This document shows positions 1 through 64,000 of a stretch of DNA of 64,000 bases, one piece after another. The notes under the pieces were generated by a model. It searched no databases, was not told the origin of the DNA, and saw nothing but the letters and a program-made list of their open reading frames with translations. Both the position numbers and the translations under genes were made by a program. The first letter of the stretch is position 1, and the number at the start of each line of letters is the position of its first letter. Origin of the DNA: Dokdonella sp. (lineage in GTDB: Bacteria > Pseudomonadota > Gammaproteobacteria > Xanthomonadales > Rhodanobacteraceae); NCBI RefSeq assembly GCF_019634845.1, contig NZ_JAHCAQ010000014.1, positions 1 through 64,000 on the forward strand, given 5' to 3'.

Positions 1-290
1 CGGACGTGAGTCGGTTTTCGCAAAGAAGCCGACGATCGAATCAGCGCCCAAGCCAACCGGCGCAAGCCGCCCACCGATGCACAACGAACCCACCACGGAC
101 GTGAGTCGGTTTTCGCAAAGAAGCCAACGATCGAATCAGCGCCCAAGCCAACCGGCGCATGCCGCCCACCGATGCACAACGAACCCACCACGGACGTGAG
201 TCGGTTTTCGCAAAGAAGCCAACGATCGAATCAGCGCCCAAGCCAACCGGCGCAAGCCGCCTGACCGACACCCATCGGACCCACCACGAA
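1..290. repeat. 95-bp tandem repeat, about three copies
   Basis: Copies begin at 1, 96 and 191, each opening with CGGACGTGAGTCGG, so the period is 95 bp. Copies 1 and 2 differ at only two positions. Copy 3 is identical to copy 2 for about 64 bases, differs at one more base, then diverges at about 262 and ends in a degenerate partial unit (CCACCACGAACGTG). The array runs off the left edge of the window and stops about 20 bp from the 3' end of hemC. The period is not a multiple of three and no coding function is apparent. There are no unique spacers between units. Confidence 0.9.
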
Positions 291-311
291 CGTGCGCCAA
301 CCCCCGCGCCT

Positions 312-1247
312 TCAGTCCGACGCGGTGGCGCCGGCATGGCCGGCGAGCAAGGCGTCGGCGCCCTGCGCGCGCAGCAGGTCGGCCACGCGCTGCCCCAGCG
401 CCTGTGGTGCATCGGGCGTGGCGCTGGCCTCGGCGCGCAGCAGGCGGCCCGATTGCACGTCGCCGACCAGCCCCCATAACGTGAGGCCGGTCTCGGTTTC
501 GAGCGCATGGCCGGCGATCGGCACGTTGCAGCTGCCGTGCAGCGCCGTGCTCATCGCGCGCTCGGCGTCGGTGCAGCGGCGCGTGGCGGCATCGTTGAGC
601 GGTGCCACCCACGCGGCGGCCGCGGCATCGTCGGTGCGTGCTTCGATCGCGATCGCGCCCTGCCCGACCGCGCATAGCCAATCCGGCGCGCACAGGCGCG
701 AGCGGATGCGCGCCGCCAGGCCGAGGCGGTCGAGGCCGGCGCAGGCCAGCACGATCGCGTCGTAGTCGCCGGCATCGAGCTTGGCCAGCCGCGTGTTGAC
801 GTTGCCGCGCAGGTCGACGATGCGCAAGTCCGGGCGCAGCGCGCGCAACTGCGCCTGGCGGCGCAGCGACGAGGTGCCGACGCGGGCGCCGGGTGGCAGC
901 TCGGCCAGTTGCTGGTGGCGCACGCTGACGAACGCATCGGCCGGATCGGCGCGCTCGAGCACGGCGGCGATCGCGAAGCCCGGCTCCAGCGTCATCGGTA
1001 CGTCCTTGAGCGAGTGCACGGCAATGTCGGCGCGGCGTTCCTGCAGCGCGATCTCGAGCTCCTTGAGGAACAGGCCCTTGCCGCCGATCGCGGCCAGCGG
1101 CCGATCGAGGATCTGATCGCCGCGCGTCGTCATCGGCACCAGTTCGACGTGCAGGTCGCGGTGCGCCGCCCGCAGGCGCGCGGCGACGTGTTCGGCTTGC
1201 CACAGCGCGAGCGCGCTCTGGCGGGTGGCGATGCGTAGCGTGTTCAT
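312..1247 (-). CDS. hemC: hydroxymethylbilane synthase (porphobilinogen deaminase)
   Basis: Polymerises four porphobilinogen molecules into hydroxymethylbilane in cytosolic haem synthesis. The 311-aa product has the normal family length. Visible signatures are the N-terminal [14 protein letters not shown], the HSLKDVP segment (residues 78-84), the [11 protein letters not shown] region (124-134) and Cys240 in HGSCNVP, which carries the dipyrromethane cofactor. The ATG at 1247 overlaps the stop of the upstream algR-like gene by four bases (ATGA), so the two are probably translationally coupled. The algZ-algR-hemC order matches the known Pseudomonas arrangement. hemD, which often follows hemC, is not seen; the tandem repeat lies downstream instead. 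Confidence 0.97.
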
Positions 1248-1972
1248 AGTGTCTTGATGAGTTTGCGCAGCATGGGCAGGTTGCGCCGGCTGATCTCCAG
1301 CGGCGCGTCGACGCCGGCGACGACCGCCACCAGGTGTCCCTGCGCGTCGCGCTTGAGGCCGGTGAGGCGTTCGCGCGCCACGAGGCAGTTGCGGTGGATG
1401 CGCACGAAACGCTCGCCGAACTCTTCTTCCAGTGCCTTGAGCGGTTCCTCGATCAGCAACTGGCCGCCCTGGTGGCAGACGATCACGTACTTGTCCTCGG
1501 CCAGCAGATAGTACACATCCCCGATCGGGATCAGCAGCAGGCTGCCTCGTACGCGCGCGCACAGGTGCGAGCGCGCCGCGCCAGGTGTGCGGGCGGTGGC
1601 GCGGGTGTCCTGCGCAGTCCAGCGCCGCGCCTTGTCGAGCGCAGCACGCAGGCGTTCGCTGCGCACGGGTTTGAGCAGGTAGTCGACCGCATTGGCCTCG
1701 AATGCCTCCAGCGCGTGGTCGCCGTAGGCCGTGCAGAACACCACCGCCGGTGGCGATTCGAAATCGGCCAGGTGGCGCGCGGTTTCCAGGCCATCGATGC
1801 CGGGCATGCGGATGTCGAGCAGCACGAGCTCGGGTTGCAGTCGTTCCACTGCCGCCAGCGCGGCCGCGCCATCGCCGGCCTCGCCGACGACATCGACGCC
1901 GTCGATTTCGGCCAGCAGCGCGCGCAGGCGCTCGCGTGCCAGCGGTTCGTCGTCGACGATCAGTGTCTTCAT
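1244..1972 (-). CDS. algR: LytTR-type response regulator, AlgR-like
   Basis: The 242-aa product has an N-terminal receiver domain (residues 1-120) with the acidic pair Asp7-Asp8, phosphoacceptor Asp53 in [11 protein letters not shown] and the KP motif in LLKPVRS. The C-terminal half (about 140-240) is a LytTR DNA-binding domain with the typical [10 protein letters not shown] and [14 protein letters not shown] segments. It overlaps the upstream sensor gene by four bases and hemC by four bases, so all three form one operon. In Pseudomonas, AlgR controls alginate and twitching genes. The targets here are unknown and the name is by homology and synteny. Confidence 0.93.
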
Positions 1973-3033
1973 CGGCCTGCTTCCTCCGGCAGCCGCACGC
2001 GCACGACGAAGCAGTCGGCCTGCGGCTCCACGCGCAGCTCGGCGCGCGAGCCGAAATGGTAGCCGATGCGCGCACGCACGTTGGCCAGTGCGATGCCGTT
2101 GCGGCTTGCGCTGGCGCCGGTCGGCAGCGGATTGGTGAACACGATGTCGACCATGCCAGCGTGCCGTTCGCCGCGGATCGACAGCGTGCCGCCGGCGGGC
2201 AACGGCTGGATGCCGTGGTAGATCGCATTCTCGACCAGTGGTTGCAGCAGCAGGCGCGGCAGCGGCAGGTCACGCGGCAATGCGCCGACGTCGAGTTCGA
2301 CGCGCAGGCGCTCGCCGAGCCGCAGACGCTCGATGTCGAGATAGCGGTCGATGAGGTCGAGCTCCTCACCAAGGGTAGCGGGTCGGCTGTCGGGGCCGAG
2401 CGCGGCGCGGAACAGCTCGGCGAGGTCTTCCACCGTGCGCTCGGCGGCCTCCGGCCGGCTGCGGATGAGGCCGGCGATCGTGTTCATGCTGTTGAACAGG
2501 AAATGTGGCCGGATGCGCGCCTGCAGCGCCTCGACCTGGGCCTTGGCGGCCGCCTGCACGCGCTCGCGCCACTGCTCGAGCACGAACAGGTAACGCAAGG
2601 TGGCGGCCGCGATCAGCGCACTGATCGCCGCGTTGGCGAACACGAAGCGCGCGGTTTCGCTGACCGGCACGGTCAGGTTGAGGGCCAGCGATTGGTCGAT
2701 GCGGCACACCACCCAGCTCGCCAGCGTGGTGGTCACGACGGCCATGCTCCAGGCCACGACGAAGCCGATCGCGGTGAGCAGGCGCTGCAACGGCTCACGC
2801 AGCGAACACAGCACGACCGCATCGAGCAGCACGAGCCATTGCACGTAGACGCTGGTGGTGGCCAGCCGCGGCAGCCATTCGCGCGGGCTGTCCTGCGGCG
2901 CCAGCACGATCACCAGCGCCACCAGCTCGCCGATGATCATGAGGACGAACAGCGTCGGCGTGCTGCAGAACGTCGGCATCCATGCGCCCGACGCAGGTGA
3001 CGCGCGATCGGCAGCGGCGGCGCGTCGGGTCAT
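1969..3033 (-). CDS. algZ: LytS/AlgZ-family sensor histidine kinase
   Basis: The 354-aa product has several hydrophobic membrane segments in its first 150 residues, including [17 protein letters not shown] and [20 protein letters not shown] His_kinase domain follows, with the phosphoacceptor His177 in [12 protein letters not shown], and then an ATPase domain with the N-box [15 protein letters not shown]. This HFLFN architecture is typical of kinases that pair with LytTR regulators. It is the first gene of the algZ-algR-hemC unit and overlaps algR by four bases. The ligand sensed cannot be read from the sequence. Confidence 0.92.
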
Positions 3034-3039
3034 CGCCGT

Positions 3040-3717
3040 TCACGCGAACAGGTGGGCGCCGATCCAGGCGCGCAGATCGGCGATTTCCTCCAGGCACACC
3101 TGGTGCGCCATCGGATAGCCGTGCCAGGCCACCGTATGCCCGCGCACGAGCAGTGCGTCGCGCGCGGCCATGCCCAGCGCCTGCGGCACCACCGGATCGA
3201 GGCTGCCATGGGCCATGAAGATCGGCAGGTGCGCGTTCGCCGGCGCGCCTTCCGTCGCCAGGCGCTCGCCGAGCATGAGATAGGTCGACAGCGCGACGAT
3301 GCCGGCCAGCGGTGCCGGATGACGCAGGCCCGTGGCGAGTGCGACCGCGCCGCCTTGCGAGAATCCGGCGAGCAGGACGTGGCGCGAGGACACGCCCCGC
3401 GCCACTTCGCGCGCGATGAGCTGCTCCACTGCCGCGATCGAGGTGCGCAGGCCGGCTTCATCCTGCTTGTCCTCGATGCGCACGCCGGCGATGTCGTACC
3501 AGGCACGCATCGGCACGCCGCCATTGACCGTGACCGGCCGCACCGGTGCATGCGGAAACACGAAACGCAGCGCCGGCCAGTCCCGATCGACCAGTTGCGG
3601 GATGATCGGGGTGAAGTCGTTGCCATCGGCACCCAGTCCATGCAGCCAGATCACGGCATGCAGGGGCTGTGCGGCGGTCTCGATCTCGACGCAGGGCAGG
3701 CTCACGCGGTTCTCCAT
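3040..3717 (-). CDS. alpha/beta-hydrolase carboxylesterase
   Basis: The 225-aa product belongs to the carboxylesterase-2 / phospholipase family. It has HGLGADGNDF near the N terminus (oxyanion region), the nucleophile elbow GFSQGGA, the acid in HGSLDPVVP and the catalytic His in YPMAHQVC. The length is normal for the family. The ATG at 3717 is chosen because the family starts just before a strand like LPCVEIE. Its 3' end is seven bases from the start of the algZ-like gene, so it may be cotranscribed with that operon. No signal peptide is visible, so a cytosolic esterase is likely. Confidence 0.93.
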   Translation of the reverse strand: MENRVSLPCVEIETAAQPLHAVIWLHGLGADGNDFTPIIPQLVDRDWPALRFVFPHAPVRPVTVNGGVPMRAWYDIAGVRIEDKQDEAGLRTSIAAVEQLIAREVARGVSSRHVLLAGFSQGGAVALATGLRHPAPLAGIVALSTYLMLGERLATEGAPANAHLPIFMAHGSLDPVVPQALGMAARDALLVRGHTVAWHGYPMAHQVCLEEIADLRAWIGAHLFA

Positions 3718-3840
3718 GGGCGGCAAGGCTGCAAGGCTGCCCGCAGCCGATGCGTTTGCCAAGCGCCCTCTGACTTTCGACCCGGGCCGGGCCGCGGCTG
3801 CGGCGCTATCCTGCCTGCTTTCGGCAGCGGGGATTGACTC

Positions 3841-6309
3841 ATGCAGCGCATCTGGCTGGCCGCCTTCACGGCCCTGCTCACCCTGATCGGCGCTCCGCTG
3901 CGGGCGACCACGCTCGAGCAGGCGATGGCCGATCCCGACTGGATCGGTCCGCCGGTCGAACGCCCGTACTGGAGCGTCGATGGGCGCAGCGTCCATTACT
4001 GGCTCAAGCGCGCGGGCTCGCCCGTGCGCGACCTGCACCGCGTCGGACTTGCCGATGGCAGCGACGTGGTGGTCGATCCGGCGGCGATGGCCACCAGTGA
4101 CGGCGCCGACGCGGTCCCCGATCGCAGCGGCAGCCGTGCGGCGTTCGTGCGCAACGGGGATGTCTTCATCCGCGAGCTTGCCAGCGGTCGCCTGACCCAG
4201 GTCACGCGCTCGCCGCAGGTCGAATCCTCACCACAGTTCTCGGCCGATGGCCGCGCGCTGCACTACCGCAGCGGCGACGACTGGTTCGTCTACGACATCG
4301 CCGCCGCGGTCAGCACACCGGCCGCCGAGCTGCGCCTGCAGAAGGACCCGCAGGCCAAGCAGCCCGATGCGCTGGAAGCGCAGCAACTGCGCTATTTCGC
4401 CACCTTGCGCCAGCTCAAGGCCGACCGCGAGGCGCGGCGGCAGCATGTCGAGACGTTCACCAACGGCGATCCCACGCGGGCGCCGCTGCCGTTCTATCTC
4501 GGCGACGCGGTGCAGGTGCAGGGCAGTTCGTTGTCGCCCGACGGGCGCTGGCTGCTGGTGGTGACCTCGCCCAAGGGTTACGACGCCGGCAAGCAGGGCA
4601 AGCTGCAGCGTTTCGTCACCGAATCGGGCTACGAGGAGCAGGAGGACGAGCGCACGCGCGTGGGCCGCAACGACCCGGCGCCGCAGTCGCTGCTGCTGCT
4701 CGACCTGCGCGGGCACAGCCAGCGCGCGCTGGCCATGGATACGCTGCCCGGCATCCACGACGACCCGCTCAAGGCCGTGCGCGAGGAAAATGCGCGGCAT
4801 GCGGCCCAGCAGGGCAGCGCCAGCGACGCGGCCGCTGCGCCGGCCAGCACCCGCGCAGCGACGCGCACCGGTACCCGCGTCAAGGCCAAGGCCGAGCCTG
4901 CCGAACCCAGCCAACGCGCCGTGCGCATCGTTTCGCGCGGCGATGATGGCGGTGGCGGCGGCATCGTCTGGAGCGAGGACGGCAGCCAGCTCGCGATCCA
5001 GATCCGTGCGATCGACAACAAGGACCGCTGGATCGTGAGCGTCGACCTGGCCAAGGCCACGCTGCGCAGCGAACACCGTCTGACCGACCCGGCCTGGATC
5101 AACTGGAACTTCAACGATTTCGGCTGGGCCCGCGACAACCGCACGCTGTGGTACCTGTCCGAGGAATCGGGCTATTCACAGCTCTACACGCGGCCGATCG
5201 GCGGCCAGGCGCGTGCGTTGACCCACGGCACGTTCGAGGTGTCGTCACCGCTGCTGTCGCCCGACGGGCGCTGGTTCTACCTGCGTGCCAACGTCGAGGC
5301 GCCCTACAGCTACGACCTGTACCGCGTCGCACTCGACGGCGGGCCGCTCGAGCGCATCACGCGCTTCAAGGCGATCAACGACTTCGCATTGTCGCCCGAC
5401 GGCAAGCGCCTGGCGGTCAGCCATTCCAGCGCCTACGTGCCGGCGCAGCTCGCCGTGGTCGAGATCGCCGACGGCGCGGTGCGTGAACTCACCGACACGC
5501 GCAGCGCGCCGTTCAAGGCCATCGACTGGATCCAGCCGCAGATCGTCGCAGTCCCGTCGAGTCACACCAAGGCGCCGATCTACGCCAAGCTGTACCGGCC
5601 ACGCGACTTCGATGCGACCCGGAAGCATCCGATCGTGCTGTTCGTGCACGGCGCCGGCTACCTGCAGAATGTGCACCTGGGCTATCCGAGCTACTTCCGC
5701 GAGCAGATGTTCCACAACCTGCTCGCCGAGGAAGGTTTTGTCGTGCTCGACATGGACTATCGCGCGAGCGAGGGCTACGGCCGCGACTGGCGCACCGCGA
5801 TCTACCGCAACATGGGCCATCCCGAGCTCGAGGACCTCATCGACGGCGTGCACTGGCTCGAACAGCACGCTGCCGGCGATCCCGATCGCGTCGGTCTGTA
5901 CGGCGGATCCTATGGTGGCTTCATGACCCTGATGGCACTGTTCCGCGCGCCCGAGGTGTTCAAGGCCGGCGCGGCACTGCGACCGGTCACCGACTGGGTG
6001 CAGTACAACCACGAGTACACCTCCAACATCCTCAACACGCCCCAGATCGACCCGCTCGCCTATGCGCGCTCCTCGCCGCTGGAGTTCGCCGAGGGCCTCA
6101 AGGGTTCGTTGCTGATCGCGCACGGCATGATCGACGACAACGTGCTGTTCGAGGATTCGGTGCGGCTGTACCAGAAGCTCATCGAGTTGCACAAGGACGA
6201 TTTCGAACTGGCCGGTTACCCGCTCGAGCGCCACGGCTTCGTGCATGCCGATTCGTGGCTCGACGAGTACAAGCGCGTGCATCGCCTGCTGCGGACGCGC
6301 CTGCAATGA
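3841..6309 (+). CDS. S9 family prolyl oligopeptidase / dipeptidyl-peptidase, exported
   Basis: The 822-aa product has an N-terminal signal peptide (IWLAAFTALLTLIGAPLRA). A long beta-propeller region with repeated LSPDGRW-type blades follows, then a C-terminal alpha/beta-hydrolase domain. The catalytic triad can be placed: Ser690 in GGSYGG, Asp765 in HGMIDDN and His798 in ERHGF. Residues 315-355 form a low-complexity Ala/Thr/Lys linker rich in SDAAAAPAST-like sequence, absent from many relatives. It is probably a periplasmic peptidase trimming peptides from the N terminus. The stop overlaps the start of the next gene by ATGA. Confidence 0.94.
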   Translation: MQRIWLAAFTALLTLIGAPLRATTLEQAMADPDWIGPPVERPYWSVDGRSVHYWLKRAGSPVRDLHRVGLADGSDVVVDPAAMATSDGADAVPDRSGSRAAFVRNGDVFIRELASGRLTQVTRSPQVESSPQFSADGRALHYRSGDDWFVYDIAAAVSTPAAELRLQKDPQAKQPDALEAQQLRYFATLRQLKADREARRQHVETFTNGDPTRAPLPFYLGDAVQVQGSSLSPDGRWLLVVTSPKGYDAGKQGKLQRFVTESGYEEQEDERTRVGRNDPAPQSLLLLDLRGHSQRALAMDTLPGIHDDPLKAVREENARHAAQQGSASDAAAAPASTRAATRTGTRVKAKAEPAEPSQRAVRIVSRGDDGGGGGIVWSEDGSQLAIQIRAIDNKDRWIVSVDLAKATLRSEHRLTDPAWINWNFNDFGWARDNRTLWYLSEESGYSQLYTRPIGGQARALTHGTFEVSSPLLSPDGRWFYLRANVEAPYSYDLYRVALDGGPLERITRFKAINDFALSPDGKRLAVSHSSAYVPAQLAVVEIADGAVRELTDTRSAPFKAIDWIQPQIVAVPSSHTKAPIYAKLYRPRDFDATRKHPIVLFVHGAGYLQNVHLGYPSYFREQMFHNLLAEEGFVVLDMDYRASEGYGRDWRTAIYRNMGHPELEDLIDGVHWLEQHAAGDPDRVGLYGGSYGGFMTLMALFRAPEVFKAGAALRPVTDWVQYNHEYTSNILNTPQIDPLAYARSSPLEFAEGLKGSLLIAHGMIDDNVLFEDSVRLYQKLIELHKDDFELAGYPLERHGFVHADSWLDEYKRVHRLLRTRLQ

Positions 6310-6761
6310 GCGCGCGGCACGTTCGCGCGACCGGCGCTGGCGCCGCCTGGCTGGCCACGGTGCTGCTCGCCGGCTGCGCCGCGCCGGGCACGCGGCTCGA
6401 CTGGAAATACGACCATCATCTGGGTTGCCGGCTCGACGAGCAGGCATTGGGTCGCGACACGCTCTATTTCGGTCGCGCGATCAACGGTGGTGGCGAGGTC
6501 GACGATGCGGCCTGGCAGCGCTACGCCGACGAAGTGCTCGCGGTGACGTTCCCGCAAGGCTACAGCGTGGTGGCGGCGCAGGGCCGCTGGCGGGATGCGC
6601 AGGGCCGGCTGCTGAGCGAAGGCACGCGCATCGTGGTCGCGATCCACGTCGACGATCTCGCCGCCGACGAGCGCGTGCGCGCGGCGATCGCGCATTACCG
6701 CGAGCGCTTCGCCCAGCAATCGGTGCTGCGCGAACGCGGCAACGTCTGCGTGACGCGCTGA
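6306..6761 (+). CDS. DUF3574 lipoprotein
   Basis: The 151-aa product has a type II signal peptide with lipobox LLAGC, so it is predicted to be lipid-anchored in the periplasm. The body (DTLYFGRAINGGGEV, FPQGYSVVAAQGRW and E..R.VV elements) resembles the DUF3574 family, whose role is unknown. The ATG at 6306 is chosen because it overlaps the peptidase stop as ATGA and places the signal sequence at the N terminus. The pair probably forms a two-gene operon. A catalytic function cannot be assigned. Confidence 0.85.
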   Translation: MSARHVRATGAGAAWLATVLLAGCAAPGTRLDWKYDHHLGCRLDEQALGRDTLYFGRAINGGGEVDDAAWQRYADEVLAVTFPQGYSVVAAQGRWRDAQGRLLSEGTRIVVAIHVDDLAADERVRAAIAHYRERFAQQSVLRERGNVCVTR

Positions 6762-6792
6762 GGACGCGGGCGATCGGGCCCGCACCACGCAA

Positions 6793-6817
6793 ACGGGCCG
6801 GCGCATGGCCGGCCCGT
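6793..6817. terminator. hairpin between convergent genes
   Basis: A perfect 10-bp stem, ACGGGCCGGC (6793-6802) and GCCGGCCCGT (6808-6817), encloses a five-base loop. It lies between the convergent DUF3574 gene and rho. There is only a short T run (TTT) on the minus-strand exit side, so it is a strong hairpin but a weak classical terminator. Confidence 0.6.
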
Positions 6818-6842
6818 GACGGTGGCTTGCCGACGATGAACC

Positions 6843-8501
6843 TCAGCGCTTCATCGCGCCGAAGAACTCGTCGTTGGTCTTGGTGTTCTTCATCTTGTCG
6901 AGCATGAACTCCATCGCCGCCAGTTCATCCATCGGATGCAGGAGCTTGCGCAGGATCCAGATCTTCTGCAGTTGATCGGGGTCGATCAGCAGATCCTCGC
7001 GGCGCGTGCCCGAACGGTTGATGTCGATGGCCGGATACACGCGCTTCTCGGCGATGCGGCGGTTGAGGTGCACTTCCATGTTGCCGGTGCCCTTGAATTC
7101 CTCGTAGATCACCTCGTCCATCTTCGAGCCGGTGTCGATCAGCGCGGTGGCGATGATCGTGAGGCTGCCGCCTTCCTCGACGTTGCGCGCCGCGCCGAAA
7201 AAGCGCTTGGGCCGCTGCAGCGCATTGGCGTCGACACCGCCCGTGAGCACCTTGCCCGAGCTCGGCACCACGGTGTTGTAGGCACGCGCCAGGCGCGTGA
7301 TCGAATCGAGCAGGATCACCACGTCCTTCTTGTGCTCGACCAGGCGCTTGGCGCGCTCGATCACCATCTCGGCCACCTGCACGTGGCGCACGGCCGGTTC
7401 GTCGAACGTCGAGGCGACGATCTCGGCGCGCACGCTGCGCTGCATTTCGGTGACTTCTTCGGGACGCTCGTCGATCAGCAGCATGATCAGGTGCGCGTCG
7501 GGATGGTTGTGGACCAGCGCCTGGGCGACGTTCTGCAGCATCATCGTCTTGCCGGCCTTGGGCTGGCTGACGATGAGGCCGCGTTGGCCGCGGCCGATCG
7601 GTGCGACGAGATCGAGGATGCGGCCCGTGATGTCCTCCGACGAACCGTTGCCGCGCTCGAGATGGAATGCCTTGCGCGGGAACAGCGGCGTCAGGTTCTC
7701 GAACAGCACCTTGTTCTTGGATGCTTCGGGCGGCTCGCCGTTGATCGTGTCGACCTTGAGCAGCGCGAAATAGCGCTCGCCCTCCTTGGGCGGACGCACG
7801 CGGCCGGTGATGTAGTCGCCGGTGCGCAGGTTGAAGCGGCGGATCTGCGAGGGCGAGATGTAGATGTCGTCGGGACCCGCCAGATAGCTCGCATCGAAAC
7901 CGCGCAGGAAGCCGAAGCCGTCCTGCAGGATCTCGAGCACGCCCTCGCCGTAGATGCCACCACCGGCGCGCGCATGCGCCTTGAGCACGAGGAAGATGAT
8001 GTCCTGCTTGCGCGCACGCGCGACACCTTCCTGGATGCCGAGTTCCTCGGCGAAGGAGAGCAGGTCGGCCGCAGTCTTGCGCTTGAGCTCGTTGAGGTCG
8101 ATCAGTGGTCCGGTGGCGAGGTTCTTCTCGTCGTATTCCTCGTCATCGAACTGCGGATTGTTGCGGCCGCCCTGCGCGTTGCCGCCGCCGCCACCGCCGC
8201 CATGGCGATTGCGGCGGTCGCGCCGGTTGCGGCGCCCGCCCTGGCCCTGTTGCTGCTGGCCACCTTGGCGCTGACCTGGTTGCCCCTGCGCCTGGCCATC
8301 ACCGCCTGCCGGCTCGCCGGAGCCGGCTTCGGCGGCCGCGGGTGGCGGCGCGGAATCGGGTTGCGCTGCCGCTGCCGGTGGCGGTGGCGCGGCCTCGGCC
8401 GTGGTCGCGGCGCTCGATGCGCGCGGCGCGCGCTGGCGCGGTTGAGCACGGGTTTCGGGAGCGGCCGGCTGGCCGCCTTCGGGAGTTTCGTTTTCGGACA
8501 C
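6843..8501 (-). CDS. rho: transcription termination factor Rho with disordered N-terminal extension
   Basis: The 552-aa hexameric RNA helicase ends untranslated transcripts. The core contains the RNA-binding cold-shock-like region ([16 protein letters not shown]), the P-loop SQPKAGKT, the Walker B segment [16 protein letters not shown], and the Q and R loop regions ([27 protein letters not shown]). The first about 130 residues are low complexity: Ala/Pro, then Gly/Gln ([10 protein letters not shown]), then Arg/Asn/Gly. E. coli Rho, at 419 aa, lacks this extension. A GTG at 8501 is chosen over a TTG at 8507 because a GAGG motif sits seven bases before it. trxA lies upstream on the same strand. 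Confidence 0.97.
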
Positions 8502-8707
8502 GGGCAAACCTCGCTGGGCGCCGTTGCAGGAACAGGGGAGGGAATGAACCGGAAAGGAAGCGCGCCGTGCGAGCGGCTGCGGCGTTCGGTGGTCAACTTA
8601 GCACCGCGTTTCGCGGGCGTCCAGCAGGGAACGGGGGTGGCGCGGCGGCAAGGCGGTGCGCCCGGGGCGGCGCATGCGGCATGCCGCGGCCGCCGATTCG
8701 CTGTCGT

Positions 8708-9037
8708 TCAGGCGATCGCCTTGTCGATGATCTGCGCCAGCTGGGTCTTGCTGACCGCGCCGATCTGGGTCGCCTGCACCTTGCCGTCCCGGAAGATCAT
8801 GAGGGTCGGGATGCCACGCACGTTGTAGGCGCGCGGGGTCTTCTGGTTGTGGTCGATGTTGATCTTGGCCACCTTGAGCTTGCCCTGGTAGCTCGCGGCC
8901 AGGTCATCGAGCATCGGCGCGATCATCTTGCACGGTCCGCACCATTCGGCCCAGAAGTCGACCAGCACGGGCTCGCTGGACTTGAGGACCTGTTCCTCGA
9001 ACTGGTCGTCGCTGATCTGGGCAATGTGTTCGCTCAC
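8708..9037 (-). CDS. trxA: thioredoxin
   Basis: The 109-aa cytosolic dithiol-disulfide reductase has the canonical WCGPC active site (Cys33, Cys36), Asp27 in VDFWA and the cis-proline loop GIPTL. A GTG at 9037 is the start, since this gives a family-typical N terminus (SEHIAQISDDQF) and is preceded by GGAGAG seven bases upstream. It lies 206 bp upstream of rho on the same strand, the trxA-rho order also found in E. coli. The reading frame stays open further upstream, but that part does not resemble thioredoxin. Confidence 0.96.
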   Translation of the reverse strand: MSEHIAQISDDQFEEQVLKSSEPVLVDFWAEWCGPCKMIAPMLDDLAASYQGKLKVAKINIDHNQKTPRAYNVRGIPTLMIFRDGKVQATQIGAVSKTQLAQIIDKAIA

Positions 9038-9283
9038 GGGGAAACTCTCCAGGAAACGGGCTGCGCGCGTCACGGGCGGGGTTGCGCTACACTTGCGGAC
9101 TGCGCCGGCGTGCGCTGTCGAAGTAACGGGCGGGGTGCAGACTGCATTTGAGCCCAAACCGCCGGAACGCGCAAGTTGGGGATGCCCTCGCCACGACTCA
9201 AGGGCGCGCCTCGTGCCTTTGCCAGGGTGCGCCACGTATGCCGCGGCCCTTGGCTTGGTCGCCCTCACCACCAGATGACGTCC

Positions 9284-11017
9284 ATGTCACAGCAACCACT
9301 GACCGATATCACCTTCGAGAGTTTCAATCTGCACCCCGACCTGCTGTCGGGTCTGCATGCCGCCGGATTCACGCGCTGCACGCCGATCCAGGCGTTGACC
9401 CTGCCGGTCGCGCTGGCCGGGCGCGATGTCGCCGGACAGGCACAGACCGGTACCGGCAAGACCGGCGCCTTCCTGGTCGCCGTGCTCGATCGCCTGCTCA
9501 AGCGGCCGGCGCGCAACGACCGCAAGCTGACCGACCCGCGCGCGCTCGTGATCGCGCCGACCCGCGAGCTGGCGATCCAGATCGACAAGGATTTCCACAA
9601 CATCGGCCGCGACACCGGCCTGCGCTCGGCCCTCATCTACGGCGGCGTCGACTACGACAAGCAGCGCGAGGCGCTCAAGGCCGGCTGCGATCTCATCATC
9701 GCCACGCCCGGACGCCTGATCGACTACCTCAAGCAGCACGTGTTCTCGTTCAATGGCATCGAGGCCGTCGTGCTCGATGAAGCCGATCGCATGTTCGACC
9801 TGGGCTTCATCAAGGACATCCGCTTCCTGTTCCGGCGCATGCCGCCGCGCGAGGAGCGCCAGAGCATGCTGTTCTCGGCCACGCTGTCGCATCGCGTGCT
9901 CGAGCTTGCCTACGACCACATGAACGAGCCCGACAAGCTCACGGTCGAGGCCGACCAGATCACGGCCGACCGGGTGCGCCAGCTGGTGTATTTCCCGGCC
10001 CGCGAGGAAAAGCTGCCGCTGCTCATCAACCTGCTGTCGCGGCTCGACACCCACCGCAGCATCGTGTTCGTCAACACCAAGGTCGCGGCCGAGAAGGTCA
10101 CGCGCGCGCTGGAACGGCAGGGCTTCGGCGTGGCCACGCTGTCGGGCGACGTGCCGCAGGCCAAGCGCGAACGCTTGCTGGCCAAGTTCAAGCGCGGCGA
10201 GATCGAAATCCTCGTCGCCACCGACGTGGCCGCGCGCGGCCTGCACATCCCCGATGTCAGCCACGTGTTCAACTACGACCTGCCGCAGGACGCCGAAGAC
10301 TACGTGCACCGCATCGGGCGCACCGCGCGGCTGGGCGCCGAGGGCGACGCGATCAGCTTCGCCTGCGACCTGTACGCCGTGTCGCTGCCCGACATCGAGG
10401 CTTACATCGAGCAGAAGGTGCCGACGGCGGCGATCACGCCCGACCTGCTGCAGGCGCCGCCGCCGCGCGAGCGCAAGCCGATGCCCAAGGCCGATGCCGA
10501 CGCCGAGGCCGAGGCGGCCGACGATGCGCGCAATACCGCCGGCCCGCCCAAGGCTGCCGCGGCTGCGCCGCGCTCGCGGCGTGCTCACGACGGGCCGCGC
10601 CCGTCCCGTGGCGCACGGACCGCGGGCGAAAGTCGCGGCCCACGCCGCGCCCACGACGCGCAAGGCGCGGCGGCTCGCGATGACAGCGGCACGCCAACCG
10701 TCGCTGCGGCCGCCGCGGCGCCCGCTGGCGCCGCCGCTGCGGTGCTGGCCGATGGCGAGGCTCCACGCAAGCGTCGCCGCCGCGGCGGTCGCGGCCGCAA
10801 CAAGCAGCGCAATGGCGAAACGGCGCCGACGACGGCCGCTGCCAACGGCAATGGCCAGGGGCGTGACACCCCCTCGCGCGAGGGCGAGGGCCGCAAGCCG
10901 CGCCGCGAGCACGCGCGCACGCAGCCGACCGAGATCGTGCCCCAGCATGTGGCGCCACCGAGCGCCGCCAAGCAGGGCTTCTTCCGCCGCATCGGCCGCT
11001 TCTTCGGGCTGCGCTGA
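9284..11017 (+). CDS. rhlB: DEAD-box RNA helicase RhlB
   Basis: The 577-aa ATP-dependent RNA helicase would act in mRNA decay. Motifs include the Q-motif region (FTRCTPIQ), P-loop AQTGTGKT (53-60), [19 protein letters not shown] (165-168), SAT and the motif VI segment [10 protein letters not shown]. The N-terminal [14 protein letters not shown] matches xanthomonad RhlB. After about residue 390 the protein becomes a long disordered tail rich in Ala, Arg and Gly, ending in [12 protein letters not shown]. Such tails commonly bind RNA or RNase E. The ATG at 9284 is preferred to one nine bases upstream on homology. It diverges from trxA. Confidence 0.95.
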
Positions 11018-11068
11018 GTACAGCCGCGCGGTCGAGGGACTGCCGCGGCCAGCGCGGCGTGGCTGCGC

Positions 11069-13546
11069 TCAGGAGTCGGCCAGCGCCTTACGCAGACCCG
11101 CCATGAGCCGGATGTAGGCCTGGCCGCTGGCGCCGGTCGTCGCAAACAGCCGCTCGGCTTCGGCCAGTTCGGCCCGCGCCGCGTCCCGGTCGCCGTGCGC
11201 GAGTTGCACCTGGGCGCGCGCACGGTGCGTACTGGCGAGCAAATTGCGATTGCTGGCGTAGTCGGCGCGCGCGATGTCATGTGCGGCATCCGCCAGGCGG
11301 CCGCCGGCCACTGCGTCACCGCGCAGTGCGTGCAGTTCGGCCAGTGACACCATCACCGTCACCGTCAGCGGACTGCGCGGCCCGGTCTGCGCCAGTGCGA
11401 TGCGCTGCGCTTCCTGCAAAGCTGCCAGGGCCTCGTCGCGTTGCCCCAGCCGCGTCTGCACGACGCCGAGGTTGTTGAGTGCGGCGGCGAGCTTGGGACT
11501 GTCGCCGTACAGCGCACGAGTCGTGGCGACGATGTTTGCATAGTCGGCGGCACAGCTCGCGTGATGGCCAAGCATGACCGCGGCATTGCAGCGACTGTTG
11601 AGCGCGGCCAAGGCGCCGTCCGAGTCGGCGCGCCCCAGCGCCACGAACACCGCATGGCTGTCGGCCGCGCGCGCCTGCGCCTCCTCGTATTGCCCATCCT
11701 GCAACAACGCGATCGCCAGTGCGTTGAGCAGGTTGCCCGATTCGAAATCGGGCCGCGCCAGCAAGCGGGCGCGCTCGGCGACTGCGTCACGCAGGGTCGC
11801 AATGGCCTGGTCGGCGCGGCCCTCGGCGCGCTCGATCTTGGCCTGGGTCGATGCGCTTTCATTGCGCAGCAGGGCGACATCGCCGGGGCGGTCGCGCCAC
11901 CAGTCCTGCGCCTGTTGGAGCAGCTCGCGCGCGCGCGTCGCGTGGCCACGGCTGATCTCGATCTGGGCGAGGTTGTAGCGCGCGTTGGCCAGCACCTCAG
12001 GGTTGTCCTCGATGCCGGGCCATTGCAGCAGCTGCTCGAGCAGGGCGCCGGCGCCATCGAGGTCGGCCACCTGCAGGAACAGATCGCTCAGCATGAGCGC
12101 AGCGCTTTGTCCCGTCCGTGGCTGGTCGCGGAACTCATCGTGCAGGCGCCGCGCACCGCTGCGGAACACCTCGCGCACGTCGATGTGACTGCTGTCCTGC
12201 TGCGTGCCCGCAGTGCCGAGCATGAGCATCAGGTAGTCGCGGACGGCATCGGCGCGCCGCGCCGCCGCCAGCGCATCGTTGCGCTGGATGCGCGCCTCGC
12301 GCATCTGCCAGACCGTGGTGGTCAGGCCAATCGCGGCCACCGTCAGTGCGAGCGCGCCCAGCGCCACCACGAGCCGATGGCGGCCGATGAACTTGCGCAG
12401 GCGGTAGCCAACGCCGTTGCCCGAAACATGCACCGGCTCGCCGGTCAGCCAGCGACCGAGATCGGCGGCGAAGGCTTCGACCGAGGTGTAGCGGCGCGCG
12501 GGCTCCTTCGCCAACGCCTTGTCGAGGATGCGCGAAAGATCGCCGCGCACGGTCGAGCGGAAGGCGGCGATGCTGCTGCGACGCGCGGCGAGCCGGGTGC
12601 CGGCGTCGGGTCGACCGGCCTCGCTGCGCGCGATGGCCTGGGTTGGCGCGTCGGGCAGCGTTTCGAGCACCGTGCGCTGGGCCGCAACGAGATCGCCGCG
12701 ATCGACCACGTACGGCAGTGCGCCGGTAACCAGTTCGTAGAGGATCACGCCCAGTGAATAGACGTCGGTGCCGGCGCCGGCGGTCTCGCCGAGGAACTGC
12801 TCGGGCGCGGCGTATTCGGGGGTCAGCGCGTGACCGACACCGAGCGTGGCCAGCGTCGCCGGTGCGTCGTCGCCGCCGTCGAGCAGGCGCGCAATGCCGA
12901 AGTCGAGCAGGCGCACCGTGCCGTCGCCGCCGACCAGCACGTTGGCAGGCTTGAGGTCGCGGTGCACGACCAGCTGCGCATGGGCGTACTGCACCGTGGC
13001 GCAGACATCGAGGAACAGACGCACGCGATCGCGGACCGACAGGCGCTGCGCGTCGCACCAGCGCGTGATCGTGTCGCCCTCGACGTATTCCAGCGCAAAC
13101 CACGGCCGCCCGTCCGCGGCGACCCCGCCGTCGATGAAGCGGGCGAGATTGGGGTGATTCAGCCGCGCCAGGATGCGCCGCTCGCGCAGGAAGCGCGCCT
13201 GCACGTCATCGAAATCGAAGCCGCGGCGGATGAGCTTGAGCGCGACTTGTTGCGCGAAGTCGGCGCCCTCGCGCACGCCCCGGTAGACCACGCCCATGCC
13301 GCCTTTGCCGATGCGTTCGACGATGCGGAACGGGCCGAGGCGTTCACCGAGCAACGGGTCGACGGTCGCCGGCGTCGCCGACGCCACCTCGTGCCCGAGG
13401 TCGATCTGCCGCAACAACTCGGCCACCCGCTCCGCGAGTGGCGCGTCGCCACCGCAGTGCTGCCGCAGCCACCCCCCTCGCTGTGCGGGATTCACGTCGA
13501 GCGCGTCACGCGCGAGGGTGAGGGCAAGGCGTTCGCGTGGGTCCAT
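11069..13546 (-). CDS. membrane Ser/Thr protein kinase with C-terminal TPR region (paralogue 1)
   Basis: The product is about 825 aa. A short N-terminal module (RDALDVNPAQRGGWLRQHCGGD) precedes a Hanks-type kinase domain with GKGGMG (about 80-86), the VALK lysine, HRDLKPAN, DFG and APE. A single membrane helix follows at about residue 395 (VVALGALALTVAAIGL), then a periplasmic region of helical TPR-like repeats. The kinase is therefore cytosolic and the sensor-like part outside. The ATG at 13546 is preferred to one six bases upstream because GAGG sits six bases before it. The gene starts 30 bp after a sigma-factor gene and is probably cotranscribed with it. Confidence 0.93.
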   Translation of the reverse strand: MDPRERLALTLARDALDVNPAQRGGWLRQHCGGDAPLAERVAELLRQIDLGHEVASATPATVDPLLGERLGPFRIVERIGKGGMGVVYRGVREGADFAQQVALKLIRRGFDFDDVQARFLRERRILARLNHPNLARFIDGGVAADGRPWFALEYVEGDTITRWCDAQRLSVRDRVRLFLDVCATVQYAHAQLVVHRDLKPANVLVGGDGTVRLLDFGIARLLDGGDDAPATLATLGVGHALTPEYAAPEQFLGETAGAGTDVYSLGVILYELVTGALPYVVDRGDLVAAQRTVLETLPDAPTQAIARSEAGRPDAGTRLAARRSSIAAFRSTVRGDLSRILDKALAKEPARRYTSVEAFAADLGRWLTGEPVHVSGNGVGYRLRKFIGRHRLVVALGALALTVAAIGLTTTVWQMREARIQRNDALAAARRADAVRDYLMLMLGTAGTQQDSSHIDVREVFRSGARRLHDEFRDQPRTGQSAALMLSDLFLQVADLDGAGALLEQLLQWPGIEDNPEVLANARYNLAQIEISRGHATRARELLQQAQDWWRDRPGDVALLRNESASTQAKIERAEGRADQAIATLRDAVAERARLLARPDFESGNLLNALAIALLQDGQYEEAQARAADSHAVFVALGRADSDGALAALNSRCNAAVMLGHHASCAADYANIVATTRALYGDSPKLAAALNNLGVVQTRLGQRDEALAALQEAQRIALAQTGPRSPLTVTVMVSLAELHALRGDAVAGGRLADAAHDIARADYASNRNLLASTHRARAQVQLAHGDRDAARAELAEAERLFATTGASGQAYIRLMAGLRKALADS

Positions 13547-13576
13547 CGTCATCCTCGCGATTGCTCGACGGCCGCG

Positions 13577-14152
13577 TCAGGCGCGGCCGGTCATGTGCTG
13601 GCGCAACCAGGTGTGCGCGGTGAGCCAGTCGCGCTGCGCGGTGCGCTCGCTGGTGCCGAGCGCGGTGGCGATCTGGGCGAATTCGAGGCCGACGAAATAA
13701 CGCAGCTGCACGACCTGTGCCATGCGCTCGTGCGCTTCGTGCAGGTCGTTGAGGGCCTGATCGAGCACGATGAGATCGGTGCCGTCGGGGATCGGCAGGT
13801 CGAGCGCGTCGGCAAAATCGTCGCGGTGCCATTGCCCGCCGCGCTTGTCGGCCGTGGCGGCGCGAGCGCGGCTAACGAGGATCTGGCGCATCATGCGCGC
13901 CGCGGTGTTGAGCAGGTGCCCGGCGTTTTCGAATGCGGCCGGTTCGCGGCCGAGCAGGCGCAGCAGCACTTCGTGCACGAGCGCGGTGGTCTGCAGCGTC
14001 GCGTGGCCGGGCGTGATGTCGAGCACGCGGCTCGCGATGCGGCGCAGGTCGGCGTAGACCAGCGGCAGCAGGCGCTCCAAGGCGGCCGCGTCGCCGGCAT
14101 GCCAGCGACGCAGCAGATCGTCGATTTGGGCGTTGCCCGCAGTCTCCCCCAT
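13577..14152 (-). CDS. ECF-like RNA polymerase sigma factor (kinase-associated type)
   Basis: The 191-aa product has a sigma-2 region (LLPLVYADLRRIASRVL ... VHEVLLRLLG) and a sigma-4 helix-turn-helix (LEFAQIATALGTSERTAQRDW). It resembles the TIGR02999-type ECF family seen with Ser/Thr kinases. Where ordinary ECF factors have an acidic DAED-like motif, this protein has LQTTALVHE, with Thr55 and Thr56. The gene is directly upstream of a Ser/Thr kinase gene and no anti-sigma gene is nearby. The ATG at 14152 is chosen because the paralogue near 21241 begins the same way. No clear Shine-Dalgarno sequence precedes it. Confidence 0.88.
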   Translation of the reverse strand: MGETAGNAQIDDLLRRWHAGDAAALERLLPLVYADLRRIASRVLDITPGHATLQTTALVHEVLLRLLGREPAAFENAGHLLNTAARMMRQILVSRARAATADKRGGQWHRDDFADALDLPIPDGTDLIVLDQALNDLHEAHERMAQVVQLRYFVGLEFAQIATALGTSERTAQRDWLTAHTWLRQHMTGRA

Positions 14153-14159
14153 GAGCGGA

Positions 14160-14167
14160 AAGGTAAC
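14160..14167 (-). promoter_or_regulatory. GTTACCTT octamer upstream of sigma gene 1
   Basis: On the minus strand GTTACCTT lies eight bases before the proposed ATG of the first sigma factor. The identical octamer occurs at nearly the same distance before the second sigma factor (21248-21255), and the following bases are also similar. It occupies the ribosome-binding position but does not resemble a Shine-Dalgarno sequence. It may be a promoter element, a regulatory site or a duplication relic. Confidence 0.35.
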
Positions 14168-14255
14168 CGCTCGATCCATGACAGGCAATGCCGCGCCGTG
14201 CGCGGCGGGGACGCCAACCGCCGGCGCCACTGCGTGCCGGCGGGTGCCCGGCACC

Positions 14256-14636
14256 TCAGTCGGACCCGTTGCGGAAGATCGGGTCCGACAGCATGCGCCG
14301 GCAGGCGAGCGTGAAGCTGCCCTGTGCGTTCACGCTGCAGCCACGCACCCGCAGCGTGCGCGTGGCGGTGGCGGCGCTGGTGAAGTCCAGCCGCGATGCC
14401 CGCCCGCAGTCGTCGTTGCTGGCGACACCGACCACTTCGAGCACCCTGTCGACGTTCGCCGTGCCGCCATCCGCAGCACGCAGTGACAGCTCGCAGGCGT
14501 CGCCGGCCACGACTGGCAGGCTGAACTCCCAAGTGCCGCTGGGACCGAGGCAACCGGTGCTCCACGTCTGCCGGTTCGTCGTCGGGGTCAGCGCCACCAC
14601 GTCGTTGCGGATCGTGACGGTGCGCGTGGGGGCGAA
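14256..14636 (-). pseudogene. 5'-truncated secreted-protein gene ending in an IFRNGSD motif
   Basis: The frame is open from the edge of an IS30 remnant (about 14636) to the stop at 14256. It encodes about 126 residues starting EFAPTRTVTIRNDVVALTPT and ending SDPIFRNGSD. A GTG at 14600 would give 114 aa, but there is no signal peptide. The sequence, with several Cys residues and beta-rich segments (WEFSLPVVAGDACELSL), looks like the C-terminal part of a larger exported protein. The C-terminal motif parallels TIFKNGFD at the end of the 603-aa secreted protein nearby. I infer that the 5' part was lost through insertion of the IS30-type element. Confidence 0.65.
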
Positions 14637-14790
14637 TTCAACTGCGAAAGGGCAACGCGGTTGAAGGAAGCCTCGAACACGGCCTCAGGCGTTCGATAGC
14701 CTGACCGCTTTCGAGGTCGATTGTTGAGTCGATCTTCGATGCGCTGCAGCTCGCTGCCGTGACCCGCGGAGGTTCGCTTCGCGAAACCGA
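14637..14790 (-). mobile_element. IS30-family transposase remnant (C-terminal end)
   Basis: The minus strand encodes ELQRIEDRLNNRPRKRSGYR followed by TPEAVF and FNRVAL, the characteristic end of IS30-family transposases. The frame then reads through because of an apparent one-base insertion: CTTTCGCAGTTGA would be CTT CGC AGT TGA, a normal end, without the extra T. No N-terminal transposase part or second terminus is recognisable up to 15041. The element is therefore a decayed fragment. Its end abuts the truncated secreted-protein gene. Confidence 0.72.
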
Positions 14791-15041
14791 TCGCCTCACG
14801 GAAAGCGAGCGATTGGCCGCATGAAATAGGCGACAACCCGCTTGACACGCACCGCCACGCGTCGCTTTGGTGTTGTCGGCCGACCATGCGGGCGCGGCGA
14901 CCGATCCGCATGCGGATGCGATGATGCTTGCGGCTGGAAGGTGGCGATGAGGTTGTCTCGCCGCAACGGGACGGAACGGGCCTCGATCCTCATCACGGGT
15001 TTTGCTGCCGCGACCCGGCATGCGGCGGCGCGGCGCGCTCC
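14791..15041. other. gap between IS30 remnant and kinase 2, nothing recognised
   Basis: Short open frames here do not resemble known proteins. The stretch may hold further decayed IS30 sequence (for example LAFREAIGFAKR on the minus strand near 14800), but I cannot support this. No hairpin, repeat or RNA gene was noticed. Confidence 0.4.
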
Positions 15042-17630
15042 TCAATGCCCGGCTTGCGCCATGGCCGCGCGGACGCGCTCCAATGCCGGCTGGTAGAAGT
15101 CGTTGCGGTCTTTTCCCGTCGGCGGCGATTGCGCGAGGTGCTGCGCGAGCGGCGCAATGACGCTTTGCGCATCGGCGCTGCGGCCACGTCGCACGAGGCA
15201 AGTGGCTGCCGCGACGCGCGTGCGCACCGTGCGCGGATTGAGCGCATCCGGCAGTTCGGCGACTTGCGCGAGCAGGTCGGTGGCGGCGCTGGCGTCGCCA
15301 TTGTCGCAGCGCAGTGCCGCTCCGAACACCGCGCGGCGGCGCTCGAAATCGACGCGGTTGGTGCCGTCGGCGTTCGCTGCGGCGATGCGCGCCTCCGCGG
15401 CAGCGCGGGCGAGGTCGCCGGCGTGGAACGCGATGTCGGCCGAATGGCTCAGCGTCAGCGCGACGAACGGGTGCGTCTCGCCGAGCGCGGCCGTCATCGC
15501 CGCGGTCGCCTCATCCTGCCAGCGCCGTGCGTCGGCGAGGTGGTTCCAGCGGTAGTAGAGGAAGGCAAGGTCGGAGAGCTTGAACGAGGTCTCGCGGTTG
15601 TTCGCACCATAGATCTGCCGCATGTGTTCGATGCCTTCGAGCATCATCGGCTCGGCCTGCTCGAACTTGCCGGCGAGCATCAGCGTCTGCGCGAGGTTGC
15701 CGTGGCTGTTCCAATACTCGCCCGATCCGCCCAGGCCGTGCGCGTCGAGGAACGCCAGCGCTTGCCGCAGCAGGCGTTCGGCGCCATCGAAATCGCGCTT
15801 GGGATAGCCACGCGGGATCGAGGCCATGTCGAGCAGGTTCGCATACAGCTCGGGCTTGGCTTCGCGGATCGGTTCGAGCAGCGCGACGGCGCGGTCGATG
15901 AAGCGCTCGCTCTCCTCCCAGCGCGCGAGATGGTTGTTGGCGATGGATTGCGCCGTCAGCAGCATCGCCAGCACGGTCGGGTCGTCGACCTCGTGTGCAT
16001 CGGCGAGCTGCTGCGCGGAATCCAGTTCGACCAGCGCGGGCTCGTATTCGCCCTTGAGCACGAGGATTTCGCCGGCCAGCGCGCCGGCGCGCACGCGTGC
16101 CGTCCAGCCGTGGGCGTCGCTCGCCCGCGAGGTGGCGACTTCGCGCGCGATGGCCAGACCTTCGTCGTAGCGGTCGAGGCTTTTCAGGCTGCCGGCGATC
16201 GTCACGCGCAGGTCGTCGCGTGCGCTGGCATCGAGCGTGGTGTCATCGCGCAGCGTGGCGACCGAGCCGTTGAGGAAATCGCCGAGCTTGAGATCGGCGC
16301 CGGCGCCGAACTGCGGATTCGGGCTGGACAGAAGTTTTTCGAGAAAGCGCAGCGAAGCCTCGGCGCGGTTGCGCTCGGTCGTCGTGCGCGCCAGTCCGTC
16401 GTTCAAGGTTTTGACGTGGTAGACCCCGAACGCACCCAGCGTCGCCAGCACGGCGGCGGCCGCGGCGGCGGTGACGCGATGGCGGCGCAGGAACTTGCCG
16501 AGGCGATAGCCCAGGCCATTACCGGACACGCGCACCGGCGCGCCGGCGAGCCAGCGGCGCAGGTCGTCGGCGAAGGACTGCACGGTGTCGTATCGGCGGC
16601 CCGGCGTGTCGGCGAGCGCCTTGTCGACGATGCGTGCGAGGTCACCGCGCACGTCGCCACGGAACGCACGCAGTGAAGTCGAGCGTGCGGCCAGGCGCTT
16701 GGCGGTCATCGCCGGATCGCGCGCGATCGCCTGCGCGAGCGGCAAGTGCGCGGTGTCCGTGGCGAGGTTGCCGGCGAGGCGATCGATCTCGCGCGGCAAG
16801 GCATCCGCCAACAACTGGTAGAGCGTCACGCCAAGCGCGTAGACGTCGGCGGCGACGCCGGGGCGTTCGCCGGCCAGCACTTCGGGCGCGGCGTATTCCG
16901 GCGTGAGCGCACGGCGACCGGCGATCGTCGTCGCCTCGCGCGGCTCGTCCTCGGCAAGCAAACCGGCGAGGCCGAAGTCGAGCAGGCGCACACGGCCGTC
17001 GCCATCGACGAGGATGTTGGCGGGCTTGAGGTCGCGGTGCACGACGAGCTGGGCATGTGCGTACTGCACGGCCGCGCAGACGTCGAGGAAAAGCGTCACG
17101 CGCGCACGCAGGTCGAGTGCGTGCGCGTCGCACCAGCGCGCGATCGGCTCGCCGCGCACGAACTCAAGCGCGAACCACGGTCGGCCGTCGGGCGCGACGC
17201 CGCCGTCGATGAAGCGTGCGAGATTGGGATGGTCGAGTCGGGCGAGGATGCGACGCTCGCGCAGGAAGCGCGTGCGGATGTCGTCGAAATCGAAGCCGCG
17301 GCGGATCAGCTTGAGCGCCACGTCCTGCGAAAAGTCCGCGCCTTCGCGCGTGCCGCGATAGACCACGCCCATGCCGCCGCGGCCGATGCGTTCGGCGACG
17401 CGGAACGCGCCGAGCGTCGTGCCGGGCAGCGCGTCGATGTCGTCGTCGTCGCGCGCGCTGGAGGCTTCAATCGCGCCGCGCTCGGCGATGCCGCGCAGTA
17501 GCCCGGCGACGCGCTCGCGCAGGGTCGTGTCCGCGCCGCAACGCTGCGAGACGAAATCCTCGCGCTCCTGCGGCGCGGTATCGAGCGCGTCGCGCGCGAT
17601 GCGCAGCGCCTTGAGATCGTGTTCGTTCAT
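15042..17630 (-). CDS. membrane Ser/Thr protein kinase with C-terminal TPR region (paralogue 2)
   Basis: The 862-aa product has the same plan as its two neighbours. A short N-terminal module (RDALDTAPQEREDFVSQRCG) precedes a Hanks kinase domain with GRGGMG (about 83-88), Lys107, His198-Arg199-Asp200, DFG (218-220) and an APE motif. One membrane helix follows (VTAAAAAVLATLGAFGVYHV), then a helical-repeat sensor-like region. The ATG at 17630 is chosen over one 45 bases upstream because it aligns with the N termini of the paralogues. Unlike kinases 1 and 3 it has no sigma gene immediately upstream, so it is an orphan within the cluster. Confidence 0.92.
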   Translation of the reverse strand: MNEHDLKALRIARDALDTAPQEREDFVSQRCGADTTLRERVAGLLRGIAERGAIEASSARDDDDIDALPGTTLGAFRVAERIGRGGMGVVYRGTREGADFSQDVALKLIRRGFDFDDIRTRFLRERRILARLDHPNLARFIDGGVAPDGRPWFALEFVRGEPIARWCDAHALDLRARVTLFLDVCAAVQYAHAQLVVHRDLKPANILVDGDGRVRLLDFGLAGLLAEDEPREATTIAGRRALTPEYAAPEVLAGERPGVAADVYALGVTLYQLLADALPREIDRLAGNLATDTAHLPLAQAIARDPAMTAKRLAARSTSLRAFRGDVRGDLARIVDKALADTPGRRYDTVQSFADDLRRWLAGAPVRVSGNGLGYRLGKFLRRHRVTAAAAAAVLATLGAFGVYHVKTLNDGLARTTTERNRAEASLRFLEKLLSSPNPQFGAGADLKLGDFLNGSVATLRDDTTLDASARDDLRVTIAGSLKSLDRYDEGLAIAREVATSRASDAHGWTARVRAGALAGEILVLKGEYEPALVELDSAQQLADAHEVDDPTVLAMLLTAQSIANNHLARWEESERFIDRAVALLEPIREAKPELYANLLDMASIPRGYPKRDFDGAERLLRQALAFLDAHGLGGSGEYWNSHGNLAQTLMLAGKFEQAEPMMLEGIEHMRQIYGANNRETSFKLSDLAFLYYRWNHLADARRWQDEATAAMTAALGETHPFVALTLSHSADIAFHAGDLARAAAEARIAAANADGTNRVDFERRRAVFGAALRCDNGDASAATDLLAQVAELPDALNPRTVRTRVAAATCLVRRGRSADAQSVIAPLAQHLAQSPPTGKDRNDFYQPALERVRAAMAQAGH

Positions 17631-17904
17631 CGACTTCCCCGGTGGCGGCGCTTCGGGCGCGCTGGGCGCCACCACGCTGCGACGGTTGTGCGGATGCGGC
17701 TCCGCTTGTCCGACGTTACGTGAAATCCGTCGGCCAGCGGACAGGGCCGCGCGAGGCGCCCGGCGCGGTCTTCCGGCACTCCCGCAAAGCCCGTTTCCCG
17801 CAGGGCTGCCGGGGGGGCGCGACCGGATCGGCCGGAAAATTCATGCGCATGGCACGCAGGCCGGTCGCGCTGCGCGCGCCCGGCCTGCGGCAGCCGAACG
17901 TCGG
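17631..17904. other. intergenic stretch between kinases 2 and 3
   Basis: This 274-bp gap holds no recognisable gene and no sigma-factor relic that I can see. It presumably carries the promoter of kinase 2. No confident -35/-10 pair or strong hairpin was found. Confidence 0.5.
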
Positions 17905-20637
17905 CTATCGCTCCCCTTGCAGCGGCTGCGCGGAGTCCAGTTGCGGCTCCTCGGCAATGCCCTGCAGCGCGACCACGAAGAAGTGCCGCTCGCCAAGCCT
18001 CGCGCGGGCGCCCGGCAGCGCCTTGAGGGCGCAATCGCGGGCTTGGTCGGTACGCCCGGCGGCGAGCAGGGCCTGGGCGTGCCACAGCTTGAGGCGCGCC
18101 TCGTCGCGGTTTTCGCGCAGTTGCCAGTGCACCGAGATCGGTCGGGAGCGGGCTTGCGCGAGTTGCGCGTCGGCCTGCGCGAAGGCGGCGTCGAGCGCGT
18201 CTGCGTCGGCGGACAGCATGGCCTGCGCGCCGGTGAGCATGGCCGGCGCATGGCCCATGGGCTCGCTTGCGCCCGACAGCCAGGCATTGGCCTGCTGCCA
18301 GTCGTCGCGGGCCGCCTGCGCATCCCCGGCGCAGTGCAGTGCCACGCCGCGCAGGATCTGCGCATAGACCGCATCGATGCCGGGGGCCGCGCCGCCCTCG
18401 GTGTTTGCCTGCACCGCTCGCGCATAATCCCCGGCCGCGGCGGCACAGTGGCCTTCGACCATCGCCAGTTCGCCGCGCAGCAGATATAGGGTATCGCTGA
18501 TGTTTTGCGGATCCAGCGCCGCCGCGCGGTCGAAACCGCGTTCGATCATGGCGTGCGCATGGGCCAGGTCGCCGAGGTCGAACGCATTGGATGCGTGGGT
18601 GGCGGCGTAATAGCCGAGCAGGCGGCGATCCGGGTAACGGTCGAGCAGGTCGCGCGTGCTGGCGAACAGGGTTTCGGCGGATTCGAATTCGCCGAACAGC
18701 GCGCGCCGCAGCGCCGCCATGTTCTGCACGTAGGCGCGTTCGCGCGGGAAGGCGTCATCGCCCGCCGCCAGTGTGGCCTCGGTCAGTTCCCGCGCCCGTT
18801 CGCCCTGACGGACCGAGGTCAGCGCGCCGGCCAGCAGCACCTGGCTGTTCTGACGCCGCGGATCGTTCGCCGGCAGCAGCTTGCGCATCGCCGCCACGGC
18901 CTGTTCGAGCAGGGGTAGGCCCGTCGCCAGATTGCCCGCATCGTCGCTCATCACGCCCAGGTACGTGGCTGAATCGGCCCAGGCCAGGCTGTCCTTGTCG
19001 GTCGACGCATTCGCCGCCGGCACCAGATGGGCCAGAAAGCGGTCGCGTTCAGCCGAGCGCCCCAGACCGTCGAGCAGGTGGGCGTAGGTGGTCAGCACGT
19101 CCAGTCCGTTGGCCGTGCGCGCCAGATCCCAGTTCGGCTCGCTGCCCAGTTCCGCCTGCGCCAGCGCGATGCCATCCTCCTGCGCGTTGAGGTCCAGGTG
19201 CAGGTGCAGCAGGACACGGAGCATTTCCAGGCGCAAGGGGCTGCCCGGCGGCAACACGCGCAGGCGCGCACCACCGCTGTGCAGCAGCTCGCCGACCGAA
19301 ATGCGATCCTCCTCGTCGCGCATGTCGGATTGGCGCAGCAGTTCGACCACGAAGTCCTTCATCACGATCGCCGATTGCGCCTCCTGTTGCGCGATGCGGG
19401 CCTGCCACAGCACCGCGGCAATGCCGGTCACGAGACTGGCCAGCGCCAGTACCGCCAGCGTCGTGCTGAGGCGGTGCCGGCGCACGAACTTGCCGAGGCG
19501 GTAGCCCATCGAGGTGCCGGTCGCCCGCACCGGCGCGCCGGCCAACCAGCGCGAAAGGTCGTCGGCGAAGGCCTGCACGCTGGCGTAGCGGCGCTCGGGT
19601 TCCTTGGCCAGCGCCTTGTCGAGGATGCGCGCGAGATCGCCGCGCACGGTCGAGCGGTAAGCGGCGGCGCTGCTGCGGCGTGCGGCGAGCCGCGTGGCGG
19701 TGTCGGGTCGGCCGTCCTCGCTGCGCGCGATCGCCTGTGTTGGCGATTCGGCTGGGGTTTGGCATACCGTGCGCTGGGCGGCGGCGAGGTCGTGGCTATC
19801 GAGCGCGTAGGGCAGCGTGCCGGTGATGAGCTCGTAGAGGATCACGGCGAGCGAATAGACGTCCGCCGCCACGCCCGTCGCCGCCTGCGTGAACTGCTCG
19901 GGCGCGGCGTATTCGGGCGTGAGCGCATAGACGGAGCCGGCCACGGTCAGCGGCGCGGCCGCGTCGTCGCCGCTGCCTTCGAGCAGACGCGCAATGCCGA
20001 AATCGAGCAGGCGCACGACACCGTCGCCGCCGACCAGCACATTGCCGGGTTTCAGGTCGCGGTGGACGACGAGCTGGCCGTGCGCATACTGCACCGCCGC
20101 GCAGACATCGAGGAACAGGCGCACGCGCTGGCGCACATCGAGCCGCTGCGCGTCGCACCAGCGCGTGATCGCGTCGCCGTCGACGAACTCGAGCGCAAAC
20201 CACGGCCGCCCGTCCGGCGCGACGCCGCCATCGATCAAGCGCGCGAGGTTGGGGTGGTTGAGCCGTGCGAGGATGCGCCGCTCGCGCAGAAAGCGCGCCT
20301 GCACGTCGTCGAAGTCGAAGCCGCGGCGGATCAGCTTGATGGCGACGGTCTGCGCGAAGTCGGCGCCTTCGCGCACGCCGCGATAGACCACGCCGGTGCC
20401 GCCCTTGCCGATGCGTTCGGCGACGCGGAACGGCCCGAGTCGCCCGCCGATGAGGGTATCGACGGCGCCGGGTTGCGCATCGTCTGCGTCGGCGAGGTTG
20501 CGCAGCATCGCTTCGACCCGCGCCTGCAGCGCGGCGTCGCCGCCGCAGCGCGCGGTGATGAATTGCGCGCGCTCGTGCGGCTCGACGTCGAGCGCGTCGC
20601 GAACGACGCGCAGAACCGTGAGGCTGTACTCGCTCAT
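17905..20637 (-). CDS. membrane Ser/Thr protein kinase with C-terminal TPR region (paralogue 3)
   Basis: The 910-aa product has the N-terminal module (RDALDVEPHERAQFITARCG) and a kinase domain with GKGGTG (about 78-83), Lys101, His192-Arg193-Asp194 and DFG (212-214). A single membrane helix follows (TLAVLALASLVTGIAAVL), then a long helical extracytoplasmic region. The kinase domain is nearly identical over long stretches to paralogue 1, while the C-terminal sensor parts differ, as expected for recent duplication followed by sensor divergence. It starts 34 bp after the second sigma-factor gene, giving the same sigma-kinase pair as at 11069-14152. Confidence 0.93.
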   Translation of the reverse strand: MSEYSLTVLRVVRDALDVEPHERAQFITARCGGDAALQARVEAMLRNLADADDAQPGAVDTLIGGRLGPFRVAERIGKGGTGVVYRGVREGADFAQTVAIKLIRRGFDFDDVQARFLRERRILARLNHPNLARLIDGGVAPDGRPWFALEFVDGDAITRWCDAQRLDVRQRVRLFLDVCAAVQYAHGQLVVHRDLKPGNVLVGGDGVVRLLDFGIARLLEGSGDDAAAPLTVAGSVYALTPEYAAPEQFTQAATGVAADVYSLAVILYELITGTLPYALDSHDLAAAQRTVCQTPAESPTQAIARSEDGRPDTATRLAARRSSAAAYRSTVRGDLARILDKALAKEPERRYASVQAFADDLSRWLAGAPVRATGTSMGYRLGKFVRRHRLSTTLAVLALASLVTGIAAVLWQARIAQQEAQSAIVMKDFVVELLRQSDMRDEEDRISVGELLHSGGARLRVLPPGSPLRLEMLRVLLHLHLDLNAQEDGIALAQAELGSEPNWDLARTANGLDVLTTYAHLLDGLGRSAERDRFLAHLVPAANASTDKDSLAWADSATYLGVMSDDAGNLATGLPLLEQAVAAMRKLLPANDPRRQNSQVLLAGALTSVRQGERARELTEATLAAGDDAFPRERAYVQNMAALRRALFGEFESAETLFASTRDLLDRYPDRRLLGYYAATHASNAFDLGDLAHAHAMIERGFDRAAALDPQNISDTLYLLRGELAMVEGHCAAAAGDYARAVQANTEGGAAPGIDAVYAQILRGVALHCAGDAQAARDDWQQANAWLSGASEPMGHAPAMLTGAQAMLSADADALDAAFAQADAQLAQARSRPISVHWQLRENRDEARLKLWHAQALLAAGRTDQARDCALKALPGARARLGERHFFVVALQGIAEEPQLDSAQPLQGER

Positions 20638-20671
20638 CCGGGCAGCCTGTGTCGCGCGCGCCGCGCGAGGC

Positions 20672-21241
20672 TCACGTGTCGGCGAGCCGCTGGCGCAGCC
20701 ATTCGTGCGCGGCGATCCAGTCGCGCTGCGCGGTTCGTTCGGCCACGTCGAGCATCGTGGCGACTTCCGGCACCTCCAGGCCGATGAAGTAGCGCAGCTC
20801 CACCACTTTCGCCATGCGCGCGTCCATCGCCTCGAGTTCGGTCAGCGCCTGGTCCAGCATGATGAGGTCGGTGCCGTCCGGGATTTGCAGCTCCGCCACC
20901 TCGGCGAAATCCGCGCGCCGCCATTCGCCGCCGCGCTTGGTTCGGCTCGCGTTGCGGGCCCGGTCGACCAGGATCTGCCGCATCATGCGCGCAGAGGCAT
21001 TGAGCAGGTGCGTGGTGCTGGCGTATTCGGCCGGTGCGCGGCCGAGCAGGCGCAGCAGCATTTCGTGGACGAGCGCCGTGGTCTGCAGCGTCGCATGGCC
21101 CGGCGTCGAACGCAGTACGCTGGCGGCGATGCGGCGCAGATCGGCATACACGAGCGGCAACAGGCGATCGAGCGCGGCCGGATCGCCGTCGCGCCAACGC
21201 TCCAGCCACTTGGTGACGCTGCCTTCGGTCGCAGACCCCAT
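20672..21241 (-). CDS. ECF-like RNA polymerase sigma factor (kinase-associated type), second copy
   Basis: The 189-aa paralogue of the sigma factor at 13577-14152 has a sigma-2 region (LLPLVYADLRRIAASVL ... VHEMLLRLLG) and a sigma-4 helix-turn-helix (LEVPEVATMLDVAERTAQRDW). The segment LQTTALVHE, with Thr54 and Thr55, again replaces the acidic DAED-like motif of ordinary ECF factors. It is followed directly by kinase 3. The ATG at 21241 gives an N terminus like that of the first copy. No anti-sigma factor gene is adjacent. Confidence 0.88.
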   Translation of the reverse strand: MGSATEGSVTKWLERWRDGDPAALDRLLPLVYADLRRIAASVLRSTPGHATLQTTALVHEMLLRLLGRAPAEYASTTHLLNASARMMRQILVDRARNASRTKRGGEWRRADFAEVAELQIPDGTDLIMLDQALTELEAMDARMAKVVELRYFIGLEVPEVATMLDVAERTAQRDWIAAHEWLRQRLADT

Positions 21242-21247
21242 GCAGCG

Positions 21248-21255
21248 AAGGTAAC
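21248..21255 (-). promoter_or_regulatory. GTTACCTT octamer upstream of sigma gene 2
   Basis: The same octamer as at 14160-14167 lies six bases before the ATG of the second sigma factor on the minus strand. Its meaning is unknown. The rest of the gap to 21373 shows nothing recognisable. Confidence 0.35.
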
Positions 21256-21373
21256 GTGCCGATGGTGGCGCTGCCAAGCGCTGCGATGGCCGCAGTGGCG
21301 CGCGGTGGGCAGTATCGCTTCGCGGGGCCATTGGCGGATGCGAGCGTGAATCGCGCACGACGCGCACTTGCAG

Positions 21374-21411
21374 CGCCGGGCCACCCTCCGTTGCCGGAGG
21401 GTGGCCCGGCG
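21374..21411 (-). terminator. strong hairpin after the secreted-protein gene
   Basis: A perfect 17-bp stem (21374-21390 with 21395-21411) closes a TTGC loop. It starts 17 bases past the stop of the gene at 21428. Its GC-rich stem makes it very stable, but no T run follows on the minus strand. It probably ends transcription of the secreted-protein gene and separates it from the sigma/kinase pair. Confidence 0.7.
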
Positions 21412-21427
21412 GTTTCCGCTGCGCGGG

Positions 21428-23239
21428 TCAATCGAAGCCGTTCTTGAAAATCGTGTCGATTGGTGGCGCCAGGCCGAGTACGGCAACCTTCTGCTTGCCG
21501 CGCCAGGACGGGAGCAAGGCATCAGATGTGTAGCGGCTGTCGCCGGTCATGACGAACTTGCCGTCGCCGGTGCCGACGACGCCGTACATGCCGCTGTGCT
21601 TGCTGCGCGATGCGCCGATGTCGAAGGCGTACGTTTCGAACGACTTCACGGTGAGGTTGTCCAGGAGGGCGAAGGTGCTGTCGACGGAATCCTCTGGACA
21701 AGTGCCGCCGATCGGGCAAGGCGGGCTCCAGACCCGCATGCCGACGATGGCGAGCTTGCCGGCCTGCATGGTCAGGCCGTTGCCGTAGTCGGTTGAGCCA
21801 AACGAACAAAGTGTCCCGATGGGTGCGCTCGATCCGCCGAACACCGTGCGCGAATAGCTCCCGCCATTGTTGTAGTCGGTGGACACGCGCACCACGCTGA
21901 TGCCGCCCTTGCACTCGCGAGCCGAGTTCGAGGCCACGTACACAGTATGGACGCGCGGGCTGCCGGGAAGTCCGTTATAGGAGTTGACCGCGATGCCGAA
22001 CGGCACGTCGTCCTTGGCGATGCCGCCGGCATCCATCCATCCCGTCTGCCAGCTTGGATCGGCGACGCCGTCCTGGTTGACCCGCAGGACCATGACGTCG
22101 TAGTCGGCTGTCTTCTTTCTCGCCACCGCAATGAAGATCGCGGGATGGATGGAGGCGCCGACCAGCGCTGGCTCGCCGAGCGCGATGCCCTTGGCCTCGC
22201 AGGATTCGCTGGTGTCGTCGCAGTTGCTGCTGTAGTTGAGCACCACGGTGCCGGTCGCTGCGGTCATGAAGCCATTGCTGCTAAGCGTGTAGCGGCGGAA
22301 GATCGGCTTGGGCTTCTGGCTGCCGTCCCGCCAGAACTGGGTTGCGGTCACGACGACGTGTGTGATTTCCGGTGCGAAGCCAGTGTGGTAGACCTCCATG
22401 CCGCCGATCATCTCGTTGTAGTTGCCGCTGTTGAAAACCTCAGCGGTGCTGAGATATTTGCCGGCGGTATTGAACACGTAGACATGGGTGTCGATGTCGG
22501 TGGTGCCGTTGAAGTTCCTGTTGACCGAGACGAGGATGAAGTCGTCGATGACCTTGATGTCCTGGACCCAGCTGATGTAGGCCGTGTCGGATTTGGGGTA
22601 GACGATCCAAGGCGTCGCCGATGAATAGATGCAATCGCCTTGTCCGCCGCCATAAGCGCCGGGTGAGGTCCAGCATTTGCGGCTACCCGCCGCGCTGTAT
22701 TTCGCCAGGCCGAGGTTCCAGAAGCCATTGGTCTGGTTGCCGCCGGGATTCTTGATCATCGCCGCGACCACGATGTCGCCGTTGTCGAGCCGCGCCACCT
22801 TGCGGCCGAGGAAATAGCCTTGCGGGGAGCTGATGCTGCCGCCGAAGTCGTTCTCGATGTACTTGCCGCTGTTGAATGCCGGGTCGGCGACGTAGCTGTT
22901 GGCATCGAACGGCGTGTAGGGGCTGTCCGCCGAGGTTTCCTCACGATAGGCGGCGACGACGAGAGGATCGTCCGGGTTGAAGCCGAGCGCGGCGATTGCG
23001 GCGCGCTCGCGTTCGCTGTCCTCGAATTCCATGTCGGCAAGCATGTTGGCTTGTTCGCCGTGGATGGGTTGGTGCTGGGCCGCCGCGGCCGTTTGGCGGA
23101 AATTCCCGGTATCGGCAAAGGCCGGCACCGCCATCGTGGCGGCCAGCAGCAGCGTGGCCCATCCGCCGAGGCGGATGCGTGTAGTGGAACTGGAATGCGA
23201 CTCGGCGGCGCCGGCCGCAGCGTGGTGCAGCGGATGCAT
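21428..23239 (-). CDS. secreted protein with delta-60-like repeats and C-terminal IFKNGFD motif
   Basis: The 603-aa product has an N-terminal signal sequence after about 25 residues (LGGWATLLLAATMAVPAFA). The body contains repeated beta-strand segments such as GRKVARLDNGDIVVAAMI, MVLRVNQDGVADPSW and GKFVMTGDSRY, suggestive of a beta-propeller-like fold. It ends IDTIFKNGFD, a tail also seen on the truncated gene at 14256. The ATG at 23239 is chosen because GGGAGA lies seven to eight bases upstream. No catalytic motif is visible. It sits just upstream, in transcription order, of the sigma/kinase pair but is separated from it by a hairpin. The function is unknown. Confidence 0.85.
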   Translation of the reverse strand: MHPLHHAAAGAAESHSSSTTRIRLGGWATLLLAATMAVPAFADTGNFRQTAAAAQHQPIHGEQANMLADMEFEDSERERAAIAALGFNPDDPLVVAAYREETSADSPYTPFDANSYVADPAFNSGKYIENDFGGSISSPQGYFLGRKVARLDNGDIVVAAMIKNPGGNQTNGFWNLGLAKYSAAGSRKCWTSPGAYGGGQGDCIYSSATPWIVYPKSDTAYISWVQDIKVIDDFILVSVNRNFNGTTDIDTHVYVFNTAGKYLSTAEVFNSGNYNEMIGGMEVYHTGFAPEITHVVVTATQFWRDGSQKPKPIFRRYTLSSNGFMTAATGTVVLNYSSNCDDTSESCEAKGIALGEPALVGASIHPAIFIAVARKKTADYDVMVLRVNQDGVADPSWQTGWMDAGGIAKDDVPFGIAVNSYNGLPGSPRVHTVYVASNSARECKGGISVVRVSTDYNNGGSYSRTVFGGSSAPIGTLCSFGSTDYGNGLTMQAGKLAIVGMRVWSPPCPIGGTCPEDSVDSTFALLDNLTVKSFETYAFDIGASRSKHSGMYGVVGTGDGKFVMTGDSRYTSDALLPSWRGKQKVAVLGLAPPIDTIFKNGFD

Positions 23240-23361
23240 GGTGGCTGTCTCCCTTGGTGAACGACGGCCAGCGGGCCGCTTCATTGGGGGATACGCAAAA
23301 CCCGCGGGTCATCCGACACGCCCGCCGAAAATTTTTCTGCTGCCCGGCAACCTGCGAATCG

Positions 23362-24187
23362 TCATTGCCATTGAGTGTCGCAGGCGTCCTGCAGGCGCTG
23401 GCCGCGCGTATTGGTTGCGAGCAGGAAGTCCTTGCCGTCGTACGCCTTGTCCTGCAGCGTGAACTGCCGCCGCAGGCGCAGCGCGGGCTTGGCGCCCGGA
23501 CGGCCGATGGCCGCTCCCAAGACCACCGTTTCCGCTGCGTTGTTGGCGGTGTGATTGGTCTGCACCAGCACGCGGCCGCCACGTTCCACGAGGATCAGCG
23601 GCCCGCCGCCGCTGTAGACGGCGGTGAGCGGCGCGTCCGCGTGCACGAGGCGCGCGGCGCCGTTGCGGTCGGTGCCGGCGCGCGTTTTCATGAGGCCGAG
23701 GAAGACGCTGCTGCCAATCTGCGCGCGTTCGAAGTCGCGGTGCAGCGCGGTCGCGTGGCGGCGGACGAGGCAGTCGAACAGGTTTTCCACCTCGGCTTGG
23801 GTGAGGGTATCGGGCGGCAGGTAGACGGTGTCGCCCCGGTCGTAGCCGCTGCGCTTGCTGGCGCCGCTGGTGTCCAGGTTCAGGCCGAGGTTGTAAGTGC
23901 GTGGATGGCCCTGACACAGCCAGGGGCCGAGGTTCCTGTAGTACGCCTCGTAGTGGATGGCAGCCAAGGCCACGCCGCGGTAGCGGTAGCGTAGTTCGAC
24001 CTGCGAGCTGCCGGCCTCGCTTGCGGCCCATGGGCGGGCATCGACGATGAATTCACCGGCTGGGCAGCCGAGGCGGGTGACGGGCTGGAAGGATTGCGCC
24101 GCGGCGGTTCCGGCCCAAGCGAGACACAGGATGAGCAGAACTCGCCGAACGAGGCGGCAGTGCGGTGCCGTGCGCCGAGGCTTTCAT
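23362..24187 (-). CDS. hypothetical exported protein with an apparent frameshift at the start
   Basis: The frame encodes a signal-peptide-like segment VRRVLLILCLAWAGTAAAQ and then about 240 residues (GCPAGEFIVDARPW ... LFDCLVRRHATAL ... DACDTQWQ). I recognise no family. Within this frame no ATG, GTG or TTG precedes the signal sequence. An ATG at 24187 reads ATGAAAGCC; removing one A gives M-K-P-R-R and joins it to the signal peptide. I therefore infer a one-base indel in the AAA run (24182-24184), either real or a sequence error. The first in-frame GTG (23973) would cut off the export signal. It is the last gene of an apparent three-gene cassette. Confidence 0.6.
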
Positions 24188-24237
24188 GGTCTGCGCGACC
24201 TTGTCATGGCATCTGGCTTGAGGCTGCTCCGGGGCGA

Positions 24238-24831
24238 TCAAGAGGCTTCTCCCGCAGCCGGCAAATGCCGGCACAGGCGCGTGTGCAAGGCGCTGCGATC
24301 GTCCCAACCGGGGTGCTCGCGTACCAGCCATGCCATGGCGCGCCCGGCGTCGCGCACGTTGCGCGCGCCGGTGGCGGCAATGGCCGCGGCGATGGCGGCG
24401 TCGATCTGCGCTGGCGTAGGCGGCAGCTCCAGCGCGAAGGCGAGTTCCAGCGGGGTGTCGCTCCATGTGGTGATGCCCGCAGCGGAAAAGACCAACGTGC
24501 CGGTGAGCCGCGCCGGCAGGGTCCGCTCATCCGGCGCGCCAAAGGACAGCCCGCTGACGTCCAGCGGTACATGCCGGTGCAGCAGGCAGATGCTGCCGTC
24601 GATGTAGCCCTTCAGCGGATTGACCGGGAAGCAGTGGCTGCGCCCGGCCTGCCGGCGCGGCTCGCCCAAGTCCAGCGCGATGCCGTCGAGCTGGACGAGG
24701 GTGTCCACGGGCTGTCCGTCCAGCATGAAGGGATGCAACGCGATGGTGATGGCCGCTTGCTGCGTCGGACCGCTGCGCGGTTGGCAGCGGGCGCCGGCGG
24801 CGGTCAACAGGTGGCAGGGAAAGTCGGCCAT
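24238..24831 (-). CDS. hypothetical protein
   Basis: The 197-aa product belongs to no family I recognise. It begins MADFPCHLLTAAGARC and contains a beta-rich middle (VDTLVQLDGIALDL, TLVFSAAGITTWSD). The alpha-helical C-terminal third has the segment DAAIAAAIAATGARNVRDAG. There is no clear signal peptide. The ATG at 24831 is five bases past the stop of the preceding gene, so the two are almost certainly in one operon. The body before the ATG belongs to the preceding gene in another frame. Confidence 0.7.
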   Translation of the reverse strand: MADFPCHLLTAAGARCQPRSGPTQQAAITIALHPFMLDGQPVDTLVQLDGIALDLGEPRRQAGRSHCFPVNPLKGYIDGSICLLHRHVPLDVSGLSFGAPDERTLPARLTGTLVFSAAGITTWSDTPLELAFALELPPTPAQIDAAIAAAIAATGARNVRDAGRAMAWLVREHPGWDDRSALHTRLCRHLPAAGEAS

Positions 24832-24835
24832 GGCT

Positions 24836-25519
24836 TCAGGGCAGATCCTGCGCCCGTGCGCCCAGGCGCAGGTTGCGGCAGAACACCGTGCAGGAACGTT
24901 CGTCGGCGGGCGGGTCTTGCAGTTGCACGTAAAGGTCGGGCGCGAATTGCACCACGGTGACGGCCGTGTCGCCCGAGCCTGCATAGATGCCTGTGAAGTC
25001 CTTGATGCGCTGGCGCACCCAGTACGGGCGCGTGATGGTTTCGCCACGCCAGGCGGGTTTGCCGTGGAAGTCAAAGGGTTCGCCGCGCTGGTCGCCCGCC
25101 TGGGCATTGGGCAACATCCAGCGGCCGTCATCGCCGCGGACGAAGGGGTCGGCGTTGCGCCGGCGCTCAGGCTGCGCGCGCACCACGCGCTCGGCTGGCC
25201 GCGCGTTGCCGGGCAGCGGGATCACCCAGTCGCACACGTCGTAGGGCGGTTGGCCGCCTTCGTCCTTGTCCTTGCAGTCGCCGCGTTGCGGCGGATCGGG
25301 CTTGGCCTTGACGACGTCGAAGGCGCATTGGCGGCCTTCCTGTCCATCCTGCGTGCCGTGTTGGCGTTTGGGTCGGCTGATTTTGTAGCCCGCCGGCAAA
25401 TCGACTTCGAGGCCGCAGGCGGCGACGTGGACGGTGGCGGACGCGTCAGTCTGCGCCGCGCAGGACGCGGACGCAGCGGCCAGCAACGTGAGGGCGGTCG
25501 CCGTGGCAAGGCGCTTCAT
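24836..25519 (-). CDS. hypothetical exported protein
   Basis: The 227-aa product begins with a signal peptide, KRLATATALTLLAAASASCA, so it is exported; the ASC at the end could be an atypical lipobox. The mature part has several Cys residues and short motifs such as CGLEVDLPAGYKI and YDVCDWVIPLPGN, and I recognise no family. It is the first gene of a tight three-gene minus-strand cassette with the genes at 24238 and 23362. The ATG at 25519 is fixed by the signal peptide. Its promoter should lie in the 407-bp gap upstream. Confidence 0.72.
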   Translation of the reverse strand: MKRLATATALTLLAAASASCAAQTDASATVHVAACGLEVDLPAGYKISRPKRQHGTQDGQEGRQCAFDVVKAKPDPPQRGDCKDKDEGGQPPYDVCDWVIPLPGNARPAERVVRAQPERRRNADPFVRGDDGRWMLPNAQAGDQRGEPFDFHGKPAWRGETITRPYWVRQRIKDFTGIYAGSGDTAVTVVQFAPDLYVQLQDPPADERSCTVFCRNLRLGARAQDLP

Positions 25520-25926
25520 GGGGCGTCCTGCCGGGACCGTGGGTCGGGCAATGGCATTCGGATTGACAACCGTTCCGGCGTGATCGAATTGCGGAGGGAA
25601 CGTATTGGGCTTTCGCGTCCACGATCGCTCGCAGGTACGAATGGTGCCGCCGCCATCGCACTCGCGGCAAGCGCGGCGCAAGTCATTGCACGGCCGCAGG
25701 CGGCTCAGAACCGTCGGCTGGGATGGAACGCAGCACAATCCCGGCAAGCACGGCGCCAAGTGCAGCGCGTTGCGCCGCCCGCTTCCGGCTGGCGGCGCAG
25801 TGCCGCTTCGCCTTGCGGCGCCCTGCCGGTGTTGACCGCGCCTGCGCTGCGCGAACTTTGCGGTCCAACCCGTCGCTGCGCCGCGCGCTTTTGCTACGCT
25901 TGCCCGATCGCAGCGCCGCCTCGCCC
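25520..25926. other. 407-bp divergent intergenic region
   Basis: It lies between the minus-strand cassette and gspC and should hold promoters in both directions. No confident promoter, hairpin or small gene was seen. An upstream extension of the gspC frame to 25723 exists, but its Arg/Ala-rich composition looks non-coding. Confidence 0.5.
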
Positions 25927-26838
25927 ATGTCCATGCCCGGCTCGACCCTCGATCGCCTTCGCCAATCCCAGCGCCTGGCCCTGGCCAGTTGCCTGCTGCT
26001 GGCGGCGCTGGGGCTGTGGCTGGCCTTGCGCATCGGCCTCGCGCTGTGGCCGCGGTCGGCGCCGGGTGAACTCGTGGCGCCGCCGGCCGGCAACGTGCCG
26101 GTTGCCGTCGCACCGGCATCGCTGGCGCGCTTCCATCTGTTCGGTGTCACGCCGCTGCAGCCCGGCAGTGCGGCGCCCGGTGCGCCCTCACCCGTCACCG
26201 GGCTCATCCTGCGCGGCACGCTGGCCGACCGCGATCCAAACGCCGGTGTCGCCGTCATCGATGGTGCCGGTGACGGCGAGCGCGCGTTCCGCGTCGGCGA
26301 TGAAGTGCTGCCCGGCGTCGTCCTCGCCGCGATCCACGCCGACCACGTCGTGCTGTCGCGCGGCGGCGCCGAGGAAACGCTCAGGCTCACGCGCGACACC
26401 AATCCCGATCCGGGCAACATCGTGCGCCCGGCGCCCGGCATGGCCAAAGGCAGTCGGACCGTGACCGGCGCCCCGGCGAGTGCTGCGCCGGTGGCAAACA
26501 TTCCCGCCGCGCCGGCGCGAGCGGACGGCGAGCTGCAGGCCACGCTGGCGCGCTTGCGCGCCAACCCGGAGGAACTGCTGCGGCGCATGCAGGTGGTGCC
26601 GGTGCTCGACGGCGGCCGTCTGGCGGGCGTGCGCGTATCGGCCAGCGGCGCCGATGCGACCCTGCTCGCGCAGGCCGGCCTGCAGTCGGGCGACGTGGTG
26701 ACCGCGGTCAACGGCCAGCGTGTGGATTCGCTCGAGCGCGGCCAACAGATCGTGGCTGGCCTGGCCAGTGCGACGAGCGTGCGCCTGACCGTGCTGCGCA
26801 ACGGCAAATCCACCGACGTCACGGTCGGCAGCAAATGA
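25927..26838 (+). CDS. gspC: type II secretion protein GspC
   Basis: The 303-aa inner-membrane component links the secretin to the inner-membrane platform. It has one membrane helix (LALASCLLLAALGLWLALRI, about residues 18-38) and an HR domain (FHLFGVTPL ... GLILRGTLAD ... RAFRVGDEVLPGVVL). A C-terminal PDZ domain follows (LAQAGLQSGDVVTAVNGQRV). The start is ATG 25927, with another ATG two codons on. It is the first gene of a plus-strand gsp operon, immediately followed by gspD. Confidence 0.93.
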   Translation: MSMPGSTLDRLRQSQRLALASCLLLAALGLWLALRIGLALWPRSAPGELVAPPAGNVPVAVAPASLARFHLFGVTPLQPGSAAPGAPSPVTGLILRGTLADRDPNAGVAVIDGAGDGERAFRVGDEVLPGVVLAAIHADHVVLSRGGAEETLRLTRDTNPDPGNIVRPAPGMAKGSRTVTGAPASAAPVANIPAAPARADGELQATLARLRANPEELLRRMQVVPVLDGGRLAGVRVSASGADATLLAQAGLQSGDVVTAVNGQRVDSLERGQQIVAGLASATSVRLTVLRNGKSTDVTVGSK

Positions 26839-26885
26839 TCCACGCATACTCGACACTGTCCACCCCGTCGCCAAAGGGCGCCACG

Positions 26886-28946
26886 ATGCTCCGTCTCCTG
26901 TTCATCGCCTTGCTCGGCCTGCTGCTGCCGCTGCCCTTGCTCGCCCAGGGCAGTGCGCCGGGTGCGGGCCCGCCCACCCACACGGCCACCGCCGATGGTC
27001 GCCACACGCTCAATCTCAAGGACGCCGACATCCAGGCGCTGATCGCCACGGTCAGCGAGATCACCGGCAAGAACTTCATCGTCGGCCCCAATGTGCAGGG
27101 CAAGGTGACGGTGGTATCGGCGCGGCCGATGCAGAGCGACGAAATCTACGACGTGTTCCTGTCGGTGCTGCGCGTGCATGGCTTTGCCGCGGTGCCCTCG
27201 GGCAGCATGATCAAGATCCTGCCCGATGCGGTGGCGCAGCAGGACGCGGCGAGCGCGGTCGATGGCACGCCCGCGCGCGCGGCCGACGAACTGGTCACCG
27301 AGATCGTGCCGGTCAAGCATGTGTCGGCGACCGAGTTGGTGCCGATCCTGCGCCCGCTGATGGCGCAGAGCGGGCAGCTGGTTGCGCATACGCCGTCGAA
27401 CTCGCTGGTGATCTCCGATCGCGCCGGCAACATCGAGCGCCTCACCGCGATCATCCGCCGCATCGACACCGTGTCGGATGCGCAGGTGGAAATGATCGCG
27501 CTCAGCCACGCCAACGCGGCCGAACTCGCGCGCACGCTGAGCCTGCTGTCGGACGACAAGGCGGCCCAGAGCAACGGCGAGGCGGTGCGCGTGTTCGCCG
27601 ATGCACGCACCAATTCGATCCTGTTGGCTGGCGCCAAGAACGGGCGGCTCAAGATGCGCGCGCTGATCGCGCATCTGGACACGCCGATGGACAGCGGCGG
27701 CGATACCCAGGTGATCTACCTGCATTACGCGCGCGCCAAGGACCTGGTGCCGATCCTGCAGAACGTGGCCGCCACGCTGTCGGGCACGGTCGCGCCCGCT
27801 GCGGCCAAGGGCGGCGAAGCCGGCAACGGCGCCGGCGCGGCCGTGGCAACGATCCAGGCCCATGACGAAACCAATGCGCTCGTGATCAGTGCGCCGCCGG
27901 CCGTGTTCCGCTCGCTGGCCGGCGTGGTGCGCGAGCTCGACATCCGCCGCAACCAGGTGCTGATCGAGGCGGTGGTGGCCGAAGTGGCCGACCAGACCGC
28001 CGGCGAGCTCGGTGTGCAGTGGCAGTTGCCGCTGGGCAAGCAGGGCCAGCATGTGATCGGCGGCACCAACTTCACCGGTTCCACTCCCGGCAACAACATC
28101 CTCAACGCGGCGCAAAACCCGCTGGGCATCGGCAATGGCTTCAACCTCGGCTATGTCGATGGCACGGTGTCGATCGCCGGGCACCAGCTGTTCCAGATCG
28201 GCGCCCTCGTCACCGCGCTGCGCAGCGACGGCAAGTCCAACATCCTGTCCACGCCCTCGGTGCTCACGCTCGACAACCAGGAAGCCGAAATCAAGGTCGC
28301 GCAGGAAGTGCCGTTCCTGACCGGCCAGTACACCACCGGTGCGCTGGGCAGTTCGACCACCGTCAACGGCGGCACGACCACCACCAGCGGCATCACCAAT
28401 CCGTTCCAGACCATCGAGCGCAAGGACGTCGGCCTGGTGCTCAAGGTCAAGCCGATGATCAATGTCGGCGATTCGGTGCGGCTCGACATCCACCAGGAAG
28501 TGTCCAATCTGCTGCCGCCGGTGCAGGGCGCGGTCGACCTGGTCACCAACAAGCGCGAGCTGACCACCAGCGTGCTGGTCAAGGATGGCGCGCTGCTCGT
28601 GCTGGGCGGGCTCATCGACAAGCAGCAGAAGGACAACGTGCAGAAGGTGCCGGGGCTGGGCAACATTCCGCTGGTCGGCAACCTGTTCCGCTATCGCAGC
28701 AACAGCAACGCCAAGACCGATCTGATGGTGTTCCTGCATCCGCGCATCCTGCGCGATGCGGCCACCGAGGCGGCGGTGTCGAGCGAGAAATACAACTACA
28801 TGCGCACCGAGCAACTGCAGATGCGGCAGGCCGAGTGGCCGATCACGCCGCATGCCGAGCGGCCGCTGCTGCCGGACATGCGCGACTTCCTTGCCAGCCC
28901 TGCGGCCGAGGGCGTTCCGGCCGGGCAGCGGACACAGCGGCAATGA
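26886..28946 (+). CDS. gspD: type II secretion outer-membrane secretin GspD
   Basis: The 686-aa product has a signal peptide ([19 protein letters not shown]). N0-N3 domains follow ([39 protein letters not shown]), then the secretin core with [11 protein letters not shown] and the signature [15 protein letters not shown]. It forms the outer-membrane channel of the type II system. ATG 26886 is used because it places the signal sequence at the N terminus and follows an AAAGGG motif. An alternative ATG at 26835 overlaps the gspC stop. The stop overlaps the next gene as ATGA. Confidence 0.95.
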
Positions 28947-29434
28947 GCGAACAGGTTTTTCCGACCCGGTTGGCCGGTGCGCTGCGCTGGCTCAGCATCG
29001 GCGGCACGCTGCTCATGGTGCTGGTGATCGCGATCGCCGCGCAGCACGTGACCGGGCCGTGGTGGTTCCGCTCGCTGGTGCTCGGCGGCCCCTCGGTGGT
29101 GCTGCTGGTGTGCGTGCTGGGCTGGCCGCGTGGCTATGTGCTCAGTCGCGACGGGCTGCATGTGCAGCGATTGTTCGGGCGCACGCGCATTGCCCAGCGG
29201 ATCGATTCGGCGGCGGCCGACGACGACGCCTTCAAGGGCGCCTGGCGCGTGTTCGCCAACGGTGGCGTGTTCGGCTGCGTCGGCTGGTTCCGCTCGCGGC
29301 GGCTCGGTCCGTTCCGGGCCTGGGTCACCGACCTGAGTGCGCTCGTCGTGGTCCGTCACGCCGCTGGCTGCGCAGTGATCTCGCCGCTCGATCGCGCCGC
29401 CTTCCTTGCCGCCGTGTCCGGCCACAACCGATGA
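28943..29434 (+). CDS. small membrane protein with PH-like domain in the gsp operon
   Basis: The 163-aa product has two membrane helices in its first 65 residues ([17 protein letters not shown] and [16 protein letters not shown]). A soluble part follows with [15 protein letters not shown] and [19 protein letters not shown], resembling bacterial PH (DUF304-like) domains. It overlaps gspD upstream and gspE downstream by four bases each, so it is translated as part of the operon. I know of no standard gsp subunit with this make-up. It could be an accessory assembly factor. Two ATGA overlaps argue that it is a real gene. Confidence 0.8.
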
Positions 29435-30915
29435 ACGCGACGCAGGCCGCGCGGCCGGGCTTTGGCTATGCCAAGCGCCACGGAGTCGCCCTGACCGGCT
29501 GGCGCGATGGCCAGGCGCAGGTTGCCTGTCGGCCCGGCGTGCGCATCGAGGTGCTGGCTGAACTGCGGCGCCAGCTCGGTGCGCCACTGCAGTTGTCGCG
29601 CGTCGATGCGGCCGCATTCGAACGCCTGCTGCGCGAACTCTACGAACAGGGCGATGACGCACGCGCGATGGTCTCCGACCTCGACGAGCGCCTCGATCTC
29701 GCCACGCTCGTCGACGAACTGCCCGAGCCCGAGGACCTGCTCGAATCCGACGACGACGCGCCGATCATCCGCCTCATCAATGCGCTGTTGACCGAGGCGG
29801 TCAAGGAAGGCGCCTCGGACATCCACATCGAACCCTACGAAAACCGCCTCGTGGTGCGCCTGCGCATCGATGGCGTGCTGCGCGAGGTGCTCAGTCCACG
29901 CAAGGCGATCGCCAGCGCCGTGGTCAGCCGCATCAAGGTGATGGCCAAGCTCGACATCGCCGAGCGGCGTTTGCCGCAGGATGGCCGCATCGGGCTGCGC
30001 GTGGCGGGCCGCCCGGTCGACGTGCGCGTGTCGACGATCCCGGCTGGTCGCGGCGAGCGCGTCGTGCTGCGCCTGCTCGACAAGCAGGCCGGCAAGCTCG
30101 ACCTTGCCCAGCTCGGCATGGACGGCGCCCTGCAGCAGCGCCTCGAAGACCTCATCGCGCGCCCGCACGGCATTTTGCTGGTGACCGGTCCGACGGGGTC
30201 GGGCAAGACCACCACGCTGTACGGAGCGCTGCTCAAGCTCAACGATTCCTCGCGCAACCTCATGACGGTCGAGGATCCGATCGAGTACTACATCGACGGC
30301 GTCGGCCAGACCCAGGTCAACACGCGCGTCGACATGACCTTCGCGCGCGGCCTGCGCGCGATCCTGCGTCAGGACCCCGACGTGGTCATGGTCGGCGAAA
30401 TCCGCGACCTGGAAACGGCCGAGGTCGCCGTGCAGGCTTCGCTCACCGGCCACCTCGTGCTGTCGACGCTGCACACCAACTCGGCCGTCGGCGCGATCAC
30501 GCGCCTGCGCGACATGGGCGTGGAGCCGTTCCTGCTGTCGTCGTCGCTGATCGGCGTGCTGGCGCAGCGCCTCGTGCGCGTGCTCGACCCGGCCACGCGC
30601 GAGGCCTACCGCGCGACCCCGGCCGAACTCGCCGCGTTCGGCCAGAGCGCCGATGCCGAGGTCACGCTGTACCGGCCACGCAGCGACCTCGCCGCGCAGG
30701 GCCACGGCAGCGGCTACAAGGGCCGTACCGGCATCTACGAACTGGTCACGCTCGACGACGCGCTGCGTCGCCTCGTCCACGAGGGCGCCGCCGAGGCCGA
30801 GCTGGAACGCCAGGCGCGCCTGCGCTCGCCGTCGATCCTCGCCGACGGTTGGCGCAAGTGCGTGGCCGGGATCACCTCGACCGGCGAAGTGCTGCGCGTG
30901 ACGCGCGAGGAATGA
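29431..30915 (+). CDS. gspE: type II secretion ATPase GspE, lacking the tetracysteine zinc motif
   Basis: The 494-aa cytosolic hexameric ATPase drives pseudopilus assembly. It has the N1E region, the Walker A motif GPTGSGKT (253-260), the Asp box (DPIEYYIDG), Walker B ([15 protein letters not shown]) and the His box (LVLSTLHTN). In most GspE proteins the C-terminal third has a CxxC...CxxC zinc site. Here the equivalent part (386-428, [13 protein letters not shown] ... [12 protein letters not shown]) has no Cys at all, though the surrounding [11 protein letters not shown] is intact. The start overlaps the preceding gene by four bases. Confidence 0.94.
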
Positions 30916-31343
30916 GCGCGGCGCGGACGCGCTGCCTGCTGCTGCCGGGCCTCGACGGCACGGGCGAGCTGTTCCGATGGCTGCTGCCGTTCCGCTGCGA
31001 TACCGACACCGACACCGTTGTCGTCCACTGGCCGCAGCAGCCGGACTGAAGCCTCGACGAGTACGCCCGGTACGCGGCGCAGGCGGCCGATGCATCGTCG
31101 TCGCCGAATCGTTCTCCGGCCCGATCGCGCTGCGTTTGGCGCGCTGCGTCGCGCGTGCCGATCCTGCACCTGCGCGCAGGCCGCGACCGCCTCGTTCGCA
31201 CCGCGCTGTCCACACATGCGCCCGCTGGCGGTCTGTTTGACGAGGTCGTCATCGACGGCCCGCGCTTCCTGCTGCCGGCGCGTGCGAAGGCGTGCCGGCA
31301 GGCGATCCGGCAGTGGGCGGACGATCGAGGCCAGTGTGGTTGA
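30912..31343 (+). pseudogene. decayed alpha/beta-hydrolase gene
   Basis: Three pieces of one alpha/beta-hydrolase appear in different frames. The N terminus is CLLLPGLDGTGELFRWLLPF (from 30912, ATGA overlap with gspE). The nucleophile region is IVVAESFSGPIALRLA (about 31090-31145). The C terminus is VPILHLRAGRDRLV ... DGPRFLLPARAKACRQAI (ending 31343). The region between nucleophile and acid is mostly missing, and there are at least two frame changes. The gene was once part of the operon and is now non-functional. Confidence 0.75.
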
Positions 31344-31440
31344 TGCCGCATCCTGCGCGGCGGTCGGCGTTGCGACGGCATTGCCTTTCGTGTCGCAATG
31401 TCATACATCTATGACGAAATCGACCCACCCGGGTAACGCG

Positions 31441-31722
31441 ATGGCCATGGCCGAAATCCGCATCAATGCCCGCCTCACGGGCGCGGACGCCAAGCATTTC
31501 CGCCAGTTGCAGGAGCGCGAAGGCCTGTCGGCGTTCGACCTGCTGCGCGACGCACTGCGCGAATACCACGCGGTACGCATGCGGCCGCGTGCGGACGCCG
31601 CGAAGCTGCTGGCCGGCTTCGTCGCCGCCGGAAACGGGCCGGTCGACCTGTCGGCGCGCTGCAAGGAGTATCTGTCCGACGTGCTGGAGGCGAAGCATCC
31701 ATTGCGCGTGCAGGAACGCTGA
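31441..31722 (+). CDS. RHH-type antitoxin of a VapBC-like pair
   Basis: The 93-aa product begins with a short beta strand (AEIRINARLTG), then helices (DAKHFRQLQEREGLSAFDLLRDALREYH) typical of ribbon-helix-helix antitoxins. The C-terminal part would bind the toxin. The following PIN-domain gene starts two bases after this stop. ATG 31441 is used; a second ATG lies two codons later. As in other such pairs it may repress its own promoter, but no operator was identified in the 97 bp upstream. Confidence 0.8.
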   Translation: MAMAEIRINARLTGADAKHFRQLQEREGLSAFDLLRDALREYHAVRMRPRADAAKLLAGFVAAGNGPVDLSARCKEYLSDVLEAKHPLRVQER

Positions 31723-31724
31723 GC

Positions 31725-32147
31725 GTGATCCTTGCCGACAGCGGCTTCTGGATCGCGTTCGGCAATCGGTGCGATCGCCATCATGCCGCTGCGGTCGAGG
31801 TACTCGCACGCTGGTCCAGCGAAGGCTTCGCCAGCACCTGGCCGGTATTGACCGAGGTCACGCATCTGCTCGCGCCGCGCGTCGGTACGCAGCAGGCGAC
31901 CGCGTTCATCGACGCGGTCGCGCGCGGGGCGTGCGAGATCCCGTCGCCGCCGGACGATGCGCTTGTGCGCTCGCGCGACCTCATGAGCAAGTACCGCGAC
32001 CTGCCGATGGATCTGGCCGACGCCTCGCTGGTGATCCTCGCCGAGGAAACCGGCGAAGGTCGCATCCGGTCCACCGACATACGCGACTTCGAGGGCTATC
32101 GCTGGAAGAATACGCAACCGTTCCGCAACCTGCTGCTGGCGGGCTGA
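31725..32147 (+). CDS. PIN-domain toxin, VapC-like
   Basis: The 140-aa product begins with a GTG and has the acidic PIN active-site residues Asp5 (ILADSGFWIAF), Glu44 (LTEVTHLL), Asp96 and Asp99 (DLADASLV) and Asp118 (STDIRDF). PIN toxins are Mg-dependent ribonucleases that cut tRNA or rRNA. It is paired with the RHH antitoxin upstream. The pair lies between gspE and gspF in the same orientation, next to a decayed hydrolase gene, which suggests insertion into the operon. All expected catalytic residues are present, so it is probably active. Confidence 0.88.
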   Translation: MILADSGFWIAFGNRCDRHHAAAVEVLARWSSEGFASTWPVLTEVTHLLAPRVGTQQATAFIDAVARGACEIPSPPDDALVRSRDLMSKYRDLPMDLADASLVILAEETGEGRIRSTDIRDFEGYRWKNTQPFRNLLLAG

Positions 32148-32223
32148 TGTCCACCGATGCAGGCGACGACATCTTTGCCAACGACACCATGACCCTGGTG
32201 CCGGTCAGCGTGGGTTGACGCCG

Positions 32224-33438
32224 ATGCCCGCCTTCGCCTACCAAGCCCTCGACGCCAACGGCAGGACCCAGCGTGGTGTGCTGCAAGCCGATACCGCGCG
32301 CGCCGTGCGTGGCGTGCTGCGCGAGCGTGGCCTCAACGCGCTCAGCGTCGACGAGGTGCGCGAGGGGGGCGCCGCGGGCGGTGCGGGCTGGCGTTGGCGA
32401 CGCGGCCTCGGCAGCGCCCAGCTGGCCCTGCTCACGCGCCAGCTCGCGACCCTGCTCGGGGCCGGCCTGCCGATCGACGAGGCGCTGGCGGCGCTGTCGG
32501 AACAGGCCGACGGCGAGCGCCAGCGCGGGGTCACGGTGGCGCTGCGCGCCCGCGTGAGCGAGGGCGCGAGCCTGGCCGGCGCGCTGCGCGAGTTTCCCGA
32601 GACCTTTCCCGACATCTATTGCGCCACGGTCGGCGCCGGCGAGCAGTCCGGCCATCTCGACGGCGTGCTCGACAAGCTCGCCGACTATGCCGAGGCGAGC
32701 GATGCGCTGCGGCAGAAGGTGCTCGCGGCGCTGGCCTACCCGCTGCTGCTCACGCTGGTCGCGATCGCGGTGGTGACGGGCCTGCTCGGCTGGGTGGTGC
32801 CGCAGATCGTCGGCGTGTTCCAGAACATGCACCAGACGCTGCCGTGGGCCACGCGCGTGCTGATCGCGCTGTCCGATTTCGTGCGCCATTGGGGCTGGCT
32901 CGTGCTCATCGTGCTCGGCCTGCTCGCGCTCGGCGCACGCATCGCGCTGCGCGGCGAGACGGCACGCGGGCGCTGGCATGCGGCGCTGCTGCGCCTGCCG
33001 CTGATCGGCCGCGTCGAGCGCGCCGCCAACACCGCGCGGGCGATGCGCACCCTGGCCTTGCTGGCGGGCAGCGCCGTGCCGCTGCTCGACGCGCTCGGCA
33101 TCGCCGCCCAGGTGGTGTCGAGCCTGCCGATGCGCCAGGCGCTGCGCGATGCCGCGCTCAAGGTGCGCGAGGGTGGCGCGTTCTCGCGGGCGTTGGCCGA
33201 TAGCGGCCAGTTCCCGCCGGTGGCGCTGCGCCTGATCGGCAGCGGCGAGCGCTCGGGCCAGTTGCCGCGCATGCTCGAAGCCGCCGCGCAGCAGCAGCAG
33301 CGCGACCTCGATCGCTGGCTCACCGCGCTGACCGCCGTGCTCGGGCCCGCCGTGATCCTCCTCGTCGGCGCGCTCGTGCTGTTCATCGTGTTGGCGATCC
33401 TGCTGCCGATCTTCGACCTCAACCGCATGGTGAAGTGA
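32224..33438 (+). CDS. gspF: type II secretion inner-membrane platform protein GspF
   Basis: The 404-aa product has the N-terminal MPAFAYQALDANGRTQRG typical of GspF, then two T2SSF domains (LLTRQLATLLGAGLPIDEAL and ARAMRTLALLAGSAVPLLDALG). Three membrane segments are visible: around VLAALAYPLLLTLVAIAVVTGLLG, WLVLIVLGLLALG and the C-terminal AVILLVGALVLFIVLAILLPI. ATG 32224 is chosen over a TTG nine bases upstream on homology. No pseudopilin gene (gspG-K) follows; the next gene is ftsE. The rest of the system must be elsewhere. Confidence 0.94.
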   Translation: MPAFAYQALDANGRTQRGVLQADTARAVRGVLRERGLNALSVDEVREGGAAGGAGWRWRRGLGSAQLALLTRQLATLLGAGLPIDEALAALSEQADGERQRGVTVALRARVSEGASLAGALREFPETFPDIYCATVGAGEQSGHLDGVLDKLADYAEASDALRQKVLAALAYPLLLTLVAIAVVTGLLGWVVPQIVGVFQNMHQTLPWATRVLIALSDFVRHWGWLVLIVLGLLALGARIALRGETARGRWHAALLRLPLIGRVERAANTARAMRTLALLAGSAVPLLDALGIAAQVVSSLPMRQALRDAALKVREGGAFSRALADSGQFPPVALRLIGSGERSGQLPRMLEAAAQQQQRDLDRWLTALTAVLGPAVILLVGALVLFIVLAILLPIFDLNRMVK

Positions 33439-33577
33439 GCCGCGCGGCACGCGCCGCCGCACGCGGCGGCACCGGCCAGCGCCGCCGGCGGCGCGATTTC
33501 GCACCCGGGCCGCGGCTTCACCGCCTACAATCGCGCAGGTCCGGGCGCCTCGCCCAACACCGCATGCCGCGACCACG

Positions 33578-34255
33578 ATGATCCACTTCGACAACGTGAC
33601 CAAGCGTTACCAGACCGGACTGGATGCGCTGTCCGAGCTCAGCTTCGAGGTCGCGCCGGGCGAGGTGGTGTTCGTCACCGGGCATTCGGGGGCGGGCAAG
33701 AGCACGCTGCTCAAGCTCGTGAGCCTGGCCGAGCGGCCCACGCGCGGGCGCATCACGATCAACCAGCGTGACCTCGGCCGCGTGCGTCGCGGCGGCATTC
33801 CACAGCATCGGCGCGGCATCGGCATGGTGTTCCAGGACCATCGACTGCTGGTCGATCGCAGCGTGTTCGACAACGTGGCGCTGCCGCTGCTGATCGCCGG
33901 CACGGCACGCGCAGAAATCGGCAAGCGCGTGCGCGCCGCGCTCGACAAGGTCGGCCTGCTCGCGCGCGAGAAGGCCTCGCCGGTGGCACTGTCGACCGGC
34001 GAGCAGCAGCGCGTGGGCATCGCCCGCGCCCTCGTCGCCAAGCCGCCGCTGATCCTCGCCGACGAACCGACCGGCAACCTCGATCCGCAGTTGTCGCTCG
34101 AGATCATGAACCTGTTCGTCGAGTTCGGTGCGGTCGGCACCACGGTACTGATCGCCACCCACGACCTGCTGTTGCTCAAGCACATGCGCAAGCGCGTGCT
34201 GGTGCTCGATCACGGTCGCCTGGTCGACGATTACCGGCCGGAGGCCGTCGCATGA
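33578..34255 (+). CDS. ftsE: cell-division ABC ATPase FtsE
   Basis: The 225-aa product has Walker A GHSGAGKS (35-42), the signature LSTGEQQR, Walker [13 protein letters not shown] and the H-loop ATHD. FtsE is the cytosolic ATPase that, with FtsX, regulates septal peptidoglycan hydrolases. The stop overlaps ftsX by four bases (ATGA). The size and sequence are normal for FtsE. Confidence 0.96.
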
Positions 34256-35250
34256 GCGCGCAGGCCCGCCCGGTGGCGCGCCCACCCGCCGAAGAGCCGC
34301 GCGAGCGCCGTCCGCGCGAACGCATGCCGCTGCGTGAACGGCTCGCGGCCTGGCGCGACCAGCATTTCTACGGCCTGTTCTCGAGCCTGGGTCGGATGGC
34401 GTTGCGGCCATGGTCGAGCCTGCTCACGGTCTGCGTGCTTGGCTTCGCGCTGGCCCTGCCGCTGCTGTTCTGGCTGAGCTACGACAATGCGCGCGCGCTC
34501 ACCACCGGCATGCGCGAAGCGCGCGAGGTCACGGTGTTCCTGCAACCCGCGCTCGACGAGGCGGCCGCGGCCGCTCTGGCGGCGGAACTGCGCCAGCGCG
34601 CCGACGTCGCTGCGGTCACGATCCGCACGCCGGCGCAGGGCCTGGCCGAGTTCCGCGCGCTGTCGGGTTTCGAGGATGCGCTGGCCGCGCTCGGCGAAAA
34701 CCCGCTGCCGAGCGTGCTCGTGGTCATGCCCGCGAGCACCACGCGGCCCGATGCGGCCGGTCTGCTGCAGGCGCTCGAAGCCGATGCGCGCGTGGATCTG
34801 GTGCAATACGACGCCGTGTGGCGGCGCAAGCTCTCCGGTATCCTGCGACTGGGGGCACGGCTGGTCGCCGTGGTGTCGGCCTTGCTGGCACTGGCGACGC
34901 TGCTCGTGATCGGCAACACCGTGCGCATGGACATTCAGGCGCGTTCGGCGGAAATTTCGGTAATGCAGACCATCGGCGCGAGCAACGGCTTCATCCGGCG
35001 ACCGTTCCTCTACGCGGGCTTCTGGTATGGCGTTCTTGGCGGCCTCGCCGCGCTGCTGCTGGTGGCGGCGGTCGAACTGGCGCTGGCCGGGCCGATCCGT
35101 GCGCTGGCCGACAGTTACGCCCAGCCGCTGCGACTGCGCGGCATCGACCTGCGCGTGGCTGCGGTCCTGCTCGGCGCGAGCAGCCTGCTCGGCGGGCTCG
35201 GCGCCTGGCTGGTGACGACCCGGCACCTGCTGGCGGGTCGCCCGCAATGA
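34252..35250 (+). CDS. ftsX: cell-division membrane protein FtsX
   Basis: The 332-aa product has a charged N-terminal tail rich in Arg and Pro (about 45 residues). A membrane helix follows (SLLTVCVLGFALALPLLFWL), then an extracytoplasmic domain and three C-terminal membrane segments, the FtsX/MacB fold. It partners FtsE at the divisome. It overlaps ftsE upstream and the double-receiver gene downstream by four bases each. Confidence 0.95.
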   Translation: MSAQARPVARPPAEEPRERRPRERMPLRERLAAWRDQHFYGLFSSLGRMALRPWSSLLTVCVLGFALALPLLFWLSYDNARALTTGMREAREVTVFLQPALDEAAAAALAAELRQRADVAAVTIRTPAQGLAEFRALSGFEDALAALGENPLPSVLVVMPASTTRPDAAGLLQALEADARVDLVQYDAVWRRKLSGILRLGARLVAVVSALLALATLLVIGNTVRMDIQARSAEISVMQTIGASNGFIRRPFLYAGFWYGVLGGLAALLLVAAVELALAGPIRALADSYAQPLRLRGIDLRVAAVLLGASSLLGGLGAWLVTTRHLLAGRPQ

Positions 35251-36095
35251 TGGCCGAAGTCTCGCTGACCCAGCACATCTCCAGCGACGAGCCGCGCGTG
35301 CTCGTCGTCGATGGTTCGCGGGTCGTGCGCCGTCTCATCGAGCGCGTGCTCAAGGCCGAGCTGCCGCACGCGGTCGTGGTCGGCTGCGATACCGGCGAGG
35401 AGGCGCTGGCGCATTTGCGTGACGGCGTGATCGACCTCGTCACCACCGCGCTGCGCTTGTCCGACATGGACGGCATGCGGCTGGCGCATGCGATCCGCGA
35501 CTCCAACTCCCAGGCCTACATCCCGATCGTGGTGGTCTCGGGCGACGTGCAGGAACGGCTGCTGTCGCGCCAGCTCGATGGCGCCGTCACCGATTACTTC
35601 GACAAGGCGCAGGGTTTCGATGCGCTGGCCGCCTTCATCCGCGGCTACGTGCGCCCGGTCGAGAACGTCGACGGCAACGTGCTCTACGTCGAGGACAGCC
35701 GCGTGGTTGCGCTGGCGACGCGCCGCATGATGGAGAAATGCGGCTTCACGGTCGCCCACGTGGTCAGCGTCGAAGCCGCCCTCGAGCTGCTCGAAACGGC
35801 GCGCGGCGAAGGCCGTGCACCGGGTTACGACCTCGTCCTCACCGACGTCAGCCTCAAGGGCGAACTCTCGGGCGGCGACCTGCTCGAACGCATCCGCGGC
35901 CATTTCGGCTACACCAAGGGTGCCTTGCCGGTGCTCATCATGACCGGCGACGACAACCCGGCCAACCAGTCGGCCCTGTTGCGCGCCGGCGCCAACGACC
36001 TCGTGCACAAGCCGATCGAGGAGCGTCTGCTCGTCACCAAGCTGCAGTTCCAGTTGCGCGTGGCGCGTCGCGTGCGCGGCGCTGCGCAGGCATGA
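35247..36095 (+). CDS. double-receiver protein with a degenerate first receiver
   Basis: The 282-aa product consists of two receiver domains and no output domain. The second (about 145-282) is complete: VEDSR acidic pair, phosphoacceptor Asp in DLVLTDVSL, Thr in IMTGDD and Lys in VHKPI. In the first (about 15-130) the phosphoacceptor position is Ala68 ([14 protein letters not shown]) and the acidic pair is VDG instead of DD, so it cannot be phosphorylated normally. It overlaps ftsX and ung by four bases each, placing it in the division operon. Its partner kinase and target are unknown. Confidence 0.88.
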
Positions 36096-36802
36096 GCGGG
36101 GCGGCGCAGGTCCGACTCGAACCATCCTGGCTCGAGCGCGTCGGCGAGCAGTTGGCGACACCGCGCATGCAGGCGCTGGCGCGGTTCCTGCGCGAGGAAA
36201 AGGCGGCCGGGCGGCGCATCTATCCGGCCGGTTCGCGCATCTTCGCCGCGTTCGAGCAGACGCCGTTCAGCGCGACCAAGCTCGTGATCCTCGGCCAGGA
36301 TCCCTACCACGGCCCGGGCCAGGCACATGGCCTGTGCTTTTCCGTGCTGCCGGGCATTGCGGTGCCGCATTCGCTCGACAACATCTTCCGCGAACTGGCG
36401 CGCGACCTTGGCACCACGCGCCCCGATCACGGTTGCCTGCTGCCGTGGGCGCGCCAGGGCGTGCTGCTGCTCAATGCCGTGCTCACGGTCGAGCACGGCC
36501 ACGCCGGCTCGCACCAGGGCAAGGGCTGGGAGGAGTTCACCGACGCCTGTGTCGATGCGCTCAACCGCGGGCGCGAGCACCTGGTGTTCCTGCTGTGGGG
36601 CAGCTACGCCCAGGCCAAGGGCAAGCTCATCGACCGCCAGCGCCATCTGGTGCTGCGCGCACCGCATCCCTCGCCGCTGTCGGCCCATCGCGGCTTCCTC
36701 GGCTGCGGCCACTTCTCGCGCGCCAACGCCTACTTGCGTGATCACGCCATCGCCCCCATCGACTGGCAGCTGCCGCCGGCTTCGCACCTGCAGATCGACT
36801 AA
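36092..36802 (+). CDS. ung: uracil-DNA glycosylase
   Basis: The 236-aa enzyme removes uracil from DNA in base-excision repair. The water-activating loop GQDPYHG (catalytic Asp70), the GLCFSV segment, LLLNAVLTV and the DNA-intercalation loop [13 protein letters not shown] are all present. Length and motifs are normal for family 1 UDG. The ATG overlaps the stop of the preceding gene. The short N-terminal extension before EPSWLERVG is weakly conserved. Confidence 0.96.
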
Positions 36803-36873
36803 GCCGGCGTTCATCGACGCCGCCGGCGTGCGCGCAAAAATGCCGCATAATCAACAAGTTGAGAATTCGGCAC

Positions 36874-36888
36874 GCAACACAGTGTTGC
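36874..36888. promoter_or_regulatory. GCAACAC-A-GTGTTGC palindrome upstream of rpoH
   Basis: A perfect 7-bp inverted repeat around one base lies in the gap before rpoH. A second small hairpin (CCGTGGC at 36946 with GCCACGG at 36961) follows. Either could be an operator or part of an mRNA leader. No confident -35/-10 pair was found, although an AT-rich stretch (36835-36865) is a candidate promoter region. Confidence 0.3.
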
Positions 36889-36981
36889 CGCAGGCGGTGC
36901 TGTCGTTGTCGAACTTGGCAGTACACTAATGGTCAGAACAGGGCCCCGTGGCGAGCTCCGGCCACGGAACCTTCAGGCACC

Positions 36982-37008
36982 TTAGCACTCCAATGACGCG
37001 AGTGCTAA
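36982..37008 (+). promoter_or_regulatory. perfect CIRCE element (HrcA operator) before rpoH
   Basis: TTAGCACTC (36982-36990), nine bases, then GAGTGCTAA (37000-37008): an exact match to the CIRCE consensus bound by the heat-shock repressor HrcA. It ends 30 bp before the rpoH ATG, within the leader. This implies that HrcA represses rpoH transcription, linking two heat-shock circuits. Confidence 0.92.
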
Positions 37009-37038
37009 AGTGCGACAAGTCAAAGGGGATCCAAGATC

Positions 37039-37899
<861 letters not shown>

Positions 37900-37932
37900 G
37901 CCAATCCGCGCCGGGTTGCCGGCATGCTGACC

Positions 37933-37960
37933 ACGACGGCCCGCCTCGGCGGGCCGTCGT
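37933..37960. terminator. hairpin between convergent rpoH and priA
   Basis: A 12-bp perfect stem (37933-37944 with 37949-37960) closes a CTCG loop, midway between the stops of rpoH and priA. It is suited to act in both directions, but no long T run follows on either side. Confidence 0.65.
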
Positions 37961-37977
37961 CGTTGCGGGGGATGGTT

Positions 37978-40140
37978 TCAGTACAGATCGAGCGGGTCGA
38001 CGTCGAGCGACCACCGCAGCGCGCGTGGCTGCGGCAGTGCGCGCAGCGCCGGCAGCCAGGCGTCGAGGAAGGCCTGCAGCGGCTTGCGCGCCGCGGATTC
38101 GACCAGCACCTGGCCGCGCTGCGCACCGGCGCGGCGCGGCATCGGCGCCGCCAGTGGTCCGTGCACGGCCACTCCAGCCGTGCTCGGCGCGGCCGCCACG
38201 GCCGCCGCGAGGAAGGTCTGCAACTGTTCGGCGGCGGGCGCCTCGGCGCGCAGCAGCGCGAGCTGCGCATACGGCGGCAGCGATGCGGCCCGGCGTTCGG
38301 CGAGCAGGTCCTGCGCGAGCGCCGCATAGCCACGTTCGATGAGGCCGCGCAGCAGCGGATGGCCGGGATCGTGGGTCTGCAGGATCACCTCGCCCGCCTG
38401 CCGCGCGCGGCCCGCGCGACCGGCCACCTGCACGATGAGCTGGGCCAATCGCTCGCCCGCGCGGAAATCGACGCTGTACAGGCCCTCGTCGACGCCGACC
38501 ACGACGACGAGCGTGAGCCGCGCCAGGTCATGTCCCTTGGCCAGCATCTGGGTGCCGACCAGCAGACGCGCGCCGGGCGCATCGAGGCTGTCGAGCAGCG
38601 CCTCGCGCGTGCGCCGGCCACGCGTGCTGTCGCGGTCGATGCGCACCACCGGCACGCCGGCGAAGCGTGCCGCGAGTGCCTCCTCGAGGCGTTCGGTGCC
38701 CTCGCCCAGTGGTTGCAGGGCCAGTCCGCCACACTGCGGACAGGCCTGCGGCAGGCGCTGGCCGGCGCCGCAGTGGTGGCAGCGCAGCGCGCGCTCGCCG
38801 CGGTGCAGCGTGAGCGGGCGATCGCAGGCCGCGCAGCGCGCGCTCCAGCCGCAGTCGTGGCACAGCAGCACCGGCGCATAGCCGCGCCGGTTGCGGAACA
38901 CGAGTGCCTGTTCACCACGCGCCAGGCAGGCCTCGAGCGCCGCCAGCGCCGGCGCGGCCAGGCCATGCTGCAGGCGCTGGTGGCGCAGATCGACGACCCG
39001 GATCCGCGGTGGCGGCGCGCCGCTCGCGCGCTCGTGCAGGTGCAGGGCGCGGTAGCGGCCCGCCGCGACATTGGCCAGGCTCTCGAGCGAGGGCGTGGCG
39101 CTGCCGAGCACGATCGGCACCTGCCACACGCGCGCGCGCACCACGGCCAGGTCGCGCGCGTGATAGCGCCAGCCCTCGTGTTGCTTGTAGGAGCCGTCGT
39201 GTTCCTCGTCGACGATGATCGCGCCGGGCCGTGCCAGTGGCACCAGCACGGCCGAGCGTGTGCCGAGCACGACACTGGCCTCGCCGCTCGCCGCAGCGAG
39301 CCAGGCGCGGGCGCGCTCGGCGTTGCCGAGGCCCGAATGCAGTACCGCGACCTCGACGCCGAGGCCGTCGCGGAAGCGGCGGATCGCCTGCGGCGTGAGT
39401 GCGATCTCGGGCACCAGCACGAGTGCCTGCCGCCCGCGCGCGAGCGCGGCGCGCACGATCGCCAGGTACACCTCGGTCTTGCCGCTGCCGGTGACGCCGT
39501 CGAGCAGGAACGGCGCGTAGCCGGAACTGGCCAGCACCGTATCGACCGCGGCCTGCTGCGCGGCGTTGAGCGCATGACGCTGGCTCGAAGCGGTGGCCGG
39601 TGGTGTCGCCACCGCCACCGCCTCGATCCAGCCGCGCCCGGCGGCGCTGCGCAGCGCCGCCGGGCCGGCCAGTTGGCGTGCCTGCGCGCTGGTCAGGACC
39701 TGTCCGGCGAGCGCCAGCAGCAGGGCTTCGATGCGGGTGCCACGGCGGCGCAGCGGTTCCTGCAACGCCGCCCGACCGGCGTCGGTCAGCCGCCAGCCGC
39801 CGGCGGCTCTGGCCGGCGCCGGCGCCGCCGCGTGGCGCAACGTGACCGGCAATGCCTGGGCGAGCACCTCGCCGAGCGGATGCTGGTAGTAGCGCGCGGC
39901 CCAGCGCAGCGTCGCCAGCAGCTCGGCGTCGAGCAGCGGCGCCCGGTCGAGCACCGCGTCGATCGGCCGCAACGGGCCGGAAATGGTTGTCTGGGCGCCC
40001 AGTTCGACGACGATGCCGACCAGTTGGCGGCGTCCGAACGGGACGCGCACGCGGCAGCCGACCGCCACCTCGGCCTCGGCGAGATAATCGAACAGCTTCG
40101 GCACCGGCACCGGCAGCGCCACGCGCAGGATCGTAGACAT
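37978..40140 (-). CDS. priA: primosomal protein PriA (replication restart helicase)
   Basis: The 720-aa 3'-5' helicase reloads the replisome at stalled forks. The 3'BD domain is at the N terminus (VALPVPVPKLFDYL). The helicase has Walker A GVTGSGKT (Lys221) and Walker B DEEHD. The zinc-binding insert is complete, with paired Cys in CHDCGWSARCAAC and CHHCGAGQRLPQACPQC. The C-terminal helicase motif QVAGRAGR is present. The AT-rich gap with two DnaA boxes lies upstream of its start. Confidence 0.96.
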   Translation of the reverse strand: MSTILRVALPVPVPKLFDYLAEAEVAVGCRVRVPFGRRQLVGIVVELGAQTTISGPLRPIDAVLDRAPLLDAELLATLRWAARYYQHPLGEVLAQALPVTLRHAAAPAPARAAGGWRLTDAGRAALQEPLRRRGTRIEALLLALAGQVLTSAQARQLAGPAALRSAAGRGWIEAVAVATPPATASSQRHALNAAQQAAVDTVLASSGYAPFLLDGVTGSGKTEVYLAIVRAALARGRQALVLVPEIALTPQAIRRFRDGLGVEVAVLHSGLGNAERARAWLAAASGEASVVLGTRSAVLVPLARPGAIIVDEEHDGSYKQHEGWRYHARDLAVVRARVWQVPIVLGSATPSLESLANVAAGRYRALHLHERASGAPPPRIRVVDLRHQRLQHGLAAPALAALEACLARGEQALVFRNRRGYAPVLLCHDCGWSARCAACDRPLTLHRGERALRCHHCGAGQRLPQACPQCGGLALQPLGEGTERLEEALAARFAGVPVVRIDRDSTRGRRTREALLDSLDAPGARLLVGTQMLAKGHDLARLTLVVVVGVDEGLYSVDFRAGERLAQLIVQVAGRAGRARQAGEVILQTHDPGHPLLRGLIERGYAALAQDLLAERRAASLPPYAQLALLRAEAPAAEQLQTFLAAAVAAAPSTAGVAVHGPLAAPMPRRAGAQRGQVLVESAARKPLQAFLDAWLPALRALPQPRALRWSLDVDPLDLY

Positions 40141-40615
40141 GGGGGTGAGCTAAGCGTGTTGTGCGGGCCGGCGCAAGGCCTGACGCGACGCAGGAAGGCC
40201 GCCCCGGACTTGCGCGTCCTTTCTCAGCGATCGGCTCAGCAGTGGGCTCTAAGTCGCCGCCTCGCAAACAAAAATTTTCTTATCCACATGTGCTGTGGAT
40301 AACTATGTGGACGAAGCAGTCCGCGCCTGCGCCAAGCCCCGCAAAAAATGCCGCAACCTCATCTTGGTCACTTATTGACCAGTTTTGATTTGCCCTTTCG
40401 ATTCAATGTCTTGCGATCGCGGTCCGGTCGCTGTTGACGATCGGTTCAGGCTTGGTGCAGGCGTTCACGGCGCGCCTGCACGATTGTGCACAACCCATTG
40501 AAACCACGTCGCGGCGGCCATGTCGGCCAAGCCGTCAACCGCTGCCGTCATTGCGCGTTGCACAGCCTGTTCCCTGCGCGAGAATGTCGGCGACGTGTAC
40601 GCGACCAGTCATCAG
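40141..40615. other. 475-bp AT-rich intergenic region upstream of priA and a sigma factor
   Basis: This divergent gap is strikingly richer in A and T than its surroundings between about 40262 and 40410. It holds two consensus DnaA boxes (listed separately) and an inverted repeat TGGTCA-CTTAT-TGACCA (40365-40381). An upstream ATG at 40520 would extend the sigma-factor frame. No RNA gene was recognised. Confidence 0.6.
40280..40302. promoter_or_regulatory. pair of inverted consensus DnaA boxes
   Basis: TTATCCACA (40280-40288) and its exact inverse TGTGGATAA (40294-40302) are separated by five bases. Both match the strong DnaA-box consensus. A run of A and T (AAACAAAAATTTTC) lies immediately to the left. 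The site is about 140 bp upstream of the priA start. It may let DnaA regulate priA or titrate DnaA. Origin genes such as dnaA and dnaN are not in this window. Confidence 0.75.
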
Positions 40616-41194
40616 ATGAGCCAGCTTGATCCCGCCGCGGATGCCGCTGCGCCGGCACAGGCCAAACGGCTGGATGCCTTCCTGCGCGGCGTCGAGCGGC
40701 GCGCCTGGCGCATGGCCGAGCTTGCCACGCGGCAGCGCGAGGACGCGCTGGAGCTCGTGCAGGAGGCGATGCTCGGTTTTGCCAGCCGCTATGGCGCGCA
40801 ACCACCGGAGCAATGGCCGCCGCTGTTCTGGCGCGTGCTCGACAGCCGCATCCACGACTGGCAGCGCCGCCATGCGGTACGCAGCCGCTGGAGCGTGTGG
40901 TTCGCTCGCGGCGGCAGCGACGAGGAGGAAGCCGGCGATCCGCTGCTCGCGATCGCCGATGGCCGCGAGCCGGGGCCGTTGGCACGCCTAGCCGATCGCG
41001 AGGCCGGCCTGGCCCTCGACGCTGCGCTGCGCGCCTTGCCGCTGCGCCAGCGCCAGGCCTTCCTGCTGCGACTGTGGGAAGGACTCGACGTGGCGCAGAC
41101 CGCGACCGCGATGCGTTGCAGCCAGGGCAGCGTCAAGACTCATCTGTCGCGCGCGCTGGCGCGGCTGCGCGGGCAATTGGAGGCCTACCGATGA
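40616..41194 (+). CDS. ECF-type RNA polymerase sigma factor
   Basis: The 192-aa product has a sigma-2 region (AELATRQREDALELVQEAMLGF ... WPPLFWRVLDSRIHDWQR) with the normal acidic residues. The sigma-4 region is PLRQRQAFLLRLWEGLDVAQTATAMRCSQGSVKTHLSRALARL. It is followed by DUF3619 and DUF3106 genes, an operon seen in other proteobacteria, in which the DUF3619 protein may act as an anti-sigma-like membrane partner. ATG 40616 is used; the frame is open back to 40520, but that part is less sigma-like. The stop overlaps the next start. Confidence 0.9.
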   Translation: MSQLDPAADAAAPAQAKRLDAFLRGVERRAWRMAELATRQREDALELVQEAMLGFASRYGAQPPEQWPPLFWRVLDSRIHDWQRRHAVRSRWSVWFARGGSDEEEAGDPLLAIADGREPGPLARLADREAGLALDAALRALPLRQRQAFLLRLWEGLDVAQTATAMRCSQGSVKTHLSRALARLRGQLEAYR

Positions 41195-41556
41195 ACGATT
41201 CCATGCGCGAACCCTGGCTCGAGCGCTCGCTCGCCCTGCTCGACGCCTCGCTCGACACGCTCGATGCGGCCACCCTGTCGCGCCTCAATCAGGCGCGCCA
41301 GCGCGCCCTCGCGCATGGTCGGCGCCGGCAGCGACGGGTCTGGTTCGGGGTCGGAGCCGTCGGCGCCAGCGCGGCCCTGCTGCTCGCGCTGGGACTCGGG
41401 CACCGCTTGCAGCGCACGGCGGCGCCACCGGCAGCCGCCAGCGGCCTGAGCGCCGCCAGCGACGGCCTGCTGACCGGCGACGACAGTGTCGACCTGTACG
41501 AGGACCTCGACTTCTACGCCTGGCTCGATGCGCGCCAGGACCGTGAGCTGGACTGA
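41191..41556 (+). CDS. DUF3619 membrane protein
   Basis: The 121-aa product has a helical N-terminal part (LERSLALLDASLDTLDAATLSRLNQARQRAL), one membrane helix (WFGVGAVGASAALLLALGLG) and an acidic C-terminal end (DSVDLYEDLDFYAWLDARQD). This pattern matches DUF3619 proteins that follow ECF sigma genes. The arrangement suggests the N-terminal cytosolic part could bind the sigma factor. The start overlaps the sigma-gene stop by four bases. Confidence 0.85.
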   Translation: MNDSMREPWLERSLALLDASLDTLDAATLSRLNQARQRALAHGRRRQRRVWFGVGAVGASAALLLALGLGHRLQRTAAPPAAASGLSAASDGLLTGDDSVDLYEDLDFYAWLDARQDRELD

Positions 41557-41565
41557 GGCACGCGC

Positions 41566-42255
41566 ATGCACCAACCACCGTCCGCCGCCACTCGTTGGGC
41601 CCGCTGGCTGCTGCTGGCCGCGGCCGCGTTCGGCGCGCTGCCGTGGCTGCCGGCGCCGCCGGCGTGGGCCGCCGCCAGTGCCGATGCAGCCGCGCCACTG
41701 GCCTGGGACGCGCTCGATGCGCAGCAGCAGGCCGCACTGGCACCGCTGCGTGCGCAATGGGACGGGTTCGCCGGCGCGCGTCAGCAACACCTGCTGCAAT
41801 TCGCGCAGCGCTGGCAGCAAGCGCCGCCGCCGCGGCGTGCCGCGATGACGCAGCGGCTCACCTGGTGGGCCACGCTCACGCCCGCGCAGCGTGAGCGGCT
41901 GGCCGCCGACTATGGACGCTTCAGGGCGATGCCGGCGGATGCCCAACAACGCCTGCGCGACACCTTCCGCCACTTCCGCGAATTGCCGCCGGCGCAGCGC
42001 GCGGCGCTGCGCGCGCAGTACCAGGCACTGACACCGTCGCAGCGCGCCGCCTTTCTCGCCGGCGCGCGTGCCGGGCAGGGCAGTGCGGCACAGGCGCTCT
42101 GGCGCCAACTCGAGCCGGCCGAGCGCGCGGCGATCCGCGCCCACCTGCACGACCTGCCCGAGGCGGCGCGCGCCGCCGAGCGCCAGCGCCTGCGCAGTCT
42201 CGACCTGAAGGCGCTGCGCGACTACGCGGCCACCTTGCCGCGCGCGGGCGAGTGA
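41566..42255 (+). CDS. DUF3106 exported protein
   Basis: The 229-aa product has a signal peptide (WLLLAAAAFGALPWLPAPPAWAA). A helical region follows with repeated motifs of the type LTPAQRERL, LPPAQRAAL and LTPSQRAAFL, characteristic of DUF3106. It is the third gene of the sigma-factor operon, nine bases after the DUF3619 gene. The role is unknown; the repeats suggest a periplasmic binding or envelope-stress protein. The gene converges on the next with only three bases between. Confidence 0.86.
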   Translation: MHQPPSAATRWARWLLLAAAAFGALPWLPAPPAWAAASADAAAPLAWDALDAQQQAALAPLRAQWDGFAGARQQHLLQFAQRWQQAPPPRRAAMTQRLTWWATLTPAQRERLAADYGRFRAMPADAQQRLRDTFRHFRELPPAQRAALRAQYQALTPSQRAAFLAGARAGQGSAAQALWRQLEPAERAAIRAHLHDLPEAARAAERQRLRSLDLKALRDYAATLPRAGE

Positions 42256-42258
42256 GAC

Positions 42259-43455
42259 TCAGGTCAGGGCCAGGCTCGCCACCAGGGCGCCGCTGATGCC
42301 GAGCGCAAGCAACACCAGGTAGCAAGTGCCGACGAAGCCGTATTTGAGCAGCGTCATCAGCCAACCCTGGCGATACACGCGCTTGGCCATCAGCAACGGG
42401 TACACGAACAGCCAGCTCCACATCGCTGCCGTCAGCAGCGTGAAGGCGCCTGCCGTCGCCGGCCAACGCGGCACGAGCCAGCCGCCGAGCAGGTCCACGA
42501 GCACGAGCAGCAGCAACGACAGGAAGGCGAAGGCGTGGCTGTGCAGCGCCACCATCAGGTGTTCCATGTAGAGGCGACGCTTGAACACGTAGGCGAACTT
42601 GAGCAGCAGCGCAAACAGCGGCATCAGCACGAACATCGTCTGCGGCAGCACCGACAGCACGCCCTCGACGAGGTGCGACGGTTCGCGGCGCGCGAGCACC
42701 AGGTTGTCCTTCACGCGCTGGGCGGCGATGAACAGGCGTTCGTTGAGGATCTCGGGCAGCCAGGCCACCCGCACGCTCTCGCGCGTGGGCTGCCACGCCA
42801 CGCCGTCGATCTCGATCGTGCCGCCCGCCGCCGGATCGGTTGGGGTGGGTTGGCCATTGGCAATGGCCTGCGCACGCTCGCGCAGGAAGCGCGCACGCTC
42901 GGTTGCGGCGGCCTGCGCCGCGGCAACCTGGGCGTCGAGCCGCGCCTTGGCGCGCGGCGCGCCGGCGGCGGCCGGTGCCGCCGCCTCGAGCAGGGCCAGG
43001 TAGGCCTGCCGGCGTGCGTCCAGTTCCTCGGGCGTCTGCGCGCTGCGGATGTCGCCGAGCGTGACCTCTCCGCGACCGAACTCGTCGATCATCGTGAGGT
43101 TGATGCCGAACTGGATGGCGAAGAACGCGACCACGCACAGGAAGAAGAACAGCCGGAACGGCGTCACGTAGCGCGTGCGCCGGCCGGCCAGGTACTCGTT
43201 GGTGAGGAAGCCCGGCCGCAGATACAGCGGCAACAGGCTGCGGAAGATGCGCGAGTCGACATTGAACAGCGTGTCGCCGACGTCGGACATCACGCTGGCC
43301 AGATGCCGCACCATGCCTTGCACCGGTTGGCCGCAGGCATGGCACCACGGGCCCTGCAGCACGGTGCCGCAGTCGCCACAGGTCGCGGCGGCTGCAGGTT
43401 CCGGCGCGATCGGCGGCGCCGCCGGCGTGCTCGGCGCGATGTCGTGCGCAGTCAT
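42259..43455 (-). CDS. DUF3667 membrane protein with N-terminal zinc ribbon
   Basis: The 398-aa product has a zinc-ribbon-like motif near the N terminus (CGDCGTVLQGPWCHACGQ). A conserved segment follows (TLFNVDSRIFRSLLPLYLRPGFLTNEYLAGRR), then membrane helices (LFFFLCVVAFFAIQFGI, FLSLLLLVLVDLLGGWLV, YLVLLALGISGALVASLAL). This fits DUF3667, of unknown function. A long cytosolic or periplasmic insert rich in Ala lies at about 140-260. The ATG at 43455 is fixed by the zinc-ribbon reading frame. Confidence 0.88.
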   Translation of the reverse strand: MTAHDIAPSTPAAPPIAPEPAAAATCGDCGTVLQGPWCHACGQPVQGMVRHLASVMSDVGDTLFNVDSRIFRSLLPLYLRPGFLTNEYLAGRRTRYVTPFRLFFFLCVVAFFAIQFGINLTMIDEFGRGEVTLGDIRSAQTPEELDARRQAYLALLEAAAPAAAGAPRAKARLDAQVAAAQAAATERARFLRERAQAIANGQPTPTDPAAGGTIEIDGVAWQPTRESVRVAWLPEILNERLFIAAQRVKDNLVLARREPSHLVEGVLSVLPQTMFVLMPLFALLLKFAYVFKRRLYMEHLMVALHSHAFAFLSLLLLVLVDLLGGWLVPRWPATAGAFTLLTAAMWSWLFVYPLLMAKRVYRQGWLMTLLKYGFVGTCYLVLLALGISGALVASLALT

Positions 43456-43586
43456 CGACGTGCTCCCATGGCACCCCTCGCTCCAGGCTCGCATCGTACG
43501 CAATTTTCCGCCGCGGCAAGCGCGCGTGGCCCCAGCGCGCACAGCAGTCGTGCCACACTTGGCGTCCGCACCTCGTCCACCGACCG

Positions 43587-44996
43587 ATGCTCCCAGCCGT
43601 CCTTTCCCTGTCGCCCGCGCGTCGCGGTGAAATGCGCGAGACGCTGCAGCTTGCGGTGCCGCTCGTGCTCGGCCAGTTGTCGGCAGTCGGCATGAACGTG
43701 GTCGACGCGCTGCTGGCCGGCCATCTCGACGCACACACGCTCGGCGCGGTCGCGGTCGGCACCAGCATCTGGGCCATCGTGATCGTGGTGGCGATCGGCG
43801 TCATGATGTCGCTGCCGCCGTCGGTGGCCCAGCTCAACGGCGCCGGCCTGCGCGAGCGCATCGGGCCGCTGTTCCGCCAGGCGCTGTGGCTGGCGCTCGT
43901 GCTCGGCTGCCTGCTCGGCGTGGCCGTGTACTTCGGCGGACCACTGCTCGTCTCGCGCATCGGCATCGACCCGCCGCTGGTGGCCGACGTGGTGCGCTTC
44001 CTGCACGCGATCGCGTTTGGCGCCCCGGCGCTGGCGCTGTTCTTCACCCTGCGTGGCCTGGGCGAAGGCGTCGGCGTGACGCGACCGACGTTGTACTTCA
44101 GCCTGCTCGGTCTGGTCCTGCTGGCGCCGATCGGCTACGTGCTCATGTACGGCGCCTTCGGCGTGCCGCGCCTGGGCGCGCGCGGCAGCGGCATCGCCAC
44201 CGCGCTCGTTCTGTGGTTGCAGTTGGCCGCGTTCGCGCTCTACGTCATGCGCAGCCGCCACTACCGCGACCTGCATGCGTTCGCGGCGCTGGAGTGGCCG
44301 CAGCGTCGCGCGATCGGCGAGCTGCTGCACATCGGCGTGCCGATGGCGGTGACGCTGTTCGCCGAAGCGAGCCTGTTCGTCGGCGTGGCGCTGGCGATCG
44401 GCACGCTCGGCACCGACATCATTGCCGGCCACCAGATCGCGATCAACGTCGCCTCGGTCGCGTTCATGCTGCCGCTCGGGGTGGCGATGGCGACCACCGT
44501 GCGCGTGGGGCACGCGGTCGGCGCCGGTGACTCGGCGCGCGTGCGCGACGCCGGCGCGGTCGGCTTCATGCTCGTGCTGGTGACGCAGTCGCTGACCTCG
44601 GGCGCGATGCTGCTGGCGCCGCAGCTCATCGCGCGTGCCTACACGCACGATGCCGCCGTCATCGCGGTGGCGGTGCAACTGCTCATGCTGGCCGGCATAT
44701 TCCAGTTTTCCGACGGCATCCAGTGCGCCGCCAACGGCGCCCTGCGCGGCCTCAAGGACACGCGCGTGCCGATGGCGATCACGTTGTTCGCCTATTGGCT
44801 GGTCGGCTTGCCGATCGGCTGGTGGCTGGCCTTTGGCCGCGGCTACGGTGCGGCCGGGCTGTGGGTCGGCCTGATCGCCGGCCTCAGCATGGCAGCCATC
44901 CTGCTGACGCGCCGCTTCTGGCGTCTGGCGCGGCGCCCGCTGGCCGGATTTGGCCATGACTCCCGCACCATGCCGGCTGCCGACGGATTGGGGTAG
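43587..44996 (+). CDS. MATE family multidrug efflux protein
   Basis: The 469-aa product has about 12 membrane helices in the two-bundle MATE arrangement. Typical segments are LQLAVPLVLGQLSAVGMNVVDALLAGHLD at the start and the second-half repeat LLHIGVPMAVTLFAEASLFVGVALAIGTLG. MATE pumps export cationic drugs and metabolites using Na+ or H+ gradients. The protein resembles the NorM branch. It stands alone between a minus-strand gene and sppA. Confidence 0.93.
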   Translation: MLPAVLSLSPARRGEMRETLQLAVPLVLGQLSAVGMNVVDALLAGHLDAHTLGAVAVGTSIWAIVIVVAIGVMMSLPPSVAQLNGAGLRERIGPLFRQALWLALVLGCLLGVAVYFGGPLLVSRIGIDPPLVADVVRFLHAIAFGAPALALFFTLRGLGEGVGVTRPTLYFSLLGLVLLAPIGYVLMYGAFGVPRLGARGSGIATALVLWLQLAAFALYVMRSRHYRDLHAFAALEWPQRRAIGELLHIGVPMAVTLFAEASLFVGVALAIGTLGTDIIAGHQIAINVASVAFMLPLGVAMATTVRVGHAVGAGDSARVRDAGAVGFMLVLVTQSLTSGAMLLAPQLIARAYTHDAAVIAVAVQLLMLAGIFQFSDGIQCAANGALRGLKDTRVPMAITLFAYWLVGLPIGWWLAFGRGYGAAGLWVGLIAGLSMAAILLTRRFWRLARRPLAGFGHDSRTMPAADGLG

Positions 44997-45113
44997 GCTG
45001 CCCGGCAAGCGAATTGCGCGCCGCCGCGGGCGGCACGTCCATCCACTGCGCGTGGCCGCTCGCGGCGCACGCATCCTTGGCATTGCGCGCCACGTGCGCC
45101 ACTGGAGTCACCG

Positions 45114-46958
45114 ATGTCAACCAGCTCCCACGGCCCGATCTACCGCCTGTTCCGCGCGCTCTGGGACGCGCTCAACTTCGCCCGCCGGCTCGTGTTCAAC
45201 CTCATCTTCGTCGCCATCGTCGTCGCGATCCTGGTCAGCCTGTCGAGTGGCACGCGCAAGATCGACGCGCGCACCGCGCTCGTGTTCGACCCCAGTGGCG
45301 CCGTGGTCGAGCAGTACTCGGTCGACCCGACCGGACGCGCGCTCGCGCGCCTCAGCGGCAACGAGCAGGCCGAAGTGCAGTTGCGCGACCTGCTCGAGGC
45401 GATCGATGGCGCTGCCGCCGACGCCCGCATCGAGCGCATGGTGTTCGTACCCGACCAGATCACGAGCCTGGGCCTGGCCACTGCGCGCGAGCTCGGCGCC
45501 GCGTTCGAGCGCTTCAAGGCCGCCGGCAAGGAAATCGTCGTGGTCAGCACCGGCATGGAGCAGAACGTGTACCTGCTCGCGGCGCATGCCAACCGCATCC
45601 TGCTCGATCCCGACGGCGCCGTCGTGCTGCAAGGCCTGTCCAACTACCGCAGCTACTACAAGGACGCGCTCGACAAGCTCGGCGTGCAGGCGCATCTGAT
45701 CCGCGTGGGCACCTACAAGTCGGCCGGCGAGCCGTATGTGCTCGATCATGCCTCCGAGGCCGCCAAGCAGGCCGACGCCTACTGGATGGGCGGCATCTGG
45801 CAGGAATACATCGACGAAGTCGCCGGCCTGCGCAAGATCGACGCCGCCGCGCTCAGCGACGACATCAACCATTTCGACCAGCGCGTCACCGCCCAGCACG
45901 GCGACCTGGCCCAGCTGGCGCTCGAGCAGAAGCTCGTCGACGAGCTTGCCACTGGCGCGCAGGCGCGTGCGCAGTTGCGCGCGCTCGGCGTGGCCGACGG
46001 CGACAGCTTCCGCCAGATCGATTTCGCCGACTACCTGGGTTCGCGCCAGGCCCAGCGCCTGCCGCGCGCGGGCAAGGCTGTTGCGGTGGTGGTGGCACAG
46101 GGCGAGATCGTGCCCGGCGAGCGCCCGCCCGGCATGATCGGCGGCAAGTCGACGGCCGACCTGATCCGCCGCGCCCGCGAGGACGCCGGCGTCAGCGCGA
46201 TCGTGCTGCGGGTCGATTCGCCCGGTGGTGACGCCACCGCCTCGGAGCAGATCCGCCGCGAACTCGCGCAGGCGCGCGAGGCCGGCAAGCCGGTGGTGGT
46301 GTCGATGGGCGATGTCGCGGCCAGCGGCGGCTACTGGATTTCGATGGCCAGCGACGAGATCTGGGCGCAGCCCAACACGATCACGGGCTCGATCGGCATC
46401 TTCGGCCTGTTCGTGACGATCCCCGACACGCTGGCCCGGATCGGCATCAACACCGATGGCGTCGGCACCACGCCGCTGGCGGGCGCCTTCGACATCCGCC
46501 GCCCGCTGTCACCGCAACTGGAGGCGGTGCTGGCCAGCGTGATCGGGCGCGGCTACGCGCAATTCATCGGCAACGTGGCCAAGGCGCGCAACAAGACGCC
46601 CGAGGAGGTCGACGCGATCGCGCAGGGTCGGGTGTGGACCGGCGCCCAGGCCAAGGAGCGCGGCCTCGTCGACAAGCTCGGCGGTCTCGACGATGCGATC
46701 GCGGCCGCGGCCGCGCTGGCCAAGCTCGACAAGGACCATCCCGTGCGCTACATCGAGCAGCCGCTGAGCCCCTGGCAGCGGCTGGCGATCACGCTCGGCG
46801 GCAGCGATGCCACGCTGCAGTTCGCGCGCTGGAGCGGCCTGCAGTTGCCGCCCGGCCTGCTCGGCCGGCACGAGATGCGCGAACTGTCGGCGATTGCCGA
46901 GGTGTTGCGCGGCAAGCGCTTCGCCGCCTGGGCGCACTGCCTGTGCGAGCCGCATTGA
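45114..46958 (+). CDS. sppA: signal peptide peptidase SppA, 67K type
   Basis: The 614-aa product has an N-terminal membrane anchor (about residues 27-43, [18 protein letters not shown]) and two tandem peptidase domains, as in E. coli SppA. The catalytic dyad is Lys202 (GTYKSAGEP) and Ser404 ([10 protein letters not shown]). It degrades cleaved signal peptides in the inner membrane. Conserved [15 protein letters not shown] and TGSIGIFG segments are present. The length is normal. Confidence 0.95.
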
Positions 46959-46990
46959 GCCGCACGGCGGTACCGCGTCGCTGCAGTCAG

Positions 46991-47016
46991 GCCGCCGGCA
47001 GGCAGTGACCGGCGGC
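46991..47016. terminator. hairpin between convergent sppA and korB
   Basis: GCCGCCGG (46991-46998) pairs with CCGGCGGC (47009-47016) around a ten-base loop, in the 74-bp gap between the two stops. No T run follows, so this is a moderate candidate only. Confidence 0.4.
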
Positions 47017-47032
47017 GTGGCGGTGGCCCCTG

Positions 47033-48088
47033 TCAGCGCAGGGCCGCGTTGATGCGGTCGAGCGCCGCGGCGCCTGGGCACAGCGCGGCGGTGTCGAGCG
47101 TGTTGAGCGGGGTGGCGACGGTCTTGAGATGGGCGTGCAGGTCCTGCGCGCCTTCATCGACGTAGAGCAGGCCGGTGACGATCTCGCCGGCGGCCTGGCG
47201 CTCGTGCAGGTAGTTCATCGCGGCGACGCGGTCGGATGGATCGTAGGCGGCATCGAGCTTGCGCAGGCGCAGCAGGCTGCCATCGTGCTGGGTGACCTCG
47301 ATGAGTTCACCGGGTGCGTAGTCGACCGTGATCTCGGCCCGCGGCTCGATGAAGTCGAGCCGGTTGATCGAATCGTTGTGCTCGCGCACGTAGTCGTAGC
47401 TCTTGGTGCTGCCGGCATGGTTGTTGAACGTGACGCAGGGACTGAGCACGTCGAGGATCGCGGCGCCGCGATGCGCGATCGCGCCCTTGATCAGCGGCAC
47501 GAGCTGTTCCTTGTCGCCCGAAAAGCTGCGCCCGACGAAGCTGGCGCCGAGCTGCAGCGCGAGGCCGACGAGGTCGAGCGGGGCGTCGGTGTTGACCACG
47601 CCCTTCTTCGACACCGAGCCGGCGTCGGCGGTGGCCGAGAACTGGCCCTTGGTGAGGCCATACACGCCGTTGTTCTCGACGATGTAGACCATGTTCACGC
47701 CGCGGCGGATCGCGTGCACGAACTGGCCGATGCCGATCGAAGCCGAATCGCCGTCGCCCGATACGCCCAGATAGAGCAGCTCGCGGTTGGCGAGATTGGC
47801 GCCGGTCAACACCGAGGGCATGCGTCCGTGCACGGTGTTGAAGCCGTGCGACGGGCTGAGGAAATAGTCCGGTGTCTTGCTGCTGCAGCCGATGCCGCTG
47901 AGCTTGGCCACGCGATGGGGTTCGATCGCCAGTTCCCAGCAGGCGCGCACGATCGCGGCCGAGATCGAGTCGTGGCCGCAGCCGGCGCACAGCGTCGACA
48001 CGCGCCCTTCGTAGTCGCGCCGCGTATAGCCGAGCGCATTGCAGGCCAGCGAGGGGTGATGCAGCCTGGGTTTGGCGATGTAGGTCAT
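47033..48088 (-). CDS. korB: 2-oxoacid:ferredoxin oxidoreductase beta subunit
   Basis: The 351-aa thiamine-diphosphate subunit of an enzyme decarboxylates 2-oxoacids and reduces ferredoxin. TPP-site segments CAGCGHDSISAAIVRACWEL and GDGDSASIGIGQF ... NNGVYGLTKGQ are visible. The closest type is 2-oxoglutarate (Kor), but pyruvate or branched-chain substrates cannot be excluded. The start overlaps the alpha-subunit stop by four bases. It is the last gene of the operon. Confidence 0.9.
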   Translation of the reverse strand: MTYIAKPRLHHPSLACNALGYTRRDYEGRVSTLCAGCGHDSISAAIVRACWELAIEPHRVAKLSGIGCSSKTPDYFLSPSHGFNTVHGRMPSVLTGANLANRELLYLGVSGDGDSASIGIGQFVHAIRRGVNMVYIVENNGVYGLTKGQFSATADAGSVSKKGVVNTDAPLDLVGLALQLGASFVGRSFSGDKEQLVPLIKGAIAHRGAAILDVLSPCVTFNNHAGSTKSYDYVREHNDSINRLDFIEPRAEITVDYAPGELIEVTQHDGSLLRLRKLDAAYDPSDRVAAMNYLHERQAAGEIVTGLLYVDEGAQDLHAHLKTVATPLNTLDTAALCPGAAALDRINAALR

Positions 48089-49932
48089 GCGCGGACCGCC
48101 TCGACGGGATGCAGATGGGGTGCCGCTTCGCGCAGTTGGCCGGCGATCGCGGCGATGATGAAGCGTGCGGTGATCGGCGTGCCGTCGTAATGCAGCACCG
48201 GCACCAGCCGCGCCGGGTCGATGTCGAATTCGTTGATGAGCATCGAACGCAGCTGGGCGTCGCGGTTCTGCTCGACCACGAACACGCGCTCATGCGCGGC
48301 GATGAACTGGGCCACGCTGTCGGCGAACGGGAACGCGCGGATGCGCAGCGTGTCGAGCGCGAGGCCGTCGGCCTCGAGCGTGCTGATCGCCTCGTCCATG
48401 GCCGGCGCGGTGGAACCGAAGTGGATCGCGCCGAACGCGGTTGCGCGCGCGGCCTTGCGCGACAGCGGCTGCGGTACCAGCGTCTTGGCCGTGTCGAACT
48501 TCCGCAGCAACCGCTGCATGTTGTAGACGTAGTCGGCGCCGCGTTCGGAATAGCGCGCATACGGATCGCGCGAGGTGCCGCGCGTGAAGTAGGCGCCCTT
48601 GCTCGGGTGGGTGCCGGGCCAGGTGCGCCACGGGATGCCGTCGCCGTCGACGTCCTTGTAGCGGCCGAAGTCCTTGCCCGCTTCCAGTTCGGCCGCGCTC
48701 ATCACCTTGCCGCGGTCGAGCCGGCGCGCATCGTCCCAGGCGAAGGGCTCGCACAGGCGCTGGTTCATGCCGATGTCGAGGTCGCTCATCAGGAACACCG
48801 GCGTCTGCAGGCGGTCGGCGAGGTCGAGTGCGCTGGCGGCGAACTCGAAACATTCGTGCGGGTCCTGCGGCAACAGCAGCACGTGGCGGGTGTCGCCGTG
48901 CGAGGCGTAGGCGCAGGCGATGAGATCGGCCTGCTGCGTGCGCGTGGGCATGCCGGTCGACGGGCCGCCGCGCTGCACGTTGATGACGGTGGCCGGGATC
49001 TCGGCGAAGTGCGCCAGACCGAGGAACTCGGTCATCAGCGACACGCCGGGGCCCGAGGTGGCGGTGAACGCGCGCGCGCCATTCCAGCCCGCGCCGACCA
49101 CCATGCCGATCGACGCGATCTCGTCCTCGGCCTGCACGATCGCGCAGCGGCGCTCGCCGCTGGCGGCATCGGTGCGGAATTTGCCGCAGTACTTGTCGAA
49201 CGCCTCCACCACCGATGTCGAGGGCGTGATCGGATACCAGGCGCAGACCGTGGCGCCGCCGTAGACGCAGCCCAGTGCCGCCGCGCTGTTGCCGTCGGTG
49301 AAGATGCGCTGGCCGACCGCGTCGGCGCGGCGTACCGCCAGTCCGATCGGTGCAGCGGAAAAATGCTCGCGCGCGTGGTCGCGGCCAATCCGCAGCGCAT
49401 GCACGTTGGGCTCGTACAGCTTGGGCTTGTTGCGGTACTGCTCGCCGATCAGGGTCTCCAGCACCTGCGTCTCGATGCCGAGCAACTGCGCCAGCGCGCC
49501 GACATAGATGATGTTCTTGAAGATCTGGCGCTGGCGCGGATCGCTGTAGGTGGCATTGCAGATCTGCGTGATCGGCATCGCCAGCACGCGCACATCGTCG
49601 CGGAACTTCGACTTCGGCAACGGCTTGGTGGAGTCGTGGAACAGGTAGCCGCCCGGCTCGATTTCCTTGAGGTCGGCATCCCAGGTCTGCGGATTCATCG
49701 CCACCATGAGATCGACGCCGCCACGGCGCCCGAGCCAACCGGCCTCGCTGACGCGCACTTCATACCAGGTCGGCAGGCCCTGGATGTTGGACGGAAAGAT
49801 GTTGCGCGGACTGACCGGCACACCCATGCGCAGGATCGCCTTGGCGAACAGTTCGTTCGCCGACGCCGAGCCCGAGCCATTGACGTTGGCGAACTTGACG
49901 ACGAAGTCGTTGACGGCCGTGATCGGGTTCAT
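48085..49932 (-). CDS. korA: 2-oxoacid:ferredoxin oxidoreductase fused gamma-alpha subunit
   Basis: The 615-aa product has an N-terminal gamma domain (VVKFANVNGSGSASANELFAKAILRMGV) fused to the alpha domain (GCVYGGATVCAWYPITPSTSVVEAF, TATSGPGVSLMTEFLGLAHFAEIP). The fusion is common in this enzyme family. ATG 49932 overlaps the stop of an upstream 22-codon ORF as ATGA. Only a weak AAGG lies upstream, so translation may depend on coupling. It partners KorB and, presumably, the iron-sulfur flavoprotein encoded upstream. Confidence 0.92.
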   Translation of the reverse strand: MNPITAVNDFVVKFANVNGSGSASANELFAKAILRMGVPVSPRNIFPSNIQGLPTWYEVRVSEAGWLGRRGGVDLMVAMNPQTWDADLKEIEPGGYLFHDSTKPLPKSKFRDDVRVLAMPITQICNATYSDPRQRQIFKNIIYVGALAQLLGIETQVLETLIGEQYRNKPKLYEPNVHALRIGRDHAREHFSAAPIGLAVRRADAVGQRIFTDGNSAAALGCVYGGATVCAWYPITPSTSVVEAFDKYCGKFRTDAASGERRCAIVQAEDEIASIGMVVGAGWNGARAFTATSGPGVSLMTEFLGLAHFAEIPATVINVQRGGPSTGMPTRTQQADLIACAYASHGDTRHVLLLPQDPHECFEFAASALDLADRLQTPVFLMSDLDIGMNQRLCEPFAWDDARRLDRGKVMSAAELEAGKDFGRYKDVDGDGIPWRTWPGTHPSKGAYFTRGTSRDPYARYSERGADYVYNMQRLLRKFDTAKTLVPQPLSRKAARATAFGAIHFGSTAPAMDEAISTLEADGLALDTLRIRAFPFADSVAQFIAAHERVFVVEQNRDAQLRSMLINEFDIDPARLVPVLHYDGTPITARFIIAAIAGQLREAAPHLHPVEAVRA

Positions 49933-49997
49933 GCGCCGGTTGCCTTGCGATGCACGGTGGGGGCGCGGCGGGCGGCCGGACGCGCGGGCTCGCTCAT
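49929..49997 (-). CDS. 22-codon ORF bridging the flavoprotein gene and korA
   Basis: It encodes MSEPARPAARRAPTVHRKAT followed by GA. It starts at an ATG that overlaps the flavoprotein stop as ATGA, and its own stop overlaps the korA start as ATGA. A perfect AGGAGG (50002-50007 on the minus strand) lies four bases before its ATG, the strongest ribosome-binding site noticed in the window. The Arg/Pro/Ala peptide has no recognisable domain. It may act as a translational-coupling leader rather than as a functional protein. Confidence 0.55.
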   Translation of the reverse strand: MSEPARPAARRAPTVHRKATGA

Positions 49998-51817
49998 GCC
50001 GCCTCCTGTTTGCCGTCGCGCGGGTTGCCGTCGCCGGCGTGGGCGAGTTCGAGGAAGAACTTGCGCATGTCCCAGGCGCCGGTCGGGCAGCGCTCGGCGC
50101 ACAGGCTGCAGTGCAGGCACACGTCCTCGTCCTTGACCATGACGCGGCCGGTCTTGACCGGCGCCGACACGTACAGCGCCTGCTCGACATTGAGTGCGGG
50201 CGCCGACAGCCGCGTGCGCAGCTCGGCTTCCTCGCCGTTGTGCGTGAAGGTGATGCAGTCCATCGGGCAGATGTCGACGCAGGCATCGCACTCGATGCAC
50301 AGGTTGTCGCTGAACACGGTCTGCACGTCGCAGTTGAGGCAGCGCTGCGCTTCCTTCCAGGCCAGTTCGGCGTCGTAGCCGAGTTCGACCTCGAGCTTCA
50401 TGCTGGTGAGCGACTTGGCCGGATCGGCCCATGGCACCTTGTAGCGCGCGTCGTTGGAGACGTCGTTGTCGTAGCTCCACTCGTGGATGCCCATCTTCTG
50501 CGAGATGAGCTCCACCGCCGGCCCGGGCCGGTCGCGCGTGTCGGCGCCACCGAGCAGGAGGTCGATCGACAGCGCCGCCTCATGGCCGTGGGCGACCGCC
50601 CAGATGATGTTCTTGGGCCCGAACGCGGCATCGCCGCCGAACAGCACGTGCGGCAGCGTCGATTGCAGCGTGAGCTTGTCGACCACGGGCATGTCGGACT
50701 TGGCGTCGAACACGATGCCGATGTCGCGCTCGATCCACGGGAAGGCGTTTTCCTGCCCGACCGCGACCAGCACTTCATCGCATGCGTGCACTTCGTCGGG
50801 CTCGCCGGTCGGCACCAGTCGGCGCCGGCCATCGAGGTATTCCACGCGCACCTTCTCGAAACTCATGCCGACGAGGCGGCCACCTTCGTGCAGGAACGCC
50901 TTCGGCACCCGGCAGTCGAGGATCGGGATGCCTTCGTGCATCGCATCCTCCTTCTCCCACGGGCTGGCCTTCATCTCGTCGAAGCCCGACCGCACGATGA
51001 CCTTGACATCCTCGCCGCCGAGCCGGCGCGCCGAGCGACAGCAGTCCATCGCGGTGTTGCCGCCGCCGAGCACGATCACGCGCTTGCCGACGCGGCTGAC
51101 GTGGCCGAAGTAGACCGAGGCCAGCCAGTCGATGCCGACATGGATGTGGGCAGCGGCCTGGTGGCGCCCGGGCAGGTCGAGATCGCGCCCGCGCGGCGCA
51201 CCGCTGCCGATGAAGATCGCGTCGTAACCCTCGCCCAGCAACGCGCGCATCGATTCGATGCGGCGCCCGCCGACGAATTCCACGCCGAGGTCGAGGATGT
51301 AGCCGGTTTCCTCGTCGATCACGGCCTCGGGCAGGCGGAAGCGCGGCACCTGCGTGCGCATGAAGCCGCCCGGTTTGGCGTCGGCTTCGAATACCGTGAC
51401 GCGGTAGCCGAGCGGGGCGAGGTCGCGCGCCACGGTGAGCGAGGACGGGCCCGCACCGACGCAGGCCACGCGCATGCCGTTCCACTTCGTGGCCGGTTTG
51501 GGCAGGTGCGCCCGCACGTCGTCCTTGAGGTCGGCGGCGACGCGCTTGAGGCGGCAGATCGCGACCGGTTCGGGCTTGTTGCCGGCGCTTTCCTCGACGC
51601 GCGAGCGCCGACAGGCCGGTTCGCAGGGGCGATCGCAGGTGCGCCCGAGGATGCCCGGGAACACATTGGCCTTCCAGTTGACGAGATAGGCGTCGGAATA
51701 GCGCCCGGCTGCGATCAGGCGGATGTATTCGGGTACCGGCGTGTGGGCCGGACAGGCCCACTGGCAATCGACGACCTTGTGGAAATGGGCGGGGTTGCGG
51801 ATATCGGTCGGTTGCAT
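49994..51817 (-). CDS. GltD-like FAD/NAD(P) oxidoreductase with ferredoxin domain
   Basis: The 607-aa product begins with a Cys cluster (VDCQWACPAH, GRTCDRPCEPAC) like the GltD/NfnB iron-sulfur domain. Two dinucleotide-binding folds follow (VACVGAGPSSLTVARDL for FAD; VIVLGGGNTAMDCCRSA for NAD(P)H). The C-terminal part carries two 4Fe-4S motifs, CIECDACVDICPMDC and CLHCSLCAERCP. It probably moves electrons between ferredoxin and NAD(P)H for the Kor enzyme encoded downstream. It is the first gene of the operon. Confidence 0.92.
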   Translation of the reverse strand: MQPTDIRNPAHFHKVVDCQWACPAHTPVPEYIRLIAAGRYSDAYLVNWKANVFPGILGRTCDRPCEPACRRSRVEESAGNKPEPVAICRLKRVAADLKDDVRAHLPKPATKWNGMRVACVGAGPSSLTVARDLAPLGYRVTVFEADAKPGGFMRTQVPRFRLPEAVIDEETGYILDLGVEFVGGRRIESMRALLGEGYDAIFIGSGAPRGRDLDLPGRHQAAAHIHVGIDWLASVYFGHVSRVGKRVIVLGGGNTAMDCCRSARRLGGEDVKVIVRSGFDEMKASPWEKEDAMHEGIPILDCRVPKAFLHEGGRLVGMSFEKVRVEYLDGRRRLVPTGEPDEVHACDEVLVAVGQENAFPWIERDIGIVFDAKSDMPVVDKLTLQSTLPHVLFGGDAAFGPKNIIWAVAHGHEAALSIDLLLGGADTRDRPGPAVELISQKMGIHEWSYDNDVSNDARYKVPWADPAKSLTSMKLEVELGYDAELAWKEAQRCLNCDVQTVFSDNLCIECDACVDICPMDCITFTHNGEEAELRTRLSAPALNVEQALYVSAPVKTGRVMVKDEDVCLHCSLCAERCPTGAWDMRKFFLELAHAGDGNPRDGKQEAA

Positions 51818-51945
51818 CTCGGTCTCGCCGTCAACGCGCCGCGCGGGCTGGGCGCGAGCCTAGCCTTGCCATCGTGCCCGGCAAAGGTGCGCCGCACCAT
51901 GCGGCCAAGGTCGATGCCGCGGCCGCGGCCGCGTCCACCTCGCGC

Positions 51946-52191
51946 TCAGGAGCCCGCGTCACCCTTCTCCTGCGCTTCGATCTGCTTGTCGTGCCGCTCC
52001 TTTTCCTGCATGAGCTGCTGTTCGACACCCTTGGCCTTGTCGATCGCCTTGAGCTGGTCGTCGAACACGGTCTTCTGGCGTTGCTCGGGTGCCGGTGCGG
52101 CGGCGGGCTGGTCGGCTTGCGCCGGCGGTTTGCCGCCACCGCAGCCCGCGAGGGCGAGCAGGGCAAGGCTGAGGACAGAGGTGCGGATCAT
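51946..52191 (-). CDS. small lipoprotein with charged coiled-coil-like tail
   Basis: The 81-aa product has a lipobox LALAGC after a short signal peptide (SVLSLALLALA). A Pro/Ala-rich linker follows, then a highly charged helical tail (KAIDKAKGVEQQLMQEKERHDKQIEAQEK). No family is recognised with certainty. ATG 52191 is used because it puts the signal sequence at the N terminus. It diverges from the SDR gene. Confidence 0.8.
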   Translation of the reverse strand: MIRTSVLSLALLALAGCGGGKPPAQADQPAAAPAPEQRQKTVFDDQLKAIDKAKGVEQQLMQEKERHDKQIEAQEKGDAGS

Positions 52192-52266
52192 GGCGCGGCT
52201 CCGGGGCTGGGGATCGGCTAAAGTCTGCGCCGCGCCCTGCCGCGCGACAAGCACGAGGAGCATGCG

Positions 52267-53046
52267 ATGACGACGCCATCACGCTGGCGGCTCGAAGGCC
52301 GCACCGCGCTCGTCACCGGCGCCAGTCGCGGCATCGGCCTGGCCTGCGCGCGCGAGCTGGCAGTGCTCGGCGCCGACGTGCTGCTCGTTGCGCGCGACGA
52401 GGCCCACCTGGGCAGCGTGCGCGACGAACTGGCCGAGGAGTTTCCGGCCAGCGCCTGGCATGCCTGCGCCGCCGATCTTGCCGTGGCCGAGCAGCGGCTC
52501 GAAGTGTTCGACTGGATCGCCGATCTCGATGTCGAGCTGTCGCTGCTCGTCAACAACGTCGGCGCGAACGAAGTCAGGCCCGCGCTCGACTATGCGCTGG
52601 CCGAGGTGCGCGAACTGATCGAGACCAATCTCGTGAGCGCCTTCGACATGTGCCGGCTCGCGCATCCGCTGCTGGTCGAGCATGGCCATGCCGCGATCGT
52701 GAACGTCGGCTCGGTATCGGGACTCACGCATGTGCGCACCGGTGCGCCCTACGGCATGAGCAAGGCTGCGCTGCACCAGCTCACGCGCAACCTTGCCTGC
52801 GAATGGGCCGAGGACGGCATCCGCGTCAATGCGGTTGCGCCGTGGTACATCCGCACGCGCCGCACCGAAGGCGCGCTGGCCGATGCGGACTATCTCGACG
52901 AGGTGCTGCTGCGCACGCCGATGGGCCGCATCGGCGAGCCCGACGAGGTCGCTGCCGCGGTCGCCTTCCTGTGCCTGCCGGCCGCCAGCTACATCACCGG
53001 CGAATGCATCGCCGTCGATGGCGGGTTCCTGCGCTACGGGTTCTAG
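52267..53046 (+). CDS. short-chain dehydrogenase/reductase
   Basis: The 259-aa product has the Rossmann motif TGASRGIG (18-25), NNVG (96-99), Ser149/Ser151, Tyr162 and Lys166 in YGMSK. The C-terminal part has [15 protein letters not shown], typical of classical SDRs. It resembles the tropinone-reductase-like group. The specific substrate cannot be deduced. It is followed by an alkylation-repair gene but with a 56-bp gap, so cotranscription is uncertain. Confidence 0.9.
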
Positions 53047-53102
53047 GCAGCGATGGCCGAAAACGGCCAGTTCGGACACGGCGCAGGCGCTACCATGCGG
53101 CC

Positions 53103-54563
53103 ATGGCCATCCGCGTCGCTCCGCTCGAGCTCGATCTGCGCACCTGCGAGCGGGCGCGCCTGGCACGCGATGCGCGCTTCGACGGGTTGTTCTACACCGC
53201 CGTCACCAGCACCGGCATCTATTGCCGGCCGACCTGTCCCGCGCCGGCTGCGCGCACGCGCAATCTGCGCTACTACGCCAGCGCCGCGGCGGCCGCTGCG
53301 GCGGGATTCCGGCCCTGCCTGCGTTGCCGGCCCGAAGCGGCGCCCGGGTCGCCGCTGCATCGCGCGCGCAGCGAGCTCGTCGCGGCCGCGTTGCGCCTGA
53401 TCGAGCAGGGCGCGCTCGATGCCGCCGGCCTGCCGACGCTGGCCGCGCGCATCGGTGTCGGCGAGCGCCACCTGCGGCGGCTATTCGCCGAGGAGCTCGG
53501 CGCCAGTCCGCTCGAGGTTGCCGCGACGCGGCGCCTGCTGTTCGCCAAGCAGCTCGTCACCGACACCGAGCTGCCGTTGGCGCAGGTTGCGGCTGCGGCC
53601 GGCTATGCGAGTCTGCGCCGCTTCAATGCCGCGTTCCTCGCCAGCTACGGCAGGCCACCGCGCGCGGTGCGCCGCGCCCGCGCGGCGCTGCCCGGCACGG
53701 ACGCCGCACTCGTGCTGCGATTGCCGCGCCGCGCGCCGCACGACTTCGCCCAGCTCATCGAGTTCTTCGCGCGGCGCGCGATACCGGGCGTGGAATCGGT
53801 CACCGACCACAGCTATCGACGCAGCTTCCAGCTCGATGCCGCGCCGGGTTGGTTCGAGGTCAGCGCCGACGGCGCTGCCGCGCTGACGCTGCGCGTGCAT
53901 CATCCGGCCAGCGCGGCGCTCGGCGACATCGTCGCGCGCGTCAAGCGCATGTTCGACCTCGATGCCGATCCGCGGGCGATCGCGCGCGTGTTGCGCGGCG
54001 ATGCGCTGCTCGCTCCGCTGCTGCGCCGCTGGCCCGGCCAGCGCCTGCCCGCTGCCTGGGATGGATTCGAGATCGCGGTGCGCGCGGTGCTCGGCCAGCA
54101 GGTCAGCGTGGCCGCCGCGCGCACGCTGGCGGCGCGCGTGGTTGACGCGCATGGCGGCCGCTGTGCGCAAGGCGAGCCGTTCGGCGTCGGGCGCCTGTTC
54201 CCGCTGCCGGCCGCGCTGGTCGAGGCGCCGCTCGAACGCCACGGGGTGACACGGGCGCGTGCGGCGACGATCCGCGGCCTCGCACGCGCCGTGCTCGATG
54301 GCCGCATCAGCCTTGGCGGCGAGCAGGGCCTGGCGCAGTTCGAGCGCACGCTCGTGGCGCTGCCCGGCATCGGTGCCTGGACGGCGCACTACATCGCGAT
54401 GCGCGCGCTCGGCCATCCCGACGCGTTTCCGGCCGCCGACCTCATCCTGCGCCGCGCGGCCGGCCAGGGCCGCACGCTGACCGCGCGCGAGCTCGAGGCG
54501 CTGAGCCAGCGCTGGCGACCCTGGCGCGCCTATGCGGTGATGCTGCTGTGGCGCGCGAGTTGA
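53103..54563 (+). CDS. Ada-type regulator fused to AlkA-type DNA-3-methyladenine glycosylase
   Basis: The 486-aa fusion has three parts. Residues 1-80 are the Ada N-terminal zinc domain with Cys41, Cys45, Cys72 and Cys75; the first is expected to accept a methyl group from DNA phosphotriesters. An AraC-type helix-turn-helix follows (about 85-190). The rest is an AlkA glycosylase with the helix-hairpin-helix LVALPGIGAWTAHYIAMRAL and catalytic Asp in FPAADLIL. It would both sense alkylation damage and remove 3-methyladenine. The separate ogt gene lies just downstream. Confidence 0.93.
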   Translation: MAIRVAPLELDLRTCERARLARDARFDGLFYTAVTSTGIYCRPTCPAPAARTRNLRYYASAAAAAAAGFRPCLRCRPEAAPGSPLHRARSELVAAALRLIEQGALDAAGLPTLAARIGVGERHLRRLFAEELGASPLEVAATRRLLFAKQLVTDTELPLAQVAAAAGYASLRRFNAAFLASYGRPPRAVRRARAALPGTDAALVLRLPRRAPHDFAQLIEFFARRAIPGVESVTDHSYRRSFQLDAAPGWFEVSADGAAALTLRVHHPASAALGDIVARVKRMFDLDADPRAIARVLRGDALLAPLLRRWPGQRLPAAWDGFEIAVRAVLGQQVSVAAARTLAARVVDAHGGRCAQGEPFGVGRLFPLPAALVEAPLERHGVTRARAATIRGLARAVLDGRISLGGEQGLAQFERTLVALPGIGAWTAHYIAMRALGHPDAFPAADLILRRAAGQGRTLTARELEALSQRWRPWRAYAVMLLWRAS

Positions 54564-54643
54564 GCCGCGCCGCAGTGCGGTCGCCGAGCGCCCGCACGGC
54601 CATCCCCGATCCGCCCACCCACACGACAACGGAAGCCACCACG

Positions 54644-55144
54644 ATGCACTACACCTACCTCGACACTGCGATCGGTCGCCTGCTGCTGGCGGGCGCTGCC
54701 GATGGCCTGCACCATCTGCGCTTCGACCAGCCTGATCGCGATGCCGTGATCGCGCCCGATTGGCGGCGCGAGGACGATGGCCTGCACGATGCGCTGGCGC
54801 AGCTGCGCGAATACTTCGCCGGCGAGCGGCTCGGCTTCGAGCTCGCGCTGGCGCCGCGCGGCACGCCGTTCCGCCTCGCCGTCTGGCGCCAGCTGGCGCG
54901 CATCCCCTACGGCACGACGATCAGTTATGGCGAACTGGCACGGCGCATTGGCAAGCCGGCGGCGAGCCGCGCCGTCGGCGCCGCGAACGGCGCCAATCCG
55001 TTGCCGATCATCGTGCCCTGCCATCGCGTGATCGGCGCCAGCGGCAGGCTCACCGGTTTCGGCGGCGGCCTGCCGGCCAAGCAATGGTTGCTCGATCACG
55101 AGCAGCGCGTGCTGGCCACACCGCCTCACCGCCGCGCGTCGTGA
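54644..55144 (+). CDS. ogt: methylated-DNA-[protein]-cysteine S-methyltransferase
   Basis: The 166-aa suicide enzyme takes methyl groups from O6-methylguanine and O4-methylthymine. The active-site Cys126 lies in PIIVPCHRVIG, and the helix-turn-helix is present (GTTISYGELARRIGKPAASRAVGAA). ATG 54644 is preceded by GGAAG at about nine bases; a longer frame back to 54548 reads into the preceding gene. It forms an alkylation-repair pair with the Ada-AlkA fusion. Confidence 0.94.
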   Translation: MHYTYLDTAIGRLLLAGAADGLHHLRFDQPDRDAVIAPDWRREDDGLHDALAQLREYFAGERLGFELALAPRGTPFRLAVWRQLARIPYGTTISYGELARRIGKPAASRAVGAANGANPLPIIVPCHRVIGASGRLTGFGGGLPAKQWLLDHEQRVLATPPHRRAS

Positions 55145-55159
55145 ACGCGGCGCTGCCGT

Positions 55160-55924
55160 TCAGGCGCTGGCGGGCGGATCGAAGATCAGCGGCGGCGTCG
55201 AATGCGAGGCGCGGTAGCTGCGCACGACGCTGCCGTAGTGCACCACGCGGCGGATCGTGTACCAGGTGATGCGCGTGACATCACGCACCGGGCGGAAATG
55301 GCTGCCGCGGAATTCGCCGTGGTAGCGCACGTCGATCGGCACCGATACCACGCCCAATCCCTGGTCGCGCACCGCGGCAATCAGCAGCGCGGCCTCGAAC
55401 ACGAAATCGTCGGCGGCGAGGTCGGCCAGGTCGAGCGCCGCACGCGGGTAATAGCGCTGCCCGCTCTGCGTGTCGGCGACCGGGATGCCGCAGCCCCACG
55501 AAATGCCCCAGTCGGCCACCGCGTTGGCGCGGCGCCGCGCGCTGGGCTGGCTGTCCTTGTTGCGGATGCGCGCGCCGATCACGATGTGTTCGGGATGGGC
55601 GCGCGCGGCCGCGAGCAGGCGCGGGATGTCCTGGGCCAGGTGCTGGCCGTCGCCATCCATCGCGATCACGGCGTCGAAGCCCAGTTCGCGCGCCTTGCGA
55701 AAGCCGTCGCGCAGTCCCTGGCCCTTGCCGAGCGGACGCGGGTGGCGGATCAGCGTGATCGGCAGGTCGGCGATGCACGGCACGGTCGCGTCGCTGGAAC
55801 CATCGTCGATGACGATGACGTGCGGGCAGATCGCGAGCACCGATTCGACCACGCCGCGGATGGCGCGCTCCTCGTTGAGCGCGGGGATGACGACGGCGAT
55901 GCGATCGGCGCTGGTCGCGCTCAT
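55160..55924 (-). CDS. family 2 glycosyltransferase
   Basis: The 254-aa product has the GT-A fold start VVIPALNEERAIRGVVESVL. DDGSSD and the DxD-like AMDGDGQH (nucleotide-sugar and metal binding) are followed by the DTQSGQRYY acceptor-region motif. No membrane helix is visible. It overlaps the upstream ketosynthase-like gene by four bases, so it is likely to modify or attach the polyene product made by that set. The exact sugar or lipid acceptor is unknown. Confidence 0.9.
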   Translation of the reverse strand: MSATSADRIAVVIPALNEERAIRGVVESVLAICPHVIVIDDGSSDATVPCIADLPITLIRHPRPLGKGQGLRDGFRKARELGFDAVIAMDGDGQHLAQDIPRLLAAARAHPEHIVIGARIRNKDSQPSARRRANAVADWGISWGCGIPVADTQSGQRYYPRAALDLADLAADDFVFEAALLIAAVRDQGLGVVSVPIDVRYHGEFRGSHFRPVRDVTRITWYTIRRVVHYGSVVRSYRASHSTPPLIFDPPASA

Positions 55925-56667
55925 GGCGTGATCTCGATCTCGAGTTGACGGTGGATGCCGGCGGGCAAGGCGAGCGCCGCCGGCTGCTGCAGCGCCAGCG
56001 CACGCAGCAGTTCGGCGGCGGTCGCGGTGGCGGTCGCGGTGGTCGCGTGCTGGCGCAGGCGCAGGCGCGACCCCGCCGCAGCGGGGTCCGGATCGAGCAC
56101 GAGCGCGAGGGCCTGCGTCGAATCGGCGCCGAGCACGCGCGCGAGCGGGCCCTCGGCGGCGGCCTCGTAACAGGTGAACAGCACGGGTCGCGATTCGGCG
56201 CAGGCGAGCACGGCGGCTTCGAACAGGCCCGCGCCGAGCGTGCCGTGCCAGGCCGACAGCGCACTCGAGGCCTCGTGGCACTGCGTGGCCAGCGTCCAGT
56301 AGCCGACGGCGGCGTTGTGCACCGAGTTGTGGAATCGCGTCGGTGACAGTGCCAGCGGCTCGCTGGCGAGCGTGGCGCACATGTCGTGCGAGATCGCGAC
56401 CTCGCCGTGCGCCGAGCTGAACACGCACGGCAGGTCGGCGCCGGCGTGGCCGGCCATCGCGCAGGCCTGCGCCGCGACCTCGCAGGCGAGCAGCACGGTC
56501 AGCGGCGCGCGGCGGCGCTCGCCCTGCGGCAACACGCCGGCCGGCGGCCGCGCCGCGATGGCGCCGCCAATGGCCTCGCCGCGCAGCCAGGCGCGCAGTT
56601 GCGGCCAGTCGCCGCGCTGCGGCCACCAGGCACCGATGCCGGTGATGCGCAGCTCGAGCGCGTTCAT
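55921..56667 (-). CDS. beta-ketoacyl synthase-like chain-length-factor homologue
   Basis: The 248-aa product resembles the N-terminal half of ketosynthases but lacks the catalytic Cys-His-His set: the equivalent region reads TRFHNSVHNAAVGYWTLAT. Such proteins pair with an active ketosynthase in aryl-polyene and xanthomonadin clusters, where they help set chain length. It overlaps the preceding ketosynthase gene and the following glycosyltransferase gene by four bases each. I have left the gene unnamed. Confidence 0.82.
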   Translation of the reverse strand: MNALELRITGIGAWWPQRGDWPQLRAWLRGEAIGGAIAARPPAGVLPQGERRRAPLTVLLACEVAAQACAMAGHAGADLPCVFSSAHGEVAISHDMCATLASEPLALSPTRFHNSVHNAAVGYWTLATQCHEASSALSAWHGTLGAGLFEAAVLACAESRPVLFTCYEAAAEGPLARVLGADSTQALALVLDPDPAAAGSRLRLRQHATTATATATAAELLRALALQQPAALALPAGIHRQLEIEITP

Positions 56668-57857
56668 GCCTGACCCCGCCCGAACACGAGCGCGCAGTTG
56701 TTGCCGCCGAAACCGAACGAGTTGCTGAGCGCGGTGCGCAGCGTGCGCGTCTCGTTGGCCAGTGCCAGTTGCGGCCCGCAGGCGGCCGCAGGCGTGGTGG
56801 TGTTGAGCGTGCCGGGCACGCAGCCATGTTCGAGCGCGAGCAGGCACAGCACGGCCTCGACGATGCCGGCCGCGCCGAGCGTGTGGCCGGTCCAGCCCTT
56901 GGTCGAGCTGGCGCGCGTGGTGGGCGGAAACAGCGCCGCGATCACGGCCGCCTCGACCTCGTCGTTCTTGGCGGTGGCGGTGCCGTGCAGGTTGATGTAG
57001 TCGATGTCGGCGGCAGCCAGCCCGGCGCGGGCCAGCGCCGCCTCGATCGCGAGCCGCGCGCCGAGACCCTGCGGATGCGGCGTCGACATGTGGTGGGCGT
57101 CGGAGGACTCGCCATGACCGAGCAGGTGAGGCGCGCCGGGCGGGCCGTCGCGCTCGAGCAGGACAAAGCCGGCGGCTTCGCCGATCGAGATGCCGTTGCG
57201 CTGCGCATCGAACGGCCGGCACGGCTGCGGCGCGACGAGCTCGAGCGCGTTGAAGCCGAACAGCACGCTGCCACACAACGAATCGACGCCAGCGAGCACC
57301 ACCGCGTCGGCAAGGCCCAGCCGCAGCAGGCGTTCGCCCTGGGCAAAGATCTTCGCGCTCGACGAGCAGGCCGTGGACTGGCTCATGCAGGGGCCGCGCG
57401 CACCGATCACGCGCTCCAGCAGCAGGCCGAGCGAGTGCAGCGTATGCAGTTCCGGCGCCGCCAGGCTGGCCGGAAAGCGATCCCCGGCGAGTTCGCTGTA
57501 CGCGGCTTCGGTGGCGCCGATGCTTGCGGTCGAGGTGGCCGCGAGCAGGGCCACGCGCGCTGCGCCGTGGCGCGCGACCGCCGCGCGGGCGGCATCGATG
57601 AAGCCATCGCCGTGCAGGCCGAGCCAGGCCAGGCGGTGGTTGCGGCTGTCGAGGTCGCGCAGTTCAGGCGGCAGGGTGACGTCCTCGATGCCCGCGACGC
57701 GACCGACCGCGCACGGCAACGGGCTGCGGGTGAAGTCATTGGCGCGCAGGCCGCTGCGCCGCTCGCGCAACGCGCGCAACTGCGCCTCGCGGCCGCGGCC
57801 GAGCGCGGTCGTGACGGTGGCGGCAGTGATGGCGAGCGGCGGAATCCGGCAGGGCAC
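56664..57857 (-). CDS. beta-ketoacyl-ACP synthase, aryl-polyene type
   Basis: The 397-aa condensing enzyme has the complete active site: Cys164 ([11 protein letters not shown]), His291 ([13 protein letters not shown]) and His325 ([11 protein letters not shown]), plus the C-terminal [10 protein letters not shown]. It elongates acyl chains by decarboxylative condensation. Together with the chain-length-factor homologue and glycosyltransferase it resembles part of an aryl-polyene/xanthomonadin pathway. Further genes of such a pathway are not in the window. Confidence 0.88.
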
Positions 57858-57963
57858 GTGGACGACACGGCGAAGTCGTGGCCGGCATTATCGCATGGCG
57901 CGCGCGCGGCGCCGTGATGCACGCCCGCTACAATGCGCGGTCTTTTCCGGCAGTGGAGGCAGC

Positions 57964-58938
57964 ATGGCCACCGATGGGCAAACCGCAGCCGCCGCGCGGG
58001 CCGTGGCGGCGGACCACATCGAAGCCGTGCGCGGCTTCTTCATGGCGCTGCAGGATCGCATCTGCGCGGCGCTCGAGCAGGCCGACGGCGGGGCGTGTTT
58101 CGTCGAGGACGCCTGGCAGCGCGAAGCCCAGCCCGACGGCGGCGCGCTCAGCGGACTGGGCCGCACGCGCGTGCTCAAGGAAGGCGCCGTGTTCGAGCAG
58201 GGCGGCGTCAATTTCTCCGCGGTGTCGGGTCCGCAGATGCCGGCGTCGGCGACCGCGCACCGGCCCGAACTGGCTGCCGCGCCATGGACCGCGATGGGTG
58301 TGTCGCTGGTGCTGCATCCGCGCAATCCCTACCTGCCGACGACCCACATGAACGTGCGTTTCTTCCAGGCCCATGTGGACGGCAGTGAGCGCAACTGGTG
58401 GTTCGGTGGTGGCTTCGACCTGACGCCGTTCTATCCGTTCGACGAGGACGTGCGTCACTGGCACACGGTCGCGCGCGAGGCGGTGGCGCCGTTCGGCGAC
58501 GATGTGTATCCACGGCTGAAGCAGTGGTGCGACGAATACTTCTTCCTGCGCCACCGCGGCGAAACGCGCGGCGTCGGCGGCCTGTTCTACGACGACCTCA
58601 GTGCCGGCGGCTTCGAGCGCTGCTTCGGCATCACGCGCCATGTCGGCAATGGCTTCCTCGACGCCTACCTGCCGATCGTGGCGCGACGCAAGGCGATGGC
58701 ATGGGGCGAACGCGAGCGCGAGTTTCAGTTGTACCGGCGCGGTCGCTATGTCGAGTTCAACCTCGTCTACGACCGCGGCACGCTGTTCGGCCTGCAGTCG
58801 GGCGGCCGCGCCGAATCGATCCTCATGAGCATGCCGCCGCGCCTGCGCTTCGAATACGGCTATACCCCCGCGCCCGGCAGCGCCGAGGCGCGCCTGGCCG
58901 ATTACCTGCGACCGCGCGACTGGCTGGCCGGCGGCTGA
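57964..58938 (+). CDS. hemF: oxygen-dependent coproporphyrinogen-III oxidase
   Basis: The 324-aa enzyme converts coproporphyrinogen III to protoporphyrinogen IX using O2. Family segments [10 protein letters not shown] (the usual region is GVNFS-H-V-G), [29 protein letters not shown] and [17 protein letters not shown] are present. GGAGG is four bases before the ATG at 57964. It diverges from the ketosynthase gene with a 106-bp gap. Its presence implies aerobic haem synthesis. Confidence 0.96.
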
Positions 58939-59044
58939 CGCGGTCGCTGGCCGCAGCGCACGCGGCCGCCGCGCTGCGTGCAAGTGGACGCGAGCCCGCC
59001 GCACGAGGCACCATGCGTGGTTGCCTTCCCTCGCGCCGGCGCAA

Positions 59045-62000
59045 ATGGACGAGACGACCTTTCGCGATCTGCTTGCACGACACTGGACCGCCCTGTTCGA
59101 TCCGCGCACGCTCGAACGTGGCGCCGACTACCAGCGTCGTGGCCTCGTGCAGGAGCTGCAATACAAGGACGACGTCGGCGAAGGGGTGCTGATCGGTACC
59201 GTGCAGGGCTCGGCGCGCGACCCCTACCTGGCCGGCGTGCGGCTGGAGTGGGACGGCGGGCGCACCCGGCTCGACAGCTACTGCACCTGTCCGCTGCAGG
59301 CGGCGTGCAAGCACGTCGCGGCGACGATCCTGCAGGAACTGCGCGCGACGACTGAAACGCCAGCCGCTGGCGGCGCGGTGGCGCCGCCGCAACTGGGCGC
59401 GTGGAAGACCTGGCTCGATACGCTGCGTGGCGATGCCGGCGAGTCCGCGACCGATGCGGCGGTGGCCGGCACGCAATCGGTGTGCGCGATCCTGCTGCGC
59501 AGCGATGGCAGCCAGCCGTTGCCGGCATTGCAGGCGCAGATCGTGCGCGTGCAGCCGGGCAAGCATGGCGGCTACGCGACGCCGCAGCCGCTGCAGCCGT
59601 CGTGGGCCGATCCCGAACCCTGGCGCGGACTCGACGCGACCACGTTCCAGCTCGTCGCCGGGCTGCGCATGCGGGCACCGGCGTTCGGCGGCAGCGGCGG
59701 CTGGTTCCGCCTGGCCAATCAGGCCGACGAGCCGCTGGTCGACACGCTGCTGGCCTCGCTGCCGTGCTTCTTCGACAAGGTTTCGGCAGGACGGGTCGCG
59801 CCCGGCCCGGCGCGCGCGCTGCGCATCGGCTGGGAGGCGCGCGACGACGGCACCCAGAAGCTCGCGTTGAGCGTCGACGGCGCGCCGCGCGCGCGTCTGC
59901 TCAAGGTCGGACACCTGTGGTACTTCGATGCCGCTGGCCGCGAGCTCGGTCGCGTCGATGGCGACGTGCGTCTGGCCGAAGCCGTGCTGCGCGCGCCGCC
60001 GCTGTTGCCCGAACAGGTGCCGCTGCTGATGGAACGCTGGCGCGACACTCCGCTGCTGGCGGCCTTGCCGCGGCCGGCCGAACCGGTGGTCGAGAAGCTG
60101 CGCGCGGCGCCCGTGCCGGTGTTGGCGCTGCGCGTGGTGTCGGCGTTCGCGGCGCCCGGCCGGTCCTACCAGGCCGGCGTGGCCAGGCTGTCGTTCGACT
60201 ACGGCGGGCTGCGCCTGCCGATGTTCCCGGCGCCGGCGCGCGAGCGCCGCCGCCAGGGCGAGCGCGTGGTCGAGGTGGCGCGCGATCGGGCGCGTGAAGG
60301 CGCCGCCATCGAGCAGCTCGAGGCGCTCGGGCTCGTGCCCGCCGAGATGCGCGCCTCGCTGCGCGGGTTGCCTGCGCAGGCGATCGACGACAACGACTTC
60401 GTGCTGGTGCAGGCGCGCAGCCAGATCGCCGGCGCCGACCAGCTGTTCGCGCTCGCGCCGCGGCTGCGCGAGCTCGGCTTCCGCCTCGAATCGGGCGAGG
60501 GTTTTCCGTTCGAGCTGCTCGACGCGCCCGACGGCTGGCAGTTCGACATCGACGAGGGTGCCGGCAACGCCTGGTTCGACCTGCGTCTGGGCATCGACAT
60601 CGGCGGCGAGCGCATCGACCTGCTGCCGGTGTTGCACCGCTTGCTCGCCGACCCGCTGTTTCCGCTCAACGCACGCAAGGGCGAGGCCGGGGATGCGACC
60701 TGGCTGGTGCCGATCGATGCGCGCCGGCGCATGCCGTTGCCGCTGACGCAGTTGCGCGCACTGATTGCGCCATTGCTGGAATGGCTGCAGGGCCCGCTGC
60801 ACGAACACGATGGCGCCTTGCGCCTGCGCCGCGCCCAGTCCGACGTGGTCGAGGCGCTGGCGCCGGCGCTGCCCAAACCCTGGCGCGGCGGCGAGCGCCT
60901 GCGCGCGCAGATCGAACGTCGCCAGCAGCCGCGCCCCGCGATGGCCGAGCCGGTGGGCCTGCGCACGACGCTGCGCCCCTACCAGCACGACGGCCTGGCC
61001 TGGCTCGGTTTTCTTGCCGACGCCGGCCTCGGCGGCATCCTGGCCGACGACATGGGCCTGGGCAAGACCGTGCAACTGCTCGCCCATCTGCTCGCCGAGA
61101 AGCACAATGGCCGGCTCGATCGCCCCGCGCTCGTGCTTGCGCCGACCAGTCTGGTCGGCAACTGGCGTGCCGAAGCCGCGCGCTTCGCGCCCGATCTCAA
61201 GGTGCTCGTCGTGCACGGCCCGCAGCGCCACGGCCTGCACGATGAGATGGCGCGGCATGATCTGGTCATCACCACCTATCCCTTGCTGCTGCGCGACCAC
61301 GCCCAGCTCATCGCGCAACCGTGGTCGGTGCTCGTGCTCGACGAGGCACAGGCGATCAAGAACGCGCGCAGTCGCGCCGCTCGGCTCGTGCGCGAGATCG
61401 ACGCGCGGCAGCGCATCGCGATGACCGGCACGCCGCTGGAAAACCATCTCGGCGAGTTGTGGGCCTTGTTCGACGCCGTCGAGCCGGGACTGCTCGGTGA
61501 CGAGAAGCACTTTGCGCGCTTCTTCCGCACGCCGATCGAGAAGCACGCCGACGCCGAACGGCAGGCGCGCCTCAACCGCCGCATCGCGCCGCTGATGCTA
61601 CGCCGGCGCAAGGAAGACGTGCTGTCGGAGTTGCCGGCCAAGACCGAAATCGTGCGTCGCATCGAGCTCGAAGGCCGCCAGCGCGAGCTGTACGAGACCT
61701 TGCGCCTGGCCCAACACCAGCGCGTGGTGGAGGAGATGCGCCGGCGCGGCCTCGCGCAGAGCGGCATCGTGGTGATCGACGCCTTGCTCAAGCTGCGCCA
61801 GATCTGTTGCGACCCGCGACTGGTCAAGCTCGAGCGCGCACGCAAGGTCAACGACAGCGCCAAGCTCGACCACCTCGTCGAGATGCTCGACAGCCTGCTC
61901 GCCGAGGGGCGCCGCGTGCTCGTGTTCAGCCAGTTCGCGCAGATGCTGGCGCTGGTGGAGCAGGCCCTGCACGAGCGCAAGCTGCCGCACCAGACCCTGA

Positions 62001-62374
62001 CCGGCGATACACCGGGCACCCAGCGTGCGGCGCTCGTCGAGCGTTTCCAGCAGGGCGCCGTGCCGCTGTTCCTGATCAGCCTCAAGGCCGGCGGCGTCGG
62101 CCTCAACCTGACGGCCGCCGACACCGTCATCCACTACGACCCATGGTGGAACCCCGCCGTCGAGGCGCAGGCGACGGACCGCGCCCATCGCATCGGTCAG
62201 GACAAGCCCGTGTTCGTCTACAAGCTCATCTGCGCCGGCACCGTCGAGGAAAAGATCCAGGACCTGCAGCAGCGCAAGGCCGAGCTTGCGCGCGCCGTGC
62301 TCGAAGGCGGCAGCACGCAGGCGCTGCGTTTCGATGAAAGCGACATCAGCGAGCTGTTCGCGCCGATGCAGTAG
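59045..62374 (+). CDS. SWIM zinc-finger SNF2-family helicase
   Basis: The 1109-aa product has an N-terminal SWIM zinc finger (Cys80, Cys82, Cys88, His90 in CTCPLQAACKH), a long middle domain and a Snf2 ATPase. Motif I is LADDMGLGKT (Lys674), motif II is DEAQ (766-769), and the C-terminal helicase domain ends in QATDRAHRIGQ. Such proteins translocate on duplex DNA; bacterial members are linked to transcription or recombination. ATG 59045 is preferred over a TTG at 59021. Confidence 0.93.
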   Translation: MDETTFRDLLARHWTALFDPRTLERGADYQRRGLVQELQYKDDVGEGVLIGTVQGSARDPYLAGVRLEWDGGRTRLDSYCTCPLQAACKHVAATILQELRATTETPAAGGAVAPPQLGAWKTWLDTLRGDAGESATDAAVAGTQSVCAILLRSDGSQPLPALQAQIVRVQPGKHGGYATPQPLQPSWADPEPWRGLDATTFQLVAGLRMRAPAFGGSGGWFRLANQADEPLVDTLLASLPCFFDKVSAGRVAPGPARALRIGWEARDDGTQKLALSVDGAPRARLLKVGHLWYFDAAGRELGRVDGDVRLAEAVLRAPPLLPEQVPLLMERWRDTPLLAALPRPAEPVVEKLRAAPVPVLALRVVSAFAAPGRSYQAGVARLSFDYGGLRLPMFPAPARERRRQGERVVEVARDRAREGAAIEQLEALGLVPAEMRASLRGLPAQAIDDNDFVLVQARSQIAGADQLFALAPRLRELGFRLESGEGFPFELLDAPDGWQFDIDEGAGNAWFDLRLGIDIGGERIDLLPVLHRLLADPLFPLNARKGEAGDATWLVPIDARRRMPLPLTQLRALIAPLLEWLQGPLHEHDGALRLRRAQSDVVEALAPALPKPWRGGERLRAQIERRQQPRPAMAEPVGLRTTLRPYQHDGLAWLGFLADAGLGGILADDMGLGKTVQLLAHLLAEKHNGRLDRPALVLAPTSLVGNWRAEAARFAPDLKVLVVHGPQRHGLHDEMARHDLVITTYPLLLRDHAQLIAQPWSVLVLDEAQAIKNARSRAARLVREIDARQRIAMTGTPLENHLGELWALFDAVEPGLLGDEKHFARFFRTPIEKHADAERQARLNRRIAPLMLRRRKEDVLSELPAKTEIVRRIELEGRQRELYETLRLAQHQRVVEEMRRRGLAQSGIVVIDALLKLRQICCDPRLVKLERARKVNDSAKLDHLVEMLDSLLAEGRRVLVFSQFAQMLALVEQALHERKLPHQTLTGDTPGTQRAALVERFQQGAVPLFLISLKAGGVGLNLTAADTVIHYDPWWNPAVEAQATDRAHRIGQDKPVFVYKLICAGTVEEKIQDLQQRKAELARAVLEGGSTQALRFDESDISELFAPMQ

Positions 62375-62409
62375 CGCGGCGCCGCGCCGCGCACCGTTAC
62401 AATCGCGCG

Positions 62410-64000
62410 ATGGATGTCTCGCACCTGCTCGACGGGCTCAACGATGCGCAGCGCAGCGCGGTCGCCGCGCCGCCCGGCCACCATCTCGTGCTGGCCGGCG
62501 CAGGTTCGGGCAAGACGCGCGTGCTCACCCACCGCATCGCCTGGCTGGTCGAGGTGGAGCACGTTTCGCCGTGGTCGGTGCTGGCGGTGACCTTCACCAA
62601 CAAGGCCGCCGGCGAGATGCGCGCGCGCGCCGAGCGCCTCGTCGCGGGCAATCCGCGTGGGCTCACGATCGGAACCTTCCATGGCATCGCCCATCGCCTG
62701 CTGCGGCGGCACTGGCGCGAGGCGAACCTGCCCGAGACGTTCCAGATCCTCGATGCCGACGACCAGCAGCGGCTCGTCAAGCGCGTGCTGCGCGAGCTCG
62801 GTGTCGACGAGGCGCGCTTTCCGCCGCGGCAAGCGACCTGGTTCATCAATGCGGCCAAGGACGAAGGCAAGCGCGCCGCCGCGCTCGACGCCGGCTACAG
62901 CCCGGCCAACCGCGTGCTGATCGACGTCTATCGCGCCTACGAGGCGGCGTGCCAGCGCGGCGGACTGGTCGATTTCGCCGAACTGCTGCTGCGCGCACAC
63001 GAACTGTGGCTGCGTGACGAGGCGCTGCTCGCGCATTACCGCGAGCGTTGGCGCCACTTGCTGGTCGACGAATTCCAGGACACCAACACGTTGCAGTACG
63101 CCTGGTTGCGCGTGCTCGCCGGCAGCAGCGGCCAGCTGTTCGTGGTCGGCGACGACGACCAGGCCATCTACGGCTGGCGCGGTGCGCGGGTCGAGAACGT
63201 GCAGCACTTCCTGCGCGACTTTCCGCAGGCGCGCACGATCCGGCTCGAGCAGAACTATCGCTCCACCGGCACCATCCTCGCCGCCGCCAATGCCGTCATC
63301 GCGCACAATCCCGACCGCCTCGGCAAGCAGTTGTGGACGGCCGGCGCGAGCGGCGCGCCGATCGACCTGTATGCGGCCTACAACGAGCAGGACGAGGCGC
63401 GCTACGTGGTCGAGCGCATCGCCGCGCAGGTGCGTGAGGGCGCCGCACCGAGCGCGCACGCGATCCTGTACCGGTCCAATGCGCAGTCGCGCAACTTCGA
63501 GGAGCAGCTTGCGCAGCGTGGCATCGCCTACCGCGTCTACGGTGGCCTGCGCTACTTCGATCGCGCCGAGGTCAAGGATGCGCTGGCCTACCTGCGCCTG
63601 GTGGCCAACCGCGGCGACGATGCCGCCTTCGAGCGTGCCGTCAACACGCCGCCACGCGGCATCGGCGAGCGCACGCTCGACAGCCTGCGCCAGCGCGCGC
63701 GCGGCGCCGACACCTCGTTGTGGCAAGCGGCCCTCGCCGAGCTGGCGCAAGGCGCGCTGGCATCGCGCGCGAAGAATGCCTTGCGCGGTTTCCTCGACCT
63801 GATCGAGCGGCTCGCGCGCGACTGCGGCGGCGGCGCGCCCGCAGACGACGCGGCTGCGGTCGCCGTCGATGAAGCCGGGCCGGAGGCGGCGGCGCTGACC
63901 CTGGCCGAGCAGATCGAACATGCGGTGGCGCGCTCGGGCCTGCGCGAGTATTACGAAAAGGACAGCCGCGGCAGCGCCGAGTCGCGCGTCGAGAACATCG
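62410..64000 (+). CDS. uvrD: UvrD/Rep-type DNA helicase (partial, cut by window end)
   Basis: The visible 530 residues show a superfamily 1A helicase. Walker A is AGAGSGKT (29-36), then motif Ia (TFTNKAAGEMRAR), GTFHGIAHRLLRRHW, DEFQDTN, GDDDQAIYGWRGA and QNYRST. Weak spots cannot be judged because the C-terminal third is missing. The N-terminal LLDGLNDAQRSAVAAPPGHHL fits UvrD (helicase II) better than Rep. It acts in nucleotide-excision and mismatch repair. The gene runs off the right edge. Confidence 0.93.
   Translation, partial: MDVSHLLDGLNDAQRSAVAAPPGHHLVLAGAGSGKTRVLTHRIAWLVEVEHVSPWSVLAVTFTNKAAGEMRARAERLVAGNPRGLTIGTFHGIAHRLLRRHWREANLPETFQILDADDQQRLVKRVLRELGVDEARFPPRQATWFINAAKDEGKRAAALDAGYSPANRVLIDVYRAYEAACQRGGLVDFAELLLRAHELWLRDEALLAHYRERWRHLLVDEFQDTNTLQYAWLRVLAGSSGQLFVVGDDDQAIYGWRGARVENVQHFLRDFPQARTIRLEQNYRSTGTILAAANAVIAHNPDRLGKQLWTAGASGAPIDLYAAYNEQDEARYVVERIAAQVREGAAPSAHAILYRSNAQSRNFEEQLAQRGIAYRVYGGLRYFDRAEVKDALAYLRLVANRGDDAAFERAVNTPPRGIGERTLDSLRQRARGADTSLWQAALAELAQGALASRAKNALRGFLDLIERLARDCGGGAPADDAAAVAVDEAGPEAAALTLAEQIEHAVARSGLREYYEKDSRGSAESRVENI

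Follow-up and report, generated by a model that had tools for sequence, protein, structure and literature searches.

Gene content of the cluster

The window, as we call the whole stretch of 64,000 nucleotides from Dokdonella sp. that was analysed, contains a cluster of five genes on the minus strand, which the coordinates list in the order sigma2, K2, K3, sigma1 and K1. The genes sigma1 (13577..14152) and sigma2 (20672..21241) encode ECF sigma factors that are members of the TIGR02999 family (Sig-70_X6), from which they show no difference, with scores of 172.7 and 178.6 bits against a cut-off of 126.15 (46-52 bits above it), and both match PF07638 as well (141.2 and 162.7 bits, cut-off 21.1). 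As originally pointed out in a preliminary description of this DNA, each of them lies directly upstream of the gene for a membrane Ser/Thr kinase: K1 (11069..13552) is found 24 bp downstream of sigma1, and K2 (17905..20637) 34 bp downstream of sigma2. The same description counted only two kinases and overlooked a third one, K3 (15042..17675), which comes next after K2, keeps all four of the catalytic residues checked and has, at around position 17630, an ATG that is a likelier start. All three kinases show a Pkinase domain (137-144 bits), a single predicted transmembrane (TM) helix between residues 390 and 421 and TPR matches C-terminal to this helix, K2 showing just a weak one (E 0.005). In K1, the kinase domain covers approximately residues 76-361 and the TM helix residues 394-414, followed by a C-terminal TPR sensor. 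Ordinary ECFs under anti-sigma control have an adjacent anti-sigma gene, whereas no anti-sigma family was detected among the seven window proteins scanned around the cluster, in line with the absence of such a gene already claimed.

Between sigma2 and the gene upstream of it there is a very stable hairpin (21360..21430, minus strand; -57.1 kcal/mol, z -6.9), which none of 200 shuffles equalled in folding and which probably separates transcription units. A sigma70-like promoter candidate (21248..21277, minus strand; TTGGCA-N18-TACCTT) was read by eye just before sigma2, with six bases between the end of its -10 box and the ATG. The hairpin and the promoter candidate together suggest that a transcription unit of its own begins at sigma2, perhaps including K2 and K3. 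Regarding the interval between K3 and sigma1, a supposed IS30 remnant, with no Pfam match and a single plasmid hit, unannotated and 65.7% identical, is taken as no more than a resemblance.

One conserved threonine at the place of the acidic motif of region 2.2

Both sigma factors contain the sequence LQTTALVHE, with QTTA at residues 54-57 of sigma1 and 53-56 of sigma2, and the numbering previously given to the threonines (T55/T56 and T54/T55, respectively) is right for gene starts at 14152 and 21241. Ordinary ECFs under anti-sigma control have in region 2.2 an acidic motif of the DxxD/DAED type, in contrast to this QTTA. Aligned by MAFFT with two ordinary ECFs from the home genome, LQTTALVHE fell on the acidic motif, and so it did in a phmmer alignment to SigL of M. 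tuberculosis (6DV9), although the latter was not significant (E 0.19). A profile-profile comparison with hhalign (99%) set Q54-T55-T56-A57 of sigma1 opposite D-A-D-E, using 80 family members and 18 ordinary ECFs. The former are all the proteins above the TIGR02999 cut-off in six genomes of the order (14 from the home genome, G000, and 66 from G019, G021, G023, G027 and G029), and the latter are sub-threshold sigma hits without a kinase within 3 kb. The second threonine faces the third position of the motif in both the profile-profile and the non-significant SigL alignments.

The preliminary description had regarded the two threonines as an equivalent pair, and here only one half of the claim survives: the alignments favour the second residue, which is a threonine in 75 of the 80 members (with R in two, and S, H and P in one each), whereas the first one is T in 39, A in 22, P in 18 and D in one. 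Acidic residues have mostly gone from the four-residue site in the family, with none in 50/80 proteins and at most one in 79/80 (29 of the members keep one), and at least two such residues are found in 17 of the 18 ordinary ECFs versus 1/80 family members. All of the 23 sub-threshold sigma hits read, out of 30 in the six genomes, have D or E at the fourth position, including a near-member of 123.8 bits whose site is CTTE. Of the alignment columns occupied in 70 or more of the 80 rows, three are Ser/Thr in at least 70% of cases, corresponding to T52, T56 and T171 of sigma1. T56 is also nearly invariant in a separate alignment of 21 proteins, comprising the two of the window and 19 relatives assigned by record title to Pseudomonadota, Acidobacteriota, Gemmatimonadota and Balneolota, where the exception is a protein of Aquisalinus (L043) that reads YADE. 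Site alignment, conservation and the count of Ser/Thr columns thus single out T56 as the candidate, and the switch looks like the second threonine only (T56 in sigma1, T55 in sigma2), which narrows any test to one residue per sigma factor and makes T55 of sigma1 usable as a negative control beside T56. A predicted model of sigma1 (mean pLDDT 77.9) has its third helix at residues 55-68. By Foldseek the model matched ECF sigma structures, as was to be expected, weakly in its best E value (1.6e-3) and with a probability of 1.00, a match that is uninformative on the QTTA site.

The EcfP/PknT precedent named in the preliminary description is indeed in print, and regulation of the ECF43 type has been described for both this pair and EcfK/PknS (PMC8999054, PMC8103513, PMC13147305). 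According to the published description, EcfP of Vibrio parahaemolyticus carries STTA in place of DAED and is phosphorylated at the second threonine (PMC8999054), and in the model put forward by these works such a phosphate gives back the charge by which the sigma factor docks on the beta' subunit (PMC8999054, PMC8103513, PMC13147305). QTTA is given as the ECF43 consensus (PMC13147305). EcfK of Xanthomonas citri is described as having a QATE site, unlike the QTTA of sigma1 and sigma2 with no acidic residue, as well as a second phospho-site in the linker (PMC13147305). Since its T51A variant is reported to be functional, with a linker residue, T106, also serving (PMC13147305), the region 2.2 threonine need not be the sole switch. 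A reading built on EcfK, in which linker residues are the ones phosphorylated and the QTTA threonine plays a structural role, for instance as a helix cap, or is only one part of the switch, seems improbable to us. It draws on the linker phosphorylation reported for EcfK, where T51 or T106 alone was enough (PMC13147305), and on the start of the predicted sigma1 helix at residue 55, a position where a threonine can cap. In sigma1 and sigma2 alike, the linker as parsed has six acidic residues and a single threonine near the end, and being already acidic it would seem to have less need of a phosphate, which is a weak argument. The assessment of Ser/Thr columns was restricted to the well-filled ones, and the sparser columns may include the linker. 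The acidic linkers may make a second switch like that of EcfK less likely in sigma1 and sigma2.

Linkage and co-variation with kinases

The arrangement extends beyond these two sigma factors, as the home genome carries 14 sigma genes of the family and 13 of them have a kinase within 3 kb. Over the six genomes the figure rises to 76 of the 80 members; in the five others, a Pkinase hit occurs within 3 kb of 63/66 sigma genes (within 1 kb for 55), and related loci from named records show a kinase within 2 kb in 21 of 23 cases. Such linkage is the norm in this sigma family but not exclusive to it: 5 of 28 sub-threshold sigma hits in five genomes also lie within 3 kb of a kinase gene, two or three acidic residues being retained in the site of four of them. 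Sigma and kinase-domain identity matrices for 76 pairs were correlated (r 0.43), a value reached by none of 2000 permutations, and the correlation was also seen genome by genome in G000 (r 0.42, 11/2000), G019 (0.63) and G027 (0.45), the last two with 0/2000 each.

The active sites of the kinases are almost all intact. In the 86 readable domains, out of 148 kinase hits, the active-site Lys, Asp, Asn and Asp are present in 85, K1-K3 included. The possibility of pseudokinases was considered for the 17 domains lacking a strict (H/Y)RDxKxxN motif and then dropped, as alignment shows all four catalytic residues (K, D, N, D) in 16 of them, where it is mostly the R of HRD that has changed. A PF13672 profile search of the home genome revealed a single gene for a PP2C-type phosphatase.

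A quite different view would be that sigma and kinase genes form an operon while the kinase acts on an unlinked anti-sigma factor or on RNA polymerase, with the sigma factor controlled by its level. In its favour, four of the 80 members keep the threonine with no kinase within 3 kb (they may use a distant one), and five have a kinase within this distance and no threonine at the site (R, R, S, H and P). We nevertheless give this view very little credence in the face of the proximity found for 76/80 sigma genes, the correlated similarities of both partners, the loss of the acidic residues while the threonine stays, and the direct phosphorylation described for two published sigma-kinase pairs. 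Across the six genomes sampled, loss of the acidic RNA polymerase contact is accompanied by one particular threonine and by a linked kinase.

A proposed phospho-switch

The loci of sigma1 and sigma2 resemble EcfP/PknT, as far as the published description goes, in having a neighbouring Ser/Thr kinase and a threonine motif instead of DAED, and differ from it in bringing two sigma genes and three kinases together. PknS is described as comprising an N-terminal extension, a kinase domain, one TM helix and three TPRs in its periplasmic part (PMC13147305), an architecture of kinase domain, single TM helix and TPRs that the window kinases share, and the best PDB match of K2 is the PknS structure itself (9EED, E 3.8e-39). 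With a gene for a Hanks-type Ser/Thr kinase adjacent to each sigma gene and a threonine at the third position of the site, sigma1 and sigma2 are, on these features of gene neighbourhood and sequence, additional ECF43 members. In this regard, the mechanism is already known and it is the locus that is new.

The identities of the genes, the alignment of the site and its conservation, the linkage and co-variation with kinases and the intact active sites of the latter were observed by computation, whereas the phosphorylation event, the residue it would hit, the consequence for activity and the pairing of partners are taken from the precedent of the family. On this footing we consider it very probable that these are sigma-kinase pairs of the ECF43 type, in which the kinase would phosphorylate the second threonine of QTTA and thereby supply the missing charge. 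Judging from the sigma70-like promoter candidate, the sigma factor would probably be made without need of its own activity and, devoid of an acidic patch in region 2.2, it would bind core RNA polymerase poorly. Signal perception by the extracytoplasmic sensor at the C-terminus of the kinase would prompt its cytoplasmic catalytic domain to place a phosphate on the second threonine (T56 of sigma1, T55 of sigma2). In the sigma1 model, whose third helix begins at residue 55, this phosphate would sit at the start of the helix and restore the charge that is missing. K1 would serve sigma1, and K2, perhaps also K3, would serve sigma2, while the PP2C-type phosphatase may reset the system.

Sensors and history of the cluster

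The three kinases are 63-72% identical up to the TM helix and only 27-28% behind it, so that the divergent C-terminal sensors mentioned in the preliminary description are confirmed; the near-identical outputs it ascribed to the sigma factors are not, as sigma1 and sigma2 share 64% identity and a sister grouping of both was rejected (p-AU 0.0023). The phylogenies compare the cluster with its counterparts, of the same sigma lineage, from ten other genomes and from Chiayiivirga flava. In the sigma tree, sigma1 groups with the protein of genome G002 (100/99), and the two sigma factors of the window are, on this evidence, separate lineages rather than twins. The sensor tree likewise puts K1 with G002 (100/99) and K3 with G010 (100/100) and rejects a K1-K2 grouping (p-AU 0.0006), the K2 sensor being a long branch of unsure placement. 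In the catalytic tree, K1 and K2 are sisters instead (100/99), and K1 with G002 is rejected (p-AU 0.0013). Since its sensor and its sigma factor go with G002 and its catalytic half with that of the neighbouring K2, K1 looks like a mosaic, with sensor and sigma1 acquired by common descent with G002 and a catalytic half in common with K2.

In G010, a kinase of the K3 type directly follows a sigma gene whose product shares 74% identity with sigma2 and 69% with sigma1, from which it follows that sigma2 and K3 may be the older pair and K2, with another sensor, a later insertion. K1 and K2 have no identical stretch of DNA longer than 28 bases in common, and any exchange events, if real, would therefore be old. 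Because the pairs for the AU tests were chosen after the identities had been seen, and most inner branches are weak (3 of 11 starred in the catalytic tree and 3 of 10 in the sigma tree), this history is a lead and not a proof. It suggests that sensors were exchanged while the core of sigma factor and kinase was conserved, with sigma2 perhaps served by two kinases. A fuller scenario, in which unrelated sensors were swapped by recombination near the TM junction, neighbouring catalytic halves stayed similar through gene conversion, sigma2 in consequence receives two signals, through K2 and K3, and K1 and K2 possibly cross-phosphorylate both sigma factors, is tentative, and we would sooner doubt it than subscribe to it.

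Extracytoplasmic domains are said to vary among ECF43 kinases (PMC13147305, citing others), and a thin search by title found no publications on the sensor domains or on gene conversion in such kinases. What may be novel here is the anatomy of the cluster, a common catalytic half with differing sensors, a compact case of phospho-switched sigma factors that possibly gain inputs by keeping the core constant and changing the sensor. To the known mechanism, our analysis adds the narrowing to single residues, the third kinase and, as a lead only, the mosaic history.

Two further leads were also examined and set aside. The 6-mers upstream of the 80 sigma genes, inspected for a shared autoregulated ECF promoter, were mostly -10-like or coding-start words with no clear family motif. 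Protein tails such as IFKNGFD/IFADGFE, considered as a regulon marker, gave a weak signal near family sigma genes in the home genome, where 4 of 17 were within 8 kb of one against 1.1 expected from coverage (p 0.02), and no trend elsewhere, with 4/36 in G027, 1/7 in G019 (eight hits, one left out because it ends in TGG with no stop), 0/6 in G029 and no tails of this type in G021 or G023. Finally, in 3 of the 41 genomes searched the sigma family has 43 or 44 matches, counting weak ones, which makes the question of such switches a wide one.

Family members with other sites and a second kinase-linked type

Among the members of the TIGR02999 family whose sites differ from the QTTA of both sigma factors of the window, two stand out. 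The sigma factor of Aquisalinus luteolus (L043, match 10001-10540) reads YADE at this position, where charge is present without a phosphate, and it is possibly a kinase-independent form; despite this charged site, kinase-like stretches lie within 1 kb of the gene. In the home genome, another member with the site DATA (L019, G000:C14:19335-19814) has no kinase match nearby or elsewhere on its whole 39-kb contig.

A second type of ECF with a linked kinase, distinct from the TIGR02999 members, was observed in genomes G019 and G027 of the same order (L094:4001-4480, L096:5001-5501, L095:5001-5486 and L109:5001-5510). Their top NCBIfam model is TIGR02984, with scores below its cut-off, and their sites retain acidic residues with a Thr within (DTDD, ETAD). 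All four have a kinase 236-325 bp away, which carries HGD and not HRD.

Upstream regions and neighbouring sequences

The upstream regions of 13 sigma genes of the cluster's lineage, sigma1 and sigma2 included, were read by eye. The motif G(C/T)TA(C/T) was seen immediately 5' of the start codon in all 13, with TTGGCA upstream of it in four, making up candidate sigma70-like promoters so near the start that the messages of these genes may be leaderless.

Between the third kinase gene, K3, and sigma1, a minus-strand remnant (14588-14911) resembles the C-terminus of an IS30-type transposase, although a Pfam search of it gave no match; it may be a trace of the joining of the two modules.

Also on the minus strand, the products of 21428-23284 and 14256-14600 end in a short tail, the latter in the variant IFRNGSD. 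Tails like IFKNGFD or IFADGFE occur at protein ends in the home genome (17 exact pattern matches, against none for the reversed pattern) and likewise in G019, G027 and G029, all of the same order, and are possibly an undescribed C-terminal signal.
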